Source: Candidatus Poribacteria bacterium (GTDB lineage Bacteria; Poribacteria; WGA-4E; WGA-3G). Taken from it: a stretch of DNA of 64,000 nucleotides. Location of the stretch: NCBI GenBank assembly GCA_022826805.1, contig JAJDUH010000012.1:43153-107152 (forward strand), read 5' to 3'. This document shows, one piece after another, positions 1 through 64,000 of the stretch. Both the position numbers and the translations under genes were made by a program. The notes below the pieces were generated by a model that worked only from the letters and a program-made list of their open reading frames with translations, was not told where the DNA came from and made no database searches. The first letter of the stretch is position 1; each line of letters starts with the position of its first letter.

Positions 1-450
1 GATAATACGGTTGGACAGGCTCGCATCAGTATTTTAAAAGATGGCACGCTCGCGGGTTGGTTTGAGCAAGCAGAAAATGGTAGAAACCTTGCTCAGAATG
101 TACATTTATTTTCTGAGAATAATGTGAGCGACTTTAGATGGCACCACATCGCATTTACAAGATACGGTGATATTTACACGCTCTTTGTAGATGGAGAGGT
201 TGCAAAACGGAAATATGTTGATGACTATGTTTCTTTCTTTGGCGATCAAACCCATATCTTTATATTCGGTTCAGTGCAGGATACCGCATTTATTGATGAT
301 CTGCTTTTCCTTGAAATAGGACTTTCTGTGTATGAGATTAAAGCCATTATGAAAAATGGTCTGGACGCATTCATGCAGGCGATGCTGGTTGACTCAAAAG
401 ATAAAGTTGCAACAACATGGGGTGCTCTTAAACGTGGGTCCCATAAGTAG
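1..450 (+). CDS. LamG/concanavalin A-like protein, C-terminal part
   Basis: The frame is open from the window edge to the TAG at 448-450, so the 5' end lies outside. The visible 149 residues read like the second half of a LamG jelly-roll domain: a run of beta strands with WHHIAF, LFVDGE and FIDDLLFLE, the pattern in which a short loop describes the added element and its display site. The last residues contain DKVATTWGALKR, which matches the end of another LamG protein in this window (20538-21386). The family usually binds carbohydrate or mediates contacts outside the cytoplasm. The N-terminus, and so any signal peptide, is not visible. Confidence 0.7.
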   Translation, partial: DNTVGQARISILKDGTLAGWFEQAENGRNLAQNVHLFSENNVSDFRWHHIAFTRYGDIYTLFVDGEVAKRKYVDDYVSFFGDQTHIFIFGSVQDTAFIDDLLFLEIGLSVYEIKAIMKNGLDAFMQAMLVDSKDKVATTWGALKRGSHK

Positions 451-559
451 GACACAGATTCCCTCACGCTGATTTAATGGACAAACAGACACTCATCAAG
501 GCGAACCTACCACCAAAATTATAGGTGCCGCGTGGAAATGGTCGTATATGGGGAGAAAT

Positions 560-1570
560 ATGAAAGTCAGAGAAGCAGTCAACGCATGGAAAATCCTCTA
601 TGTTTTGCTTATTGGCGTTGCAGCAGGTTGTGGGGAAAGTGACCCGAATGGCGCAAACCTCGCGCCGAGTATCTTAGTCTTTGAAGCCGAATCAGATATA
701 ATTGCACCTGGAACGGAGGTGCAAATCCGTTTGAAAGCTGCTGACCTTGAGAACGATGTTTTATCATACACATGGTCCGCGACAGACGGTGAATTAATAG
801 AAACCGACTTTGGAGCCCTCTGGCGGGCACCACAAACTGAACAGAAATATCAGATCGAAGTTACAGTAAGTGACGGTGCAAACACCACAACGAGTACGAT
901 TGATATCCAAGTGTGGCGGACTCGCCCAGGAGACTATTATCCGTTGGCAGTGGGGAACACTTGGCACTACCGAGACCCAAGCGGTGCTGAAATCACATTT
1001 GAAATCGTGGACACCATCCAAATTCAACGAGCAGGTGGGGAAACCATTGAGAGTTTTGTCCTTCAGAAATCCAATAAAGCTGAGGGCTTGAAAAATGTTG
1101 TAAACTACTCCTATCTCGGTACAAGTGTTGATGAAAAAGGTGAAGTCTTAGCTATCCTACAACACGCGCAGAATACAACATCTGGTACGAGTGACACAAT
1201 CCTATTCGTACCCTATCTGCCATTATATCAATTTCCACTCATCCCAGGTAATAAATGGGAAGCTAAATTTCAGGCACAATTAGTCCCCGAACTTTTTCCA
1301 ATTGGCGAGGGACTTGACGAATTTGAAGTGCTTTCAGAAGAGACAGTGACTGTACCAGCTGGAACTTTTGAACATGTCTTTCAGGTTCAAGAGTCATTTC
1401 GGTGGGGATTTGACATAGAAAACCAAAATTTCCCACTTGACATTACTGTCGTGAAGAAATGGGTCGCGCCGGATATTGGCATTATTAAATTTACGCAAGC
1501 ACAGACCCGTGGTGATGTTACAGTCGAAACTGTTTTTGAACTCGAATCCTTTGAACTGGTACAAAATTGA
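560..1570 (+). CDS. putative lipoprotein with Ig/PKD-like domain
   Basis: The chosen ATG has GGGGAG five bases upstream; an in-frame ATG 12 bases earlier lacks a ribosome site. The first 24 residues form a basic start, a hydrophobic stretch and a VAAGC lipobox, so I infer a lipid-anchored envelope protein of 336 residues. Residues ~35-115 look like an Ig/PKD/cadherin-type beta sandwich (LKAADLENDVLSYTWSA, a WRAP turn, then VTVSDGA). The rest begins with YYPLAVGNTWHY, a phrase common in secreted bacterial proteins of unknown function, and is rich in beta strands. No catalytic motif is seen. It ends 10 bases before the MetE-like gene and may be cotranscribed with it. Confidence 0.75.
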   Translation: MKVREAVNAWKILYVLLIGVAAGCGESDPNGANLAPSILVFEAESDIIAPGTEVQIRLKAADLENDVLSYTWSATDGELIETDFGALWRAPQTEQKYQIEVTVSDGANTTTSTIDIQVWRTRPGDYYPLAVGNTWHYRDPSGAEITFEIVDTIQIQRAGGETIESFVLQKSNKAEGLKNVVNYSYLGTSVDEKGEVLAILQHAQNTTSGTSDTILFVPYLPLYQFPLIPGNKWEAKFQAQLVPELFPIGEGLDEFEVLSEETVTVPAGTFEHVFQVQESFRWGFDIENQNFPLDITVVKKWVAPDIGIIKFTQAQTRGDVTVETVFELESFELVQN

Positions 1571-1579
1571 GATAAATCT

Positions 1580-2599
1580 GTGAAAAACCTACCGAAAAAA
1601 CCAGAAATTTTGACCACAACTGTCGGCTCTTACCCTGTGCCGATGTGGCTTCTATCAATGCCTACGGAACAGACCCTTCTTGATGCAACACGCGTCGTTG
1701 TGGATACTCAACGACAACGGGGTATTGAACTACCAACGGATGGCGAACTCTACCGTTTTGATGCCAACCACCCAGACACCAATGGAATGATTGATTATTT
1801 CATCCGCCCACTCTCTGGTATTCGATCAGAGGTAGGACGGCAAGAATGGTATGAGTTTAGGCAGATGCAAACGATGTCTTTTCGGGCAAAACCTGCTGGC
1901 GTTGTCGAGCATACTTTAGGCGAAGGTACGCTAAACCTCGTTTCTGATTGTGAACGTGCTGTAAGCGTTGCCGGCAAGGATATTAAATTTACGGTGACAA
2001 GTCCTTACATGCTTGCGCGAACGCTACTGGATAAACACTACGGTGATTTCGATGCGCTGCTCATCGCTTTGGCGGAAGTATTAGCGGCACAGGTCCGAGA
2101 TCTCAATTGTGCCTGTCTTCAAATTGATGAAGCGAATATACCGGGAAACCCACAAGACGGTCCCCGCGCTGCTGCAGCGATTAATGTTGTCCTTGATGCG
2201 TTTAGCGGAGAAAAGGCAGTTCATTTCTGTTTTGGTAACTACGGCGGTCAGGTTATCCAGAAAGGAAACTGGGCTGCTCTCATTGACTTCTTAAATATGC
2301 TTCGGTGCGACCATCTTGTTTTGGAAGTGAAACACCGGCCTGAGGCAGATTTAGAGGCACTCAAAGCAGTCTCGTCGGATATTGTCCTCGGTATCGGAGT
2401 GATTGATGTAAAAGTCAATCCGATTGAGACGGCTGATGACGTAGCGTCCACCATAGAAAAAGCAGAACAGATATTGGGGGCAGGACGGATCGGCTGGGTA
2501 CATCCGGATTGCGGATTTTGGATGCTGCAACGCTCCGTAGTAGACCGGAAAATAGAGGCTTTAGTACAAGGACGAGATCGATACCTCGGTATCGCATAG
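1580..2599 (+). CDS. MetE C-terminal-like (cobalamin-independent methionine synthase II family) protein
   Basis: 339 residues matching only the catalytic half of cobalamin-independent methionine synthase (Meth_synt_2/UROD-like barrel). Seen: VGSYP at ~15-19, QIDE at 181-184, HFC at 215-217, LEV around 249 and HPDCGFW at 308-314. By analogy with MetE, H215, C217, E249 and C311 would bind the zinc that activates a thiol acceptor. Short homologues of this type act as methyltransferases with unidentified or non-homocysteine substrates, so I do not name it metE. The GTG start follows the lipoprotein stop by nine bases and has only a weak ribosome site. The reaction is thiol methylation by family inference; methyl donor and acceptor are unknown. 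Confidence 0.75.
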   Translation: MKNLPKKPEILTTTVGSYPVPMWLLSMPTEQTLLDATRVVVDTQRQRGIELPTDGELYRFDANHPDTNGMIDYFIRPLSGIRSEVGRQEWYEFRQMQTMSFRAKPAGVVEHTLGEGTLNLVSDCERAVSVAGKDIKFTVTSPYMLARTLLDKHYGDFDALLIALAEVLAAQVRDLNCACLQIDEANIPGNPQDGPRAAAAINVVLDAFSGEKAVHFCFGNYGGQVIQKGNWAALIDFLNMLRCDHLVLEVKHRPEADLEALKAVSSDIVLGIGVIDVKVNPIETADDVASTIEKAEQILGAGRIGWVHPDCGFWMLQRSVVDRKIEALVQGRDRYLGIA

Positions 2600-2616
2600 A
2601 TAGGCAAGGAACTTCC

Positions 2617-2895
2617 ATGTTTGAAATGCAGCTTCCTGGCTTTAAAAAATTCCAGACGATTTCCGGTGTGGCTGCCGGTGTTGGTTTTATAATTGGCGTG
2701 CTAATTCCTGCCTGTGCTATCTTCATGAATAACTGGCAATGTCCATTTGGTAACGGGCTGATTCAGATTTTCGGTTTCTTGGGCATTGTCGGACTGGGAA
2801 GCGGAATCGTTGTAGGAAACCTTGTCGCTCTTATCTTGATTGGCATTGCGAAATATCGCCAGTCACCATCCGATTTAACGAAAAAAAGGAGGTAA
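2617..2895 (+). CDS. small two-helix membrane protein
   Basis: 92 residues starting at an ATG preceded by AAGGA at good spacing. The open frame extends upstream inside the MetE-like gene, but that part reads as a shadow. Two hydrophobic segments (residues ~15-35 and ~47-73, glycine-rich) are separated by a short loop with a cysteine; the tail is basic (KKRR). No family is recognised. It sits 17 bases after the MetE-like stop and 11 bases before the TSUP transporter start, so a shared transcript is likely. Its AGGAGG-containing 3' end provides the ribosome site for the next gene. Confidence 0.6.
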   Translation: MFEMQLPGFKKFQTISGVAAGVGFIIGVLIPACAIFMNNWQCPFGNGLIQIFGFLGIVGLGSGIVVGNLVALILIGIAKYRQSPSDLTKKRR

Positions 2896-2906
2896 CAAAA
2901 ACCTAA

Positions 2907-3701
2907 ATGGAATTTAACCTTCTGCACGCCGTCCTGCTCTTTGGTACAGGTATTGCTGCGGGTTTTTTAAACACAGTCGCTGCCGGAGGATCGTTGTTGG
3001 CACTTCCAGTGCTTATTTTTCTTACCTCCAATCCAACATTAGCAAACGGTACGAATAGGGTCGCTATTTTTTTTCAAAACTTTAGTGCCATTATGGGCTT
3101 CCGTCGTAAAGGAGTCTCTAATTTTCGGTATGGTATCTTACTTGCTGTTCCTGCAGTTATTGGTGCAGGGATAGGTGCCAAAATTGCAATTGGTACGGAT
3201 GCAGCACTATTCCAATTTATCCTTGCGGCCGTTATGATAGTTATGCTGGCTTTAACACTACTGAACCCAACAGCACGGTTAGGGGATAGGATTGAAAGCA
3301 GCAGTAGGGGTACTAAAATCATCGCAATGGTTGTATTTTTCTTTATTGGTATTTACGGCGGATTCATCCAAGCCGGTGTGGGCTTACTTATTATAACGGC
3401 GCTGCGTCTTCTCACGGGTATAGACTTAGTTCGGACAAATGCAATTAAAGTTTTAGTTATCTTTTTTTATACGGTAGTTGCACTTGGTATTTTTATTATG
3501 GACAAGCAGATCGATTGGACATTAGGCGTGACATTAGCAATAGGAAATGCTACTGGCGCGTGGCTGGGCAGCCATTGGGCAGTTGAAAAAGGGGACAAGT
3601 GGATTAAAGTGGTGCTCGTTGTAGCAGTTCTGCTCCTTTCGGTGAATCTGGTATTGGAGCCTTTTAACTTAGATATTAGATCGGTGCTTGGACTTGGTTA
3701 G
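2907..3701 (+). CDS. TSUP family (TauE/SafE-like) anion exporter
   Basis: 264 residues with about eight hydrophobic helices and the TSUP hallmark near the N-terminus: GFLNTVAAGGSLLALPVL, followed by NGTNRVAI and, in the second repeat, GGFIQAGVGLLI and RTNAIKV. Members move sulfite, sulfoacetate or other small organosulfur anions across the inner membrane; substrate cannot be told from sequence. AGGAGG lies 13 bases before the ATG, longer than usual. The last four bases overlap the end of the convergent CDP-alcohol phosphatidyltransferase gene, so no bidirectional terminator separates the two. Confidence 0.85.
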   Translation: MEFNLLHAVLLFGTGIAAGFLNTVAAGGSLLALPVLIFLTSNPTLANGTNRVAIFFQNFSAIMGFRRKGVSNFRYGILLAVPAVIGAGIGAKIAIGTDAALFQFILAAVMIVMLALTLLNPTARLGDRIESSSRGTKIIAMVVFFFIGIYGGFIQAGVGLLIITALRLLTGIDLVRTNAIKVLVIFFYTVVALGIFIMDKQIDWTLGVTLAIGNATGAWLGSHWAVEKGDKWIKVVLVVAVLLLSVNLVLEPFNLDIRSVLGLG

Positions 3702-4321
3702 CGGTTTAACTCTTGGTAGGAAAAAATGAGTCGATGGAGTGCGGTTACATGGGTTGTGAGCGTGAGTAACCCAAGCACACAGAGTAGAATCAGTGCATCA
3801 GCCTCGATGATAGGAAATTTTTGCCACAGTAGCCCTTGGAGTAGTGCACCAGCACCGAGTAAGACAATGCGTTCTGGACGCTGCATGATCCCAACCTTAC
3901 AACTAATCTGAAGTCCTTCTGCTCTTGCCCTTACATAGCTTACTAAGATTGAACCGAACCAGGCACCAAATGCGAGAATTATTCCCATCAAACTTTCCAA
4001 AGTATAAAAATAGATGAGGGCTCCAAGAAAAAGAAAACCTTCCGAATAACGGTCAATCACAGAGTCTAAAAGTGCCCCTGATGGCCGAAGGTTTGTCTGG
4101 GCACGGGCAACCGCTCCATCTATCATATCAAAACTCCCGCCAAACAAAATCAGAATCCCACCCACAACGAGGCGTCCGGTCGCCACGTAAAAGGTTGCGA
4201 CGAGGTTCACAATAAATCCAAAGAGCGTCACCATATTCGCCGTGATACCGAATGCAACCATTTTATTTGCAACAGCAGACAAAATAATCTCAAGACGAGG
4301 CTTCAATTTTGCTTCAAACAT
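3698..4321 (-). CDS. CDP-alcohol phosphatidyltransferase family protein
   Basis: 207 residues, mostly transmembrane helices, with the complete family signature D65-x2-D68-G-x2-A-R-x8-G82-x3-D86-x3-D90 (FDMIDGAVAR, then GALLDSVIDR). These aspartates bind the metal ions that let an alcohol displace CMP from a CDP-alcohol, making phospholipid head groups at the inner membrane. Proteins this short are commonly PgsA-like or inositol-phosphate phosphatidyltransferase-like; the acceptor is not determined. A GAGGA ribosome site precedes the ATG. It follows the 4334-4957 gene by 12 bases and is probably cotranscribed with it. Confidence 0.85.
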   Translation of the reverse strand: MFEAKLKPRLEIILSAVANKMVAFGITANMVTLFGFIVNLVATFYVATGRLVVGGILILFGGSFDMIDGAVARAQTNLRPSGALLDSVIDRYSEGFLFLGALIYFYTLESLMGIILAFGAWFGSILVSYVRARAEGLQISCKVGIMQRPERIVLLGAGALLQGLLWQKFPIIEADALILLCVLGLLTLTTHVTALHRLIFSYQELNR

Positions 4322-4333
4322 CGCAAGATTTCC

Positions 4334-4957
4334 TCACCGGGATGGCAATTTTGACGAAAATTCAGCTTCGGTTTTAGCAAATATATACAAAGATGTACTC
4401 CGATTCGCAATTAATTCTGAAGTCGGTATAGCCCGCGCTCGACGCAGGAGGTCCAAAATTGCTGAGGTGATTTCTGTTGGCTGTTGGATTATTTTGATTT
4501 TCCCAGACTCAGGAATTTGGGTATCCCAAGATCCCACAATTACCACCCCATCGTTCCAGATCCGTCCCAGAGACGGATCTGCGCCATCGTAACTTTCGTC
4601 AAAAACTGAAATAACAGGGTGGGGCAGCTTCAGCAGTGCCAATTCAGTATTCTGAATCGCCTGCGTGTTGGCTAACGAAGTTTTACGTTGCTCCATAGCA
4701 ATATGTACAACAGGAAGATTCCACAAAATGATAGGCTTTCTAAGACGATGAGCGAGGTTAACCAGACGCGAGAGCTGTCTCCACTCTGGGGGGGTTTTCA
4801 GGCTTTGCACATCACCTTGCACAAGGATGGCTTTCGTGTCATATATCCAAGCGAAACCGGCAAATTGGAACATCCCTTTACTCCCGGTTCTATCACCAGA
4901 GAGTGCAATCGCCTGAGTGAAGGGAGGTTGAGGATATTTAAAGGTATTTGCTGACAT
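4334..4957 (-). CDS. AccA/crotonase-fold-like protein of unknown function
   Basis: The ATG at 4957 has AAGGGA upstream; a TTG 27 bases earlier keeps the frame open but lacks a ribosome site. The 207-residue product faintly resembles the carboxyltransferase/crotonase fold of acetyl-CoA carboxylase alpha: an AILVQGDV strand, AHRLRKPIILWNLP, a helix with AIQNTELALLKL, then PVISVFDE and a GxIWNDGVVIVG segment. The glycine-rich oxyanion motif of AccA (GGSGGA) is replaced by a DGADPS segment, so catalysis is doubtful. This is superfamily-level resemblance only. It precedes the phosphatidyltransferase gene by 12 bases, so a role in lipid metabolism is possible but unproven. Confidence 0.5.
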   Translation of the reverse strand: MSANTFKYPQPPFTQAIALSGDRTGSKGMFQFAGFAWIYDTKAILVQGDVQSLKTPPEWRQLSRLVNLAHRLRKPIILWNLPVVHIAMEQRKTSLANTQAIQNTELALLKLPHPVISVFDESYDGADPSLGRIWNDGVVIVGSWDTQIPESGKIKIIQQPTEITSAILDLLRRARAIPTSELIANRSTSLYIFAKTEAEFSSKLPSR

Positions 4958-4991
4958 ACATCGAGTCCCTTTACACGATAGCAAAACCTAT

Positions 4992-5027
4992 AAAAAAGGC
5001 AGGGAGGTGGGTAACACCTTCCCTGCC
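4992..5027 (-). terminator. intrinsic terminator after the LysM gene
   Basis: On the minus strand a GC-rich hairpin (plus-strand arms at 4998-5009 and 5015-5027, with a one-base bulge) is followed by six T residues. It lies just past the stop of the LysM gene and before the next minus-strand gene, so it should end the 13.0-5.0 kb envelope transcript. Confidence 0.8.
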
Positions 5028-5048
5028 TAAAAAGGTGATGAGTTTTGT

Positions 5049-5909
5049 TTACTCGCCGCGACCACCCATAGAACCGATAATAAACAATCCGACACCCGCT
5101 GCGACTGTTGTCAGGAACACCAAAGCCCGCTTGGATGAGGAAAGCTCCTCGTGCACACCCTTGGCATTTTCAAGTATCATCTTGACTTCATTGATTGCCT
5201 TTTGATTGGTTTCAACGGCGGTCAAAAGCATCTTCACACTTTCTTGGATAGATTCAATCGACTCCTGTGTTGCTTTTGCTTCCATTTTCCGCGCTTCGTG
5301 CATTTTTTCCAACCCTGTAAGGTTTTCGTCAAGGCGAGCGATTTCGTGAAGGATAGCGGCTTTTTTCGCTGCGAGTGCTTCTTTGACGCTTGAAGCAATT
5401 GCCTCACCGGATTGACTCACGGCGTCCATTAACCGCTCTTGTGATTTCAGGCTGTCCTCAAGTGCCTTAAGTTGTGCCTTGAGTTCCGCCATACTCTCGT
5501 TGAGTCCGCTAATTTCTGCTTCCAGTTTATCCCGCGTCGCTTCAGATTCGGCTAATTCTGCTCTTAGCCTTTCCAGTTCTGCTTGGTATTCAGCGACCTC
5601 TTCCTCAGTAACTTCAACGATCTCCTTCGCCATAGCGACTGGAATCCGTAACTGTTCACCCGGATAAATGAGATGCGGATTAGTGAAGTCGTTGTATTTA
5701 CTCAGTTCTCGCCACTGGAGCGGATCTTTGAGATGCTCTTGGCAGAGATCCCAGAGCGTATCGCCTTTTACAATAGTAATGAGCATGGTATCATCGTCGC
5801 CATCGTGCGGTGTGATTTTTGCCGAGGCGGATAATACATAAACACCACTGAGTGCTGTGCAGATGTACAGAATCAGTACTAACTTCAGCGTGCCTCTTAT
5901 CATTTCCAT
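5049..5909 (-). CDS. LysM-domain coiled-coil envelope protein
   Basis: 286 residues. Residues 1-30 form a signal peptide or anchor. A LysM domain covers ~42-90 (VKGDTLWDLC, then PHLIYPGEQLRIP), the fold that binds N-acetylglucosamine chains of peptidoglycan. Residues ~97-250 form a long heptad-rich coiled coil, and ~262-280 form a C-terminal hydrophobic helix with GVGLFIIGSMGG. It therefore probably links membrane and cell wall in the periplasm. GGAG lies at good spacing before the ATG. It is the last of three minus-strand genes, 12 bases after the PorV-like gene, and a clear terminator follows. Function beyond wall binding is unknown. Confidence 0.85.
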   Translation of the reverse strand: MEMIRGTLKLVLILYICTALSGVYVLSASAKITPHDGDDDTMLITIVKGDTLWDLCQEHLKDPLQWRELSKYNDFTNPHLIYPGEQLRIPVAMAKEIVEVTEEEVAEYQAELERLRAELAESEATRDKLEAEISGLNESMAELKAQLKALEDSLKSQERLMDAVSQSGEAIASSVKEALAAKKAAILHEIARLDENLTGLEKMHEARKMEAKATQESIESIQESVKMLLTAVETNQKAINEVKMILENAKGVHEELSSSKRALVFLTTVAAGVGLFIIGSMGGRGE

Positions 5910-5921
5910 TCATTTTCTCCT

Positions 5922-6920
5922 TTAATATCTATAAGAGAGGGAAGCAAAGTGAGTTGATCCGACGCCTTGGATTTCACTCGCCATACCATCTTGGATGGCA
6001 TAATCAATCTGCAGCCCACCAATGTTCACACCAAACCCACCGAAGAGGTTTTGGACGTCGCGTGATGCTCTAACACCACCTCGAATGGACAGGGCAGTTG
6101 ATTTGTAAGTGAGAATCGTATATTCAGCCCCGAGTCTTAGGCTCGTAGCACTTTCGTCAAGGTTCACGAATTCTTGTTCAAGATCTGCCGCGAATGTGAC
6201 GACATTGCCCATATAAAGATTGTATGCCACACCGAGGTTGACAACCATCGGTACAGTATCTTCACCAAGGGCTGCCCCGAGGTATTTAGCAACGATACCA
6301 TAATGGAAAGTCGGCACCTTTTCTTCACCTATATCTATGTGCAGGGCGTGTCCCATCAATCCGACATCTACGCCACCAAAGCCGCTCGCGCTTTCAACAT
6401 CTGCTGCGCCGAAATTATCCATCAGCATACGACCCGTTAGACCGATGCTGAAGTTTCCGAGACCGATGCCGTAAGAAAGGGAATAGGCGTTTGTGCTGTA
6501 GTCGAATTCTCCACCATAGCGTTCGTTCGTATCATATTGCTGGATACCACTGACCCCTGCGTTTGTGACAGCGAGTCCAATGGATCCGGCTGAACCGAGA
6601 GCTTTTGTCAATGCGATGAAGTTATGGCTTCTATCGAGATCAAGCTGTTGTGTTGAAAGATTGATGCTTAAATCCGCTGCGGAGCCGAGTCCTGCTGGGT
6701 TCCAAACGGTTGCGGTGGCATCATCGGCGATTGCTGTGAAGGCACCACCTAAGCCAATCGAGCGTGCACCGGCACCAAGCCGCAGATGTGGCATGGCATC
6801 CACTCCGGCATAACTGACCGGCGACACCGCTAGGATAAGAAAGAAAAGGGGTATTAAACCGCATAACAATTTCGGGCCTTGTTTGGAAGCCCATTTAGCG
6901 ATTTGCTCTGTCATTAACAT
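5922..6920 (-). CDS. PorV/PorQ-like (UPF0164-type) outer-membrane beta-barrel protein
   Basis: 332 residues from an ATG with AGGAGG six bases upstream; the frame is open further upstream without a ribosome site. A signal peptide covers ~1-38. The mature N-terminus carries LRLGAGARSIGLGGAFTA and ATVWNPAGL, the signature of the PorV/PorQ (UPF0164) branch of FadL-like barrels. The rest is alternating beta strands ending in an aromatic residue-containing strand (SLSYRY). In Bacteroidetes PorV is the outer-membrane partner that receives type IX secretion cargo. Here it lies directly downstream of a giant protein with a FlgD/T9SS-like C-terminal domain, which supports a cargo-handling or attachment role, though this is inference. 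Confidence 0.8.
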   Translation of the reverse strand: MLMTEQIAKWASKQGPKLLCGLIPLFFLILAVSPVSYAGVDAMPHLRLGAGARSIGLGGAFTAIADDATATVWNPAGLGSAADLSINLSTQQLDLDRSHNFIALTKALGSAGSIGLAVTNAGVSGIQQYDTNERYGGEFDYSTNAYSLSYGIGLGNFSIGLTGRMLMDNFGAADVESASGFGGVDVGLMGHALHIDIGEEKVPTFHYGIVAKYLGAALGEDTVPMVVNLGVAYNLYMGNVVTFAADLEQEFVNLDESATSLRLGAEYTILTYKSTALSIRGGVRASRDVQNLFGGFGVNIGGLQIDYAIQDGMASEIQGVGSTHFASLSYRY

Positions 6921-6992
6921 TATATCCTCCTTCAGTGTCCACATCGGGAACTGGACATTCATCCAATTCCCGATATGCAGACTGCCATTTAC

Positions 6993-9900
6993 TTAGCGCG
7001 TCAGTGCGAGTTTGAGAAGTGCATACTCTGGTTCAAAACCATCTGCCACCATAATCTGACAGAAGTAGACGCCTCGAGCTAAATCTTCACCAGATGAACT
7101 GGTTCCGTCCCAACCGATTGCGTTCCTACCAATGTACTCGCCAGCGTCCCAAACCTCGTTATCCACAAGCACTCGTACCGGTCGAAGGGTCATATCGTAA
7201 ATGACGATACTCACCGTGGATTGTCGAGTCAGTGTGAAGGAGATACGAGTGTTCTCCTTGAACGGGTTAGGTGCATTAATTGGACGCGATGCCAATACTG
7301 GACCTTCCTCACTCTCAACAAAGAACGTAAACTCGTGGACTGCCATGTTCGCTTCGCGGGCACCACTGCTCTTCTCAGAGACGTTGCCCTCTTTCTGCGC
7401 CATGTCAGACACTTCAAGCTTGACTGTATGTTGTCCGAAAGCGAGATCGATATCTGGTGTGTACAGCACCTGCGATGCCGACTTCTGGTTCGACTTGAGG
7501 TTAATCAACCTGTCATCAAGAACGAAGCGGATTGAATCGACATCCACACCAGATTCAGCATCGGCGTAGGTTATCGAAATCTGCGGTCGGCGTTCGGTCA
7601 GACGTGCCTCATTTTGTGGTGATGACATTGTGATAACCGGAGCAGCAGTATCAAAGTCGATCGAGAAGGTGCCCTTCGCTGTGGCAGAATTGCCGATTGT
7701 ATCAGTTGCGCGAACCTCAATCGTGTAAGTCCCTTCATCAAGGGGTACCTCAGGAATGAAATCCAAACGCGTGATACCTTCGACATCGTCTTCGCCATCA
7801 TCTTCGGTATCGCCTTTCACCTCTTTACCGTCGCTATCCCACAGGACAATATCCATATCATCAACACCCGATTCATCGTTGGCACTCGCCGAGATTGTCG
7901 GGAGTCCACCACGGATGGTTCCTGTTGGAGTGATTGAGGTAATGGAAGGTGCGACATTATCGACCTCCAGTGTGAAAGTCCACGAATGTTGGGTTGTACC
8001 CCCTTCACTAATTGCGACGACCTTTACGGTGTGCGTGCCTGCTGTGAAGCTATCTGCTATCTCAACACGCCCTTGAGCGATTTGCGCGAGTGCGACGGAG
8101 CGGAACGGCTTATCGTTTACAGCAAACTTTGCACTGACAACCTTGGACTGCTCATCGGTAACAACCGCTGAGATTGTTACCCAACTATCACCCTTGACAA
8201 CTCCAGACGGAGCAACTTCAGAGATGACAGGTGGCGTTGTGTCTGTGACCACTGTGAAAGAGGTAGACGCTTGTGCTGTCTGACCGTCACCATCGGTGAC
8301 TTCAACAACAACGGTGTGCGCGCCACTGCTTAATGACGCAGTAGGTGTATGCGAGAATCGATTCCCATCTACCTCTGGTGTAGCATCTACACCGTCAACA
8401 GTAAACGTGGTTACCTCAAGATCGCCTGCTCCTGAAATCTCACCACTGATAAGCGGTTTGGTGTCCATGACGGATTGTCCGGAAGCCGGAGAGTGAATCA
8501 CAACAGCGGGTAATGTGCCGCTGATAGCAAATTCAACAGAAGCCTCACCAATGTTACCGAGAACATCGGCAACTTGAACGGTTGCGCGGTATGCACCACC
8601 GGGAAGTTGATCGCTGCGGGTGTAAACCAACGTCGATTCACTGCTTTCAATGGCACCTTGGTCGACCATAATATCCTGGTCACCTTGCTCGGGTAGTATC
8701 CTTGTCAATATAACAGTTGGTCCATCAGGAAGTTCCGTTGTTGCCCAAGCCAAGACCTCCTGACCAGAACTGTCAGGACCACTTCCTGCACCATCTTCAT
8801 AGGTAGCATGAACAGTTGGTAAACTATCCACTGTATGGTCCTCGATAGGGGTCTCAATCTTAATCATTGGACCAGTATTATCAAGGTTAATCATCGCCAA
8901 CGGGAAGGATACATAACCGTTCCATTGCGTAACCATACCTTCTGGTGTATAAGCACCATCGGGCAGTGCTGAAATTTCCATTACCGTAAGTGAGAAAGTT
9001 GTTTCTGGATCTTCCGCACCTTCACTGGCTATTGCAGCTCCATTAATGCTGGCACTCAGTTGATCAGCGGCTAACGAGCCGTTAGCAACCATGAAACCTA
9101 CAGTGAGTGAATCCCGGAGTGCGATCGGTTCAGCAGGGGATTCCGCTACATCTACACCGTCAACGGCTGTGACCGCCAAATCAGTGATATCAGCGAGTTG
9201 GAAGTTCACCACATGGACAGCGGTTTTCGGTGATTCATCAGTTTGAACATTACCAAATTCGTCAACTGCGAGCGCATGGAATATGTAAGTCCCATTTTCA
9301 AGCATTCCGACATCAACCGTAATGTCCAAAGCACCAACTTCACCTTCAATCACAGTTTCGTTACCATCAGCATCCGTTTGGATTAATCTCACAGATGCGT
9401 AGGTTTTCGGATCGGCTGTTGGCTCAGTGGTAAGCATATCCATCGGGGATGGAACCGTTTCATCAACAATTCCACCGACGATGTAACTTCCATCTTCATT
9501 TACTTCAACAGGTTGAGGAGCAACACCGTCGGCAACATTAGTGACAGCGACAATGTTTGTGGGACCTAACGGTGCCACATCGTCAACATTGTCAACCGAT
9601 AAGTGGCTTTTGACGGTTTCAGGTGCCGGCATTTCGCTAGCCTCAGTTATTGCGGATGCGGTCACCACATGCTGATTTTCATCTTTAGTAGCATCGCGAG
9701 CTGCGGGACTATCAGCAGTGATAGTATCCTCAAGAGCGGTCGTATCTACCTCAACTGTCCATTTTGCAAAGTTACCTGGCGGGTACTCTCGATAGATTGA
9801 GGCTTCCGCCATTCCAGCTGCTACAGCGTCAGCTGCGGTATGAACGAGATCATCAAGAAAATCGGCATTTCCTTCGAGTTCACTTAATTCTTCTGCCGTG

Positions 9901-12900
9901 ATAACTTCGTATTCGCTGGCCGCACCAATCACTTCGCCTGCAACCTTTAATTGGAAAGAAGTAGTTTCAGGGTATGTCCGTTCCGGCGTATACCCACTAA
10001 TCGTGACTGTACCTTGCGGGCCACCACTATCCGGATTCTTCTTTGTAATGGACTCAGCATCAAGGACGAGCGCCAGCACATCGAAATCAACTGGGTGAAC
10101 ACCAGCATCCAATTCTATCGCGAATGGCTCTGATTCACTTGTGAGTTGAAGTCGATTTGTTGCCACGGCACGTACCATGACGGTGTCGCCTGCGGCTGCG
10201 AGTGCGTCAAAGTCAGTTACATCCCAACTGACTTCATACATCGCAACTTCTTCGTTTTCAGCCAATTCACGAGCTTCACCGATTGGTTGCCATGCGCCAT
10301 CTGCGTCCATGTATTCCACACTGACGGATGCGGGGTGCACCGTGCGATTATCTACAGTGACAGTTAACATCACGCCATCCGTAGTATTTGCGAAGATGAT
10401 CCCGCTTTCGTAAGGTTCATCAGCATCACCATCACCGTTCCGGTCCCCGATACTGACAGCTGTAATGCTCGCTGCATCAGCTTCTGGTGCGACAATTCTG
10501 AGCCGGGTAGGTTCAGTGTAGGATCCGAGGTTGAAGAGGGTATCAATTCCCATCGCCCGGACGCCGTAGTCTCCCATCATGAGGGGCATGTGGTCACCCT
10601 GAATAGGCATCGTTACATATCCAGATGGGTCAAAGGTTACCGGCACCAGATGATCGACGATGTCCACTGTAGCACCCAGCGCATCAACTATCAATTGGGC
10701 TTGGGATTCAGTGAGCTGAAAACGTCCTATAAAAGGCTCTAAACTCTTAAGGAACGGATTGGCAGACGTCTGAATTAAATCCGGTGTTAGCAGTGCCAAG
10801 AGACTCTGAGGCGTCATAGTCCCCAAAAGTCCCTGTATCGCAGCATTATCCAATCCACCGACGAGCTGCGGTGCTGCCTGTTTCAGGAGTGAAGCAATTT
10901 GTGCCCCTTGGCGTTCGAGGACCGCCGACCAAATCCTGGAGGTCAACATCGTAGATTCAACCGTTAATGGCATCCATGTACCTTGCGGAGTACTTTGTGG
11001 ATTGCCATGGGCATCCAACCCGATTTGTTGATAAAACAGGTATCCCATGCCTGGACCGACATCAGCCCTCTTTGGCATACCCATAACATTGAGGGTTGCC
11101 GCACCAGCACCAGTAGCGGTTGCAACATAGACCCCTTCCGCATTCTCATAACCGGTAACGTTTGCACTGCCGGGCATAATCTGAATATCAGCCTCCGGCG
11201 CGCTCGTATCAACCGTGAAGGTCTCTTGTACCTGATCGAGAGGGTTCCCATCGGCATCGTGGACAACGGCACCTAAGTAGTAGTTGCCATCTGCGATATT
11301 ATCAATCTGTGCGACCCAAAGCGACTCCGATTGTGGATTGATACGAGGCACAGTAAAGACAGAAGCCAACATTGGATCAAATGCGGTTTCAAATTTAGTT
11401 ACAACCCTATTCGCATTACGTTCCAATATACGCTGTATTCTGCGCTGTTGCTTTGGCGTAGCAGCACTCAAGAATTCATTTATACTGATAGGTTGACCTG
11501 TTATGGCTTTTTGGATTATGTTGGTGACTTGCGGTGAAGTCAATACATCCGCAATTGCACGATTTAAATCAGGCGTAAACAGTGCATCAATAATACCACG
11601 ATCCACCATCTGAAGGTTCCGCGGATCTGGCATCGCCCAACCCTCAATTGTGTATTCCTTTGTAGCACTGAGGAATTCTGCCAGGGTAACAGTAGTTGGA
11701 TCCATAGCGGCGATTGCTTCGCGATCCAGGGTCATAAATGATACCGGTTCAGCGAGCATCACTTCAAAATAGTAATAGGTACTGCCCTTAGAGGGGATAC
11801 CTATTTCTGCTTCCCAAACAACACCATGATCTCCAGATGCCGGCTGCATATCAACAGCTATATAGTCGCTTTTCGGACCTGTGTTTGAATACCGAAGTGT
11901 AACGCTGGAGAACAACAATTGCGAACCCAAGTTGGGCCATGCCGGTAAGTTGGTCGCAGCAAGCGTTTCATCCAAACTGAACGTATAGGGAATGGTCTCA
12001 GCCTGAAATTCATCGGATGTAATCTCGGTGCCTTCAACCGTTCTGCCACCTGTGAGATTAAATGTGACACCACCGACCTTCGCTGGAACACGCATATAAA
12101 CCTGTAAGTTGTCCCGCGTTAGATGTTTTGTACTTCTTTCTGAATAGGCAAAATCAGTAAAGTCGGGCGTTATGGCATTTCCGAAGTTCTCATAATCTAA
12201 GTGCTTTGCTTCGTTTTCAAAGATAGAGAGACGCTTTGCCATTAAGATCTGGCGAATCTGCTTTTTCGGGAAAAACCCTTGTGGAACTATATCAACTATC
12301 GAGTCGACCAAGGCATCTGCTTCAAGGGGCAGTCCAGATGCTCGGATAATTTCCTCTATAAATCCTCTTCCAGAAGCAGCATTTAGTGAGAGTCCACCAA
12401 GCCTCGATTTGCCTAAAAGGTACTCATTTGTTGGCATTACTGGCTCGAATGGATCCGCCATTGATTCAGGCATAACTTCAGGGATAGTGACCTCTGGTTC
12501 AGGGGTGATAACTTCCGGCTCAGGAGTCGTGACCTCTGGCTCAGGAGTCGTAACTTCCGGCTCGGGTGTGGTGATCTCTGGTTCAGGAGTCGTAACTTCT
12601 GGCTCGGGTGTGGTAACTTCCGGCGTAGGTTCTGGTGCCCCAACGTCCAATAGTCCCGCGAGTGCGTCAATCTCTGCCGGATCCTGAAGTAATTCTTGTA
12701 CTTGTGGATCACCGAGCAGCCCTTGGAGTTCAGCATCTTCTTTCAAAAGTGTCACAAATGCCTGATCTATATCTGGAGCAAATGATGTCAGGAGATCCGG
12801 ATTTGCAACAACGAGAGTAATGGTTTGAGGGTTCAAAAGGGCTTGAATGTTTGGTGCCTTCAGTCCCTCAAGAACCTGTGGCAAAACCGCCTGAATATCT

Positions 12901-13040
12901 TCACGCTGAAGCGTCTCGCTGTGCTTGTCAAACACCTGTTGGGCGAGAGAAACTTCCTGCCCTAAAACAGTGTTCGGAATTGAAGTGTAAAAAACACACA
13001 ATGTAAAAATCAAAAAACAAACGAGTGTTCGTTTTTTCAT
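6993..13040 (-). CDS. giant secreted multi-domain Ig-like protein with FlgD/T9SS-like C-terminal domain
   Basis: The ATG at 13040 has GAGGAGG eight bases upstream, giving 2015 residues. Order: signal peptide (~1-28); helical leucine/aspartate-rich segment (~30-133); a Pro-Glu-Val-Thr repeat linker (~136-191); a long region of mixed beta modules; then several Ig-like modules, each starting near a phrase such as DTTPPVISEVAP or NVAPSITSITP. The C-terminus (NAPNPFKENTRISF, then YDMTLRPVRVLVD, WDGTSSSGEDLARGVYF) is a FlgD-like Ig domain of the type used as a type IX sorting or attachment domain. I infer a cell-surface or secreted structural/adhesive protein. No enzyme motif was seen. It heads a three-gene unit with the PorV-like and LysM genes. 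Confidence 0.85.
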   Translation of the reverse strand: MKKRTLVCFLIFTLCVFYTSIPNTVLGQEVSLAQQVFDKHSETLQREDIQAVLPQVLEGLKAPNIQALLNPQTITLVVANPDLLTSFAPDIDQAFVTLLKEDAELQGLLGDPQVQELLQDPAEIDALAGLLDVGAPEPTPEVTTPEPEVTTPEPEITTPEPEVTTPEPEVTTPEPEVITPEPEVTIPEVMPESMADPFEPVMPTNEYLLGKSRLGGLSLNAASGRGFIEEIIRASGLPLEADALVDSIVDIVPQGFFPKKQIRQILMAKRLSIFENEAKHLDYENFGNAITPDFTDFAYSERSTKHLTRDNLQVYMRVPAKVGGVTFNLTGGRTVEGTEITSDEFQAETIPYTFSLDETLAATNLPAWPNLGSQLLFSSVTLRYSNTGPKSDYIAVDMQPASGDHGVVWEAEIGIPSKGSTYYYFEVMLAEPVSFMTLDREAIAAMDPTTVTLAEFLSATKEYTIEGWAMPDPRNLQMVDRGIIDALFTPDLNRAIADVLTSPQVTNIIQKAITGQPISINEFLSAATPKQQRRIQRILERNANRVVTKFETAFDPMLASVFTVPRINPQSESLWVAQIDNIADGNYYLGAVVHDADGNPLDQVQETFTVDTSAPEADIQIMPGSANVTGYENAEGVYVATATGAGAATLNVMGMPKRADVGPGMGYLFYQQIGLDAHGNPQSTPQGTWMPLTVESTMLTSRIWSAVLERQGAQIASLLKQAAPQLVGGLDNAAIQGLLGTMTPQSLLALLTPDLIQTSANPFLKSLEPFIGRFQLTESQAQLIVDALGATVDIVDHLVPVTFDPSGYVTMPIQGDHMPLMMGDYGVRAMGIDTLFNLGSYTEPTRLRIVAPEADAASITAVSIGDRNGDGDADEPYESGIIFANTTDGVMLTVTVDNRTVHPASVSVEYMDADGAWQPIGEARELAENEEVAMYEVSWDVTDFDALAAAGDTVMVRAVATNRLQLTSESEPFAIELDAGVHPVDFDVLALVLDAESITKKNPDSGGPQGTVTISGYTPERTYPETTSFQLKVAGEVIGAASEYEVITAEELSELEGNADFLDDLVHTAADAVAAGMAEASIYREYPPGNFAKWTVEVDTTALEDTITADSPAARDATKDENQHVVTASAITEASEMPAPETVKSHLSVDNVDDVAPLGPTNIVAVTNVADGVAPQPVEVNEDGSYIVGGIVDETVPSPMDMLTTEPTADPKTYASVRLIQTDADGNETVIEGEVGALDITVDVGMLENGTYIFHALAVDEFGNVQTDESPKTAVHVVNFQLADITDLAVTAVDGVDVAESPAEPIALRDSLTVGFMVANGSLAADQLSASINGAAIASEGAEDPETTFSLTVMEISALPDGAYTPEGMVTQWNGYVSFPLAMINLDNTGPMIKIETPIEDHTVDSLPTVHATYEDGAGSGPDSSGQEVLAWATTELPDGPTVILTRILPEQGDQDIMVDQGAIESSESTLVYTRSDQLPGGAYRATVQVADVLGNIGEASVEFAISGTLPAVVIHSPASGQSVMDTKPLISGEISGAGDLEVTTFTVDGVDATPEVDGNRFSHTPTASLSSGAHTVVVEVTDGDGQTAQASTSFTVVTDTTPPVISEVAPSGVVKGDSWVTISAVVTDEQSKVVSAKFAVNDKPFRSVALAQIAQGRVEIADSFTAGTHTVKVVAISEGGTTQHSWTFTLEVDNVAPSITSITPTGTIRGGLPTISASANDESGVDDMDIVLWDSDGKEVKGDTEDDGEDDVEGITRLDFIPEVPLDEGTYTIEVRATDTIGNSATAKGTFSIDFDTAAPVITMSSPQNEARLTERRPQISITYADAESGVDVDSIRFVLDDRLINLKSNQKSASQVLYTPDIDLAFGQHTVKLEVSDMAQKEGNVSEKSSGAREANMAVHEFTFFVESEEGPVLASRPINAPNPFKENTRISFTLTRQSTVSIVIYDMTLRPVRVLVDNEVWDAGEYIGRNAIGWDGTSSSGEDLARGVYFCQIMVADGFEPEYALLKLALTR
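12477..12635 (-). repeat. in-gene tandem repeat coding a Pro-Glu-Val-Thr linker
   Basis: About seven copies of a 21-base unit encode the heptad TTPEPEV with small changes (ITTPEPE, VITPEPE). It lies between the N-terminal helical segment and the rest of the giant protein and should form a stiff, extended, acidic linker. The antisense frame is open only as a by-product of this repeat. Confidence 0.9.
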
Positions 13041-13571
13041 TAACTCATCCTCCTCGTTAAGCCTGCGCGCTCGCAAGACTAAGTACTGAGTTTCTCAGAT
13101 GGGCAAGCGAGAATACGACAAAGACGACCAGGGTAGATGTCTGCCCATCCAAATAACATCCTACCAACGAGCATTAAAATTTCCCGATACCGATGTAGCC
13201 TTAGGATAGGGTTGGTATAACATAAGGCACAGGTCAAAAATAAGTGGAAAGCGACACCCAACTTCTGCGTTTGACCTTGCGGGAATTTTTCTGTTATTTT
13301 AACATAAAGTGGCGAAATTAAGCAAACATTTAATCGTTAACTGACAGATACACTTAGTCATTCAGACAAAACGCCCTGAACGCAATCAACCTGCAGTTAC
13401 GTGATGTTTTTATGCAATCGGTGAGTATTTATTCCCGCCGCATCGGTATATCATCAGATTAAATTTCAGCCTGCTTATATATGATACCACAACTTCTAAA
13501 TCATGTCAAATCAAAATCTCAATTTTATTCTGAAGGTTTCTGACTGTTTGCGCAAGAAACTTACAAACTAA
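13041..13571. other. divergent intergenic region, no gene seen
   Basis: About 530 bases between the giant-protein gene (minus) and the dioxygenase gene (plus). I see no credible coding frame and no RNA gene. A TAAAAT on the minus strand near 13300 with a weak upstream TTGCTT could be the promoter of the giant-protein operon, but the spacing (18) and -35 match are poor. Confidence 0.4.
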
Positions 13572-13600
13572 TTGACATATTACCATAAAACGCATAAACT
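13572..13600 (+). promoter_or_regulatory. sigma70-type promoter of the dioxygenase gene
   Basis: TTGACA, 17-base spacer, TAAACT. Transcription would start about 27 bases before the ATG at 13634. Confidence 0.55.
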
Positions 13601-13633
13601 GTCAAGAAAAAAAATGCACTGAGGGCAAATCTT

Positions 13634-14374
13634 ATGTTGACCGACTCCCAAAAAAACCGACTTGATACGGAAGGTTTTCTGCTTCTGGAAAACCTGATAC
13701 CGACCGATACAACTACGCAGCTTCGGGAACACGCTTTATCATTAGCCGCATCGGAACAACAAGCTGGTAAAAGCCATACATATCTTACTAATAACAGCGC
13801 GCAACGCGTCTGGAACCTCGTTGACAAAGGCGAGATCTTTGAAGAAGCCATTCAACAACCAAAGATGCTCGAGGCGATGGAGTATCTACTCGGTGCCGAT
13901 TGCACACTAAGTTCCTTTACAGTGAACGTGCTTTATCCGGGTGCACCTGATGCAGGTCTCCACATCGATTACCCCTTATCTGCTCTACCGACACCGCGTC
14001 CAAGCTTCCCAATGGTTGCTAACAGCGTATGGTTTTTAGACGATTGGACGCTTGAAAATGGAGCAACCAGTTGTGTCCCCGGGAGCCATCGGAGACTTAA
14101 GGCATTACCTGAATCGGGTGTCGAATACGCCGATGAGTTACAAATTTGCGGACCGCGAGGGTCGGTCTTGATTGTCAATGGGGCAATATGGCACGGTTCT
14201 TCAGAAAATAAAACGAATGCTCCGCGTGTTGGGTTACTGGGTTTCTTCTGTCGTTCTATTCTGAAACCTCAACAAGCGCACATGAATCTTGTATCAAATG
14301 ATGTTATTTCACGCGCAACGCCAACATTAAAACGGTTACTCGGGTTCGATTCCTTACCGAATATGAACGCTTAA
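13634..14374 (+). CDS. phytanoyl-CoA dioxygenase (PhyH) family protein
   Basis: 246 residues, starting after a GAGGG ribosome site. The iron(II)/2-oxoglutarate dioxygenase ligands are present: H110-x-D112 in GLHIDYP and a distal His187 in NGAIWHGSSEN, followed by an arginine at 198 that could hold 2-oxoglutarate. WFLDDWTLENGATSCVPGSH is the usual PhyH core between them. The family hydroxylates diverse small molecules; the substrate cannot be inferred. It stands alone between a promoter and a short repeat block, convergent with the cytochrome gene. A second, distant paralogue lies at 41785-42603. Confidence 0.88.
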   Translation: MLTDSQKNRLDTEGFLLLENLIPTDTTTQLREHALSLAASEQQAGKSHTYLTNNSAQRVWNLVDKGEIFEEAIQQPKMLEAMEYLLGADCTLSSFTVNVLYPGAPDAGLHIDYPLSALPTPRPSFPMVANSVWFLDDWTLENGATSCVPGSHRRLKALPESGVEYADELQICGPRGSVLIVNGAIWHGSSENKTNAPRVGLLGFFCRSILKPQQAHMNLVSNDVISRATPTLKRLLGFDSLPNMNA

Positions 14375-14406
14375 TCGGGACTGGGCAATTTCTACAGTGA
14401 AGAGTC

Positions 14407-14480
14407 GGGACTACAAGTCCCTCCTACAATCCTACAAGAGGAATATGAATGCTTAATCGGGATTGGGAAATCCCTCCTAC
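14407..14480 (-). repeat. two REP-like GTAG palindromes
   Basis: Read on the minus strand, two units have GTAG, then GA, then a hairpin: arms GGGATT/AATCCC (14459-14480) and GGGACT/AGTCCC (14407-14427). The arms differ by one base pair that changed on both sides. The sequence around both copies (ATGAA-GCTTAATCGGGA) is also repeated from the last codons of the dioxygenase gene at ~14362, so a short segment was duplicated. Confidence 0.7.
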
Positions 14481-14496
14481 AAAAATTCCCTCTGTA

Positions 14497-15516
14497 TCAA
14501 GGCATAACATGAATCGCGTCTGCCATTAATATCCACGCAGACTCTGGTGTTTCAGGTGTCAATTGATACATCAATTGCGCTTTAATTGTGTCGCCGACTG
14601 TGGCGGGTGCAATATCAAAAAAGGAAGTTCTGTTTTTGTCTGGAGGAAGGCGATTCCTATTCTGGGCAGAAATTGAGATTTGCTGTTTCTGACGTTCCGT
14701 GCCATCTGGAGTGAGAAGGGCAACCTCAAGTATGATGGTGCGCAAAGCCCCACCTGGTAAGATGTGTCCGGTTTTATTTTGAATTTTCACACGCACCTTC
14801 CCAGATACATATTCAAGTTGAAGGCTGGCAGCACGCCTGAGTTGTGAGACACTTCGGCTACCGCGCCAAGTGTGTTTTCTACCTTTGATACTTTCATAAC
14901 TCGCTGTGCTCTGTAGTCGGTTCACAATTGGCATGTGACACGTCGCGCAACCTTGGTCTTTTTCCGCAAATGTACTACTGAGAAAACTGGAGACTTGATC
15001 GTGTTCTGGAACACTGGGCTGACCATGGCAGGTTTCACAGAGTGCTGTTGGGTCCCTGTAGATAGGATTGGTTACGTTGGCATGAAAATAAGTTTCCGCG
15101 CTCGCCGGGGGTCCATGCATAGCACCTTGCGCATCAAGATGACAGACGAGACATGAAACACCTACTTCCCGCTGTCTGTTTCTCAACTTCGGCATTTCTC
15201 CAACGTCTGTAATGAGAATCGGTTGAGGGGCATGGCACTGATCACATTTCGTTTTCCTGTCCGGGACTTGGCTTGCGGCATCTTGATAGATCTCGTCAAC
15301 CCATGCCTTCGCGTGCATGGAATTTTCCCATTCTCTCCAGATCGCCGGATGGCAGCTTTTACATTTTCCGCCCTGAAACCCTTGATACATCTCTAACACG
15401 CGATCTGTTTGATTTTCAGCCCGGAGCGCAAGACTACCGACTAACGCGACCAAGACGCACCCAAGAAACCCAAAACTGACCGCTATTATGCCTCGACGCT
15501 TTATCGTGAAGTTCAT
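14497..15516 (-). CDS. multiheme c-type cytochrome (five CXXCH)
   Basis: 339 residues from an ATG with AGGAG four bases upstream; a GTG 12 bases earlier overlaps the hemG stop. Residues ~8-32 are a membrane anchor or signal. Five heme-binding motifs follow: CKSCH (52), CDQCH (91), CLVCH (122), CETCH (160) and CATCH (190), resembling cytochrome c-554-type periplasmic electron carriers. The C-terminal ~130 residues lack hemes and look like a beta sandwich (VRVKIQNKTGHILPGG), often seen after such heme domains. As the last gene behind hemE, hemH and hemG, its heme demand fits the operon. Electron partners are unknown. Confidence 0.88.
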   Translation of the reverse strand: MNFTIKRRGIIAVSFGFLGCVLVALVGSLALRAENQTDRVLEMYQGFQGGKCKSCHPAIWREWENSMHAKAWVDEIYQDAASQVPDRKTKCDQCHAPQPILITDVGEMPKLRNRQREVGVSCLVCHLDAQGAMHGPPASAETYFHANVTNPIYRDPTALCETCHGQPSVPEHDQVSSFLSSTFAEKDQGCATCHMPIVNRLQSTASYESIKGRKHTWRGSRSVSQLRRAASLQLEYVSGKVRVKIQNKTGHILPGGALRTIILEVALLTPDGTERQKQQISISAQNRNRLPPDKNRTSFFDIAPATVGDTIKAQLMYQLTPETPESAWILMADAIHVMP

Positions 15517-15524
15517 CGGTCTCC

Positions 15525-16940
15525 TCACAGCGCATCCAAGAGTGAAAGCGCTGCCATCTCCCCACTACGAATACAGTCTGGGATCCCTACGCCGTGGTAA
15601 CCATTTCCTGCAATAGCAAATCCTTGCAATTCACCAGCAAGTCGTTCCACACTGCCGACGACCTCTTGATGCCCTACCTGATACTGCGCCATTGCCTGCG
15701 GATGCTTACTAACGACAGCAAACAACGGATCACTTTTGATTCCAAGGATCGGTGTCAGATCTGTTTGACATAATTCAATAAGTTCACTTTTAGACTTTTT
15801 AGACTTAGGCTCGCTGATGAAGACACGTAAAAGGACGTGTTCGGCTGGTGCCCGATCTTGAAATTTAACGCTGCTGAACGAACAACCGATGAGAGACAGG
15901 TTCTCGGTAGCAGGAACAACGAATCCCATACCGTCGAGTGGGTGTGCAACATCGGTGCGGCGAAACGCTAAATTAACAGTGGCAGAAGAGGCATATGGAA
16001 TCTCACTAATTTGGGTGGCAAGCGGCATGGAGACGTTCTGAACAAGCGCACCTACCTGTAGTGCGGGCAGAGCAATGCAGAGAAGTTCCGCATTGAGTAT
16101 TTCTCCGTTAGCCAGTGAAACATTCCACTCACCACAAGGAGTATTCTGGATACGTTCAACGCTGGCACCTAATCTAATACAGTCAGATACAGTTTCCGTG
16201 AGCGTATCAACCAAGGTCTGCATTCCGGATTTGAATGAGAGAAAAAGGCTATAGCGAGGACCACTTGTACCCTGACTGGTTTGGGCTGCCTGCTTCTTTT
16301 GTGCTCGGAGCGCCTTGATAATGCTCCCGTGTGCGTTCTCCATTTCCAAGAATCTTGGAAAGGTCGCCTTTAGGCTTAAGTTTTCGGCATCCGAGGTATA
16401 GATGCCTCCTATCATAGGCTGCGCTATCCGCGTGAAAGCTTCGGTCCCAAGCCGTCGTCTGACGAAGTGTGCTACGGCTTCATCTGTATCTCTTCCGCGG
16501 CGTGGAATAAAGAGTTCCATCGCCATTCGCAGCTTACCCCGCCAACTAAAGAGTGGACTTTTTAGAAACGGCTTGAAGGCCCCCGGCGCCATCATGTAAA
16601 AGCCCTCAGGAACAGGGTGTAATTCTCCATTTCGGATGACAAAACTTCGACGAACTTTGGGATTGGTTCCGATGAATTGATTTGCGATACCGAGTTCTTC
16701 ACAGAGCGCTTTCGCCGCCGGTTTTGTTGAGAGAAAAGCGTCAGGACCGTGCTCAAGAAGAAATCCATCGCGATGCTCGGTACGGATAACACCACCAACG
16801 CGTTCAGTCGCCTCAAGGAGTGTAATATCAAGCGGAATATTGCGCTGTGCTGTCTCGCGTCGCAAGCGATAGCACGCTGCTAACCCTGTGATGCCCCCTC
16901 CGACGACAATAGCACGTTTTTTACCCGGGTTTTCCGACAT
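15525..16940 (-). CDS. hemG: protoporphyrinogen oxidase (HemY-type)
   Basis: 471 residues from the ATG preceded by GAGGA; a TTG 12 bases upstream is less likely. The N-terminus has the FAD-binding motif VVGGGITGLAACYRL and an ERVGGVIRTE segment; the C-terminus has the second dinucleotide-fold stretch GFAIAGNGYHGVGIPDCI. This is the oxygen-dependent HemY/HemG-type flavoenzyme that oxidises protoporphyrinogen IX to protoporphyrin IX at the inner membrane. It lies 71 bases after hemH, and its stop codon overlaps the alternative GTG of the cytochrome gene, so translation is probably coupled. Confidence 0.93.
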   Translation of the reverse strand: MSENPGKKRAIVVGGGITGLAACYRLRRETAQRNIPLDITLLEATERVGGVIRTEHRDGFLLEHGPDAFLSTKPAAKALCEELGIANQFIGTNPKVRRSFVIRNGELHPVPEGFYMMAPGAFKPFLKSPLFSWRGKLRMAMELFIPRRGRDTDEAVAHFVRRRLGTEAFTRIAQPMIGGIYTSDAENLSLKATFPRFLEMENAHGSIIKALRAQKKQAAQTSQGTSGPRYSLFLSFKSGMQTLVDTLTETVSDCIRLGASVERIQNTPCGEWNVSLANGEILNAELLCIALPALQVGALVQNVSMPLATQISEIPYASSATVNLAFRRTDVAHPLDGMGFVVPATENLSLIGCSFSSVKFQDRAPAEHVLLRVFISEPKSKKSKSELIELCQTDLTPILGIKSDPLFAVVSKHPQAMAQYQVGHQEVVGSVERLAGELQGFAIAGNGYHGVGIPDCIRSGEMAALSLLDAL

Positions 16941-17011
16941 AAGATTCCTCAATCCAGAGCTACTTCACTCGTGGTTTTCCATCTATATATTCTGCAAACG
17001 AGAGGTTGCCT

Positions 17012-17959
17012 CTACTCGTTTACAGATTTCTGATACACGAAGTCTGCTAACATGTTGATAAATTTAGGATGAGAACCGACAGTCCCTGCCCGAATGAAAT
17101 CAACGCCGCACGCGGCAGCAGTTTCTGTTGCCTCTATGTCCAGATCGTAGAGAACTTCGACGTGGTCACAGAGGAAACCGATTGGCGAGGCGACAACTGT
17201 ATCAACACCTTCCGCTTTTCGTGCTTTAATCCAGTGGTTGATATCAGGTTGTGTCCAAGGTATTGGGCTGTTTTCCACAGCACTCTGATACGCCAAGCCG
17301 AATCGGTTTTTTCCAATCTCTTGGGCGACTGCCTCACCGGTTTTTCCAAACTGTTGCGTGTAAGGAGAGGTATCCGCCGCTGGTTGCGGAATTGCGTGGG
17401 CTGTGAAAACAAGCTCAGCACGTTCTAACTTGTCACCACATGCGATTTTAATAATTTCAGAGATAGCACCGACATAGCCCATGTGTGTGTACCATGGGTC
17501 GAGATAATCGATCGTAGGTTTTTCACCATCAACTGCGTCTATCCCTTTTTTTACTGTTTGTTGATACCATTCCCAACTGACTTTGGATTGGTGTGGTGCC
17601 ATGATGATACCGAGTATTTTGCGGTGTCCTTTTTGTGCCATTCGCGCGATAACTTCTTTTAAATACGGTGTCCAATGTCTAAACCCGGCATAAACAGGAA
17701 GGGATAAGTCTCGTTTTTGTAGTGCGATCTCTAATGCTGCAGCTTGCTCGAAAGTCAATTTGTTGAATGGCGAAAACCCACCTAATTTTACGTAATGTGC
17801 AGAGATGTCTTTTACACGTTCTCTTTGAGATTCGGCCTCCCCAGCAATTCCTTCAACAAAGCAGTAAGCTTCGCCCGGACAGGCATCTTTATTGTATTTT
17901 TGGCAGCATCCGGGTGTTGGTCCCCCAAATGCGACTAATAAAACGCTATCATACTTCAT
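17012..17959 (-). CDS. hemH: ferrochelatase
   Basis: 315 residues from the ATG at 17959, which has AGGAGG nine bases upstream; the open frame upstream overlaps the MBL gene and is a shadow. Ferrochelatase inserts Fe(II) into protoporphyrin IX. Seen: LLVAFGGP at the start, the catalytic histidine in FTAHAIP, and the conserved glutamate in SPIGFLCDHVEVLYDLD. Odd feature: the loop after FGGP contains four cysteines (C18, C19, C27, C33), where most bacterial enzymes have a charged PEGPEDV-like stretch. They might bind a metal or Fe-S centre, which I cannot prove. Its start is 13 bases after the MBL-TPR stop. Confidence 0.92.
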   Translation of the reverse strand: MKYDSVLLVAFGGPTPGCCQKYNKDACPGEAYCFVEGIAGEAESQRERVKDISAHYVKLGGFSPFNKLTFEQAAALEIALQKRDLSLPVYAGFRHWTPYLKEVIARMAQKGHRKILGIIMAPHQSKVSWEWYQQTVKKGIDAVDGEKPTIDYLDPWYTHMGYVGAISEIIKIACGDKLERAELVFTAHAIPQPAADTSPYTQQFGKTGEAVAQEIGKNRFGLAYQSAVENSPIPWTQPDINHWIKARKAEGVDTVVASPIGFLCDHVEVLYDLDIEATETAAACGVDFIRAGTVGSHPKFINMLADFVYQKSVNE

Positions 17960-17972
17960 TTCAATCCACCTC

Positions 17973-19430
17973 CTATGCCATATTGGCGAGATGCGCTGGC
18001 ATGAATCTGGCATCAGCGGCAATTGCGTTGGCAAAAGCTTCACGTGCCAGTGTTTCGTCTCCACCCGCGCGATGTGCGAGTCCTATGGAAAAGTACGCCT
18101 GTGCAAGTTGCGTTCCTTGGATCCCAGTGACCAAGGCTTTATAGATAGACTCAAGTCCGGATTTTGTTTCATCGCCGTTGCGGTAAGCAGAAAGAATACG
18201 GTTGTAACCACGCAGGAGATGCGCCGGTGCATGATCGGGATTCAGTTCGAGGGCAATATCTAAAGCCTTTTCTACCTCAGCGAAGAAATCGCCTTTTTCG
18301 AGCACACTTGACACCGTTCGGGATGCTTGTGTAAGCATATCAGCATAGGCTGTCCACACGTCAGGTAGATTCGGATATTTTTGGGTTGCGGCTTTTAAAA
18401 TAGCGATGGCTAAACCGAGGTCGTTGCCCTCCGCCACCTCTTCAGCAGTTTCGTAATAGGCATGGAATTCTTCAAGTTCACGTGTCTGTTGGTGCAGCTT
18501 TTCGGGGTCGGCAGTAGGAATAGCTGAGGGCTTAAAATGCTGCCAACCCGGTTCCGGGTCATCAATCAAACCACGGTATACCCTTAAGATTGCATAACGC
18601 GGGGTTCCCCAGACTTCAGCAATATCCCGAACCCAGTTGGGTAAGTTGGCTTCCATGTCAACCAATAAAGTTGGCAAGGACATGCCCTGTTCAAAGCGTT
18701 TGCGTACCTCCGTTAAGAAATAGGTTTCAATCTGGAGAAGCAGATCTATTTCCGCGTCGTGTGCTAAGGGTCCGTGCCCGGGTAGTACGTGCCTCGGCTT
18801 ATAAGTGCGGAGTTCCTGAATTGTGTTAATCCAATCGTGATTTGCCATAAGTCCTTCATTCATGACAGGTTGCCCAAAAATCGGAAAACTCCCTGTCATG
18901 ACAGTATCGCCAGAGACGATGCACCCCTCTGCGGGGATCCTGATGGCAGTTGCGTCGTCCGTTTCTGCTTTTCCTAAGTGAACGAGGTGCAGAGGTTGAT
19001 TGCCTAAATCGAGTTCGGTTTCGTGTTCAAACGTCTCCTGTGGAAGAAATGGGGCGTCCCCAAGGGCAAAACCGCGAGAACGCAGGAATGCCTCTTGCCG
19101 CGGTGATCTGTTCACCATAAAGTCTTTTGTCATTTCACGTGCGACCACAGTTGCCCCTACTCCATGAAAAATAGTATTTCCATTCGTATGATCCCAGTGA
19201 TAGTGTGTGTTAATTGCGTACAGCAGAGGTTTATCTGTGATGGTGCGAATTGCGCTAAGGAGTCGCTGTGCCATCATCTGATTCACCTGTGTATCAATTA
19301 CGGCGATCCCTTCATCTCCGATAATGATAGAGGAGTTGACAATATTACGAAACAGATACACGCGTTCTGTTACTTTAACGAGTTGTCCATATTGTCGTGG
19401 GGCAAAGGGATTTTCCAAAATATTCCTCAT
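17973..19430 (-). CDS. metallo-beta-lactamase-fold hydrolase with C-terminal TPR-like region
   Basis: 485 residues. The MBL metal motif is intact (THYHWDHTNGN at ~97-107, VSGDTVMTG, and HVLPGHGP), so a dinuclear zinc hydrolase core of ~290 residues is likely. The remainder is helical with TPR-like repeats (DVWTAYADMLTQA, ALELNPDHAPAHLLRGYN, AQAYFSIGLAHRAGG). The TPR part suggests protein partners. It lies inside the heme operon, eight bases after hemE, with a TAGGA ribosome site overlapping the hemE stop. A heme-related task is suggested only by position. The substrate is unknown. Confidence 0.85.
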   Translation of the reverse strand: MRNILENPFAPRQYGQLVKVTERVYLFRNIVNSSIIIGDEGIAVIDTQVNQMMAQRLLSAIRTITDKPLLYAINTHYHWDHTNGNTIFHGVGATVVAREMTKDFMVNRSPRQEAFLRSRGFALGDAPFLPQETFEHETELDLGNQPLHLVHLGKAETDDATAIRIPAEGCIVSGDTVMTGSFPIFGQPVMNEGLMANHDWINTIQELRTYKPRHVLPGHGPLAHDAEIDLLLQIETYFLTEVRKRFEQGMSLPTLLVDMEANLPNWVRDIAEVWGTPRYAILRVYRGLIDDPEPGWQHFKPSAIPTADPEKLHQQTRELEEFHAYYETAEEVAEGNDLGLAIAILKAATQKYPNLPDVWTAYADMLTQASRTVSSVLEKGDFFAEVEKALDIALELNPDHAPAHLLRGYNRILSAYRNGDETKSGLESIYKALVTGIQGTQLAQAYFSIGLAHRAGGDETLAREAFANAIAADARFMPAHLANMA

Positions 19431-19438
19431 TAATTTTC

Positions 19439-20518
19439 CTACAGCGTTTTCGCGATATTTACGAAATGTTTAACATTTTCAAACGGCGTGTCCCTATGTA
19501 GCCCGTGGCTCAGATTCAAAATATGTCCAGTTTTCCCACCTTGTTTTAAACAGGTTTTGACAGATGCCGTGATGTCATCGAAGGTCCCGTCTCGGAGAAT
19601 ATCGTTATCAACGTTTCCCTGAAAAGCGACGGCACCATCTGTCAGGGCTCTGGCTTTGTCGAGCTCGACACACTTTCCAACGCTCAGCACATCTGCTCCA
19701 CTCTGGTGCATTAAATCGAGATAGGAGCATTCTTTTGCGAAGAGTATCTGTGGTGTTTCTGAGTTTACTTCAGTGAAAATGCGTTTGTGATAAGGAACAG
19801 CGAAGTTTTCGTACATCTGCCGCGGTAAGACATCGGCGATTGACTCGAAGAGTTGTACCACTTGAGCCCCCTCGCTGATTTGGTAGTTTAAGTAGTGAAT
19901 TGTCATATCTGTTAATTTATCCAGCAGGCAATGCAAGCGTTCAGGAGCTTCTTCCATCATTTGGAAAACCGGGGTTGCTTTCTCAGATACTCCAGCACCA
20001 CGCTTGATGGGGCTTTCTCCTGCAATGAGAAAAAACGCCAGCGTTAAAGGCGCACCGGCAAAACCGATGAGCGGCAGTTCACCATTCAAGGTTTCACGCA
20101 GTTTGCGAATGACCTGTCCGGTAAATGCCAATTGTGTTGGCGGGTTATCGAGTGGCTGCAGGGCATTTATTTGTGCCTGCGTCCGAATCGGCGAGTTTAA
20201 GATAGGTCCAGGAGCAAATCGGAAATATGCCCCCATCGGTGCGAGGGGTGTAAGAATGTCCTTATAGACGATAATAGCATCCACACCGATGCGTTTAGGC
20301 AGAAGCGAGATTTTGACTGCCCATTCAATATCAGTCTCCGACACCGGTGTGGGACAGGTTCGGAAAAGCCGTTCCAAAGGGAGGTTAAGCTCTTGCCGAA
20401 TTTGCCGATAAAGAGGATCTGATCTGCCAGCCTGCCGCATCATCCACACAGGCACGCGTTCGACCGGCAGGCATCTTGAAGCGCGAAGCAATAAGTCGTT
20501 TTTCAATACTTGTTTCAT
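19439..20518 (-). CDS. hemE: uroporphyrinogen decarboxylase
   Basis: 359 residues, the normal length. It removes four carboxyls from uroporphyrinogen III to give coproporphyrinogen III in the cytoplasm. Seen: PVWMMRQAGRSDPLYRQ near the N-terminus (usual form RQAGRYMPEYR, so the tyrosine is serine here), VDAIIVYKDILTPL with the expected aspartate, GFAGAPLTLA, and LNLSHGLHRDTP near the C-terminus. The start lies 19 bases after the upstream LamG gene without an obvious strong ribosome site. hemE, the MBL gene, hemH and hemG are in one orientation with gaps of 8, 13 and 71 bases. Confidence 0.94.
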   Translation of the reverse strand: MKQVLKNDLLLRASRCLPVERVPVWMMRQAGRSDPLYRQIRQELNLPLERLFRTCPTPVSETDIEWAVKISLLPKRIGVDAIIVYKDILTPLAPMGAYFRFAPGPILNSPIRTQAQINALQPLDNPPTQLAFTGQVIRKLRETLNGELPLIGFAGAPLTLAFFLIAGESPIKRGAGVSEKATPVFQMMEEAPERLHCLLDKLTDMTIHYLNYQISEGAQVVQLFESIADVLPRQMYENFAVPYHKRIFTEVNSETPQILFAKECSYLDLMHQSGADVLSVGKCVELDKARALTDGAVAFQGNVDNDILRDGTFDDITASVKTCLKQGGKTGHILNLSHGLHRDTPFENVKHFVNIAKTL

Positions 20519-20537
20519 CTTGGCAAGATTTACCTTT

Positions 20538-21386
20538 TCAACGCGTCTTCAAATCGCCCCATGTTACTGCCAATTTGTCTGTGGGTTCTACTGGAGCAAC
20601 GCCAAGGACTTTGCCGACTCCATCTTCCATAATCGTTTCCAGGTCCGCCTCGCTCAAGGCGTCACTAAACATCGCCACATCGTCGACAATGCCTTTGAAA
20701 TAGCCGCCATCACATCCATGACCGGCTGGGCAGAGTCCACTTCCGATGAGTAAACCCTTTTCGGGGGCACCGACCTTATTAGGTCCTTTTGATTTAAATG
20801 TAGCATCAATGTAGAGCTCATATTCGGTGCCGTTGTAGATACCGGCGACAAAATACCATTTGTCCGCTTTATCCACGGGTGTTTTCGCGGCAGCGCAACC
20901 CGCTTGACAACTTTTGAACTCAAAGTTGTTACTATTCCAATATTCAAACCACCAATTCGCTCCGCCGCCATCCCCCGGATTACCGTTTGCGATAATAAGA
21001 GTCGCAGACCCTTTACCTGCCGGGTTGTTGCCCCCAATAGACGTTGGATACATCCAGAAAGTGACAGTGAACACCTCTGGGTTAAAATCGAGTGAAGGCG
21101 CGATTTCAACGTAATCATCCTTTCCGTCAAATATAACGGCTTTCCCGAATTGTCCGTCATCCCATTTCGTGCCTTCCATGAGTTCGCCATCGTGACCGTT
21201 TCCGGATAAATCTTCGGCAATTTTCCCGTTACCTTCATCAAAAAGCCAAATTCCAATAACCGTCTTTGGGTCAATTTTGGCACCGCTCGTCGTAGTAAAA
21301 CATAGCGTGAAGCATGCCAACCCAAAACCTATTAACATCCAGTATCGCTTCGGTTTATTAACAAAGCATCTTATGAGAGAGTTCAT
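20538..21386 (-). CDS. secreted LamG/concanavalin A-like protein
   Basis: 282 residues with AGGAGG before the ATG and a signal peptide over ~1-36. The body is one LamG jelly roll: IGIWLFDEGNGKIAEDLSGNGHDG, WMYPTS, YFVAGIYNGTEYELYID and FKGIVDDVAMFSDALS are typical strands and turns. The C-terminus (PVEPTDKLAVTWGDLKTR) shares the DK-x-A-x-TWG-x-LK ending with the partial protein at 1-450. Its start overlaps the stop of the small membrane-protein gene (ATGA). Its presence in front of hemE is unusual; I see no functional link beyond cotranscription. Confidence 0.85.
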   Translation of the reverse strand: MNSLIRCFVNKPKRYWMLIGFGLACFTLCFTTTSGAKIDPKTVIGIWLFDEGNGKIAEDLSGNGHDGELMEGTKWDDGQFGKAVIFDGKDDYVEIAPSLDFNPEVFTVTFWMYPTSIGGNNPAGKGSATLIIANGNPGDGGGANWWFEYWNSNNFEFKSCQAGCAAAKTPVDKADKWYFVAGIYNGTEYELYIDATFKSKGPNKVGAPEKGLLIGSGLCPAGHGCDGGYFKGIVDDVAMFSDALSEADLETIMEDGVGKVLGVAPVEPTDKLAVTWGDLKTR

Positions 21387-21727
21387 TGTGAAAGGTCCTC
21401 CTTCTGACGTCGTTCAAGAAACTGTCGCAGTTTGGCGAAACTTTTAACATTCTTCATAATTCTGCCGCTTTCCCGTTCTTCGAGATAGAGGAAAAAGCCC
21501 ATAAAATAAAGACTCACCAAAAACAGCAGAAATCCTATGAAGCACCGTGCGATTGCCCAATAATTGGGTTGAAAACTCAGGTAGGGGGTAACAGCCACGG
21601 CATCGCTGGCCACATCGGATGAATCCTGCTGATGCCACTGCACTGAAACAAAGCCCCCCCACCCCGTTATTCCAAGGGACAAAAAAGCGATTGAAAGGAC
21701 AAAGACAATGAAAAATGGAATGCCCAT
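21383..21727 (-). CDS. small membrane protein with two helices
   Basis: 114 residues; hydrophobic helices at ~3-27 and ~58-82, the second rich in aromatic residues, then a basic soluble tail (~85-114). No family recognised. A weak AGGT precedes the ATG. The stop codon overlaps the LamG start by four bases (ATGA), a sign of translational coupling, so the two products may act together at the membrane. Confidence 0.65.
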   Translation of the reverse strand: MGIPFFIVFVLSIAFLSLGITGWGGFVSVQWHQQDSSDVASDAVAVTPYLSFQPNYWAIARCFIGFLLFLVSLYFMGFFLYLEERESGRIMKNVKSFAKLRQFLERRQKEDLSQ

Positions 21728-21740
21728 GTTACCTACTAAC

Positions 21741-22811
21741 TTAGGCAGAAACTTTTATTAAGCCTTTTGTACAACCGTCTTCGCGGTTGCGGACCTTCGT
21801 TATACCTTCAACAAGTGATTCAAGCGGGAATTCGTGGCTGATAATTTTGTCCATGTTGACATCACCACTCGAAATGAGTTGAACTGCTTCTTCCCATGTA
21901 TCGGGTGCGAGCCAAGAGAATCTGATAGTCTTATCCATGAGGATCGTATCAAGGATTGGAACTTGCATCACATCTGTATCGCCTGGAAGCCCAAAAATAA
22001 CAACGGTTGCGTGCCTTCCGGTGACTTCCAAGGCAGTGTGAATTGCGTCCAGAGAACTGGTTGCTGTAATTGCGCGATCTGCCAATTCCCCGTCATTAAG
22101 TTCCTGAATTGCAGCCCCTAAGTCTTCAACGTAATGTGGAGAGTTGGTATCGCTGACATTAACGACCACATCTGCGCCGAGCTCCTTACCGCAATCCAAG
22201 CGATAGTCGCGAGTTCCAACGAGCAGAACGTTTTTCAAACCGCGGCTCTTCAGTACTTGCACCATCATCAGACCGATAGGACCCGGTCCGAAGACGACAG
22301 CAGTTTGTCCCTCTTCAGCATTGAGATTGTTGACGGCGTAGAGTCCACATGCAAGCGGCTCTGTTAGCGCCCCTTGATCGTATGTAACGTTATCGGGGAG
22401 TTTAACCGTCCAGCGATAGTCAGAAACTGCGTATTCTGCGAAGCCGCCATCAACGCCGACGCCGAGGACACGCTTTTCCGGACACAAGTTTGACAACCCT
22501 TTCTGGCTCCAGAAGGAATTCGGATTCGATTGGACAGGGTTAACAACTACCCGATCGCCGACTTTAAACCCACCTGTTGCTCCAGCTTCACTACCAACTT
22601 CAACGACTTCGCCTGTGAATTCGTGTCCAAGGATAAGGGGTCCTTTGCCATCGTCGGTTTCAAGCGAACTGTTACCGAAATAGTATGCGACGTCCGAACC
22701 ACAGATGCCCACCGAACGCACTTGAACTAACAAGTCGTTGTCGCCAGCTTGCGGTACGGCCCGGTCTTCAAGGGTCATTGATTCGGGTTCATAGAAAATT
22801 TGAGATTTCAT
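21741..22811 (-). CDS. zinc-dependent medium-chain dehydrogenase
   Basis: 356 residues with AGGAGG ahead of the ATG. Catalytic-zinc motifs are present: GICGSD at ~36-41 and GHEFTGEVVEVG at ~62-73. A Rossmann segment, VVFGPGPIGLMMVQVL, follows at ~168-184. The structural-zinc lobe that normally holds four cysteines keeps only one (NLCPEK), so that second zinc is probably absent. The best general match is the threonine/sorbitol dehydrogenase branch; the substrate is unknown. It is the first gene after a good promoter and likely heads the 22.8-14.5 kb transcript. Confidence 0.88.
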   Translation of the reverse strand: MKSQIFYEPESMTLEDRAVPQAGDNDLLVQVRSVGICGSDVAYYFGNSSLETDDGKGPLILGHEFTGEVVEVGSEAGATGGFKVGDRVVVNPVQSNPNSFWSQKGLSNLCPEKRVLGVGVDGGFAEYAVSDYRWTVKLPDNVTYDQGALTEPLACGLYAVNNLNAEEGQTAVVFGPGPIGLMMVQVLKSRGLKNVLLVGTRDYRLDCGKELGADVVVNVSDTNSPHYVEDLGAAIQELNDGELADRAITATSSLDAIHTALEVTGRHATVVIFGLPGDTDVMQVPILDTILMDKTIRFSWLAPDTWEEAVQLISSGDVNMDKIISHEFPLESLVEGITKVRNREDGCTKGLIKVSA

Positions 22812-22848
22812 TATGATGTGCCTCCTTAAGCTTCTAATGCATGTTTTT

Positions 22849-22877
22849 ATTTTAGCATAGCTGAATTTAAATTACAA
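22849..22877 (-). promoter_or_regulatory. sigma70-type promoter of the dehydrogenase-heme operon
   Basis: On the minus strand: TTGTAA, exactly 17 bases, TAAAAT, about 38 bases before the dehydrogenase ATG. No comparable promoter or terminator was seen between the next seven genes. Confidence 0.65.
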
Positions 22878-22971
22878 CGAAATTCAACCCAAAACTCACG
22901 GCTTTATTAAAAAACGATACGTCCCAATTTCATCAAAAAACAGCGATCTCCCAGGAGACATACCATAAAGG

Positions 22972-23844
22972 TTAGAAGATAAATCGCATCTCTAAAAACA
23001 GCAATCGGCTGCAGAACTCCCCGAGAAAAACTGTGATGATAGCAATGAAAAGGAAACCGGTCGCAGCACGTGTCGCGCCAAGTTCGTCACGGGCAACAGA
23101 TTTAGGACGCAAGCAATCCCATGTAATGAAATAGAGGAACAACGTGCCACCAATGCCTATAAGAAACCGCATGCTGAAAATAATCTGATAAAAGAGATTA
23201 AAAGGGACAATATCTGTAGACTGATGTCTAAAAAAGAGATTCAGGCAGAGCAGTAGGGTCATACCTAAAAGAGTATAGAGCAACCCGGTGTTAAATCTTT
23301 TGAGATAATTCACCGGCAAATCGGGCGTCACGAGGTACCAGTGTCCAAACCACATGCCAGTGTGAACAGCACCCAACAAGGCAGCAGCCGTCAAGAATTG
23401 GAGTGGTAATAGGAACATTTCACCAGGGATTTGAACAACTTGAAGGTAGCGTTGGGCACTCAAAACGATTGATGTTACACCGGAAATTACACCGCCAAAG
23501 AAAAAGATTTGCGTGAGTAGTGGTATTTTGAACCACCACAGCAATGTATACACAAGAACAATGAGAAAGAAGCTGATAACGGAAATGGACTCGGAGTTTT
23601 GCCAGTATCCGAAAAAGTTGCTAAATGTGACAGGTTGCTGATAAAGGGCGAGGTTCGCACATCGCGATAAACCGCTTACGAATAGATAAATACCACCCAT
23701 TAAACGGTAGAAGTTTGCCCCTACTAACTCCTTCGGGACCAAAAAAAGAAGGACAAACCCACCAACTGCGAGCTGGCTAAAAACAAGATAAAAAACGTCG
23801 ATTATACTGAACATCCGAATTGGCTGGTAATTTCTGGTAGGCAT
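22972..23844 (-). CDS. polytopic membrane protein of unknown function
   Basis: 290 residues with about eight predicted membrane helices and short loops (for example VFSQLAVGGFVLLFLVPKEL and MRFLIGIGGTLFLYFIT). I do not recognise the family; the layout is loosely like membrane subunits of respiratory enzymes, but no heme or quinone motif is clear. The start is uncertain: neither the first ATG nor the one ten codons later has a good ribosome site. It lies 177 bases after rplL, in the place where rpoB would normally follow. Confidence 0.65.
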   Translation of the reverse strand: MPTRNYQPIRMFSIIDVFYLVFSQLAVGGFVLLFLVPKELVGANFYRLMGGIYLFVSGLSRCANLALYQQPVTFSNFFGYWQNSESISVISFFLIVLVYTLLWWFKIPLLTQIFFFGGVISGVTSIVLSAQRYLQVVQIPGEMFLLPLQFLTAAALLGAVHTGMWFGHWYLVTPDLPVNYLKRFNTGLLYTLLGMTLLLCLNLFFRHQSTDIVPFNLFYQIIFSMRFLIGIGGTLFLYFITWDCLRPKSVARDELGATRAATGFLFIAIITVFLGEFCSRLLFLEMRFIF

Positions 23845-23914
23845 CGTTTGAAACCATGCCTACATTTGCAGAGATTATTTTTTTACGAAAAACGAAAACC
23901 CATTATAGTTCGCT

Positions 23915-23939
23915 GTAGGGCGATGGATTCGTGCATCGC
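23915..23939 (+). repeat. REP-like GTAG palindrome
   Basis: GTAG, one G, then arms GCGATG and CATCGC around an eight-base loop. It lies between rplL and the membrane-protein gene and belongs to the same palindrome family as those near 14.4, 51.8, 53.1 and 58.8 kb. Confidence 0.6.
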
Positions 23940-24021
23940 TTGTTCAAGAACCATAACGGGTTTACCTGTCGTGTACGCTTTAAACACGCACTGTTTATCG
24001 TGCGAGATGATATGTCTACAC

Positions 24022-24420
24022 TTAGAGAATCTCGACTGTAGCACCGAGTGCTTCGAGCTGCTCTTTTGTTTTCTCGGCGTCCTCTTTGGAGACAGCTTCC
24101 TGAATAACGACTGGTGCAGATTCGACTTTCTCTTTTGCTTCCTTTAAGCCGAGTCCAGTAATAGCGCGAACCTCTTTGATAACTGGAATTTTCTTTCCAC
24201 CAAAATCCTTGAGCTGAACGTCAAATTCCGTTTTCTCTTCCGGTTCGGCAGCTTCTTCTGCGCCTGGAGCAGCAGCAGGCATCATCCCTGGCATAGCAAT
24301 CGCCGGAGCAGCTGATGCGCTGACACCAAATTTATCTTCCAACGCTCTGACCAGTTCGGAAAGTTCCAAAACGGTCATATTACTGATTTCCTCAATCATT
24401 TTTTCCATATCTGCGGCCAT
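24022..24420 (-). CDS. rplL: ribosomal protein L7/L12
   Basis: 132 residues. The N-terminal dimerisation part ([19 protein letters not shown]) is followed by an Ala/Gly/Glu-rich hinge and the C-terminal domain that recruits translation factors ([24 protein letters not shown], then [15 protein letters not shown]). It sits on the L10 stalk of the 50S subunit. It is separated from rplJ by 130 bases. Confidence 0.97.
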
Positions 24421-24550
24421 GTTTGTATCCTTTCTGTAAATAGTACTAAATTAACTTGATTAGAAGGTTTCTGATCAAGCAATGCAGGGTCAAGTCATAA
24501 GGGCTCGGTTGCCCTGCGAGGTTTAGTATAGGCGCGGTATGCACCTTGTG

Positions 24551-25117
24551 TTAGGCGTCTTCCGCCTCTTTCTTTTGATCAGCAACCTGTGTTAGCACCG
24601 AGGTTACCTGACGTATTGTTCCACTGAGCACATTCACCATACCCGTGATTGGTGAGCCTTGATGTAAGACGTTGACGAATCCGGTGAGAGGTGCTCCGAT
24701 AGTCCCAACGGTCTGGGCGATCATGACTTCGCGTGACGGCATATCTTGGAGTGCTTCAACACCTGCTGCATCGACTACCTGTATTCCAAGAATTCCGCCT
24801 TTAACCTTAAGATTTTCGTGTTCTTTGCCAAAGTCGATCAAAATTTTTGACGATGCCGCTGGATCTGTACTGGTGGCGAGGGCGGTATTTCCCTTAAGAT
24901 AAGGTTCCAAGCCTTCGATACCTCTCTCCTGTGCGACGACATTTATCAATGTGTTCTTACAGACTTTGTATCGGACCTCTGCTGCCCGAAGTTGATTCCG
25001 AAGTTCATTCACTTCTTCGACAGTCAGCCCTTGAAAGTCTGTCAAAAGAACAACATCGGCACTGTCAAAAAGCTCACGAATTTGTTCTACTTGCTGAACG
25101 TTTGCCTGATTCGGCAT
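24551..25117 (-). CDS. rplJ: ribosomal protein L10
   Basis: 188 residues. It anchors L7/L12 dimers to 23S rRNA. Typical parts: VVLLTDFQGLTVEEVNELRNQLR, YKVCKNTLINVVAQ, GNTALATSTDP, and a C-terminal helix that binds L12. It is preceded by an L10-type leader and an attenuator-like hairpin, so its translation and transcription are probably under ribosomal-protein feedback. Confidence 0.97.
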   Translation of the reverse strand: MPNQANVQQVEQIRELFDSADVVLLTDFQGLTVEEVNELRNQLRAAEVRYKVCKNTLINVVAQERGIEGLEPYLKGNTALATSTDPAASSKILIDFGKEHENLKVKGGILGIQVVDAAGVEALQDMPSREVMIAQTVGTIGAPLTGFVNVLHQGSPITGMVNVLSGTIRQVTSVLTQVADQKKEAEDA

Positions 25118-25207
25118 GTGTCAGCTCCTTTCTAACCGTGTTTTATAATAGTTGAGACACGGTCTCCGATTCCCTACAAACCGTTTAATTCGGCCTACAA
25201 TTACATG

Positions 25208-25233
25208 AAAAAAGCCCCCAGGCTGCTGGAGGC
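25208..25233 (-). terminator. attenuator/terminator hairpin upstream of rplJ
   Basis: Minus strand: an eight-base-pair GC-rich stem (plus arms 25214-25221 and 25226-25233, four-base loop) followed by six T. It lies between the L10 leader and the rplJ start (~90 bases upstream), as expected for partial termination that separates rplKA from rplJL. Confidence 0.75.
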
Positions 25234-25299
25234 TCATCTAAAAAAGGAAGAAAAAGGCGAAGGAAGCAATTTCACGGACAGGTACCGAGAAAATCTCCT

Positions 25300-25390
25300 G
25301 TTATTTCCATCCCATTCAAGCCTCGGTAGGCAATTAAGCCAATAGCACCTACGGTCTACGACTCCATTCAGTTGTAGGGATATATTCCAT
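25300..25390 (-). promoter_or_regulatory. ribosomal protein L10 leader
   Basis: The minus-strand RNA between rplA and rplJ contains CGTAGGTGC, then CTTAATTGCCTACCGAGG, in which GTAGG pairs with CCTAC. This matches the known L10 leader pattern (a GGTGC element, a CTTAA element and a closing CCGAGG) that L10(L12)4 binds to repress rplJL. Boundaries are approximate. Confidence 0.7.
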
Positions 25391-25413
25391 ATAGTCTTAG
25401 CAGTGTATGAGTT

Positions 25414-26112
25414 CTACGCAAATTGCTGCGGATCTATGCGGATACCCGCTCCCATTGTTGATGAGATCGCCACAGTCCGAATATATCTACCTTTCACGGC
25501 GGCCGGTCGAGCGGCAACAAGTGCACTCATCACTGCGTTGAGATTCCCTTTGATGCTTTCTTCTTCAAAAGAGACTTTTCCAATTGGGACATGAACAATA
25601 CCAGAGGCTCGTTCTATCCTGTATTCGATCTGTCCTGATTTGATACTCTGAATGGTGTCCGTGACATCCATTGTGACGGTGCCTGCCTTGGCATTAGGCA
25701 TTAAACCCCGCGGTCCAAGGATACGTCCGAGTTTTGGCATAATACTCCGCATCAAGTCCGGTGTTGCGATTGTTGCGTCAAACTCAAGCCATCCATCAAC
25801 AATTTTATCCACCAATTCGTCTGTTCCGACAAAATCTGCCCCGGCCTCTTCGGCTTGGCGTGCTGGATCGCCTTGGGCAAAAACAACAACGCGGACAGAC
25901 TTACCAGTTCCGTGTGGCAGCGTGACGGTACCGCGGATATTCTGGTCTGCCTGCCGTGCGTCTACACCGAGACGAGATGCCAAATCCACGGTCTCATCAA
26001 ATTTTGCCGTACCGGTTTTTTTTAGGAGTGAGACAGCTTCATCAACCGTGTGAAGTTTGAATCTGTCGACCTGCTCTTTAATTTCGCGGTATCGCTTCCC
26101 TTTTTTTCCCAT
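25414..26112 (-). CDS. rplA: ribosomal protein L1
   Basis: 232 residues, normal length. It forms the mobile L1 stalk and represses its own operon in many bacteria. Seen: KFDETVDLASRLGVDARQADQ, GTVTLPHGTGK, LGRILGPRGLMPNAKAGTV and the C-terminal STMGAGIRIDP. It lies 96 bases after rplK. Confidence 0.97.
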   Translation of the reverse strand: MGKKGKRYREIKEQVDRFKLHTVDEAVSLLKKTGTAKFDETVDLASRLGVDARQADQNIRGTVTLPHGTGKSVRVVVFAQGDPARQAEEAGADFVGTDELVDKIVDGWLEFDATIATPDLMRSIMPKLGRILGPRGLMPNAKAGTVTMDVTDTIQSIKSGQIEYRIERASGIVHVPIGKVSFEEESIKGNLNAVMSALVAARPAAVKGRYIRTVAISSTMGAGIRIDPQQFA

Positions 26113-26208
26113 GTTGTTCTCCGATAATCACAAGGTGTTCCCTACACACCCATTTCAAAAGGTATTTCTCTTATAGGGTACGCTATTACTCACCCATACT
26201 AAAACGCG

Positions 26209-26631
26209 CTATTCAATCGTAAGCCCCATACTGCGAGCGGTCCCTGCTATCATCCGCGTTGCAGCCTCTAAGTCTGTGGTATTCAAATCAGGCAGCTTTG
26301 TCTGTGCAATATCACGAATCTGTTCCATTGTGACGGAAGCAACCTTGTTTCGATTGGGTTCGCCCGAACCTTTAACGATCTTCGCTGCGGATTTTAATAA
26401 GACTGCGGCGGGTGGTGATTTCACAGCGAACGCAAACGACCTATCACTATAACAAGTGATGACAGTTGTGACCACCATACCGGTTTGATGCTGCGTCTGG
26501 GCGTTAAAGGACTTGATAAACTCCTGTAAATTAATCATATAAGGTGCGAGGCTGGGTCCGACAGGCGGTTGTGGTGTTGCCTGTCCTGATACCAATTGGA
26601 GTTTAACTTCACCTGCCACTTTTTTTGCCAT
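26209..26631 (-). CDS. rplK: ribosomal protein L11
   Basis: 140 residues from the ATG preceded by CAGGA; the 18-codon upstream extension is not expected for L11. PQPPVGPSL and DRSFAFAVKSPPAAVLL, KGSGEPNRNKV and DLEAATRMIAGTARSMGLTIE are classic. Odd feature: right after PPVGPSL most L11 proteins have GQ-x-G-x-NI-x-EF, but here the stretch is APYMINLQEF, changing the loop that forms part of the GTPase-associated/thiostrepton site. Confidence 0.95.
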   Translation of the reverse strand: MAKKVAGEVKLQLVSGQATPQPPVGPSLAPYMINLQEFIKSFNAQTQHQTGMVVTTVITCYSDRSFAFAVKSPPAAVLLKSAAKIVKGSGEPNRNKVASVTMEQIRDIAQTKLPDLNTTDLEAATRMIAGTARSMGLTIE

Positions 26632-26694
26632 TGTTTTTCCTGTTCTGAATTTTGTGAATTCTACGGTGTATCCACTAAAGAACACCGTTTAGTT

Positions 26695-27279
26695 TTAGTT
26701 CAACTGCTCAACTTCAAGCATTCCCAAGTCAACAGATGTTGAGCGCCCGAAAAGCGAAATACTGAGACGTAAACGGTGATGCACCATGTCAACTTCTTCA
26801 ATTTCGCCCGGAAATCCACTGAAGGGACCATTTATCACCTTCACCTTATCGCCAATCTCGTACTCGACCAGCGGTGTCGGTGGGACTTCCTCTTCCTCGG
26901 TTGACATCTGCAACATTGCCTCAACATCTTCAGGACTCAAGGGCGATGGATGTGCCGGGGGTCCCAAGAAATTCATAACCCCCGGGGTCTCTTGTATAAG
27001 TGCCCAACTTTTCTGTCCGATTTGACTATCGACATGCGGTCCGAGCTCATGGGTGGTGTTAATAAGGACATACCCCGGATAAGAAGGACGGACACTGACC
27101 TTGCGCTGACTGTCTTTTACCTCCACCACTTCGGTTTCTGGGACATTAACCTGCAAGATTTCGTCCTGTAACTCCTCCCTCGTAATCATATTATCGAGGC
27201 TGAGTTTAACCTTCTTTTCATGTCCTGTATATATCTGAACGACGTACCAGTATCCATCCATATTCCGATTCATGATCAT
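26695..27279 (-). CDS. nusG: transcription termination/antitermination factor NusG
   Basis: 194 residues. The NGN domain (WYVVQIYTGHEKKVKLSLDN, then SYPGYVLI and the TPGVMNFLG segment) is followed by a KOW domain (YEIGDKVKVINGPFSGFPGEIEEVD). It binds RNA polymerase and, through KOW, ribosomal protein S10 or Rho. Neither the ATG at 27279 nor the ATG six codons later has a strong ribosome site, so the first few residues are uncertain. It follows secE by 30 bases. Confidence 0.96.
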   Translation of the reverse strand: MIMNRNMDGYWYVVQIYTGHEKKVKLSLDNMITREELQDEILQVNVPETEVVEVKDSQRKVSVRPSYPGYVLINTTHELGPHVDSQIGQKSWALIQETPGVMNFLGPPAHPSPLSPEDVEAMLQMSTEEEEVPPTPLVEYEIGDKVKVINGPFSGFPGEIEEVDMVHHRLRLSISLFGRSTSVDLGMLEVEQLN

Positions 27280-27309
27280 GTCAATTACGCTGTTAAAAAT
27301 CCAAAGCTG

Positions 27310-27747
27310 TTAGCGGATAAAAAGTGTTCTGAGAAATGCCATACCGAAACCTTGAAGAGAAGTGTTTAAGACATACTGACTTACAAGGACGGCAATTAAA
27401 GGAATACAAGCTATCGCTGTTGCTATCAGTTTTCGGTTTTTTTCGTTTCCGAAGAATGAGCCGTCAGAAGCAGCATTCGCTTCTCTACTGCTCTGAGGTT
27501 GGTTTTCCCAACTCCTCACGAAAAAGAAAACGACGATTGGAAGTGCTATCAAAACAATCCAACTTAAAGGGCTACTCCATTTAGGGAGGGCAGAGTTACC
27601 ATCCACTAAACCGATGAAAAGCCCTAACAATGCGGAGGCGACAATGACTGTAATAGTGCTGCCTTGAACCTCCTTCGCGTCGGGTTTGGACACCTTCTGC
27701 CATTCCAGAGTAATTCCCTGAATGTAGTTTTTTAAACGAGCTATCAT
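27310..27747 (-). CDS. secE: preprotein translocase subunit SecE, extended form
   Basis: 145 residues, longer than the usual 60-70 of single-helix SecE. The core is at the N-terminus: amphipathic helix KNYIQGITLEWQKVSKPDAKEVQ, then a helix over ~30-48. SecE clamps SecY in the Sec translocon. Two further hydrophobic helices (~61-79 and ~106-125) follow, unlike E. coli SecE, whose extra helices precede the core. The canonical KV-x-WP is KVSKP here. Its position between tRNA-Trp and nusG supports the call strongly. Confidence 0.85.
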   Translation of the reverse strand: MIARLKNYIQGITLEWQKVSKPDAKEVQGSTITVIVASALLGLFIGLVDGNSALPKWSSPLSWIVLIALPIVVFFFVRSWENQPQSSREANAASDGSFFGNEKNRKLIATAIACIPLIAVLVSQYVLNTSLQGFGMAFLRTLFIR

Positions 27748-27765
27748 AGATTAAAGATTAAAAGG

Positions 27766-27839
27766 CAGGCCAGGAGGGATTCGAACCCCCAACATTCGGT
27801 TTTGGAGACCGACGCTCTAGCCGTTGGAGCTACTGGCCT
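27766..27839 (-). tRNA. tRNA-Trp (CCA)
   Basis: Full cloverleaf on the minus strand: acceptor AGGCCAG/CTGGCCT, loop CTCCAAA with anticodon CCA, T-loop TTCGAAT, discriminator G. No encoded CCA tail. Located between rpmG and secE. Confidence 0.96.
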
Positions 27840-27921
27840 GCAAGAGTTTCGTAGGGCAGCACACCCGTTTAAGCAAGAAATTTTCACACTTAAAGGGTTG
27901 CTGTCTGTGGCACCTACTAAA

Positions 27922-28074
27922 TTATCGTGTTTCTTTATGGCTTGTATGCTTTCGGCAGAACCGACAGTATTTCTTCCGCTCGTACCGATTTTGCTGCGTT
28001 CGGCGATTGCGTGTTGTCACATAATTTCGCCGACTGCATGCATCACATGCTAATGTTACAACATCTCTTGGCAT
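27922..28074 (-). CDS. rpmG: ribosomal protein L33
   Basis: 50 residues beginning MPRDVVTLACDAC; the longer open frame upstream runs into tRNA-Thr. It has the zinc-ribbon form with two CxxC pairs (CDAC at ~10-13, CRFC at ~40-43), and the basic NYVTTRNRR and ERKKYC segments typical of L33. Placed between tRNA-Thr and tRNA-Trp as in many bacteria. Confidence 0.95.
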   Translation of the reverse strand: MPRDVVTLACDACSRRNYVTTRNRRTQQNRYERKKYCRFCRKHTSHKETR

Positions 28075-28098
28075 AATAGACGCTCTACTTTCCGTAAG

Positions 28099-28174
<76 letters not shown>

Positions 28175-28193
28175 ACAAATAGAAACCCCAACA

Positions 28194-28266
28194 AGCGGGA
28201 GACGGGATTTGAACCCGCGACACATGGCTTGGAAGGCCAATGCTCTACCAGCTGAGCTACTCCCGC
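28194..28266 (-). tRNA. tRNA-Gly (TCC)
   Basis: Acceptor GCGGGAG/CTCCCGC, loop CTTCCAA with anticodon TCC, T-loop TTCAAAT, discriminator T. The outermost anticodon-stem pair is a T-T mismatch; otherwise the fold is standard. Confidence 0.95.
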
Positions 28267-28414
28267 ACATCTTTAACACATGAACAATAATAACGCTGTG
28301 GGCGACTCAGGAACACAGCCTTACCTATAGAGAAAAACCACTTTAGCGATACGGCAAATCTGTGAAATATCCTAAACCAAAACTCCCGATAATACTACTT
28401 TTTACAATAATAGA

Positions 28415-28496
28415 TGGGGGCAGATGGATTCGAACCACCGTAGGCATAGCCAACAGATTTACAGTCTGCCCTTTTTGACCGCTCAAGCATGCCCCC
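28415..28496 (-). tRNA. tRNA-Tyr (GTA)
   Basis: 82 bases with a long variable arm as expected for tRNA-Tyr; acceptor GGGGGCA/TGCCCCC, loop CTGTAAA with anticodon GTA, T-loop TTCGAAT, discriminator A. About 148 bases of apparently empty spacer separate it from tRNA-Gly. Confidence 0.95.
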
Positions 28497-28505
28497 ACAT
28501 ATAAA

Positions 28506-28577
28506 GGCTGACGAGAGGAATCGAACCTCCAACCTAGTGATTACAAATCACTTGCTCTACCATTGAGCCACGTCAGC
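28506..28577 (-). tRNA. tRNA-Thr (TGT)
   Basis: Acceptor GCTGACG/CGTCAGC, anticodon stem AGTGA/TCACT with loop TTTGTAA, T-loop TTCGATT. The discriminator is C and CCA is not encoded. It is the first gene behind the perfect promoter at 28590-28618. Confidence 0.95.
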
Positions 28578-28589
28578 AAATACCTTATA

Positions 28590-28618
28590 ATTATAACCAG
28601 TTTATCGTAGAATGTCAA
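28590..28618 (-). promoter_or_regulatory. perfect consensus promoter of the tRNA-rpmG-secE-nusG cluster
   Basis: Minus strand: TTGACA, 17 bases, TATAAT, six bases or so before the predicted RNA start and about 12 bases before tRNA-Thr. No other strong promoter was seen down to rplK. Confidence 0.9.
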
Positions 28619-28678
28619 GTGATTCTTCTTTTTTTCAAGAGGTGCTTCTAACAGAAGCCATCTCTGGCTTACCCCGGG

Positions 28679-29026
28679 TTAGAGCCCTTCTTCGGGTTCT
28701 TCTTCTTCAGTATTTTCCTCTCCCTCATGAACAACCTCTTCACCGAATATATCGCTTGCATCATCTGAATCCTGAGGATCCGTAAAAATTGATGGCGGAC
28801 TGGAAACCGGCACCTTCGCTTCGCTCTGTTCATAACGAAGTTTCCCATCAATTAATTCCTGTGTAGCAATAGCGACCGGTTTCTGTTTTTTGTTCGCTAC
28901 GCTTGAGGGAACAATAGGCAAACCGTCCGCATTTATTTGGCGTGCACGTTTTGCGACGACATTCACTGCAAGATATTTATTTTCCACTGTCTTCACCAAA
29001 TCCTCATTATAGACCACTTCATTCAT
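28679..29026 (-). CDS. rpoZ: RNA polymerase omega subunit
   Basis: 115 residues. The omega/RPB6 core is clear: ENKYLAVNVVAKRARQINADG, then KPVAIATQELIDGKLRY. Omega helps fold and assemble the beta-prime subunit. The C-terminal ~45 residues are a low-complexity acidic tail (GEENTEEEEPEEGL). The ATG has no strong ribosome site. It is preceded by a ~290-base leader from a TATAAT promoter containing a strongly structured segment, and is followed in the same direction by the tRNA operon promoter. Confidence 0.9.
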   Translation of the reverse strand: MNEVVYNEDLVKTVENKYLAVNVVAKRARQINADGLPIVPSSVANKKQKPVAIATQELIDGKLRYEQSEAKVPVSSPPSIFTDPQDSDDASDIFGEEVVHEGEENTEEEEPEEGL

Positions 29027-29244
29027 TTTGACTGCTCACACACCTAAAGGAGTAGGATTCCCATGGTAACCACCCTATTTCAGCGGTTGGGTATCTTTCT
29101 ATTTTTTTATAGAGATATTCGGCATTACGCATGCAAAATTGCAGGCACCAACCGATTAGCCATTCACTCTCATCACAAACGACTGGAGGATAGCAGCCCC
29201 AGTAACTCATAAACCTGATTTGTGGGATTGTGAGAAACATCCGC

Positions 29245-29319
29245 ATCCGTTCTATCCATGCAAGTGGACGGGCGAGACACGTGCAAGGTTGCACGTGCTT
29301 GCATTCTCACCCAACGGAT
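29245..29319 (-). ncRNA. candidate structured leader RNA or small RNA upstream of rpoZ
   Basis: The predicted transcript start (~29319) falls on the first base of a nested hairpin. ATCCGTT (29319-29313) pairs with AACGGAT (29251-29245); GGGTGAGA (29312-29305) with TCTCGCCC (29277-29270); and a perfect nine-base-pair hairpin CACGTGCAA/TTGCACGTG spans 29297-29278. Alternative partners exist: ATGCAAG (29304-29298) with CTTGCAT (29264-29258), and GTGAGAA (29310-29304) with TTCTCAC (29236-29230). No known RNA family is recognised. A 91-codon frame through it looks like chance. It may be a leader controlling rpoZ or a separate RNA. Confidence 0.4.
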
Positions 29320-29325
29320 ATTACA

Positions 29326-29355
29326 ATTATACCACAAATTTTTGTAGAATGCGAA
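29326..29355 (-). promoter_or_regulatory. promoter upstream of the rpoZ leader
   Basis: Minus strand: TTCGCA (4/6 match), 18 bases, perfect TATAAT. It would start the structured leader at about 29319 and then rpoZ. Confidence 0.5.
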
Positions 29356-29517
29356 TGTTTTTTTGAGAAAGTACGATAGACGTATTTGAACCCAAATCTA
29401 AAGATTTGGATTTTTAAGAATTGCAGTTGCTTCCCTCATTAGGTAAGGATTCAGACCAAGAACAACTATTAATTATACCCAATTCTCCAGAAAAGTCAAA
29501 TTAAAATGGCGGAAAAG

Positions 29518-29546
29518 TTGACAAGTTAACTTTAAAGTGGTAAAAT
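29518..29546 (+). promoter_or_regulatory. sigma70-type promoter of mqnC
   Basis: TTGACA, 17 bases, TAAAAT, about 45 bases before the mqnC start. The 29356-29517 stretch before it holds only an 18-base AT-rich palindrome (29392-29409). Confidence 0.8.
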
Positions 29547-29596
29547 TGAAATATTGAGTTGTGTATCTGTACATTTATGTATTAAAGGAACTTTAA

Positions 29597-30664
29597 ATGG
29601 ATACGAACATCCAGCCTATTCTCGAAAAATCGCTTGCGGGGGAACGGTTAGACTTTGACGATTGTCTCACGCTTTTCAAAAGCCACGATCTACTTGCTTT
29701 GGGGCACGCGGCGGATGTTATCCGGCAACGGAAGCACCCTGAAGGTCACGTTACCTATATTATCGACCGAAATATCAACTATACTAATTGGTGTTACGTT
29801 GATTGCGATTTCTGCGCCTTTTACCGCCATCGTCGCGATCCTGACGCCTATGTCATGGAACGGGACGAACTTGGGAAAAAAATTCAGGAGACCCTCGACC
29901 TTGGTGGTGAAATGATTCTCATGCAGGGCGGGCTACACCCGAAACTAAAACTGGATTGGTACGAAGACCTACTTCGGTGGATTAAAGCGAACTACCACAT
30001 ACACATCCATGGATTTTCACCACCAGAATTGGACTGGTTTGCCAAGATAAACCGCATGTCGTTGCGAGAAATGCTCATCCGCTTACGGGATGCTGGACTC
30101 GATTCGATTCCTGGCGGCGGTGCTGAGATCCTTACCGAACACGCCCGCAACGAAATTAGCCCCAAAAAATGCACTGCTGATGAATGGTTAGAAGTGATGC
30201 GTCAGGGACATCTGATCGGACTCAAATCGAGCGCAACGATGATGTATGGGCACGTAGAGAGTTACGCCGAACGTGTTGAACACCTCGTCCGTCTGCGTGA
30301 CTTGCAAGACGAAACGGGCGGATTTACTGCTTTCATCTGTTGGTCCCTCCAACCTGCCAACACCCGCATGGAACACATACCCCCCGCGGGAAGCTTTGAA
30401 TACCTTAAGACCCTTGCCATCTCCCGATTATTTTTAGATAATTTTGAAAATTTTCAATCTTCGTGGGTTACCCAAGGTCCCAAGATTGGGCAGTTGTCCC
30501 TCAAGTTCGGTGCAAACGACATGGGCGGTACAATGATAGAAGAAAACGTTGTTAGCCAAGCCGGAACCGTCTATTGCATGCCAATCGAGGAGATTGAAAG
30601 GACTATTAGTGAGTTGGGATATACGCCTAAGCGCCGTAACTTTTTCTACGAACTCCTTAATTAA
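29597..30664 (+). CDS. mqnC: cyclic dehypoxanthinyl futalosine synthase (radical SAM)
   Basis: 355 residues. The radical-SAM cluster motif is C66-x3-C70-x2-C73 in NYTNWCYVDCDFCAFYR. HVTYIIDRNINYTN, LMQGGLHP, IHGFSPPE, IPGGGAEIL and the SATMMYGH segment match MqnC, which closes the second ring in the futalosine route to menaquinone. MqnE, the related aminofutalosine synthase, is the main alternative, but these phrases fit MqnC better. AAGGA precedes the ATG. No other menaquinone genes are in the window. A four-iron cluster and SAM are expected cofactors; action is cytoplasmic. Confidence 0.9.
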   Translation: MDTNIQPILEKSLAGERLDFDDCLTLFKSHDLLALGHAADVIRQRKHPEGHVTYIIDRNINYTNWCYVDCDFCAFYRHRRDPDAYVMERDELGKKIQETLDLGGEMILMQGGLHPKLKLDWYEDLLRWIKANYHIHIHGFSPPELDWFAKINRMSLREMLIRLRDAGLDSIPGGGAEILTEHARNEISPKKCTADEWLEVMRQGHLIGLKSSATMMYGHVESYAERVEHLVRLRDLQDETGGFTAFICWSLQPANTRMEHIPPAGSFEYLKTLAISRLFLDNFENFQSSWVTQGPKIGQLSLKFGANDMGGTMIEENVVSQAGTVYCMPIEEIERTISELGYTPKRRNFFYELLN

Positions 30665-30703
30665 CTGCACACTGATTTGGCGTTTCCCCACCCGGAGTTT
30701 GAG

Positions 30704-32149
30704 ATGCCTGATACCCGCCCCAACATTCTGTTAATCACTACCGATCAACAACGTGGCGACTGTTTGGGCCTGGATCCCGATGGTCCCGACTGCCTGCAAA
30801 CACCAAACTTGGACTGGATCGGTCGCACTGGCACCCATTTTCGTCGCGGGTATGCTGAATGCCCGAGCTGTATTCCAGCACGGCGTAGTCTGATGACTGG
30901 TACCGCACCAGCGGCAAACGGTGCAGTTGGATTTAAAGGAGCGGAGTGGAATCCACCGCACACCCTGGCCGGCGAATTGTCTGCAGCAGGTTATCAAACC
31001 GAGATGATCGGCAAACTGCATCTGACCCCGTTGCGCAAGCGATACGGTTTCGATCACCTTCAGTTGGCTGATGCCACCCGAGGCAACCATAATGATTACG
31101 TCGATTGGCTTCAGGAACATTACCACCGCAACGATATTGATCCAGGCATGGCACACGGTGTCTCTGCCAACGGATGGGTTGGCCGTCCGCATTATTTACC
31201 TGAAGAGCAGATGCATACCTTCTGGTGCATTGATCGCGCCCTCAGCTTTCTGCAAAAACGCGACCCAACGGTGCCTTTTTTTCTCAACATCTCTTTTATA
31301 GATCCACACCCACCGCTCACACCACCGGTTCACTATTACCAGCGCTATATCCACCGGGATCTCCCCCCACCTGTGGTAGGCGACTGGGCACCCGAATTCG
31401 AGGGAACCCAAAAGGGACTGGATCCAAATGCTTGGGAAATCTGTCTTGATGACTACGACCTGCGCTGCGCCCGTGCCGCTTATTACGGGATGATTAATTT
31501 TATTGATGATCAGATCGGTCGTCTGATCCAATACACCGGTGGACTAAAGGACTGCCTTGTCATTTTCACATCCGACCACGGCGAGATGCTGGGCGATCAC
31601 AACCTATATCGGAAAACCTGGCCCTACGAAGCCTCAGCACGAGTGCCCTTTCTAATCCGAGCACCGGCGAGCTGGGGATATCCGAAAGAATCCATCTGCT
31701 ACAGTCCCGTCGGTCTACAGGACATCATGCCCACTATCTTGGACACCGTTGGGGTCGAGATTCCCATTACTTGTACTGGTAGGAGTTTGCTTCCTATCAT
31801 GCGCGGAGACACCGACCGTGTGCGGGATTGCTTGCACGGTGAGCACTCTGGCTGTTATGAGTATAGTCATGGAAATCATTATGTGACCGACGGACACTAT
31901 AAGTACGTGTGGTATTCTCAGACCGGTCGGGAACACTTTTTCAATCTGCAAGACGATCCTCATGAAACACACGATCTAGCGAATCGGAGCGGGGCTGAAA
32001 ACCAATTGACGCCCTGGCGAAATCAATTGATTGATTTTCTCCATCACCGTCCCGAAGGCTTTACTGACGGCACAAACCTCATAGCGGGACAAACACATGA
32101 TGCCTTGCTGCCAGACTATCAACCTGATGCCACCTATCCTTATCTATGA
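30704..32149 (+). CDS. type I sulfatase (formylglycine-dependent)
   Basis: 481 residues from an ATG with GGAG six bases upstream; a TTG nine codons earlier is less likely. NILLITTDQQRGD is the metal-binding start; the sulfatase signature is C56-I-P-A-R60 followed by RSLMTG, in which Cys56 would become formylglycine. FTSDHGEMLGDH supplies the remaining metal ligands. The family cleaves sulfate esters, and many marine members act on sulfated polysaccharides. No clear signal peptide is seen, so location is open. The maturase is not in this window. It starts 39 bases after mqnC and may share its transcript. Confidence 0.9.
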   Translation: MPDTRPNILLITTDQQRGDCLGLDPDGPDCLQTPNLDWIGRTGTHFRRGYAECPSCIPARRSLMTGTAPAANGAVGFKGAEWNPPHTLAGELSAAGYQTEMIGKLHLTPLRKRYGFDHLQLADATRGNHNDYVDWLQEHYHRNDIDPGMAHGVSANGWVGRPHYLPEEQMHTFWCIDRALSFLQKRDPTVPFFLNISFIDPHPPLTPPVHYYQRYIHRDLPPPVVGDWAPEFEGTQKGLDPNAWEICLDDYDLRCARAAYYGMINFIDDQIGRLIQYTGGLKDCLVIFTSDHGEMLGDHNLYRKTWPYEASARVPFLIRAPASWGYPKESICYSPVGLQDIMPTILDTVGVEIPITCTGRSLLPIMRGDTDRVRDCLHGEHSGCYEYSHGNHYVTDGHYKYVWYSQTGREHFFNLQDDPHETHDLANRSGAENQLTPWRNQLIDFLHHRPEGFTDGTNLIAGQTHDALLPDYQPDATYPYL

Positions 32150-32224
32150 ATCCACTTATCGTAGATTTTAGAATCCTTGGATACTGTGAACCGACAAGGT
32201 TTCCGAATCTTAGCAGTGGGCGCG

Positions 32225-32252
32225 AAAAAGGGCGAGGCATGGAACCTCGCCC
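32225..32252 (-). terminator. intrinsic terminator after the PpiD-like gene
   Basis: Minus strand: an eight-base-pair stem (GGGCGAGG/CCTCGCCC, plus 32230-32252, seven-base loop) followed by five T. It could also weakly end the sulfatase transcript from the other side, but the T run is on the minus side. Confidence 0.7.
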
Positions 32253-32335
32253 AACACAGTTCATTAAGTACGATGTTAGGAAATTTTTGCTTCCCAGTAT
32301 CAAATTTTGGCTCACTAATCACGCCATCTGAGCAT

Positions 32336-34291
32336 CTAACGGTAATCCGGATGAATCCAGAGTTCGCTTACTTTTTTACGTGCAGCGAACCAATTCAAAT
32401 ACGCCTCTCGTTTTTTAGCCTGAATAAGTGTCTGAAGGTGTCGCGTCTTTTCAGCCGGATCCATCTGGAACGCTTCGACATCTGGCTCCTGTCGTTCAAC
32501 AAGTTGAAGGATATACACGGAAGAATCACCTTTAAAGGGACCTGCGATTTCATCTATTTTCATCCGAAACGCGGCAAACATTGCTTCAGCGGAATTCCCC
32601 ATACCAGAGATATAGTTGCTATTAGCACTAAGCGAGAACAGATTGCTTTCTTGTACCGAAAGTCGATCCGTCGTCAAATCTTCAGGTGCATTATACTTTT
32701 TAAGCAATTCCTCCAGCGATTCGTCACTGACGTGTTGATTAAACAGACTTTGTGCATCCGCCAAGGCAAGTGCTGCTGTCTTCTCTTCTTTTACTGCTTC
32801 AATCACCTCTGTTTTCACCTCAGCGAATGGTGGGATAGCCGCAGGTTTCTTCTCTAAGATGGTGGCAACAAAATAGGCTTCTACCTCACCAGTCCGTTTT
32901 TTCGCTTCAATTACCTTTATCACACCCACTTCCATATCAAAAACATCTTCGATTAACCCCTCATACCCCCACCTCGCGCCGATTTGTGGGATTGTTGTGG
33001 CATCGCGGCTAAAGAATCCCGTCTCCAAAACAGTGAGCGAGAGATTCTTGTAGTTCTCATGTGCGAGCGCAGCATCATAGTCTTGAATTTCGATTTCATA
33101 CAACAAGTCGTCAGATATCCTTTTTGCCTCATCAACACCGCTGACTTGAACGAGTTTTTGTTGGATTTCGTATTGGACTTGGACGAAAGGTTGCGTTTCT
33201 GGCGCTTTTTTCTCTTCTAACTTGATTATATGATATCCGAATTGCGTCTCGACTAAACCACTCACTTCTCCGGGTTTCAGGACATCAAATGCAGTTTCTT
33301 CAAAAGGCTTCACCATTTCACCACGCGCGAAATAGTCTCCAGCGGGAAGTTTTGGATTCGAGCCTCTTAGTGCACCACCGCGTGCTGCGGACGGACCTTC
33401 CGAATGTACTTCCGCAAGCTTGGCGAAATCGGCACCCGCTGCAAGCTCTGTATTAACGCTTTTAAGTAGTTCCTCTGCAGCTGCTTTGGTTTCCGTCTTC
33501 TGTTCATCAGTTGCATTGTCAGGAAACTTCTTCAAGATATGGCGCGCTTTGACCGCTTCCGGAGTAGTAAATGTCGATTGATTCGCATCATAATATTCCT
33601 TAACCCCTGAATCAGAAACAAAATTGGCAGGATTTACCCTGATAAACTTAACGTTTACCTGTTCTTGGGATTTGTAGTCGTCCTTGTTCTTCTCATAATA
33701 GGCGTCTGCTTCCGCGTCGTCAACTTCAACTGTTGGGCTGTAATCGCTATGCTTCAATTCAATAAATTTGACTTTCGCCTTATTAGATTCAAGTCGATAT
33801 GCCTGTTCTGCTTCGGTGTCGGTTACCAATTCCAAGGCTTGTATGCTGTCTCGGAGTGCGGCGGAACTAAGCTGCAAACGGATATTCTCCGTATAGACGT
33901 CGGCTGCTCCGAATTGTTCGTAAAGATTGTACTGCTGGACTCGATTTGCATCGCTTCTAATATAACGTCTTATGTCGGCATCAGCGATATCTACACTTCC
34001 AAGAATCGTTTGCTGTACCCAACGATCAATGACTGACTTTTGCGTCTGTTCTCGATCAGTGGTGCCGAATCTCTGATTTTGTCTCTCAGATTCCATGGCA
34101 TTAGCGACTGCGTTTTCAAACTCACCACGTTTGACCTCAGTACCATCAATCCTGAGAACAACTTCTCCTTCCGGATCCTCGCCTCCACCTCGCGTGTTAC
34201 TATAGAGGAATACAGTTCCGATTAAGAACACAATGGCGATTATCCACATAAAAAGTTGCGCAATAAATTTTTCGCGTAGAAAGATAATCAT
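32336..34291 (-). CDS. PpiD/SurA-like periplasmic peptidyl-prolyl isomerase
   Basis: 651 residues. One membrane helix (~11-30) anchors the protein with its bulk in the periplasm. Residues ~42-240 form a SurA_N/PpiD-like helical chaperone part, and ~249-355 a parvulin domain (VKARHILKKFP, SEGPSAARGGALRG, FGYHIIKLEEKK). The C-terminal ~290 residues include a second, degenerate parvulin-like stretch. It probably assists folding of secreted and outer-membrane proteins such as the barrel at 5.9 kb. A perfect promoter lies 110 bases upstream and a terminator follows. Confidence 0.88.
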   Translation of the reverse strand: MIIFLREKFIAQLFMWIIAIVFLIGTVFLYSNTRGGGEDPEGEVVLRIDGTEVKRGEFENAVANAMESERQNQRFGTTDREQTQKSVIDRWVQQTILGSVDIADADIRRYIRSDANRVQQYNLYEQFGAADVYTENIRLQLSSAALRDSIQALELVTDTEAEQAYRLESNKAKVKFIELKHSDYSPTVEVDDAEADAYYEKNKDDYKSQEQVNVKFIRVNPANFVSDSGVKEYYDANQSTFTTPEAVKARHILKKFPDNATDEQKTETKAAAEELLKSVNTELAAGADFAKLAEVHSEGPSAARGGALRGSNPKLPAGDYFARGEMVKPFEETAFDVLKPGEVSGLVETQFGYHIIKLEEKKAPETQPFVQVQYEIQQKLVQVSGVDEAKRISDDLLYEIEIQDYDAALAHENYKNLSLTVLETGFFSRDATTIPQIGARWGYEGLIEDVFDMEVGVIKVIEAKKRTGEVEAYFVATILEKKPAAIPPFAEVKTEVIEAVKEEKTAALALADAQSLFNQHVSDESLEELLKKYNAPEDLTTDRLSVQESNLFSLSANSNYISGMGNSAEAMFAAFRMKIDEIAGPFKGDSSVYILQLVERQEPDVEAFQMDPAEKTRHLQTLIQAKKREAYLNWFAARKKVSELWIHPDYR

Positions 34292-34399
34292 GTCTTATTA
34301 ACGTATCTCCTGAATGTAATACAGGGAATGAATTTGGTCTATTCCCAGACCAAATTCGGTTGATGTCTAACAGACTTTCGTACATGAAGAGGTGTTAAT

Positions 34400-34428
34400 A
34401 TTATACATATAAACATAACGAATGTCAA
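34400..34428 (-). promoter_or_regulatory. perfect consensus promoter of the PpiD-like gene
   Basis: Minus strand: TTGACA, 17 bases, TATAAT. The leader to the ATG is about 100 bases and contains a short inverted repeat around GTCTATTCCCAGACCAAAT (near 34340-34360). Confidence 0.85.
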
Positions 34429-34522
34429 ATTGTAGTAGTTGGCAAACCCACAGCCTAAATCAGTGGAATTGTTAAGTAAGTCCGTTCATAGATAGCAAAT
34501 CACAGCGAATTCTGATAAAAAT

Positions 34523-34551
34523 TTGCTAATTTTTAAAATATATTATATACT
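34523..34551 (+). promoter_or_regulatory. sigma70-type promoter of the OGG1-like gene
   Basis: TTGCTA, 17 bases, TATACT, about 53 bases before the ATG at 34611. With the opposing promoter it accounts for the AT-rich divergent gap 34292-34610, in which nothing else was seen. Confidence 0.55.
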
Positions 34552-34610
34552 AATTAGGAAACAACAAGGGTTTCAACGCCAAGTCTTTGTAGAAATCAGC
34601 AAGATATGCA

Positions 34611-35555
34611 ATGCAAATTCAGAATGTAACAGATTTTAGTCTGAAATACACCCTGGAATCTGGACAATCATTTCGATGGAACAAGATAGATGATGCCTAT
34701 TGTGGGGTCGTGGAGGGACGGATACTCAAAATTTCCCAACAAGGGACTACACTACACGTTGAGAGTTCCACCAACGAAGATGAGACGACTTTTTTGCCAT
34801 ATTTTCGTCACTATCTGGATCTGGAGCGCGATGTCCCGAAACTCCTTGGGGAAGTTGACAACGACGCCTACATTCATCGGACAATCCAGACCCTCTGGGG
34901 CATGCACATTCTGAACCAAGAACTCTGGGAAACAATAGCCTCCTTTATTTTATCACAAAACAACAATGTTTCTCGAATCCGTAGAATTATCCGTAGGCTT
35001 TCCGAGCGTTACGGGAAAAAATTAAGCATCGCAGCGTACGAGGATTATAGTTTTCCAAGTCCGCATGCCCTTGCGACAGCAACTGAGGCAGATCTTCTTG
35101 AATGCGGCACCGGTTATCGAGCTAGTTACCTCCAGGATACTGCGCGGGCAGTGGTTAATGGTGAACTTGCCCTCACCTCACTGAAACAATTGTCATATCC
35201 TGAAGCGAAACAAGAATTAATCCGTCGAAAAGGTATTGGTGAAAAAGTAGCGGATTGTATCTGTCTATTTTCGCTTGGACATCTCGCAGCACTACCGATT
35301 GATGTCTGGATAAAACGCATTTTTGAGACCCTTTATCTGCGCCGGCGTGCCACGCATCGCGAAATACGTGAATTCGCGTACAACTATTTCGGGGATGGCG
35401 TCGGATATGCCCAGCAGTATCTCTTCCACTACGTTCATGAATGTCCGGACTGGGCAGACACTGAGCACCTATCGCTTATTAATTTAAAGCAGAAACCGAA
35501 CCCAGCAGTGGAGAGTTCCAAACCGGTAGGAACACGAACGCATAGACAATCCTGA
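34611..35555 (+). CDS. ogg: 8-oxoguanine DNA glycosylase/AP lyase, OGG1 type
   Basis: 314 residues. The N-terminal OGG domain (LESGQSFRWNKIDDAYCGVV) is followed by the HhH-GPD glycosylase fold. The catalytic pair is in KGIGEKVADC (K212) and LPIDVW (D231), matching human OGG1 Lys249 and Asp268. It removes 8-oxoguanine opposite cytosine and cleaves the strand. OGG1-type enzymes are less common in bacteria than MutM. The last ~25 residues are a polar tail. It is followed 23 bases later by the coiled-coil gene, so the two are probably cotranscribed. Confidence 0.9.
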   Translation: MQIQNVTDFSLKYTLESGQSFRWNKIDDAYCGVVEGRILKISQQGTTLHVESSTNEDETTFLPYFRHYLDLERDVPKLLGEVDNDAYIHRTIQTLWGMHILNQELWETIASFILSQNNNVSRIRRIIRRLSERYGKKLSIAAYEDYSFPSPHALATATEADLLECGTGYRASYLQDTARAVVNGELALTSLKQLSYPEAKQELIRRKGIGEKVADCICLFSLGHLAALPIDVWIKRIFETLYLRRRATHREIREFAYNYFGDGVGYAQQYLFHYVHECPDWADTEHLSLINLKQKPNPAVESSKPVGTRTHRQS

Positions 35556-35578
35556 AATTTTGAAAAGGAGACTCAATT

Positions 35579-35971
35579 ATGGCTGAATCATTGGAACAAA
35601 GTATTGTATCACTCTTGGAAGAGCATGTTGAACTTGCAATTTCGACTGTTCAAGAGTTGAGAGCTGATAAACTTGAACTTGAGGCGGAAATTGCGAGGCT
35701 CAACAATGAGGTGGCACAACGCGATGCCCAGATTCACAGGCTTGAAGAGCGTAATCGCGACCTTGAAGAGGAACTGAATTTAGAACGGTTAGCTATTTCG
35801 CAAGAGCGTACCGACGTCCGAGAACGTCTTGAGGGTTTGATGAATGTCCTCGCCGCATCAAATGAAGCAGAAGCGGAAGCAGAAACAATTCCCGAAATGG
35901 ATTTTACCATCCACAATCAGGAACCGAATACAGCGTTTGCTAGATCTACAGAGGATCCAGAGGAGGAATAA
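35579..35971 (+). CDS. coiled-coil protein of unknown function
   Basis: 130 residues with an AAGGAG ribosome site. Residues ~10-92 are a continuous heptad coiled coil rich in Glu, Leu and Arg (ADKLELEAEIARLNNEVAQ, LEERNRDLEEELNLE); the tail is acidic and disordered. ZapB-like or FtsB-like cytoplasmic organisers have similar composition, but nothing more specific is seen, and there is no membrane helix. It lies between ogg and a glycosyltransferase gene on the same strand. Confidence 0.7.
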   Translation: MAESLEQSIVSLLEEHVELAISTVQELRADKLELEAEIARLNNEVAQRDAQIHRLEERNRDLEEELNLERLAISQERTDVRERLEGLMNVLAASNEAEAEAETIPEMDFTIHNQEPNTAFARSTEDPEEE

Positions 35972-36021
35972 TCAGTAACAGATTAAGAATACTCCTATTA
36001 AAACCGAAATAACAAACTGTT

Positions 36022-37173
36022 GTGCGTGTCTTAGTTCTCTCTCATTCCTACATTATGAAGCCGTACCGGCGAAAATTCGCGCTTATCGCTGAGCGTCCGA
36101 ATGTCACGCTACGTGTTATTACGCCTACACGTTGGTATGAAAGCTTTCAAGATATTGTTTTTGAACGGGAACCAGACACATCATGTGAGGAATTTCCGTG
36201 TCCAATCCGTTTCTCCGGATATGGCAGCCGTTTCTATTACCGCCGTGGCGTGAAGCCCCACTTTCGGGACTTCCAACCGGATATTATTCACTTAGAGGAG
36301 GAGGCATGGAGCCTTAACGCGCTACAGACAGTTCACTTGAAACGCAAGTATTGTCCAAACAGTCGTTTTATCTTTCGTACCTCACTCAGTATACCAATCA
36401 AACAGCGATTTGGCGTACTGCCTGTGTGGATCGAACATCGCGTTTTCCGGGAAACCGATAGAGCCTTTCCGCTTAGTGCAAACGCTGGCGAAATTCTAAC
36501 CAATCGAGGTTACACTGGACAACAAACGCCGTTTCCAAACGGCGTTGACGTGCGTCACTTCTATAAGATGGATGTCGGTGAACTGCGAAATGCCCTGCAA
36601 CTCAAAGACTGTTTCGTCATCGGTTATGTTGGCAGACTGCTACGAATGAAGGGTATAGACACACTGCTTGAGGCACTTGCTTGCCTTGTAAGTCAAGATA
36701 CCGCATACGCCTACAAACTCCTAATCGTCGGACAAGGAGAGGATAAATCTCATTTCCAGGAGATAACTCAAACGCTCGGTATTTCTGAACAGGTTGTGTG
36801 GATAGACGCGGTGCCACCTGAAGAGGTGCCCGCCTATATTAATTGTATGGACACTTTAGTCCTACCCTCTCGGACCACAGCAAAATGGGTAGAATTTTTT
36901 GGGAGGGTTCTCATAGAAGGAATGGCATGCGAAGTGCCTGTCATTGGTTCCGACTCTGGCGAAATTCCACACGTGATTGACGATGCCGGACTTGTTTTTC
37001 CTGAAGCAGACGCGGATTCCTTGGCAGAGCGTATACGTCAAATCGCACACAATGCCAGCCTTCGGAATACGCTGATGGCACGCGGACTCACTCGCATCGA
37101 AAATTTTACATGGGAGACAATTGCAGAACGGACGTATCAGGTATACCGAGAATTGCTGGGAAACGTTCGGTAG
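36022..37173 (+). CDS. glycosyltransferase family 4 protein
   Basis: 383 residues from a GTG start (no strong ribosome site; an ATG 11 codons in would cut the first strand). GT-B fold: RVLVLSHSY, ADR-like NAGEI segment, PFPNGVDVRHFYKMD, GYVGRLLRMKGIDTLLEA, and the donor-site helix VLIEGMACEVPVIGSDSGEIPHVI with the E-x7-E pattern of GT4 enzymes. It would transfer a sugar from a nucleotide donor onto a surface glycan or lipid. No other glycan genes lie next to it. It is convergent with tRNA-Leu. Confidence 0.88.
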   Translation: MRVLVLSHSYIMKPYRRKFALIAERPNVTLRVITPTRWYESFQDIVFEREPDTSCEEFPCPIRFSGYGSRFYYRRGVKPHFRDFQPDIIHLEEEAWSLNALQTVHLKRKYCPNSRFIFRTSLSIPIKQRFGVLPVWIEHRVFRETDRAFPLSANAGEILTNRGYTGQQTPFPNGVDVRHFYKMDVGELRNALQLKDCFVIGYVGRLLRMKGIDTLLEALACLVSQDTAYAYKLLIVGQGEDKSHFQEITQTLGISEQVVWIDAVPPEEVPAYINCMDTLVLPSRTTAKWVEFFGRVLIEGMACEVPVIGSDSGEIPHVIDDAGLVFPEADADSLAERIRQIAHNASLRNTLMARGLTRIENFTWETIAERTYQVYRELLGNVR

Positions 37174-37198
37174 AGTGGACAGCAAAAAAGAGGAGTGA

Positions 37199-37281
37199 TG
37201 CCCCCGACTGGACTCGAACCAGCATGCCAATTAAGGCACAGGCCCTCAACCTGCCGTGTATACCAATTCCACCACAGGGGC
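37199..37281 (-). tRNA. tRNA-Leu (GAG)
   Basis: 83 bases with a long variable arm; acceptor GCCCCTG/CGGGGGC with one T-G pair, loop TTGAGGG with anticodon GAG, T-loop TTCGAGT, discriminator A, no encoded CCA. Confidence 0.95.
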
Positions 37282-37294
37282 ACTTTGTAAGTTA

Positions 37295-37323
37295 ATTATA
37301 CCTTACTCAGACGATGATGTCAA
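37295..37323 (-). promoter_or_regulatory. perfect consensus promoter of tRNA-Leu
   Basis: Minus strand: TTGACA, 17 bases, TATAAT, 14 bases before the tRNA 5' end. Confidence 0.9.
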
Positions 37324-37400
37324 ATTTTTCTGATTTTTTAATCGTTGTATAACCAAGCTGTAATTTGTGAGATATATCATCGTTTTTTTGGACAAAAAAC

Positions 37401-40337
37401 ATGAATACTTCCACCTCGGAAACCCTTGAACAACAATTATCCGACACGCTTGCCGGAGAGGTTCGCTTCGATCTGTATTCTAAAGCACTCTATAGCACAG
37501 ACGCAAGCCTCTACCAGATCCAACCAATAGGTGTCGTAATTCCAAAAAACAAGCAGGACGTTATAAGAACAGTACAAATCGCGTCAGAACACAAGGTTCC
37601 GATCCTTCCGCGTGGTGGAGGCACAAGCCTTGCTGGGCAAAGTGTCGGTGAGGCTATCGTACTGGATATGTCCAAATACATGAATCAACTGCTTGAGGTA
37701 AACGTCGCTGAACATTGGGCACGTGTTCAGCCTGGTATCGTCTTAGATGAGTTGAACCATAAACTGAAACCACACGGCTTGATGTATGCCCCTGACGTTG
37801 CCACGAGCAGTCGAGCAAACGTCGGTGGCACCATCGGAAACAATTCTGCAGGCTCGCATTCGCTTATTTATGGCAAAACTATCGATCACGTCATGTCGAT
37901 CGACTTAGTGCTTTCTAATGCCGACGAAATCACCGCAGCACCTATATCACTGCAGGAATTAGAGACTAAAAAGCGGGGAGACACGTTAGAAGCAAATATC
38001 TACCGAGAACTCTGTCGAATATGCGCAGATAACGAAGCAGAAATCCGTAAACGCTATCCCCGTATCTTACGCCGTGTTGCGGGTTATAATCTCGATGAAT
38101 TTATTACAGATGCCGGCTCAAAAGAGGTTACGCCTTACCGTCGCGACGGATGCGATGAAAATCACCCATTTAGCCTGACCAAAATCCTCATCGGCTCTGA
38201 AGGAACACTCGCCACAACTGTTGAAGCAACAGTGAACCTCGTTCCAATTCCTAAGCTAACGGCTCTGTGTGTCGTTCATTTTGAATCACTTATCACCTCT
38301 ATGGAGGCGATGCAACCCATCTTGGAATGTAACCCCACTGCCGTAGAACTTATAGACAAAACAATCCTTGATATGGCGCGAGGTTCATTAGAATTTTCAC
38401 GCCTTACGACCTTCATACAAGGTGAACCTGCTGCGCTTCTTGCGGTCGAATTTTACGGTGAGACGCAGGCGGAATTAGAATCGCAGCTGGATAGGCTTGA
38501 AAAGACTTTGAAAAGTACAGGGTTCGGTTACGCGTTCGTGCGTTGTCTTACCGCTGAAGAAAAATCACGCGTCTGGGAAACACGAAAAGCCGGACTCGGA
38601 TTGCTGATGGGCATGACAGGTGATCCAAAACCGGTTGGCTTCGTTGAAGACGCCGCAGTGCCTATAGAAAATCTACCAGAGTATGTCCGTCGATTTGACA
38701 AGATCGTTACATCTCACGACACCACTGCCGCCTACTACGCACATGCGAGTGTGGGATTATTGCACAACCGCCCTATTGTCAACCTCAAATCCGAAACTGA
38801 TATTCAGAAGATGCATAACATCGCTCGCGAAGTCCGAGACTTACTCATAGAATTGGATGGTACGACGAGTGGGGAACACGGCGATGGTCTCGTCCGAAGT
38901 GAGTGGATAGAGAGCATGTTCGGTTCACAACTCTATCAGGCATTCACGGAGGTGAAAAAAGCTTTTGATCCAGAGGGTATTATGAATCCGGGCAAAATCG
39001 TTGATGCCCCGCCGATGACAGAAAACCTTCGCTTCGGTACAGAATACAATACCATTAAAGTTGACACCTACTTCGACTTTTCCAGTCAAGAAGGATTTGG
39101 TAGAGCAATTGAGATGTGTAATGGTGTCGGCGCATGCAGAAAAACACTAACTGGCACCATGTGTCCTTCCTTCATCGGCACACGTGAAGAGGAGCACTCC
39201 ACGCGTGGTCGAGCAAATGCGCTCCGGTCTATTATTTCAGGAACATTACCACATACGGAACTTACAGGTGAACGGCTACAAGAAGTTTTGGATTTATGTC
39301 TCGGATGCAAAGCGTGTAAGGCAGAATGTCCATCCAACGTGGATATGGCGAAGATTAAGTATGAGGTAATGGCGCACTATCACAAAGCAAACGGCTTACC
39401 GTTGCCTCGACGGTTGTTTGGTGAAATCGGAGCACTCGCACCGCTCGGTTCAATGTTCTCGCCTCTTTCCAACTGGGCAGTCAACAATACGCTTTCCAAA
39501 TGGATTGCTGAGAAAGTAATCGGTGTTGACCGACGAAGGGATATGCCCACCTTTGTACGTCCCACTTATGAACAATGGTTTCGGAAGCGTCGTTCCCGAC
39601 GTACCTCAGACAAGAAAGTCGTCCTCTTTTCCGATACCTTTATGAACTACAGTGAACCTTCTATCGGCAAAGCTGCAGTGGAAGTGTTAGAAGCCTGCGG
39701 ATTCGAAGTGCTTCTGCCTGAAAAGCGGTGCTGCGGTCGTCCGCTCATCTCAGAAGGAATGCTTGATCGAGCCATCGAGAATGCCAGTTACAACATCGAC
39801 GCACTCCGCGTCTACGCTGACAAGGGAATCCCAATTATCGGATGTGAACCGAGTTGTACATCCGCGATCACCGATGACTACGTCGAGCTAATCGGCACAC
39901 CAGATGCGAAACGTGTCGCTGAAGCAACCTATTCATTTGAAGAATTTTTTGCAGAGCTGGTTGAAAATGGTGAATTGCCCCTGGAATTCTCAACAGAACC
40001 GCGGGATATCTTGCTGCACGGGCATTGCCATCAACGCGCACTCGTCGGTATCCAACCAACTGTGAAGATGCTAAGTCTACCCTCAGAACACAAGGTCACA
40101 GTAATCGATTCGAGCTGTTGTGGTATGGCAGGTGCGTTCGGGTACGAAAAGAAACACTATGAACTCTCTATGAACATCGGCGAATTACGGCTCTTTGGGG
40201 CTGTTCGTGAGAAACTACCGGGAAGCTTCACGCTCAGCGCCGCTGGTTTCTCCTGTAGACACCAACTTGAGCATGGGACAGGCGTACAACCGAAGCATCC
40301 CATTGAAGTGTTAAGGAATGCCATAATGCAAGCTTAA
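37401..40337 (+). CDS. FAD-linked oxidase fused to an Fe-S/CCG-domain subunit (GlcD-GlcF or D-lactate dehydrogenase-like)
   Basis: 978 residues in one chain. N-terminal half: FAD-binding PCMH-type domain (PRGGGTSLAGQSVG, RANVGGTIGNNSAGSHS) and C-terminal FAD-oxidase domain (DGTTSGEHGDG). Middle: two 4Fe-4S motifs (CNGVGACRK with MCP, CLGCKACKAECP). C-terminal: CCG domains (KRCCGRPLISEG, GCEPSC, HGHCHQRAL, DSSCCGMAGAFG). Similar fusions oxidise D-lactate, glycolate or D-2-hydroxyglutarate and pass electrons to quinone at the inner membrane. The substrate is open. It lies 24 bases before an NRAMP-like transporter gene and is probably cotranscribed. Confidence 0.88.
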   Translation: MNTSTSETLEQQLSDTLAGEVRFDLYSKALYSTDASLYQIQPIGVVIPKNKQDVIRTVQIASEHKVPILPRGGGTSLAGQSVGEAIVLDMSKYMNQLLEVNVAEHWARVQPGIVLDELNHKLKPHGLMYAPDVATSSRANVGGTIGNNSAGSHSLIYGKTIDHVMSIDLVLSNADEITAAPISLQELETKKRGDTLEANIYRELCRICADNEAEIRKRYPRILRRVAGYNLDEFITDAGSKEVTPYRRDGCDENHPFSLTKILIGSEGTLATTVEATVNLVPIPKLTALCVVHFESLITSMEAMQPILECNPTAVELIDKTILDMARGSLEFSRLTTFIQGEPAALLAVEFYGETQAELESQLDRLEKTLKSTGFGYAFVRCLTAEEKSRVWETRKAGLGLLMGMTGDPKPVGFVEDAAVPIENLPEYVRRFDKIVTSHDTTAAYYAHASVGLLHNRPIVNLKSETDIQKMHNIAREVRDLLIELDGTTSGEHGDGLVRSEWIESMFGSQLYQAFTEVKKAFDPEGIMNPGKIVDAPPMTENLRFGTEYNTIKVDTYFDFSSQEGFGRAIEMCNGVGACRKTLTGTMCPSFIGTREEEHSTRGRANALRSIISGTLPHTELTGERLQEVLDLCLGCKACKAECPSNVDMAKIKYEVMAHYHKANGLPLPRRLFGEIGALAPLGSMFSPLSNWAVNNTLSKWIAEKVIGVDRRRDMPTFVRPTYEQWFRKRRSRRTSDKKVVLFSDTFMNYSEPSIGKAAVEVLEACGFEVLLPEKRCCGRPLISEGMLDRAIENASYNIDALRVYADKGIPIIGCEPSCTSAITDDYVELIGTPDAKRVAEATYSFEEFFAELVENGELPLEFSTEPRDILLHGHCHQRALVGIQPTVKMLSLPSEHKVTVIDSSCCGMAGAFGYEKKHYELSMNIGELRLFGAVREKLPGSFTLSAAGFSCRHQLEHGTGVQPKHPIEVLRNAIMQA

Positions 40338-40361
40338 ACGCCACGCACTGGAGAAAATAAA

Positions 40362-41783
40362 ATGTATCAACCGCTTGACGATTTTAAAATTGTTGAGTTA
40401 CCTGAGAAGCAGTTGCCGTTTTGGAAAATTGCGGGTCCAGGGGCCATTTTAGTCGGTTTGTCCATCGGTGCGGGTGAGAGTGTGATTTGGCCCCTTATCG
40501 CCGCTGAGTATGGCGGGAGCATGATCTGGGCGGCGGCCCTTGGTGTATTCCTCCAACTTTGGATTAACTTTGAGGTAGGACGCTGGACAATCGCTACAGG
40601 CGAAACGGTGTATACAGGCTACAGTCGTATCTGGCGCGGTTTTGCACCGTTGTTCATTCTACTCACTGTAGTGGGCTGGATAGCACCAGGATGGGCCCGA
40701 ACATCAGGGCTTGCCCTGAAAGCACTCATGCTTGGACCTGGCGGTTGGGGCTCTGACACTTTTTGGACAATCGTGACGTTTGCAGGAGTTGCGCTCATTC
40801 TCTTCGGACCGAAAATGATCTATCAGTCTGTTGAAAACACTGTTGAGGTGCTCGTCGCTATCGTAACGATAGGATTAATTCTTGTTGCTATCGCTGTCGG
40901 TTCAATGGATACATGGAAAGAACTCGGTGCAGGCTTGATGAACGTTGGGCACATAGACCCAGGTATGTCTGTGAAAAAATTGTTTAGCGCCTTAGTCTTC
41001 GCAGGGGCAGGCGGGACGGCAAACCTCTTTTATACATTTTATCTGCGGGATAAAAACATCGGTATGGGGGCACAGTTACCCGGACTACAGAATCCACTTC
41101 GCGGCAGGAGCGAGAAGGTGCCTGCAACTGGGTTTCTCTTTGAGGTTACAGAGGAAAACCGCAAACGTTTTACTGAATGGTGGCAATATGTTAAAAACGA
41201 TCAGATACTTTTCTTTTGGGCACTCAATACATTCACCATTCTGCTTTTTATTTTCGGTGCACTCGCGGTTTTGCATCCACAAGGGATTGTCCCAGAACAA
41301 GGCAGACTTATTTACGATGAAGCACAAATATTAGGTGAAATTTGGGGGGTAGCGGGGCAGAAGATCTTCTTACTCGTTGGTGTTGCAACGCTTTTTGGAA
41401 CCCAACTTGCCTTGGTTGATGGAGTGTCGCGTTCCATTTCTGACATTATCTACACCAACTTTCAGGGAGCGCAAAAACGTAGTTTGAGTTGGTGGTACCT
41501 CCTCATCGCAGGTATCTGGATCGTCGGTGGGTGTGTGATCACCTTCGTAATGGAGCAATTGAATGTCAGTGAATTAGGGTTCCTCTTTAATGCAGCATAC
41601 ATGGGCGGTTTTGCTATGGCAATTTACGTGCCACTCACACTTTACATGAACTACCGCTTCCTACCCGACTTCGCAAAACCGAAACGGTTTTCTACTTTTA
41701 TGATGCTTGTTGCTTCATGCGTCTATATAGGCTTTGCGATTTCAAGCATTATCTGGGAAATTAAACAATTGATTGGAGGCTAA
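40362..41783 (+). CDS. NRAMP-superfamily-related membrane transporter
   Basis: 473 residues with about 11 helices. The N-terminal helix pattern (GPGAILVGLSIGAGESVIWPLIAAEYG) and overall spacing recall NRAMP transporters. However, the metal-binding DPGN of helix 1 is replaced by GAGE, and the MPHN-like motif of helix 6 by AGAGGTANLFY. So the usual Mn/Fe substrate is doubtful; it may belong to an NRAMP-related branch with another substrate. GGAG precedes the ATG. It lies between the oxidoreductase gene and a PhyH gene with gaps of 24 and 1 bases; transport of the substrate of one of these enzymes is a plausible inference. Confidence 0.75.
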   Translation: MYQPLDDFKIVELPEKQLPFWKIAGPGAILVGLSIGAGESVIWPLIAAEYGGSMIWAAALGVFLQLWINFEVGRWTIATGETVYTGYSRIWRGFAPLFILLTVVGWIAPGWARTSGLALKALMLGPGGWGSDTFWTIVTFAGVALILFGPKMIYQSVENTVEVLVAIVTIGLILVAIAVGSMDTWKELGAGLMNVGHIDPGMSVKKLFSALVFAGAGGTANLFYTFYLRDKNIGMGAQLPGLQNPLRGRSEKVPATGFLFEVTEENRKRFTEWWQYVKNDQILFFWALNTFTILLFIFGALAVLHPQGIVPEQGRLIYDEAQILGEIWGVAGQKIFLLVGVATLFGTQLALVDGVSRSISDIIYTNFQGAQKRSLSWWYLLIAGIWIVGGCVITFVMEQLNVSELGFLFNAAYMGGFAMAIYVPLTLYMNYRFLPDFAKPKRFSTFMMLVASCVYIGFAISSIIWEIKQLIGG

Positions 41784-41784
41784 A

Positions 41785-42603
41785 ATGGAACTGAAGGCAC
41801 GAAAAACCCTTTTTGAAAAAGAAGGCTATCTTGTTGTTGAAAATCTGTTATCGGCAAAAGAAATAGCAGAATGCCAAGCAGAAATTCACCGGTTGCATCA
41901 GTTTGCTGCGGGACACGAGTCGGATGCAGATAGAGAGCGAGCGGATGTCGCGCGTCAACACGTACAACGAGAACCGTTTGCAGAAGGCGAAACGCAGGGA
42001 GACGACTTGCCGGTGCTACGGAAAGCAGAAAACACACGGCAGTACTCCGATGTATTTCACAATCTTGCACAACACCCGAAACTCATCGCGGTTGTCCAAG
42101 AACTCATCGGACAGGATCTGTTACTTTTTAGAAGCACATTGATGTTCAAGCCTGCTTTCCACGGCTCTTCACATGGATTACATCAGGACTCGGCGTATTG
42201 GCCCATGGAGCCACCCAACCTTGTTACGGTGAGCATCGCGCTCAACGACGCTACCCCGGAAAACGGATGTTTTAAAGTGATCCCGAGAAGTCACCTATGG
42301 GGCATGCAGTCCTGGGGACACATTGCTCGTCAGCAAGATGCCGAACTCACTGCTCGGAAAGAGGTGGCAAAGCAACAGATGGATGTTCCGCTTTCCGCGG
42401 GAAGTGCCCTGTTTTTCCATAGTTTGATGGTACACGGCTCGGGTCCAAACGCGACGCCAAATCCTCGGAATACGGCGTTGTATGCTTACTTTTCACCACA
42501 GGTGCGATATGTCCCACAAGGTGGAAAGCCAGTAGAGAAAACATTTCCTGTTGTCGCTGGGCTTGGTGGCAAAAGAGAGTTGACACTCGTCGCTCAAACA
42601 TAG
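41785..42603 (+). CDS. phytanoyl-CoA dioxygenase (PhyH) family protein
   Basis: 272 residues from an ATG with GGAGG inside the last codons of the transporter gene, so translation is likely coupled. Iron ligands: H133-Q-D135 in GLHQDSAYW and H217 in MVHGSGPN; R228 probably holds 2-oxoglutarate. NDATPENGCFKVIPRSH is the usual PhyH core. It would hydroxylate a small substrate with O2 and 2-oxoglutarate. Sequence similarity to the 13.6 kb paralogue is confined to the core motifs, so the substrates probably differ. Confidence 0.88.
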   Translation: MELKARKTLFEKEGYLVVENLLSAKEIAECQAEIHRLHQFAAGHESDADRERADVARQHVQREPFAEGETQGDDLPVLRKAENTRQYSDVFHNLAQHPKLIAVVQELIGQDLLLFRSTLMFKPAFHGSSHGLHQDSAYWPMEPPNLVTVSIALNDATPENGCFKVIPRSHLWGMQSWGHIARQQDAELTARKEVAKQQMDVPLSAGSALFFHSLMVHGSGPNATPNPRNTALYAYFSPQVRYVPQGGKPVEKTFPVVAGLGGKRELTLVAQT

Positions 42604-42767
42604 ACTCCAACGTGAAGGTATTCGCAGAATTCTGAAATTGTGGCGTTTGATTTCCTTTTTACAGCAGACAGATACGCATGGATGTCCATCGTTTAGGGAG
42701 AAAATACAATGATGCCTGGATTCAGGAACCGTGTGGAAACTTTACATCTTACGGAGGGTTATACGAC

Positions 42768-43670
42768 ATGGCAGGCAAAAACGACCAGACCTCTGTTCAT
42801 AGACAGCAAGATAATGCGAACATAGAGTTGTCTAAATCTAATACACTTGCTGTTTACGACAAGCAGCAAGGAGTTAAGGTTCGTAAGCAAGGATTCTTTG
42901 GAAACTTGGGACAGAAAAAGACGCTATCTGGCGTGCAACTTGAGGAATTACTCCTGGGGAACATTGAGGCGTTCTCAGAACACGAAGCACAACTGTTACG
43001 CGCCGTCTTCGATTTGAGAATATTGACAGCACAAGAAGTAATGATGCCTTTATCAGAAATAACGCCATTGATAGTGGGATCACCGCCCTCTGAAGTTCTC
43101 AGGCTCTGTCGTTCTTCCAACTATCGTTACATCCCCGTCTATAGTGAACGCGTCGATTGGTTACTCGGGGTCGTCGATGGCATGGATGTACTTACAAGCG
43201 AACACGACCAAACTGATTTATCGTCATTTGTGAAAGATGTATATTACGCACCCGCACTGAAGTCAGCAATGGATTTAATGGGTGAACTGCGACAAGCCGA
43301 AATACCTGCTGCGATTGTGGTTAACGAGCATGGCAGTTGCATCGGAGTTGTAGAATTGATGGATATTTTAGAAAAGGTTATAGGCGAAGTAAGGGCTAAT
43401 CGCAAACGGTCTACACCTTATATTGAGAAACTCGGAATACACGACTGGCGTATTGATGCTCGCATGTTAATTGCTGATGTTAATAAAGCATTAGATACCC
43501 GAATCCCAACAGATCAGTGCGATACCATCGGGGGCTTCATCCTCTTGCTGCTCGGGCGGTTCCCACAAAAAGGTGAAACAATCGAGTATGAAGATTTTGA
43601 ATTTAATATAGATGCTGCTGTCAAGTACAATATCTCTCAGATTCGGGTTATGAAAAAAACCAGGCGATAA
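42768..43670 (+). CDS. CBS-pair protein with CorC/HlyC-associated domain, no membrane part
   Basis: 300 residues from an ATG with GGAGGG nine bases upstream; the frame is open for 30 more codons upstream without a ribosome site. Residues ~65-205 hold a CBS pair (TAQEVMMPLSEITPLI, SNYRYIPVYSERVDWLLGVVDGMDVL, PAAIVVNEHGSCIGVVELMDILE), and ~225-298 the transporter-associated CorC_HlyC domain (DARMLIADVNKALDTRIP, DTIGGFILLLLGRFPQKGE). The DUF21 membrane domain of CorC-like transporters is absent, so this is the soluble form, perhaps a nucleotide-sensing regulator of metal efflux. The partner is not seen nearby. Confidence 0.85.
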   Translation: MAGKNDQTSVHRQQDNANIELSKSNTLAVYDKQQGVKVRKQGFFGNLGQKKTLSGVQLEELLLGNIEAFSEHEAQLLRAVFDLRILTAQEVMMPLSEITPLIVGSPPSEVLRLCRSSNYRYIPVYSERVDWLLGVVDGMDVLTSEHDQTDLSSFVKDVYYAPALKSAMDLMGELRQAEIPAAIVVNEHGSCIGVVELMDILEKVIGEVRANRKRSTPYIEKLGIHDWRIDARMLIADVNKALDTRIPTDQCDTIGGFILLLLGRFPQKGETIEYEDFEFNIDAAVKYNISQIRVMKKTRR

Positions 43671-43746
43671 AGACCTGGTGTCCAATATCATATTCCAAGG
43701 GCCCCATTCGTGACGAGGGTGCGTAGTTTCCAAAGAAGGAGCCACC

Positions 43747-43881
43747 ATGAAATTGAGACGTTCTCGCAATCGAATTTTTAAAGGCACACGCATTAGAATG
43801 TTAATTGTATGGTATCTCATTTTGCTTGGCAGTATCATCATCCTTGTCTGGAAAATGCCAGCGATCGTTTCGCGCATGTAA
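43747..43881 (+). CDS. short single-helix membrane peptide (44 residues)
   Basis: A strong AAGGAGCC ribosome site lies four bases before the ATG. The product has a basic start (MKLRRSRNRIFKGTR), one hydrophobic helix (~18-36, MLIVWYLILLGSIIILVW) and a short basic end. This is the layout of small inner-membrane peptides that adjust larger proteins. It follows the CorC-like gene by 76 bases. No family recognised. The good ribosome site and the sharp basic/hydrophobic pattern argue against chance. Confidence 0.55.
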   Translation: MKLRRSRNRIFKGTRIRMLIVWYLILLGSIIILVWKMPAIVSRM

Positions 43882-43956
43882 AACACATTAAATCATAGAC
43901 GCGCAGTCTCTTGAACAAACAGTCAATGCCAATTAGACTCTTCACATTTAATTAAT

Positions 43957-43985
43957 TTGACCTACTTAGTCAACCATGGTATAAT
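43957..43985 (+). promoter_or_regulatory. sigma70-type promoter of the M23 peptidase gene
   Basis: TTGACC, 17 bases, TATAAT, giving a leader of about 125 bases before the ATG at 44119. Confidence 0.75.
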
Positions 43986-44054
43986 TATCATATAACGTTT
44001 GGGTAATTTGTGAGATATCCAACGCCTGCGGACGAATTATAAGGGAAATATAAC

Positions 44055-44096
44055 ATGTCTTGGAGATCCAAAAAACACATTTGGATTCGGTTTTAA
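44055..44096 (+). other. possible 13-codon upstream ORF in the M23 leader
   Basis: AAGGGA is followed by ATG and 12 codons ending in TAA (peptide MSWRSKKHIWIRF), inside the predicted leader and 22 bases before the peptidase start. It could be a leader peptide or chance. Confidence 0.25.
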
Positions 44097-44118
44097 ATTG
44101 TGAAGGAGAATTTATTGA

Positions 44119-45090
44119 ATGTACACTGTTATTCTTTTATCAGCCCGTAAAAATTCAGTCCGCCAGCATGCAGTTAGCCAAGGGCACTTACTGCTTTTCT
44201 CCTGCCTCATCCTTGCGCTATTTTTGACAGCGATCATCGGAATCGGCTACGGGATTTTTCAAAGGTATCAGAGAACCAAATCTGAGACAGAATTACAGGC
44301 AAACACAGAGGAAATGAAAAAATTAGTGCATGCCAAACTCCAAGTCGAATTGGAATTTGCTGCAGTTAATGAAGAGATGAATAGTATCCGCCACATGGCA
44401 GAAAAGATTCGGGAGGCTTTAGGAATTCTTGGACAAGGTGGCGGCGACAGTAGTATTCAGTGGAACCCCGAAGACGCCGAAAAACAAGCCAATCCCGAAC
44501 AGGAAGATACTTCAGCAATCACTGATGGTGAGCCTGATGTGCATGAGATGCCGGGATCAATAACACCCAGTATCCTAAAACAAGAGGTGCGGCCTCTCTA
44601 CAATTACGTCGGCGAACACCAAAAACAGATTGATGGATATCCTTCGATCCTACCGGTGGAACTCCAAAAGCCGGACGGAGAAAAACACGCTTTTTGGTAT
44701 TCCTCTCCGTTCGGGTGGCGCACACATCCATTAACAAGGAAACGCGAATTCCACCAAGGGTTGGATATTAAAACTCACGCAGGAGTCCCCGTTATCGCTG
44801 CCGCTGATGGAACAATCTTGAAGGCTAAAAGGAGCGGTTACTTGGGAAAGACAATCGAGATCTCCCATGATGGACGCCAGTTCAAAACGTTGTATGCGCA
44901 CTTGAAAGATTATGCAGATGGGATCAAAGTCGGGCAAAGAGTGACGCGTGGACAGATTATAGGTTACGTTGGAAACACGGGACGTAGCACTGGGGCACAT
45001 TTGCATTATAGTGTTTACGATGTCAGAAAAAAAAGGTGGGTGAACCCACTGGCGTACATCTTCGATCAGCAACCCACATTTTCACCTTAA
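44119..45090 (+). CDS. M23 (LytM-type) metalloendopeptidase, membrane anchored
   Basis: 323 residues. One helix (~23-48) anchors it with the rest in the periplasm; ~55-105 is a short coiled coil. The C-terminal domain (~190-318) has the LytM zinc ligands: FHQGLDI (H and D), and GAHLHYSVYDV (HxH), with FGWRTHPLTRKREF before them. It cuts peptidoglycan cross-bridges or, if paired with FtsEX-type partners, controls amidases. AAGGAG lies about 10 bases upstream of the ATG. All ligands are present, so it is likely active. Confidence 0.9.
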   Translation: MYTVILLSARKNSVRQHAVSQGHLLLFSCLILALFLTAIIGIGYGIFQRYQRTKSETELQANTEEMKKLVHAKLQVELEFAAVNEEMNSIRHMAEKIREALGILGQGGGDSSIQWNPEDAEKQANPEQEDTSAITDGEPDVHEMPGSITPSILKQEVRPLYNYVGEHQKQIDGYPSILPVELQKPDGEKHAFWYSSPFGWRTHPLTRKREFHQGLDIKTHAGVPVIAAADGTILKAKRSGYLGKTIEISHDGRQFKTLYAHLKDYADGIKVGQRVTRGQIIGYVGNTGRSTGAHLHYSVYDVRKKRWVNPLAYIFDQQPTFSP

Positions 45091-45208
45091 GTGCCTATCT
45101 TCGATTTTAGTGCCTTGCGAACGTACCGCACATCAACACGACGCAAAAACAGTAAACATCACGGGTAATTGGGTATTACCACACGTATGAAAAAAGGAGC
45201 CTTGAAAA

Positions 45209-46546
45209 ATGTCCTACTTTAAGCCCCTACTTTGGGGGGCAGTCTTATGTCTTCTTGCACTTTCCCATCTCTCATTTGCCCAAGACGAACTCATCATTAT
45301 CTCCCCACATCCAGAAGGCATCGAAACAGAATTCGGCACAAGTTTTGAGAAATGGTACCAAGAACAGACCGGTAGAACAGTCAAGACCGACTGGCGAGAT
45401 GTGGGTGGTACCTCCTCTAATTACCGGTTTATCGAATCGGAGTTTAAAAGGGTGCCAGACGGTATTGGTATTGACATCTTTTTTGGTGGAGGCACTGACA
45501 ACTACCTCCGTCTCTCAAATATGGGCTGGCTGCACGCTTACAAGCTGCCTGATGCACAACTCAAGCAGATGATGCAATCCTTCCAAGGAATCCCGCTCTA
45601 TGACGCTGAACATCAATGGTACGGCGCAGCACTGTCCAGCTTCGGTATCATGTACAACGATGAACTTCGTGAAATGCTCCAACTCCCCAAAGCCACAGCA
45701 TGGCAGGATTTAGGCGACTTTGCCTTACTCGGTAAAATTGGTGCAGCCGATCCGAGAGAAAGCGGTTCTGCACACATGGTGTACGAGATTATCCTTCAAA
45801 CCGTCGGCTGGGAAGAAGGCTTTGCACTCCTGACCAAAATCGGTGGCAATGTCCGAGGCTTCTCCGCTGGTGCTAATGCTATTCCGACAGACGTCGTCGC
45901 TGGACAGGTCATTTATGGACTGGCGATTGATTTTTACGCATACGGACAAATTGCTGTTATTGGTGCGGACAAAATTAAATACACCGTGCCAGCCGATGGT
46001 GCGGTTGTCACCGCAGATCCAATTGCTATCCTTAAAGGCGCACCGAATCTTCCAGTTGCGCAAAAGTTTCTTGAATTTGTTCTGTCGGGCGATGCGCAGA
46101 AACTCTGGATGCTCCGAAATGACGATCCGGAGGGACCTAAGTGGAAAGGTGGTTTGAACCGAGCGAGTGTCCTGCCAACACTCTATGATAAACTCGGCGA
46201 ACGATGCATCGTTCCAAATCCGTTTGCTATGGAAGGAACACCATTTCAATACGACTCAGATAAAGGCGGTAATCGGTGGAATATTGTCAACGATCTCTTC
46301 GGTGTGCTCATTATCGATTCCCATAAAGATCTCGTCAACGCTTGGAAAGCGATCCGAAAGTGTAAAGATCCGGCGAAGCGCGAAGCGGCGATTGCGGTTC
46401 TCACGAAGATGCCTATTACCGAAGAAGAAGCGATGCAGATGGCAACCGCCGCCTGGAAAGATCCGAGCATTCGTAACGAAAAAATCAAGGAATGGGGACA
46501 ATTCGCCAAAGAGAAGTTCAAAGAGGCACGGAATCTGGCAAAATAG
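45209..46546 (+). CDS. ABC-type extracellular solute-binding protein (iron/spermidine class)
   Basis: 445 residues with AAGGAG before the ATG and a signal peptide (~1-24, LLALSHLSFAQ). It has the two-lobe binding-protein pattern: ELIIISPHPEGIETEFGTSF, FFGGGTD, YGAALSSFGIMYN, and a hinge near YGLAIDFYAY. The family binds Fe(III), polyamines, thiamine or sulfonates in the periplasm. No permease or ATPase gene adjoins it, so it is an orphan here. The last ~70 residues exceed the usual length. It converges on the sigma-clamp gene with a 62-base gap and no obvious terminator. Confidence 0.85.
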   Translation: MSYFKPLLWGAVLCLLALSHLSFAQDELIIISPHPEGIETEFGTSFEKWYQEQTGRTVKTDWRDVGGTSSNYRFIESEFKRVPDGIGIDIFFGGGTDNYLRLSNMGWLHAYKLPDAQLKQMMQSFQGIPLYDAEHQWYGAALSSFGIMYNDELREMLQLPKATAWQDLGDFALLGKIGAADPRESGSAHMVYEIILQTVGWEEGFALLTKIGGNVRGFSAGANAIPTDVVAGQVIYGLAIDFYAYGQIAVIGADKIKYTVPADGAVVTADPIAILKGAPNLPVAQKFLEFVLSGDAQKLWMLRNDDPEGPKWKGGLNRASVLPTLYDKLGERCIVPNPFAMEGTPFQYDSDKGGNRWNIVNDLFGVLIIDSHKDLVNAWKAIRKCKDPAKREAAIAVLTKMPITEEEAMQMATAAWKDPSIRNEKIKEWGQFAKEKFKEARNLAK

Positions 46547-46608
46547 TGCAAAGTGTGGCTGAGAAGCCCGCCTCTGGTTTGGCGCGGAGGTCCCCAAAAT
46601 CACATCTC

Positions 46609-48351
46609 TTATGCCCAAGCCGTATCCAAAAGCAACGGCATGACGAGGAAAACATATCCATCATCCCCTACGGGTTTAATAAGGACAGGTTCCAATTCCT
46701 TTGTCAATTCGATAGACACGAACTCGGTATCAACGTGATCCAATGCCTCTATCAACAAGCGAGCATCAAAACCGATCCTCACACTTCCGATACCAGACAC
46801 CACAGGCACTGTTTCATGTACTTCCGCTAATTCTGGGGTCCTTGTGGATACCCGAATGCGTTCTGTATCAATCTCTAAACAGATCGCATGGTTTTTCGGA
46901 TTTGACCGCAGCGCTATGCGCCGCGTTACACTCAAAATCTGGTCTTTTGAAACGACCGTTTTGCCTGTACTCGTCTTCGGTATGATTTTCTGATAGTTTG
47001 GATACTCCCTATCCACAAGTTGGGTCGTTAAGGTAGCATTTCCATCGGTAAAGCAGATTTCATTCTCAAAAATAGAGATGTCTACTTCAATAGATTCTGG
47101 GAAAGTTCTCGGAATCTCTTTGACTGCCTTGAGTGGAACGATAAACCCGTTGATTTCCGCTCGTGCGTTGAGTGAGTCGCACTGTGTGAGAGCAAGACGT
47201 TTGCCATCAGTAGCGACGACTTCTGTTCTGTCTTTAAGGAAGTTAAAGTAGAGACCGCTTAGGAAAGGGCGAGCCTTCTCCGTAGATGCAGCATACGCCG
47301 TTTTTTGGATGACATCACGCAAGGTTTCTCCTGCAATCGACAGGATCTCACCCTCAGCAGAAGGCAGTTGTGTGGACTCTTCACCAGGCCTCCCGATAAT
47401 TTTGTAAACACCATCGCCGCAGGTAATCTCAATGCTGTCTTTGGCTGCCACTACTAAATCTATCGGTTTATCCGCTGGCAACTTTTTAAGAACATCCACC
47501 AATTTCTTGGAGGGGACAGTAATTGTCCCTTCGGTTTTCACTGTCCCTTCAACGTTCATTTTCACGTTGACTTCCAAATCAATTGTATCCCCTTCGGCAC
47601 GGATGAGAACATCTGAGAGGATAGGCGAAGTATTCTGTCCATCCCTAACCCCTTGCAGTGCTTGCAAAAACAGCAAAAGTTCATCTCTTTCAAAGGTAAA
47701 TTCCATTCCATAATCCTCCTTAATTTTCTCTGGTGATGGCTCGGATATTTTTTCCCCACGCGCCATAACTCTTCTAGACCCAACTTCTTCAACACCGAAT
47801 TCCTCGCGCAGAAGTGTACGAATATCTCTGAGCCTTGTCTTAACGGTGCCGACCGCCAAGTCAAGTTCTTCCGCAATTTCTTTGACTGTCCACATCTCCA
47901 AATAGTACCGGACTGCGACAGTGCGTACCTTTTCTGGAAGGTGATGGACTGCCGCTGTTACCTCGGCGCGAAGTTCCGCTTCTCGAAAATGGGCAATGAC
48001 ATCCCGATCAATAGTCTCAGCAAGTTTCTCCGTGCTCTGAAGAATTTCACCTCCGGTGTGCGACTTGGGAGTGTAGTATCTTCTACAAGCCGTGTACGCT
48101 ATCTTGCTGAGCCACGCACCGAAACTGCTAACTTCGCGTAAAGTTCCGATGTTCTCCCAAACCGACACCCAAATGTCTTGAAAGATCTCTTCGGCATCCC
48201 GTGTCTGGCGAGAGTTTAATACAACCAACTGCCAGATCCGGAAACTATGGCGTGCTGCCAATTGCGCAAATGCCAACTCATCTTCTGTTTGCACAAGCTG
48301 AATGAGTTCCTCATCTGTCAGATCAGTGTGTGTTGATGAATCGTATCGCAT
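46609..48351 (-). CDS. dnaN: ECF sigma factor fused to DNA polymerase III beta sliding clamp
   Basis: One uninterrupted 580-codon frame. Residues ~12-92 are sigma region 2 (RDAEEIFQDIWVSVWENI, SSFGAWLSKIAYTACRRYY); ~126-185 are region 4 (LPEKVRTVAVRYYLEMW, then VKEIAEELDLAVGTVKTRL), the helix-turn-helix that reads the -35 box. A ~30-residue polar linker follows, then residues 216-580 form a full-length beta clamp: MEFTFERDELLLFLQALQG, SPILSDVLI, ARPFLSGLYFNF, ATDGKRLALT, and the end EPVLIKPVGDDGYVFLVMPL. The clamp encircles DNA as the polymerase processivity ring; joined to a sigma factor it could tether RNA polymerase to DNA. A strong internal start at 47706 could make the clamp alone. The sigma start has only a weak ribosome site. 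A sequencing indel joining two genes cannot be excluded. Confidence 0.85.
   Translation of the reverse strand: MRYDSSTHTDLTDEELIQLVQTEDELAFAQLAARHSFRIWQLVVLNSRQTRDAEEIFQDIWVSVWENIGTLREVSSFGAWLSKIAYTACRRYYTPKSHTGGEILQSTEKLAETIDRDVIAHFREAELRAEVTAAVHHLPEKVRTVAVRYYLEMWTVKEIAEELDLAVGTVKTRLRDIRTLLREEFGVEEVGSRRVMARGEKISEPSPEKIKEDYGMEFTFERDELLLFLQALQGVRDGQNTSPILSDVLIRAEGDTIDLEVNVKMNVEGTVKTEGTITVPSKKLVDVLKKLPADKPIDLVVAAKDSIEITCGDGVYKIIGRPGEESTQLPSAEGEILSIAGETLRDVIQKTAYAASTEKARPFLSGLYFNFLKDRTEVVATDGKRLALTQCDSLNARAEINGFIVPLKAVKEIPRTFPESIEVDISIFENEICFTDGNATLTTQLVDREYPNYQKIIPKTSTGKTVVSKDQILSVTRRIALRSNPKNHAICLEIDTERIRVSTRTPELAEVHETVPVVSGIGSVRIGFDARLLIEALDHVDTEFVSIELTKELEPVLIKPVGDDGYVFLVMPLLLDTAWA
47704..47721 (-). 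promoter_or_regulatory. internal ribosome site and ATG at the sigma-clamp junction
   Basis: AAGGAGG (47721-47715, minus strand) lies eight bases before an in-frame ATG at 47706, exactly where a stand-alone clamp would begin (MEFTFERDE). Initiation here gives a 365-residue clamp, close to the 366 residues of E. coli DnaN. This suggests two products from one frame. Confidence 0.7.
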
Positions 48352-48431
48352 AGAAAATTCCCAATTAGATTTCGGTTATAAAGAGGGGGGTTTTTGGAGA
48401 AAAGGTTTAAAAAAAGGAAAATAATTAGCAC

Positions 48432-49547
48432 TTATCGCCGCCGTGATGCCATGTCAAACCCTACTGCTGCAACCAGCACGACACCCTTGATAATATCCTG
48501 CCACGAGGCATCCATGTTCGCCATGCTCATCCCGTTATTGAGACTCTCCATGACGAATGCCCCTAAAATCGCACCGAAGATACTCCCGCGTCCACCCATC
48601 AAACTGGCACCGCCGATGACACACGCAGCGATGGCATCCAACTCCAGCAATCGTCCGGCTTCTGGACTTGCGCTCCCAACGCGTGCCGTTAGCACAACAC
48701 CAGCAACCGCCATTAATACTCCCATCGTTGCAAATACCCGTAACGTGATGCCACGCACGTTGACCCCGGAGAGGTAAGCCGCTTCGGCGTTTCCCCCGAC
48801 TGCATAGACATAACGTCCAAAACGGGTGTGGTTGGCGATGAAATGAAATACGAATGCCAGTCCAAATAGAATGCATACCGGAAATGGCACACCTTTATGG
48901 GCATTCATTACGGTGATGAACGCTACAATCAGTGCCGATATGCCAACTATTTTCCACAGAAAGATGCTTGGCGATGTTTTTTCGGTGCCATATTGTAGTT
49001 GAGCAGCGCGCTGTCGGTAAAAACGGTACCCACTGACACCAAGTCCAGCAATCATGAGTCCCCATCCGAGTGTCGGGGAGAGGTAGGCGTTTCCGATTGC
49101 TTTGAGCCAATTGTCTGGAAGCAGGATGGTTTCGCCTTTGGTAAAGGCTAACATTAAACCGCGATACACTAAAAACCCACCTAATGTGACAATAAATGCT
49201 GGGATCCGTTGGTATGCCACGAGATAACCCTGCATCAATCCCATCAGAATCCCGACGCAAATGACAACGATGAGTGTTAGGAGGATCGGTTGGCCCCACC
49301 AGACGTGTACAATCGCGGCAATGGCACCGAGCAATCCGGCACCATAACCGACAGACAGATCAATATTAGCAGAGACAATAACCAGCGTCATGCCGACGGC
49401 GAGGATGGCTGTGACCGCCGCTTGGCGGGAGAGGTTGGACAGATTCCGAGTGCTGAGGAAGGTGCCGCCGGTCAGGAGTGTAAAAATCACCCAGACACAG
49501 ACGAGGGCAAGCACCATTGCATACATGCGAAGATTCAGGTGCTTCAT
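48432..49547 (-). CDS. sugar ABC transporter permease (XylH/RbsC type)
   Basis: 371 residues, about ten membrane helices. LAVGMTLVIVSANIDLSVG near the N-terminus, and YAVGGNAEAAYLSGVNVRGI, LELDAIAACVIGGASLMGG, GRGSIFGAILGAFVMESL near the C-terminus, match BPD_transp_2 permeases. The long central segment and the phrase after ELDAIAACVIGG resemble xylose permease XylH most. No binding protein or ATPase gene adjoins it. Its ATG overlaps the tatD stop by four bases (ATGA). The sigma-clamp gene starts 80 bases downstream on the same strand and might share the transcript. Confidence 0.85.
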   Translation of the reverse strand: MKHLNLRMYAMVLALVCVWVIFTLLTGGTFLSTRNLSNLSRQAAVTAILAVGMTLVIVSANIDLSVGYGAGLLGAIAAIVHVWWGQPILLTLIVVICVGILMGLMQGYLVAYQRIPAFIVTLGGFLVYRGLMLAFTKGETILLPDNWLKAIGNAYLSPTLGWGLMIAGLGVSGYRFYRQRAAQLQYGTEKTSPSIFLWKIVGISALIVAFITVMNAHKGVPFPVCILFGLAFVFHFIANHTRFGRYVYAVGGNAEAAYLSGVNVRGITLRVFATMGVLMAVAGVVLTARVGSASPEAGRLLELDAIAACVIGGASLMGGRGSIFGAILGAFVMESLNNGMSMANMDASWQDIIKGVVLVAAVGFDMASRRR

Positions 49548-50308
49548 GCTTGTGCGAACAGAATCTCAAAATTTCTTGTTGTTGCTTCGCCAATTGTTTC
49601 TATAGAGGTGCTACGGAGTTCGGCAATCTTTTCCGCAACGGCACGCACATAAGCAGGCTCGTTCCGCTTGCCGCGGCGAAATTGCGGTGTCAACCATGGG
49701 CAATCGGTCTCTATGAGGAGTCGATCCTCAGGCACTTCCTGCGCGACGGCTTGGATGTCTTTGGCATTCGGATAGGTCACAATTCCACCGATGCCGATAT
49801 GGAATCCGATCGCAAGGCTTCTATGCATCAACGCTACATCACCGGTAAAGCAGTGCAGCACACCTCGAATTCTCCCGTGACGTGCCTCTAAGATGGGTAG
49901 GATGTCCACATACGCGTCACGGTTGTGGATAATAATAGGCATCCGCAGCTCTTCGGCGAGATCCAATTGCTTTTCAAACGCCTCTTTTTGTAGCGGACGC
50001 GGTGAGAGGTCCCGGTAGTAATCTAACCCCATTTCGCCGAGCGCAATTACCTTTGGATGTGTAGCGAGTTCGCGAAAAGTTTTAAGGGCATCCGGTGTTA
50101 GATATTTTGCGTCGTGCGGATGCATCCCGACGGTGGCGTAGATTTGTGTATATTCCTCCGCTAATTCCACTGCACCGAGACTGGTCTCCATATCAAATCC
50201 GATGACGAGGATAGCAGAGATTCCTACTTCCTGTGCGCGTTTTAGCACCGCATCACGGTCACCATCGAATTGGGAAAGTTGAATGTGCGCATGCGAGTCA
50301 ATAAACAT
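49544..50308 (-). CDS. tatD: TatD family metal-dependent hydrolase/DNase
   Basis: 254 residues, full length. Metal ligands: FIDSHAHIQ (HxH) at the N-terminus, LGEMGLDYYRD (Glu), IIIHNRD (His), VLHCFTGD (His) and LLIETDCPWLTP (Asp). TatD proteins are 3'-5' exonucleases on DNA/RNA and are linked to repair and to D-aminoacyl-tRNA handling. A poly-T stretch precedes the ATG rather than a good ribosome site. Its stop overlaps the permease start. Confidence 0.92.
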   Translation of the reverse strand: MFIDSHAHIQLSQFDGDRDAVLKRAQEVGISAILVIGFDMETSLGAVELAEEYTQIYATVGMHPHDAKYLTPDALKTFRELATHPKVIALGEMGLDYYRDLSPRPLQKEAFEKQLDLAEELRMPIIIHNRDAYVDILPILEARHGRIRGVLHCFTGDVALMHRSLAIGFHIGIGGIVTYPNAKDIQAVAQEVPEDRLLIETDCPWLTPQFRRGKRNEPAYVRAVAEKIAELRSTSIETIGEATTRNFEILFAQA

Positions 50309-50375
50309 TTTTTTTATTAAAAGTGGACAGGTTGCTTATTATTGCTCACGAAAAAATTTCAATACTGATAAAATC

Positions 50376-50972
50376 TCATTCGCTATCATCTGCTAATTTT
50401 AACTTTAAAAGTAACCACTTTGCACACCACGCTTCATCAATTGCACCACCTATTGATGTCTTATCAGCATAGAAGAGCAATTGTCTCATCTCTTCATTAG
50501 TCGGTATTACTGCTTTGTGAATTGGAAGTCCGGTGATGTCTTCAATCGCGTTAATATACATCGCATGGTGCGGATACATGTTATTTCGCAGTAAGGTTTT
50601 CTCTAGAGTATAATCAGCACCATCACCGCCAGATTCACCATTAGGGCCACGAAGACTGAATAGCATTACACGGAGAATTGGAAGGCAAGATTCCAATTTC
50701 AGATATCCCGCGACAAGAACCGCGGGGGTAGAATAGTCACCGATAAAGTCAGCAATATCATTCTCAACTGATCGCTTATTGGTTTCCAGCCACTTTAATT
50801 CCTGTGCAGTAAAATAACGTTCAACCGGATCGATGGCCCAATCATAATATGCAAACTGTCTCGCGATTTGAAAGCCTTTTGCTACGTCAGATGATTCAGT
50901 TGGTTTTGAGGGGTGTGAACATCCGCTTAACAATAGCCAAAAAATGGGAAATACAAACACTATAAACTTCAT
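50376..50972 (-). CDS. putative lipoprotein of unknown function
   Basis: 198 residues. MKFIVFVFPIFWLLLSGC is a signal peptide with a LSGC lipobox. The rest is mainly helical with no recognised motif (GFQIARQFAYYDWAID, WLETNKRSVENDIADF). It lies 10 bases after the SDR gene and 68 bases before tatD, on the same strand. I do not recognise a family. Confidence 0.7.
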   Translation of the reverse strand: MKFIVFVFPIFWLLLSGCSHPSKPTESSDVAKGFQIARQFAYYDWAIDPVERYFTAQELKWLETNKRSVENDIADFIGDYSTPAVLVAGYLKLESCLPILRVMLFSLRGPNGESGGDGADYTLEKTLLRNNMYPHHAMYINAIEDITGLPIHKAVIPTNEEMRQLLFYADKTSIGGAIDEAWCAKWLLLKLKLADDSE

Positions 50973-50981
50973 TTATTTTCC

Positions 50982-51692
50982 CTACATCAAAGGTGTTCGG
51001 ATAACGGTTTCAAGCGTATGGGCGCGCGGGGGTTGTGTTACCAAAAATAGAATCAGATCCGCGACATCCTCTGGGAGTGTGAGATGTTCAATCACATCGT
51101 CTGGATGGTTATCACGACGCATTTTGGTATCCACAGGACCGGGACAAACAACTGAGGCTTTTACGCCGTGTGGTCTACCTTCATTATTCGTCGTCTCAGT
51201 GAAACCGACAACGGCGAATTTAGAGGCACAATACGCGCCACCGTTGACATGCCCAGATTTGCCAGAAACCGAGGAGACATTGACGATATGCCCATATTTC
51301 TGCTTGCACATGTGGCTGAAAACGGCTTGCGTGCCGAGAAATACGCCCTTGAGGTTGACTGCCATCGTCAGATCCCAATCCTCTTCTCGAATTTTGGGAA
51401 TTGGGTTGTGGATCGCCACGCCTGCGTTATTAACGAGAATGTCCACTTTACCAAAGGTGTCAAGCGTTTGGGCAACCATCGCATCAACATCCGCTTTCAA
51501 CTGAATATCGGTTTTAATGGCGAGGGCACGTCTGCCGAGTTGCTTTACCTCTTCGGCGACAGCATTTATTTCGGTATCGGTCCGTGCGGCAAGGACGATA
51601 TCGGCACCCTCTCTGGCGAATGCTAAAGCGGTTGAATGACCGATGCCGCGCCCGCCCCCTGTGATAATCGCAATACGGTTTTCAAGTTTCAC
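50982..51692 (-). CDS. short-chain dehydrogenase/reductase
   Basis: 236 residues from a GTG with AGGAGC upstream. Cofactor motif TGGGRGIG at ~12-19, NNAG at ~89-92, catalytic Ser in SSVSGKSG, and Y-x3-K in YCASK. Classical SDR, close in pattern to 3-oxoacyl-ACP reductase-like enzymes; the Arg/Lys balance around the cofactor loop (ARTD) suggests NADP. Substrate unknown. Located between the enolase-superfamily gene and the lipoprotein gene. Confidence 0.9.
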   Translation of the reverse strand: MKLENRIAIITGGGRGIGHSTALAFAREGADIVLAARTDTEINAVAEEVKQLGRRALAIKTDIQLKADVDAMVAQTLDTFGKVDILVNNAGVAIHNPIPKIREEDWDLTMAVNLKGVFLGTQAVFSHMCKQKYGHIVNVSSVSGKSGHVNGGAYCASKFAVVGFTETTNNEGRPHGVKASVVCPGPVDTKMRRDNHPDDVIEHLTLPEDVADLILFLVTQPPRAHTLETVIRTPLM

Positions 51693-51756
51693 AAATTGCT
51701 CCTAAAGATAACCTAAGTTGCTACCTACAAGATTTTAGAGATGAGGACTGGATTTT

Positions 51757-51813
51757 TGTACCGTAAACTGTTAGTTTGCGGACACTCAGGCACAGACTAA
51801 CAGTCTATGCTAC
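51757..51813. repeat. pair of palindromes with covarying arms
   Basis: A hairpin AAACT-GTT-AGTTT (~51764-51776, plus) and a second, AGACT-AAC-AGTCT (51794-51806), read with GTAG on the minus strand (51810-51813). The core differs by one base pair changed on both arms. They fill the 176-base gap between the SDR and the enolase-superfamily genes. Confidence 0.55.
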
Positions 51814-51868
51814 AAAGTGGCAACCTGCGTTAAAGATAATAAGCACACGCCATGGGTTCTCCGTTCAC

Positions 51869-52954
51869 CTACGATATTTGATACTGGGTGAGTTTCTGTT
51901 TGTCGAACAGAATGCCATGCCCCGGACGATCTGGTGGTGAGAAGTGGCCATCTTTGAGCGTCAAGGTATCCATCAGTACCGGGTCAAGCGATGGGATGTA
52001 TTCCACAAAGAGCGAGTGCGGTACCGCGGCTGAAAGATGTACGTGCAGATCCATCAGGAAGTGTGGCGATACGGACAATCCAAAGCATTCTGCCGTATGT
52101 GCAACCTTCATCCATTCAGAGATACCGCCAACGCGGACTGCATCGGGTTGAAGGATATCCGCTGCGCCTTGTGCGATGTATTCCTTAAAGACATATTTAT
52201 TGTAAATTGTCTCGCCAATGGCGATCGGAATTGTCGTCTTTTCTCGCAACGCCACGTGGCTATCTACATCGTCTGCCTCAATCGGCTCCTCAAACCAGAA
52301 GAGTCCTGCTTCCTCAACACGACATGCGAGTTGAATGGCTTCTCGGGCGTTCCATTTCATATTGGCATCAACCATAAGGTAGGGTTCCTGTCCAATCGCC
52401 TTTCTGACAGCGAAGATCCGTGCCACGTCCTCGTGAAGGCTGTCGCGTCCCACCTTAATCTTGATGCCTTTGAAGCCTTGCTCCACGAATTCCACGGACT
52501 GCCTGACCAATTCGTCCTCGGAGAGATGAAGCCAACCGCCGTCTGTGTTGTAAACAGGAAGAGCAGCTCTCGAACCGCCGAGAAGTTGATAGAGCGGTAA
52601 CTCGGCGCGCTTCGCCATGAGATCCCAGAGGGCAATATCTACCGCTGCCATACCTAAGGTGACAATACCGCCTCTCCCTATCCAGTGTGTATCCATCCAC
52701 ATCCGATTCCAGATTCTGTCGATGTTGGAAGCGTCTTCCTCGAGGAGGATAGGTGTGAGATAGGCATCCATAATTTGTTTGATCGCTTCTCCACCTGTGC
52801 CGATGGTGTAGGAAAATCCGGTCCCTACAACCCCATCTGCATCTTCAATCTCAATGAAGGGGAACTCCATAGAGACGAAGGTCTGGATGGCATCAACGCG
52901 TTCAACTTCAGGTGGGATGTCGTAAAGGGATGTCCGAACTGCTTTAATTTTCAT
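51869..52954 (-). CDS. enolase-superfamily (mandelate racemase/muconate lactonizing) enzyme
   Basis: 361 residues. FKGIKIKVGRDS supplies the K-x-K catalytic pair; metal ligands are the Asp in MVDANMKW, the Glu in FWFEEPIE and the Glu in AIGETIYN; a histidine follows in SPHFLMDLH. This fits the mandelate racemase/sugar-acid dehydratase side of the family, acting by proton abstraction next to a carboxylate. Substrate unknown. The sugar-phosphate isomerase-like gene upstream and the SDR downstream point to sugar or sugar-acid breakdown. Confidence 0.88.
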   Translation of the reverse strand: MKIKAVRTSLYDIPPEVERVDAIQTFVSMEFPFIEIEDADGVVGTGFSYTIGTGGEAIKQIMDAYLTPILLEEDASNIDRIWNRMWMDTHWIGRGGIVTLGMAAVDIALWDLMAKRAELPLYQLLGGSRAALPVYNTDGGWLHLSEDELVRQSVEFVEQGFKGIKIKVGRDSLHEDVARIFAVRKAIGQEPYLMVDANMKWNAREAIQLACRVEEAGLFWFEEPIEADDVDSHVALREKTTIPIAIGETIYNKYVFKEYIAQGAADILQPDAVRVGGISEWMKVAHTAECFGLSVSPHFLMDLHVHLSAAVPHSLFVEYIPSLDPVLMDTLTLKDGHFSPPDRPGHGILFDKQKLTQYQIS

Positions 52955-53044
52955 TGGAGTTTGCTTATGACTCGGTTACGGCACACGGCGTGTGCCTACT
53001 ACTGTTCTGTCCATTTTCAAATGATGCGGTCTTTTTTTTAGTTT

Positions 53045-53160
53045 GTAGTAGGGCAATTCATTGCCCGTTCTTGACGTAGGAACGTGTGATAATGCACGTC
53101 GCATGAATCAACACGGAATGCGCGTGTGGCATTCCAAATCAACGCCAAGTGCGCGTGTGG
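53045..53160 (+). repeat. cluster of four small palindromes
   Basis: Two GTAG units: 53045-53066 (arms GGGCAAT/ATTGCCC) and 53076-53099 (arms ACGTG/CACGT). Then two hairpins with identical loop GCGTGTG but different arms, GGAATGC/GCATTCC and CAAGTGC/GCACTTG, each preceded by AATCAAC. The second pair resembles the array at 58188-58321. They occupy the 278-base gap between two genes; no coding frame was seen. Confidence 0.7.
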
Positions 53161-53232
53161 CACTTGTCGGGGACTTTACACCACAAAATCGCACTACTAC
53201 GAACGGACCTTCAAGTTCAGGTTGACAGAACA

Positions 53233-54102
53233 CTATTTTAGGTCCTCGATCATCGTCAGTAAGTTTTGGGTACAGATACGCGAGGCTTCCTCACCGGCTT
53301 CAGAGAATGCTTGTCCTGCTGGACGGTTGAGAATAGCTTCGTCAATTTTGAGTGACGGACGCCAATGCGTTTCAAGACAGAGATGCCCTTCATACCCATC
53401 ATCAATAAAGGCTTGCAGCTGCCCTTGCCAGTCGATAATACCATCGCCGACCGGAACGGATTCGATTTCGCCGGTATCTGGGTTCGGACCCGCGTCCTTG
53501 AGATGGGCGTGGATCATCGTTGATTTCATACGGTTGTAGGCGTCAGGATACGGGGTTTCGCCACCTTTCGCGTGTGCCTCGTTGGCAGGATCCCAGATGC
53601 CGCGGATATTTGGAGAATCAATTTGCTCGATAAATTCCGCCGTGAGTTTGGCGGTGCGGAGCGAGGTAGTGGACTCGTTTTCCATACCGAGAACGATCCC
53701 TTCACCGTCTATCATTCTACGCGGTTCGTCATAAGAGGCGATAATTTCGTCCCAGCGTTCCTCGGTTTCACCGGTGTCCCAAAAGACGAAGGTGCGGATG
53801 AGGCTGGTATCAAATGCTTTTGCCGTCCGGATGCACCCTTTGAGTATATCAAGATGCTCTTTCCGTTCTGCAGCGTTGTCTATATCGCACTTAAAGAACG
53901 GGGATGCGACGCCGATAATCTCAATGTCGGTCCCGTCGAGTAAACGTTTCATCTCGTCGATATCAGCATCGGTAAGTTCGTTGGGGAGTTTGTCCCAGAC
54001 CGAGCGAATTTCGATGGAGTGTAGGTTGAATTCTTTTACAAAATTAACAACGGTGGCGAAGTCTTGCGAAACTTCGTCGTTGATGACGCCGAGTTTGAAC
54101 AT
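53233..54102 (-). CDS. sugar phosphate isomerase/epimerase-like TIM-barrel protein
   Basis: 289 residues of the xylose-isomerase-like/AP-endonuclease-2 barrel. Metal-site pattern: FNLHSIEIRSVW, GMENESTTS with Glu, GIWDPANEAHAKGG, MIHAHLKDAG (His-x-His), and a late Glu in GHLCLETHW. AAAGGAG precedes the ATG. Members isomerise or epimerise sugars, inositols or related polyols; the substrate is not evident. Confidence 0.87.
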   Translation of the reverse strand: MFKLGVINDEVSQDFATVVNFVKEFNLHSIEIRSVWDKLPNELTDADIDEMKRLLDGTDIEIIGVASPFFKCDIDNAAERKEHLDILKGCIRTAKAFDTSLIRTFVFWDTGETEERWDEIIASYDEPRRMIDGEGIVLGMENESTTSLRTAKLTAEFIEQIDSPNIRGIWDPANEAHAKGGETPYPDAYNRMKSTMIHAHLKDAGPNPDTGEIESVPVGDGIIDWQGQLQAFIDDGYEGHLCLETHWRPSLKIDEAILNRPAGQAFSEAGEEASRICTQNLLTMIEDLK

Positions 54103-54132
54103 AGTCGTAGTCTCCTTTGAAACTTTTACGAT

Positions 54133-54161
54133 ATGTTAGCATAGCGCGGTGTTAATGGCAA
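54133..54161 (-). promoter_or_regulatory. sigma70-type promoter of the isomerase-like gene
   Basis: Minus strand: TTGCCA, 17 bases, TAACAT, about 31 bases before the ATG at 54102. Confidence 0.5.
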
Positions 54162-54464
54162 TCAATTTAGTTATCAAAGTCGGGACATTCAGTTTTCGGT
54201 GGAATGTTAGAAGATATGAAATTTACCCCATCCCGAAACGACTCATTGCGTAGTTCTTAGTCGGTGGCGAGCAACCGTCAGTGGAATCAGGATTATATTT
54301 TAACAGATTTTAACAGGCGAATTCACGGAGGTTTCACGGAGGTTTTTTTGGAGCCTTGATTTCACTGGGTTTCTGAATTTGAATTTGTGCCTTCTCCGTG
54401 AAAACGATATAAACGGGTTTTTAGTTTTATTTTATTTAACGAATAGATATTTTTCAGAAAACTG
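54162..54464. other. intergenic region after the restriction enzyme gene
   Basis: About 300 bases without a credible gene. It holds a tandem CACGGAGGTTT pair (~54325-54345) and AT-rich DNA. No clear terminator for the minus-strand restriction gene was seen. Confidence 0.4.
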
Positions 54465-57400
54465 CTACACCACTGGTAATTTTTTTACAATTTCCCCCGT
54501 ATTCAAACTGACAGCAACAACACGCGCAATTAAGTCCACAATATACCGCGGTTGATCCGCACGGTTCGGATCGTTCACAATCCCACTTCGTTTGTCTGTT
54601 TTGACGCGATACTGATCCACGACCCACTCCAACGCAGAACGGTTGCCTAACCGATAGTCAAACGCTTCTGCAGGGATGCCATCCAGCGTCAAGTAGTCGT
54701 TATATTTCAGTTGCGTCTTGTCTTTGGACAATCGCATTTTCTCGACGCGCCAATCTATCGGCATACCGGGGGTTTCAATGTGTCTCAGTTTGTCGTATTT
54801 CGGCGCGGACTCATAATTGACGTGGAGGTCTGCTAAGGCTGTCCCTGCGTTAGCGAATCCCCAGAAGTCTTCGGTGAAAGGTATATGCGGCAGATCGCGC
54901 TTAAGGTTCGCCTGATATTTTTCACGGTAATTCGGATGGTGTAAAAGTCCATAGATATAGTGGAAGATGTCCCATTTGGTGATGGTGTCGTCGTTATAGT
55001 GAGTTTGGAATTCTGCCAATGCCCAATCGGTGATGTTCTCTTGGCGGTTGGTACCCTCTTCATCGTAGGTGTAGAAAGGGAAGCACTGAGAATCGCCAGT
55101 AAGATGAACATCTGTTAGGTGCTTTGTCATCAAACAATGAAACGACTTTTTACTTCCAAGAGCCGTGAGGCAAATTACCCTATTTTCCGTCTCTGTTTCC
55201 AGTATAGGGAAAATGGATGGAAAAACATATACACGTTCAATCAGCGTTCGGTCAAAATAGAGATATGATTTGGTAAAGGGGCGATAGAGAGATGTCCTAA
55301 CGTTTTCTTTGGAAAAATCGCTGATTTTTCCCCTTTGTAAATTCCGTTTCAGTGCTTCACTCCAACTAATCTTTGTGTGATCAGACACAACAAAATCGTC
55401 AAGATTTGCATTCCAATTTGTCCGTTGGGACCATCGCGCAACTTCTACATTATAGGTTTGGCTCATCTGCTGAACGTTTGCGTCAAGCCTGTTTCGATTG
55501 AAGTTGTAAACCCATGCGTCCCGGCTTGTGTTAATACCACGGCTATAATTTTTGAAGACTACATCAATTGCTGGGCCTTTTATTGCCTTTGTTTCCTTAG
55601 TTCCCATCGGAATAAAAGTGTCAAATTCCGGATGAAGTCCTTCTGTGAGCCATGTATGCTTGGCGTCAACCTTCGCCTTTTTCATCGGGACATTTGTATA
55701 GTCACTGAATTGCGTTAAAAGAGTCTGTTTCTCGCGGGCTTTTAGGTAGTCATCAACGGAATAGATCCATACCTCAGTAGGTTGAGATTTCGCGTCTGCT
55801 TTTTTGACGAAGAAACTAATCCCGACTCCAACCCGAATCTGATCATCAAAAACGTTTCCTCCTTCTTTTCGACGCCGTTCACCAGAAGTGCGTGCATTCC
55901 CTTTCAGATCAATATGATAAATTTTAGTGAAATCCTGTTCCAGATACTTCCGCATCCCATCAAACGCGATACCGTCGAGAAAACCGTTGTTCGTCACGAA
56001 AGCGACAACGCCTTCCGCTCCAACCCGCTTTGATGCCCACAACATTGCCTTCACATACGGATCTGAAAGCGCGTTTTTATTTCTCGCTTTTGAGTCTCTC
56101 GAATATGTCTCACGCACCAAAGTGTCCATCGTCTCATACTTCCGATTTCTGTTGTTGTCGTTCTCATTGACCTGACCGACGTTGTAAGGCGGGTTGCCGA
56201 TAACGACAAACATATCCGCAGCTTTCTGTCGCTCCACCCGCTCCGTGTTTTCCCGCGTGAAGAGTTGCGTCTGGCGTTCCTCAAGGAGCTCGAAAGTATC
56301 CGCAAGCGTAATGCCCTCAAACGGTTGATACGCTCTTGTACGTTGAAAGAATTCATGCTCAATATTTAGACTTGCAATGTAGTAGGGCAGCAACAAAATC
56401 TCGTTGCAGTGCAGCTCATTTTTATACTTTTCCTCCAACGTTGCACCTTGGATATCCTGCATCAGTCGGACGATAAAGTTCCCTGTGCCGACAAACGCAA
56501 TGATGTGGACCCCGGTATCTGACAGCGATCGGTTGAACTCGTTCTTTAAGATCTGTTCAACGCTGTTCACCATGAAATCGACGATCGGCTGCGGTGTGTA
56601 GACAATGCCATGTGTATCTGCGACCTCTACAGAGAAGCCTTGAAAAAACTGTTCATAGACGGTGTTGAGGAAGTGCTGCTTTTGGGAGAAGTCTTTGCAG
56701 AGGGTTGCGGCGTTCTCAATAGCGGTATAGAATGGGTTCAGCGGTTTGAGAAATTCGTCACGACTAAAGGCGTTCTGGATGAGTACCTCAATAACATTTT
56801 CAATCTCGCGTGCGATGATATTTCGGCGAGTGAAATCGGGGTTGTCGAAGATTGTCCGAAAAATGCGCTCTGTTAGCAGATGTTGGATAAGCATCTCCTC
56901 AACCGCAGCTGCAGAGAGGTTCGGATTGATCGCAGCGCGACACTGTTCGTAAAAGTCCGTAAAAGCCGCGACAAACCGCGAGTTCGTCTCATGCTGTTCC
57001 GCTATCAGCTCGGCAAGTCTCCTACCGAGCGCGGGAACCATTTCCTTGAATTCCGCGACGGCAGCGTGCCAATTTTCAAGCGCAGCGGGAGGCGCAGCGA
57101 ATAGGTATTGCAGTGCATCAATCAGACGGGATGGGTCAGTGATGTCTACATCAAAAACCATTTCTCCATTTTGATAGAGGATACCGCGCTGCGGGTTCTG
57201 AAACAGGATATTATCGAACGGATAGCCGGCATCCCGTTTCTGCTCTACGGCTCTGCGGAGATTATCGTCCATATCCTTCGCTTCCCAGTAGGCGAAGGGG
57301 AGCCCATAAGCGTCGAGTATCACACCATCGATGACAATACGGTTGCCCGCTGGGGTACGCATGGGATATTGGGGAATGAGGGTAGCATCCGCCTGCTTTG

Positions 57401-57536
57401 CACAGGCTTCAAGTAGAAAGGCAAAGGGATTACTGACCGCGCCTTCGTGTGTGATGTTGTGCTTACCGTATTGTTGCAATGTAGCGTAGTAATTGCGTAT
57501 GGCTTTATGAGTAGGTTTGAGATTCAGTTGCGGCAT
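54465..57536 (-). CDS. single-chain restriction-modification enzyme (nuclease-methylase-specificity; type ISP/IIG-like, no helicase)
   Basis: 1023 residues. N-terminal nuclease: D70 in VIDGVILD and E85-A-K87 in YWEAKD form a PD-(D/E)xK site of the kind in type ISP enzymes. Residues ~150-300 are a helical connector. Methylase: YTPQPIVDFM (313-322), motif I GTGNF (350-354) and motif IV NPPY (448-451), the amino-N6-adenine class. The C-terminal ~450 residues look like a target-recognition domain. Type ISP proteins usually carry a ~500-residue SF2 helicase between nuclease and methylase; no such motifs are present, so this is closer to type IIG. It lies 12 bases after hicA on the same strand. Confidence 0.85.
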   Translation of the reverse strand: MPQLNLKPTHKAIRNYYATLQQYGKHNITHEGAVSNPFAFLLEACAKQADATLIPQYPMRTPAGNRIVIDGVILDAYGLPFAYWEAKDMDDNLRRAVEQKRDAGYPFDNILFQNPQRGILYQNGEMVFDVDITDPSRLIDALQYLFAAPPAALENWHAAVAEFKEMVPALGRRLAELIAEQHETNSRFVAAFTDFYEQCRAAINPNLSAAAVEEMLIQHLLTERIFRTIFDNPDFTRRNIIAREIENVIEVLIQNAFSRDEFLKPLNPFYTAIENAATLCKDFSQKQHFLNTVYEQFFQGFSVEVADTHGIVYTPQPIVDFMVNSVEQILKNEFNRSLSDTGVHIIAFVGTGNFIVRLMQDIQGATLEEKYKNELHCNEILLLPYYIASLNIEHEFFQRTRAYQPFEGITLADTFELLEERQTQLFTRENTERVERQKAADMFVVIGNPPYNVGQVNENDNNRNRKYETMDTLVRETYSRDSKARNKNALSDPYVKAMLWASKRVGAEGVVAFVTNNGFLDGIAFDGMRKYLEQDFTKIYHIDLKGNARTSGERRRKEGGNVFDDQIRVGVGISFFVKKADAKSQPTEVWIYSVDDYLKAREKQTLLTQFSDYTNVPMKKAKVDAKHTWLTEGLHPEFDTFIPMGTKETKAIKGPAIDVVFKNYSRGINTSRDAWVYNFNRNRLDANVQQMSQTYNVEVARWSQRTNWNANLDDFVVSDHTKISWSEALKRNLQRGKISDFSKENVRTSLYRPFTKSYLYFDRTLIERVYVFPSIFPILETETENRVICLTALGSKKSFHCLMTKHLTDVHLTGDSQCFPFYTYDEEGTNRQENITDWALAEFQTHYNDDTITKWDIFHYIYGLLHHPNYREKYQANLKRDLPHIPFTEDFWGFANAGTALADLHVNYESAPKYDKLRHIETPGMPIDWRVEKMRLSKDKTQLKYNDYLTLDGIPAEAFDYRLGNRSALEWVVDQYRVKTDKRSGIVNDPNRADQPRYIVDLIARVVAVSLNTGEIVKKLPVV

Positions 57537-57548
57537 GCTGATATGATA

Positions 57549-57743
57549 CTAAAGTTTGGACAATTGGTGTTGGGTGTGGGTTGAACTTTCAAGAGTTTGT
57601 AAGGGATCTTTAAGTTCTCTATGGCGGGGAACTGGCTGAGAAACGCGCGTCTTTGGATTTTGATACCAATCATGTTTCGCACCATGACGAATGAGCACAT
57701 ATCCTATCTTCTTCAACTCACGAATTACGTCTCGTCTCTTCAT
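57549..57743 (-). CDS. hicA: HicA-type mRNA interferase toxin
   Basis: 64 residues from an ATG that overlaps the hicB stop (ATGA). KRRDVIRELKKIGYVLIRHGAKHDWYQNP and VPRHRELKDPL match HicA, including the catalytic histidine in the G-x-K/N-H segment (HGAKHDW). The usual end (about 10 residues after RE-I/L-KD) is replaced by a polar tail (SSTHTQHQLSKL). Another frame nearby reads PYKLLK, so a small C-terminal frameshift is possible. It would cleave mRNA when not held by HicB. Confidence 0.85.
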   Translation of the reverse strand: MKRRDVIRELKKIGYVLIRHGAKHDWYQNPKTRVSQPVPRHRELKDPLQTLESSTHTQHQLSKL

Positions 57744-57931
57744 GCAATCTGTAATTCTGCAACCTTTCTGACACATGGAATAGTGCCGCTTGTGAGTTCC
57801 ATGTAAATGTCAAGAAGATTTTCCTCTAATTCCGCTAATGTTTCACCCTCCGTCCAATAATCGGGGTATGTCTCAAGGTAGCCAAGAAACATGTCCTCAT
57901 CTTGCCAGTAAATGTACTTTTGCGTTTTCAT
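57740..57931 (-). CDS. hicB: HicB-type antitoxin
   Basis: 63 residues from the ATG at MKTQKYIYWQ; the nine upstream codons lack a ribosome site. FLGYLETYPDYWTEGETLAELEENLLDIYMEL is the partial RNase H-like HicB fold that binds HicA. There is no added helix-turn-helix or ribbon-helix-helix DNA-binding domain, so autoregulation, if any, must be indirect. Order hicB-hicA with a four-base overlap ensures antitoxin first. Confidence 0.85.
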   Translation of the reverse strand: MKTQKYIYWQDEDMFLGYLETYPDYWTEGETLAELEENLLDIYMELTSGTIPCVRKVAELQIA

Positions 57932-58004
57932 AGATAACCTCAAATTATACCAACCCAATAGGGAGTGAACCTATCCAGACATTTATCCTTGTGTGTTGAT
58001 TGTA

Positions 58005-58033
58005 ATTATACCACTCAAATTGCCATAAATCAA
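58005..58033 (-). promoter_or_regulatory. sigma70-type promoter of hicBA and the restriction gene
   Basis: Minus strand: TTGATT, 17 bases, TATAAT, about 75 bases before the hicB ATG. No other promoter was seen between hicB and the restriction gene. Confidence 0.75.
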
Positions 58034-58187
58034 GGTCTATTTTCAAAAAAATAAGGCGATTTCGTTTAATTTTGATCTTCCGCCTAAGCACTCTTCGCTG
58101 TAGGAGCGAGTGTTTTTGCGAATCAGAATCAACGGTATTCAGGTTCTCCTTATAGGTATTCAGAATCAGAATCAAAATCAACGGTAT

Positions 58188-58321
58188 GAATGTCTTATGG
58201 GCATTCACCGGGTATGAAGTGCTTATGCACTTCAGAATCAACGGTATGAATGCCTTAGGGCATTCACCGGGGTATAAAGCCTATAAAGGCTTTACCGGGG
58301 TATGAATGCCGTGTAGCATTC
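58188..58321 (+). repeat. tandem array of five small hairpins with covarying arms
   Basis: Five hairpins in 134 bases: GAATGTC/GGCATTC (58188-58206), GAAGTGC/GCACTTC (58216-58233), GAATGCC/GGCATTC (58248-58265), TAAAGCC/GGCTTTA (58275-58294) and GAATGC/GCATTC (58304-58321). They are joined by short linkers such as ACCGGGGTAT or AGAATCAACGGTAT. Arms vary between units while remaining complementary. Further AATCAGAATC and GTATTCAG copies lie just upstream (58121-58187). No coding potential seen. Confidence 0.8.
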
Positions 58322-58806
58322 CCCGGGGTGTTTCTTCATGCTCGCGATGTGTACTGCCATCGGAACTTTGGGGCACTCTCTAAACCAAGATTGTGGTATA
58401 ATAAGGTGAGTTTGATAAATAATTCAAACGTTGCTATGAAAACTATGAATCACGACTCCGATAGTGCTGAGATACACTTCGCTCAAAGCCTCAGAGAAGT
58501 GATAGGTGTATAGACATAACATAGAACACCGAATCCGCGAAATCTGGGTAATCCGCGAAAATCCGCGATTCAGACGAAAAAACCCTGAAAATTCTATAAC
58601 CTTGATTTTGACAATTAACAAATTTTGACACACTCCTCCTTAGGAAAATAGGTTTGCAATGAAGGCGAAAAACGTGATAGAATAACATTAATCGTAGTGT
58701 TGCTTATCATCTTCTTCATTTTCAAAACTCCATGCTTTAGCTTGGAGATGTAGAAAATGCAGAGCCATTCAATTGTCGGTTTTTTGAGTATTTTCGCGAA
58801 AGCATC
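58322..58806. other. noncoding accessory stretch
   Basis: No credible gene. It contains ATCCGCGAAA-type repeats (~58533-58570) and, at 58100-58110 and 58820-58840, inverted copies of a ~20-base segment around CTCCTACAGCGAAGAGT. The open frames in it are short and lack ribosome sites. Confidence 0.4.
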
Positions 58807-58828
58807 GCGAGCCGGAGCTCGCTCCTAC
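58807..58828 (-). repeat. REP-like GTAG palindrome
   Basis: Minus strand: GTAG, GA, arms GCGAGC/GCTCGC, loop TCCG. The neighbouring GAAGAGTC also occurs beside the 14.4 kb copies (14399-14406), which ties the two sites together. Confidence 0.65.
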
Positions 58829-58901
58829 AGCGAAGAGTCTTCAAGTAGAAAATCGGAATTATGAGAGAATTGAATGCCTCTGGTAGAAAATGTCTTTTCT
58901 A

Positions 58902-58930
58902 TTGACATTTTTTGTAGGTGCTGCTATACT
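58902..58930 (+). promoter_or_regulatory. sigma70-type promoter of tnpB
   Basis: TTGACA, 17 bases, TATACT, about 90 bases before the tnpB ATG. Confidence 0.75.
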
Positions 58931-58960
58931 ATCTATTGCATTGCTGGTAGGGAATTCCAG

Positions 58961-58983
58961 CGTGTCGCAAGACACGTCCCTAC
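58961..58983 (-). repeat. REP-like palindrome in the tnpB leader
   Basis: Minus strand: GTAG, GGA, arms CGTGTC/GACACG, loop TTGC. Flanked by ATTCCAG (58954-58960) and CTGGAAT (58992-58998) as an outer inverted repeat. It may be part of the left end of the transposable element. Confidence 0.5.
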
Positions 58984-59022
58984 CGCAACCGACTGGAATC
59001 GGGAGCAATGCAGGAGTGAGCA

Positions 59023-60156
59023 ATGCGCACCTACAAATACAAGATACAACACCAAGCTAATACGATGCGGCTTGGTAATCTGATAGATGATATGCATCAG
59101 GTTCATGAGTATTTCTTGAACTACCAGCGTCAACGCTATAAAGAGGAACTGCCATATGCAAACTACAATGCTATGGCGGCACACTTGACTGAACTCAAGC
59201 GAACTACGCATCCACACTACAATATGCTGCCAAGTCAAGCCATCCAAATGGAACTTAAGCGTATTGATGCAGCCTATCAAAGATTCTTTGACTGGACGAA
59301 AACTCGCAAAGGAAACCCTAAAGTCGGTCGACCGCATATTAAACCCAAGCACAAGTTCAAATCTTTCACCTTTCCCGGCGAGTCGGGATGGAAAATTGAA
59401 AACAATCGCATTTCTATCACTTTTCGCAAATACAAGAATGGCAAATGGAAGCGCGATCCCATATGGTTTACATTCTTCAAACATCGTGACTGGATAGGAA
59501 AAATCTGCCGCATTACTATCAAGCGCGACACCTGTGGAGCCTATTGGCTGTGCATTACGACAGATGCGTCTGATACCACAGATTTGCCCCAAACAGGTCA
59601 GAGTGTTGGGTGTGACTTCGGTATGAAAGACGCTTTCTTGACACTTAGCACAAGCGAGAAAATACAATCTCCTCAGTTTCTCAAGCGTGATATAGCCAAA
59701 CTTCGGTCTTTGAACAAGTCGCTTGCCCGTAAGCAAAAAGGTTCTGGTAATTGGTGGCGTGCCGTGCGTGCGCTTGCCCGTTTCTATCGGGACCTTCAGA
59801 ACAGGCGTGCCGATTGGCAGTGGAAACTCGCACACAGACTTGTGACCGAGTTTGATACCATAGCAATTGAAGACTTGAACATTAACGCTATGAAGCGTCT
59901 CTGGGGTCGGAAGATCTCTGACCTCGCGTTCAGTGCTTTTGTTGCTAAACTTTCCCACAAGTGTGTTAAACATAATAGAGAACTCCGAACTGCTGGTCGT
60001 TGGACTGCCACTACAAAACCTTGTTCTAAGTGCGGTCATAGCTCCGAAAGTCTTTCGCTTGCTGATAGAGTTTGGACGTGTTCTCATTGCGATACGACTC
60101 ATGATCGCGATGTCAATGCCGCCATTAATATATTGCGGTTCTCCGCGCCGGCTTAG
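59023..60156 (+). CDS. tnpB: TnpB RNA-guided endonuclease (IS200/IS605-type OrfB)
   Basis: 377 residues with AGGAG seven bases before the ATG. The RuvC active site is complete: D198 in GCDFGMKD, E283 in AIEDLNI, D363 in DRDVNAAIN. A zinc ribbon has C334, C337, C353 and C356 (CSKC, CSHC). TnpB cuts DNA matching a guide carried by an omega RNA made from the element right end and so helps the element persist. No tnpA is nearby, so this is a TnpB-only element that depends on a transposase elsewhere. It lies directly upstream of glnE. Confidence 0.93.
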   Translation: MRTYKYKIQHQANTMRLGNLIDDMHQVHEYFLNYQRQRYKEELPYANYNAMAAHLTELKRTTHPHYNMLPSQAIQMELKRIDAAYQRFFDWTKTRKGNPKVGRPHIKPKHKFKSFTFPGESGWKIENNRISITFRKYKNGKWKRDPIWFTFFKHRDWIGKICRITIKRDTCGAYWLCITTDASDTTDLPQTGQSVGCDFGMKDAFLTLSTSEKIQSPQFLKRDIAKLRSLNKSLARKQKGSGNWWRAVRALARFYRDLQNRRADWQWKLAHRLVTEFDTIAIEDLNINAMKRLWGRKISDLAFSAFVAKLSHKCVKHNRELRTAGRWTATTKPCSKCGHSSESLSLADRVWTCSHCDTTHDRDVNAAINILRFSAPA

Positions 60157-60245
60157 CGGTGCCTGTGGAGTAGGCGTAAGTCCAATCCTCACGATTGGCA
60201 ATCTACGATGAAGCACAAGCCTCAGCATTTATGCTGTGGGTACTA
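60157..60245 (+). ncRNA. TnpB element right end/omega RNA scaffold
   Basis: After the tnpB stop come two hairpins, CCAATC-CTCAC-GATTGG (~60181-60197) and CAGCAT-TT-ATGCTG (~60223-60236), separated by GAAGCACAAGCCT. This order is typical of IS605-type right ends, whose transcript is the omega RNA scaffold (which also includes the 3' part of tnpB). The guide should be the bases just past the boundary at about 60242, inside the glnE leader. Ends are approximate. Confidence 0.6.
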
Positions 60246-60262
60246 TGACGGAGGAAAAAGTG

Positions 60263-63200
60263 ATGAATTACACCGAATTACCGCTTCCACAACGTCAGAA
60301 AGAAGAAATTCATCGGATTTTATCCAATGCTTCCAATAGAGCCGGTAGCATAGACAGCGAATCTATATTGCGAAGCCTACAAGCACTCGCCACTGACGAT
60401 GCAGATACCCAAGCCTGCTTTTCAGATATCGTCATCCGCTTGTTAGAAACTTCCATAGACTCACCGAATCCTGAAGCCGCCTTAAATCATTTCTCACGCT
60501 TTGCACAGATAGCCCTTAATCGTACAGCGATCTATCAACTGCTACGTGACGCCCCGTTTCTCATACGTGCCGTTATCCTAACTTTTGGTGCCTCTATCTA
60601 TTTGTCTGAAATCCTAATTCGCAATTCTGAATACTTTTATGACATCATTGATACAAATGTAACAGGCATACAAAAAACTTCCGAGATAATGTATCAGGAA
60701 CTCGCGCAATCAATTTCTCGGTTCGCTTCAGTCGAGCAGAAACTCCGCATCCTGCGGCGATACAAGCGGCGAGAGACACTCCGTATCGGGATACGCGATC
60801 TTCTCAAAATAGCAGATGTCGAAACAACGACGCTGGAGTTGAGTAATTTGGCTGAAGCAGCGTTACAACATTGCTACGAAATTGGGCGCGACCAGATAAT
60901 GAAACCGAAATTCGGCACACCACTCACTGAAGAGGGCGACGCGCCCTGCCGTTTCGCCGTCATTGGGATGGGGAAATTAGGTGGCTATGAACTCAACTTT
61001 AGTTCCGACATCGACCTTATGTTTGTGTATTCAGACGAGGCAAGCACTGATATGGGGAGTGAGAATAGCGAATATTTCTCACGTCTCTGCGAATTCATAA
61101 TCAAGGCAATGAGTGAGATAACATCAGATGGTTACGTTTTCCGGGTTGACATCCGTTTGCGTCCTGAAAGTAGCGCAGGTGTTATTATCCGGTCTATGGA
61201 GAGTTACGAAAGCTACTATGAAGGATGGGGCGATCTGTGGGAACGTCAGGCTTTGATTAAGGCGCGCCCTGTCGCTGGAGATATGGCGTTTGGCGATGAG
61301 TTCATCCGTATGATTCAGCCATTTGTCTATCAACGCTACTTAGATGGTGTAACACTCAGCGAAATAAAGGCAGACATCCGACGCACCAAAGCGCGAATAG
61401 AGGGGCGACTCGTCGGTGAAGGCGCGAATCTTGAAAAGCATGTGAAATTAGGTCCTGGCGGTATTCGAGATATTGAATTCACCGTCCAATGTCTCCAGAT
61501 GATCCACGGTGCCAAGCGAAAATCGTTATGTTCACACAACACATTAGAAACGCTCGCTGCGTTGAAGGAAAACGCACTGCTCAATCCGAAAGATGCGGAC
61601 ACCCTCATGACTGCCTACAAGTTTTTACGCACCGTTGAGAATGGCATTCAAATTGAAGCCGATCAGCAGCGTTACTCTGTTCCAGAGGGAGAAGCTGAAG
61701 AACGCGAGCTCGCCCGGCGCATCGGTTACCAACACACTCCAGAAGTCGATGCCCTCGTGCTATTTCGGAAAGACTATCGCACACACACCGAACAGGTGCG
61801 CGCTATTTTTCAGAAAATCACCACAACTTCAATCGAATCTGAAGGCGAGATTGACATTGCCGTTCTGCTTTCCGAAGAGGATCCGGAGCAGCTGGAGAAT
61901 CTCCTGAGAGCGTTCCGTTTTGAAAATGTGAGAGAGGCACAGCGTCTGCTAAAACAACTCGCGAACGGTGGCGACGGCGTCCAATTCTCGCCAGGTGTCA
62001 GACGTACCTTCTTTAAACTCGCACCGACGCTTCTAAAAGTTTTACGCGATTCTCCAAATCCAGACATGGCACTCCGTTACCTCTCAGCGTTTACAGATAG
62101 AGTTGGTGCGCGAAGCAGCTACTACACAATGTTTGCGGAAAAACCGTCAACGCTTGAAGTCCTGACCCGTGTTTGTGGAAGTAGCCTATACCTCGCAGAT
62201 ATGCTCATCACAAGTCCTGAACTTTTCGATCTGTTGACGGTACCTACATTATTAGAACGTTCCAAGACGATCCTTGAGAAACAAGAAGAGGCGTTGCAAA
62301 TCGCTACACAGGCACCAGAGGAAAGAATGCTGTCCATGTTGCGGCGGTATAAAAACGACGAGATCTGGCGTGTCGCCTTACGGAATATCCTCGGTAACGC
62401 CACACTGCCGGACACGACGCAAGAACTCTCTGATTTAGCTGAGGCAATCTTGCAAGCCATCTATCCAGAGGTCGACGCAGAGATGCGCGAGGCACACGGT
62501 ACACCGCTCGCCTCAGATGGAACGCCAGCAACGTTCGCTATTATTGCAATGGGTAAGTTTGGCGGTCGCGAATTGAACTTCAGTTCGGATTTGGATGTTA
62601 TGTATGTCTACTCAGCAGTTGGTGAGACGACACAGGGTATGTCAAATTCGGACTACTTTTCAGCTGTGGGTTTAGAGTTAGTGAAACGGCTTGCTGGAAA
62701 TCAAGGAATGGGCATCTACGAAATTGATCTGCGGCTCCGTCCACACGGGACAGGGGGAGCAATTGCACTGCCGTTAGTGGGGTATCAGAATTACTACGAC
62801 AACACTGCGGAAGTTTGGGAACGTCAGGCGTTGACGCGAGGCCGCGTTGTTGCTGGAGATATAGAACAACTCGGAAACAAATTCATGGAAATCGCCCACG
62901 CTTTCTGTTATGCGGATCCCTTGACATCTGAGGAGATCGCCGAGATTGTGCATACACGCCAACGGAAAGAGGCACAAGCAACTCGGCGGCCCTCCACGCG
63001 TCGCGGACGCCGGATTAAAACACAGATTCCTGCTGCCAATGTTAAATCAGGATACGGTGGACTTGTGGACATTGAATTTGTTGTGCAAACCCTCCAATTG
63101 GTGCATGGCGGCGAAGAACCCTCTGTCCGTATGCAAAACACACCGCTCGCGATTGACATGTTGCACAAGATCGGTGTGTTGACCAAATCACAACGCGATG

Positions 63201-63430
63201 GATTGTCCGAGGCGTATCAATTTCTGAGAACTGTCGAAAATGCCTTACGGATTGTCCATGACCGAGCCTTAGATGCCTTACCGACAAATCGTCTGGAACT
63301 CACGCAACTGGCACGACGACTCGGATACACAGACACCGAAAACACATCTACAGCGGAGGCTTTTTTGCAGGATTATGGAAAGTGGACGGAGACAACTCGC
63401 TCACTTTTTAATCAAATCCTTGTCGATTAA
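60263..63430 (+). CDS. glnE: bifunctional glutamine synthetase adenylyltransferase/adenylyl-removing enzyme
   Basis: 1055 residues from an ATG with GGAGG eight bases upstream. Upstream in-frame GTG and ATG codons fall in or beside the transposon end. Two nucleotidyltransferase domains are seen: GMGKLGGYELNFSSDIDLMF with IRLRPESSAG, WERQALIKARPVAGD and GGIRDIEFTVQ; then AMGKFGGRELNFSSDLDVMY with DLRLRPHGTGG, WERQALTRGRVVAGD and GGLVDIEFVVQ. The N half removes and the C half adds AMP on glutamine synthetase in response to nitrogen state. Both active-site SD-x-D motifs are intact. At 1055 residues it is longer than E. coli GlnE (946). Confidence 0.95.
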   Translation: MNYTELPLPQRQKEEIHRILSNASNRAGSIDSESILRSLQALATDDADTQACFSDIVIRLLETSIDSPNPEAALNHFSRFAQIALNRTAIYQLLRDAPFLIRAVILTFGASIYLSEILIRNSEYFYDIIDTNVTGIQKTSEIMYQELAQSISRFASVEQKLRILRRYKRRETLRIGIRDLLKIADVETTTLELSNLAEAALQHCYEIGRDQIMKPKFGTPLTEEGDAPCRFAVIGMGKLGGYELNFSSDIDLMFVYSDEASTDMGSENSEYFSRLCEFIIKAMSEITSDGYVFRVDIRLRPESSAGVIIRSMESYESYYEGWGDLWERQALIKARPVAGDMAFGDEFIRMIQPFVYQRYLDGVTLSEIKADIRRTKARIEGRLVGEGANLEKHVKLGPGGIRDIEFTVQCLQMIHGAKRKSLCSHNTLETLAALKENALLNPKDADTLMTAYKFLRTVENGIQIEADQQRYSVPEGEAEERELARRIGYQHTPEVDALVLFRKDYRTHTEQVRAIFQKITTTSIESEGEIDIAVLLSEEDPEQLENLLRAFRFENVREAQRLLKQLANGGDGVQFSPGVRRTFFKLAPTLLKVLRDSPNPDMALRYLSAFTDRVGARSSYYTMFAEKPSTLEVLTRVCGSSLYLADMLITSPELFDLLTVPTLLERSKTILEKQEEALQIATQAPEERMLSMLRRYKNDEIWRVALRNILGNATLPDTTQELSDLAEAILQAIYPEVDAEMREAHGTPLASDGTPATFAIIAMGKFGGRELNFSSDLDVMYVYSAVGETTQGMSNSDYFSAVGLELVKRLAGNQGMGIYEIDLRLRPHGTGGAIALPLVGYQNYYDNTAEVWERQALTRGRVVAGDIEQLGNKFMEIAHAFCYADPLTSEEIAEIVHTRQRKEAQATRRPSTRRGRRIKTQIPAANVKSGYGGLVDIEFVVQTLQLVHGGEEPSVRMQNTPLAIDMLHKIGVLTKSQRDGLSEAYQFLRTVENALRIVHDRALDALPTNRLELTQLARRLGYTDTENTSTAEAFLQDYGKWTETTRSLFNQILVD

Positions 63431-63514
63431 ACAACACCTATCAAACACATCTATGTGGCAAACTACCCGCCAAACCAGACTTACCCATTAGATTCAAACA
63501 CACCCAAGGCTATT

Positions 63515-63721
63515 TATGGTAGATTTTAGAATTAATTAGACACTTCTACAGACACATATCGCCCCGCTGGGGCTATTTCCGTGTCTGGAGCTGCTGCTAT
63601 ACACATTCCGCCCCGCTGGGGCTAAAAACACATAGGAGTAGCAAAACTCAACGCTCGGAGAACGCTTTTTTGTATTAATGTCCATGGTTCAAATGTCTAC
63701 TTATTTTTAGAATTCACCATA
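63515..63721. mobile_element. MITE-like element with imperfect terminal inverted repeats
   Basis: The left end (63515-63546) and the reverse complement of the right end (63690-63721) share TATGGT, ATT, TA-AAT and TAGACA at matching places over ~30 bases. Inside are two copies of CGCCCCGCTGGGGCTA, each a five-base-pair hairpin. The 207-base length and lack of a gene fit a nonautonomous element. A related end-like string, GTAGATTTTAGAATCC, occurs once at ~32160. Confidence 0.4.
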
Positions 63722-63764
63722 GTTTTAAGAAACAGGCTTATCTATGTGAAGGATTCCTGTCTCT

Positions 63765-63818
63765 GGATGTCCGAATTTATTCGGGTTGCACACTTTTCCC
63801 GAACAAGTTCGGGCATCC
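63765..63818. repeat. nested pair of hairpins
   Basis: CCGAAT-TT-ATTCGG (63771-63784) and CCCGAAC-AA-GTTCGGG (63798-63813) differ by a compensated base pair, and outer arms GGATG (63765-63769) and CATCC (63814-63818) can also pair. Confidence 0.55.
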
Positions 63819-63835
63819 TGGGGGAAATTGCAGGA

Positions 63836-63876
63836 AAACTAAATGACCCTAAACGGACACTAGGGTCATTTAGTTT
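63836..63876 (-). terminator. long perfect stem after the transposase gene
   Basis: A 16-base-pair perfect inverted repeat (63836-63851 and 63861-63876) with a nine-base loop. Its inner arm reaches the transposase stop codon, and A/T runs flank it. It may be a terminator or part of the insertion-sequence end. Confidence 0.5.
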
Positions 63877-64000
63877 TAAAAATTATTTTTCAAAAGTTTC
63901 ATAGCCTGTTTAGGATGTGCGGCGAAATATCGCATTGTTTTAGCGATAGCCTTGTATCCTGCTAAGCGTAATATGGAAAGTGCGGTGTTGCGCAAAGCCG
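63876..64000 (-). CDS. transposase C-terminus (ISAs1/IS4-like), partial
   Basis: The frame enters from the right window edge and ends at the TAA at 63876-63878. The visible 40 residues (RNTALSILRLAGYKAIAKTM, then YFAAHPKQAMKLLKNNF) match the characteristic tail of ISAs1/IS4-like DDE transposases. The catalytic part lies outside the window. Confidence 0.6.
   Translation of the reverse strand, partial: ALRNTALSILRLAGYKAIAKTMRYFAAHPKQAMKLLKNNF

Follow-up and report, generated by a model that had tools for sequence, protein, structure and literature searches.

In the late transcription of bacteriophage T4, a sigma-type protein, gp55, works with the sliding clamp, gp45. Plant immune receptors with integrated decoys couple a signalling protein to exchangeable copies of attacked host proteins, which act as bait. 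Among bacterial transcription factors, ECF sigma factors can carry C-terminal extensions, and those described are cysteine-rich, SnoaL-like, TPR or WD40-like (PMC8999054). Natural antibiotics are reported to act on the clamp and on DnaE, the producers carry an extra DnaN (mypR, griR) or an extra DnaE (narR/ngnU) for self-resistance, and the extra DnaE of narR/ngnU has been proposed to act as a decoy (PMC10817943, PMC8922275). Our search of the open-licence literature returned no report of a sigma-clamp or sigma-FtsZ fusion or of Poribacteria sigma factors, and nothing relevant on integrated decoys in bacteria; within that literature, the architecture analyzed here is without a named precedent, as the preliminary description had supposed.

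We analyze a gene in which an ECF sigma factor and a full clamp share one reading frame, located in a 64,000-nucleotide stretch of Candidatus Poribacteria DNA (hereafter, the window) that is part of contig C31 of a 5.09 Mb genome (G000). The gene (46609..48351) lies on the minus strand, starts with ATG and encodes 580 amino acids, and the plus-strand reading of the same interval is interrupted by stops. Pfam places Sigma70_r2 at residues 48-94 and Sigma70_r4_2 at residues 130-178, within an ECF sigma module of residues 1-195 (47767..48351), and DNA_pol3_beta domains I, II and III at residues 216-325 (47377..47706), 339-452 (46996..47337) and 455-573 (46633..46989), each above its cut-off. NCBIfam adds matches to TIGR00663 dnaN (222 bits, cut-off 138) and TIGR02937 sigma70-ECF (70 bits, cut-off 43), and the sigma matches of Pfam and TIGR02937 fall within residues 27-184. 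The sigma half matches solved ECF sigma factors, and the clamp half is a fold match to DnaN structures. Between the two lies a linker of residues 196-215 (47707..47766) that is predicted to be disordered, with pLDDT <30 in residues 191-210. An AlphaFold model of the fusion (40-row alignment, mean pLDDT 68.5, pTM 0.44) backs the clamp fold and the looseness of the linker but is no firm guide to sigma-clamp contacts. Pfam, NCBIfam and the orthologues described below thus confirm the earlier claim that an ECF sigma factor and a complete clamp occupy a single frame, on the minus strand.

Among 60 relatives searched, five other genomes of the genus have full-length orthologues, with identities of 65-81%; those of G022 (81%) and G029 (72%) come from genomes of one contig each, and the same architecture is also present at full length in G023, G012, G032 and G060. 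The preliminary description had raised the possibilities of an assembly indel that removed a stop and of a chance read-through. We reject both, since single-contig genomes hold intact orthologues and the family is large. Two A-type pairs (the window's type) have measurable whole-length divergence, and in them dN/dS stays within 0.14-0.37 throughout: the sigma half has 0.15-0.18, clamp domain I 0.33-0.37, domain II 0.17-0.26 and domain III 0.14-0.20, versus 0.03-0.10 in five pairs of stand-alone clamps. On these ratios, both halves of the fusion show purifying selection, and in most pairs the sigma half is constrained at least as strongly as its partner. No stop was found between codons 185 and 216, and close relatives carry the fusion. 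G000 also has two stand-alone dnaN genes (on C57 and C3; 369 and 370 aa) and a second sigma-clamp fusion of 460 aa on C28 that lacks clamp domain III. Within a few bases downstream of this second fusion (L003, 895-2277), an ABC-2 permease gene starts.

A second kind of fusion (B-type), at 40-47% identity to the window's, occurs in many more of the 60 relatives. Protein search listed 38 A-type sigma-clamp proteins, the window's own included. Among the frames fetched, the A-type is found in 8 genomes (the G025 copy lacking domain I) and the B-type in 26 (the G000 copy lacking domain III), so that at least 33 of the 38 genomes of the genus carry one or the other by these frames, the relatives not being independent in this count or in the promoter and ribosome-binding-site counts below. 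In nine genomes of the sister family, no sigma-clamp fusion was found at the threshold used; six of these genomes have one stand-alone clamp, one has fragments, and two have no match at the threshold. In a clamp tree of 111 sequences, the 41 A rows, which count the window's own and include near-duplicates, form one group and the 48 B rows another, with support of 100 each by a quick method without bootstrap, as used for the sigma tree also. The A group adjoins the stand-alone dnaN type found on C3 and the B group that found on C57, and the sigma halves of A and B come from different families. We therefore reject a single origin: the fusion arose at least twice. The suggestion of a lineage-specific dnaN duplication, raised earlier as an alternative, is borne out by the clamp tree as the origin of the clamp half. 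Stand-alone dnaN genes can also stand in tandem, as in locus L042 (3986-6329), with similar tandems in several other genomes.

Functional sites were assigned from lists for E. coli DnaN, DnaE and FtsZ, and R24, the K73 equivalent and Y153 of DnaN are taken to be DNA-contact residues. Domain II of the clamp half carries part of the peptide-binding cleft, and domain III the rest of it together with one side of the ring interface. At the 13 cleft sites, A-type fusions keep the residue of the stand-alone clamps with a frequency of 0.92 versus 0.74 for equally conserved columns (P 0.006), and retention at 16 DNA-contact and interface sites is 0.60 (P 0.03). Counting only non-redundant A-type rows in which the position is present, no row keeps R24 or Y153, and a fraction of 0.19 keeps K73. 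At the interface, positions 96, 272, 299 and 300 are changed and 74, 106-108, 298, 301 and 304 are kept, so that ring formation by the A-type clamp is only made unlikely. The B-type has lost DNA-contact and interface residues independently of A (retention 0.50, P 0.006). Domain I, in which DNA-contact positions of the window gene are changed, is absent altogether from six of ten A-type proteins checked in full (P0010, P0025, P0033, P0035, P0036, P0038), the frame remaining open into domains II-III; one other of the ten lacks the sigma start. These six proteins occupy four places in the clamp tree, and the loss of domain I thus happened more than once; a clamp without it could not close the usual six-domain ring. 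Although its score is that of a DnaN, the clamp half fails the DNA-contact test and does not deserve the name of a working sliding clamp.

The same sigma factor also occurs with partners other than the clamp. The A-type sigma half is 72-78% identical to the fronts of proteins that continue as FtsZ, as FtsZ followed by a DnaE core, or as PurC, and the exchange takes place at a locus with constant flanks, TatD and permease genes before it and substrate-binding protein and M23 peptidase genes after it. In the window, the ORF list and locus comparison place these neighbors, named by similarity, as follows: upstream on the minus strand, a permease gene (48432..49547) and a TatD-like hydrolase gene (49544..50308), and downstream, convergent on the plus strand, an ABC substrate-binding-like protein gene (45209..46546) and an M23-peptidase-like gene (44119..45090). 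The partner at this locus is DnaN in G000, G022 and G025, FtsZ alone in L043, L044, L048 and L055, and FtsZ-DnaE in most of the other loci read (with frames broken in G015 and G031); in L046, a second sigma-FtsZ gene comes after a PurC fusion. Another set of A-sigma genes is joined to the GTPase part of FtsZ only (short sigma-FtsZ, 36 of 38 genomes), and a third to WD40 repeats. The sigma tree nests the clamp group within FtsZ groups and has 14 changes of partner label, a count that treats loss of clamp domain I as its own label. Between the sigma-FtsZ genes of G007 and G019 (L135, L158), dS is 0.035 for the sigma halves and 0.87 for the FtsZ halves, as if recombination had replaced the partner.

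A stand-alone FtsZ of ~435 aa is listed in 36 of the 38 genomes (not G008, G028) and a stand-alone DnaE likewise in 36 (not G023, G003), the four exceptions being incomplete genomes; the fused ones are thus extra copies. The fused DnaE keeps its catalytic aspartates, and 18 of its 20 rows have no residue aligned to the clamp-binding motif. The short fused FtsZ stops before the catalytic loop in all 36 rows, and the long one has the GTP motif in 28/28 and mostly keeps the catalytic loop.

Seemingly unknown giant sigma proteins of ~1430 aa turned out to be sigma-FtsZ-DnaE proteins, and the idea that any gene may land behind a sigma factor was dropped because most of the other long sigma frames examined in G000 seem, by eye, to be membrane-spanning or repeat proteins. 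A frame of 1745 aa in G003 (L106, 4915-10149) adds to sigma-FtsZ-DnaE a stretch named by eye as glutamine-amidotransferase-like. The 6.7 Mb genome G005 has 102 matches to sigma region 2, many within frames of 400-1200 aa, and in L120, L123, L124 and L127 the B-type sigma and B-fusion linker are joined to another C-terminal domain of ~200 aa.

In the window gene, the clamp half begins with a candidate second start (47704..47721, minus strand), consisting of a ribosome-binding site AAGGAGG (47721-47715), a spacer of 8 nt and an in-frame ATG (47706-47704, codon 216). A ribosome-binding site 4-10 nt before the partner's in-frame ATG is found in 101 of 108 distinct fusion frames when, of up to four ATGs in each linker, the best-scoring one is counted, and in 101 of 107 with one fixed ATG each, versus 50 of 1144 other in-frame ATGs of the same genes. 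Synonymous-codon resampling gives expected counts of 7.9 for B-clamp fusions (27/28 observed), 21.3 for A-FtsZ (60/64) and 4.5 for A-clamp (7/7); for matches of at least 5 nt, the A-FtsZ group shows no excess (6 vs 8.0 expected). This conservation suggests two products, the fusion and a free sigma-less partner, and would fit a dnaN captured along with its own ribosome-binding site.

A promoter-like element, TTTAAACC-N18-CTCTTTA (48379..48411, minus strand), ends 27 nt before the start codon of the window gene and is common to A-sigma genes whatever their partner. With at most two mismatches, it precedes 77 of the 80 A-sigma genes whose partner is identified (a partnerless fragment with 7 mismatches was left out of the 80). 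Its distance to the ATG is 25-55 nt, with one exception, and the three genes that lack it are a clamp fusion, an FtsZ fusion and a short FtsZ fusion. It is found in the 160 nt upstream of none of 50 B-type sigma genes and in none of 2640 shuffled upstream regions, and the ten exact matches in four genomes all lie before A-sigma genes. We infer that the A sigma reads this promoter. In G022 (L102, ~8780-9060), a second copy of the element lies 164 bp upstream of the fusion and is followed by an apparent decayed A-sigma start, possibly the scar of a partner replacement by duplication and deletion.

The candidate regulon was read from 60 further sites, hand-picked among the matches listed. This choice passed over sites that directly precede known A-sigma genes, four that belong to the four-genome set above, and a further five (G024:C16:22911, G001:C13:57529, G001:C59:25395, G018:C1:675377, G018:C1:4240767). 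All 60 were examined: 22 stand before MacB genes, 5 before ABC-2 permease genes, 7 before genes for a secreted WD40 type, 6 before B-like sigma genes and 2 before A-sigma fusions, while 6 lie inside a frame, 7 before something else and 5 before nothing found. Of the 60, 24 are exact, of which 2 stand before A-sigma genes (L242, chosen for a one-mismatch site, was scored by its better site before an A-sigma gene) and 1 at a contig end; the other 21 comprise 9 MacB-type, 5 ABC-2 permease, 5 secreted WD40-type and 2 other genes. The 36 one-mismatch sites comprise 13 MacB, 6 B-like sigma and 2 WD40-type genes and 15 in-frame, other or empty cases. Two genomes were counted for MacB matches and have 17 and 15, so a share of 9 in 21 greatly exceeds what chance would give (4e-17 in a simple binomial assuming 4500 genes and ignoring relatedness). 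A one-mismatch site lies between tandem MacB genes in G022, and at a comparable place the sigma-clamp gene itself stands beside MacB genes in G029, G012, G023 and G060. In 12 genomes (G001, G005-G010, G017, G018, G024, G027, G031), a B-type sigma-clamp gene, two ABC-2 permease genes and a sigma-FtsZ gene follow in series on one strand. The WD40-type protein preceded by the element is conserved, secreted and ~650 aa long (L207, L217, L219, L223, L229).

The explanation we favor, tentatively and with somewhat less than even confidence, is that the fused clamp is a bait: its ligand, probably a molecule acting against the real clamp or docking on it, would activate the sigma factor and with it the fusion gene itself and MacB and ABC-2 exporters. 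The sigma factor would control its own gene (autoregulation) and export genes, and the partner domain would decide when it acts, in the manner of a one-component switch. As a swappable copy of an essential protein, the bait would sense ligands or inhibitors of the original, and the internal start would yield free partner protein to tune or titrate the signal. The ligand would be an inhibitor, such as a cleft-binding antibiotic or a phage peptide, and not a normal clamp client. Partner control of the sigma factor, the role of the free partner, the identity of the ligand and the export output are all parts that we infer. A pocket kept on a body that is probably unable to do the machine's work points to sensing, and a bait is favored because the clamp and DnaE are antibiotic targets, producers keep spare copies, and exporters would be a sensible output. 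Also counted in its favor are the swap of partners at one locus, the loss of domain I with the frame kept, and the promoter shared among partners. Several observations count against it. The B-type cleft is retained at 0.67 versus 0.72 for other columns, no exporter adjoins the window gene, and PurC is not known to be an antibiotic target. Given the motifs kept in the long FtsZ and the catalytic residues kept in DnaE, not every partner is disabled. The WD40-type proteins make the inferred regulon wider than exporters, and the six B-like sigma genes have their one-mismatch site farther upstream than 160 nt. With at most one mismatch there are 156 sites in the 38 genomes versus 73 for the reversed pattern, so the one-mismatch sites include chance ones.

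The precedent of T4 late transcription gives one alternative, a covalent version of gp55-gp45 in which the fused clamp is loaded on DNA and promoters are activated in cis. The window gene does have all three clamp domains, part of the interface is kept (74, 106-108, 298, 301, 304), and the internal start could provide a sigma-less partner for a mixed ring. However, the A-type has lost R24, Y153 and K73 and is changed at 96, 272, 299 and 300, the B-type has lost its DNA-contact and interface sites too, six proteins lack domain I, and the same sigma factor also has FtsZ or PurC as a partner. A T4-like loaded clamp, the mechanism put forward in the preliminary description, is thus unsupported, and we consider the clamp as a DNA tether very unlikely. 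The main rival to a bait is instead a sensor of cell state, in which the partner would watch the cell's own machinery and tie the output of the sigma factor to replication or division: free proteins with a clamp-binding motif (polymerases, mismatch repair) would bind in the cleft, and FtsZ and DnaE would read division or nucleotide state. All partners except PurC and WD40 are replication or division proteins, their pockets are kept, and fusions as nearly universal as short sigma-FtsZ would suit a core function. Yet exporters would be an odd output for cell-cycle coupling, PurC does not fit, and the repeated exchange of partners at one locus suggests a changing target and not a fixed cell-cycle input. 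We consider this alternative somewhat unlikely.

The fusion might also involve no sensing at all: dnaN, ftsZ and other genes would have been captured behind a sigma gene along with their own ribosome-binding sites. The internal start would then yield the working product, a free partner under a stress promoter, and the fused form would be tolerated. The conserved internal ribosome-binding sites speak for this, and additional copies of a target can by themselves give protection from inhibitors (PMC10817943, PMC8922275). Against such a capture, both halves are held in frame under purifying selection in many genomes, and in most pairs the partner is no more constrained than the sigma half; without domain I, a clamp copy would hardly be usable as a free clamp, and the longer ribosome-binding-site matches of the A-FtsZ group show no excess. 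On balance, it appears unlikely.

A bait would have consequences beyond this gene. In the broader proposal, which we regard as doubtful, these proteins are target-mimic sigma factors with exchangeable baits (clamp, polymerase III alpha, FtsZ, PurC) that are also released as free bait, and an antibiotic or a phage inhibitor directed against the real protein would be detected and pumped out. If so, they would parallel, in bacteria, the immune receptors with integrated decoys, each partner would point to a protein that chemicals or phages attack in these sponge symbionts, and the fusions would be ready-made biosensors for inhibitors of the clamp, the polymerase and FtsZ.

Among the known systems, DnaN itself (TIGR00663) shares with the clamp half the three domains, a score above the cut-off and, in the A-type, the cleft; it differs in that the DNA-contact residues and part of the ring interface of the fusion are replaced and that some members lack domain I. 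T4 gp55 and gp45 likewise pair a sigma-type protein with a sliding clamp, whereas here the two are covalently fused, the clamp is unlikely to hold DNA, and the sigma factor also joins FtsZ, DnaE and PurC. Unlike the integrated decoys of plants, the fusion is bacterial, its output is a transcription factor and its ligand is only postulated. The griR, mypR and narR/ngnU genes resemble it as spare copies of an antibiotic target, one of them proposed as a decoy, but are stand-alone genes near biosynthetic clusters, whereas the Poribacteria copy is fused to a transcription factor (PMC10817943, PMC8922275). ECF sigma factors with a C-terminal regulatory extension share regions 2 and 4 followed by a C-terminal domain in one frame, and the extension is expected to take a sensory role (PMC8999054); the neighbors of the fusion, as named by similarity, are permease, TatD-like, substrate-binding and M23 genes, with no anti-sigma gene seen among them. 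The described extensions differ from the one analyzed here, which duplicates an essential enzyme or a component of a cellular machine and is exchanged at one locus. Sensory tails on ECF sigma factors are thus known, and none of the open-licence papers that our search returned describes a tail that duplicates an essential replication or division protein and is swapped at a single locus for another such duplicate.
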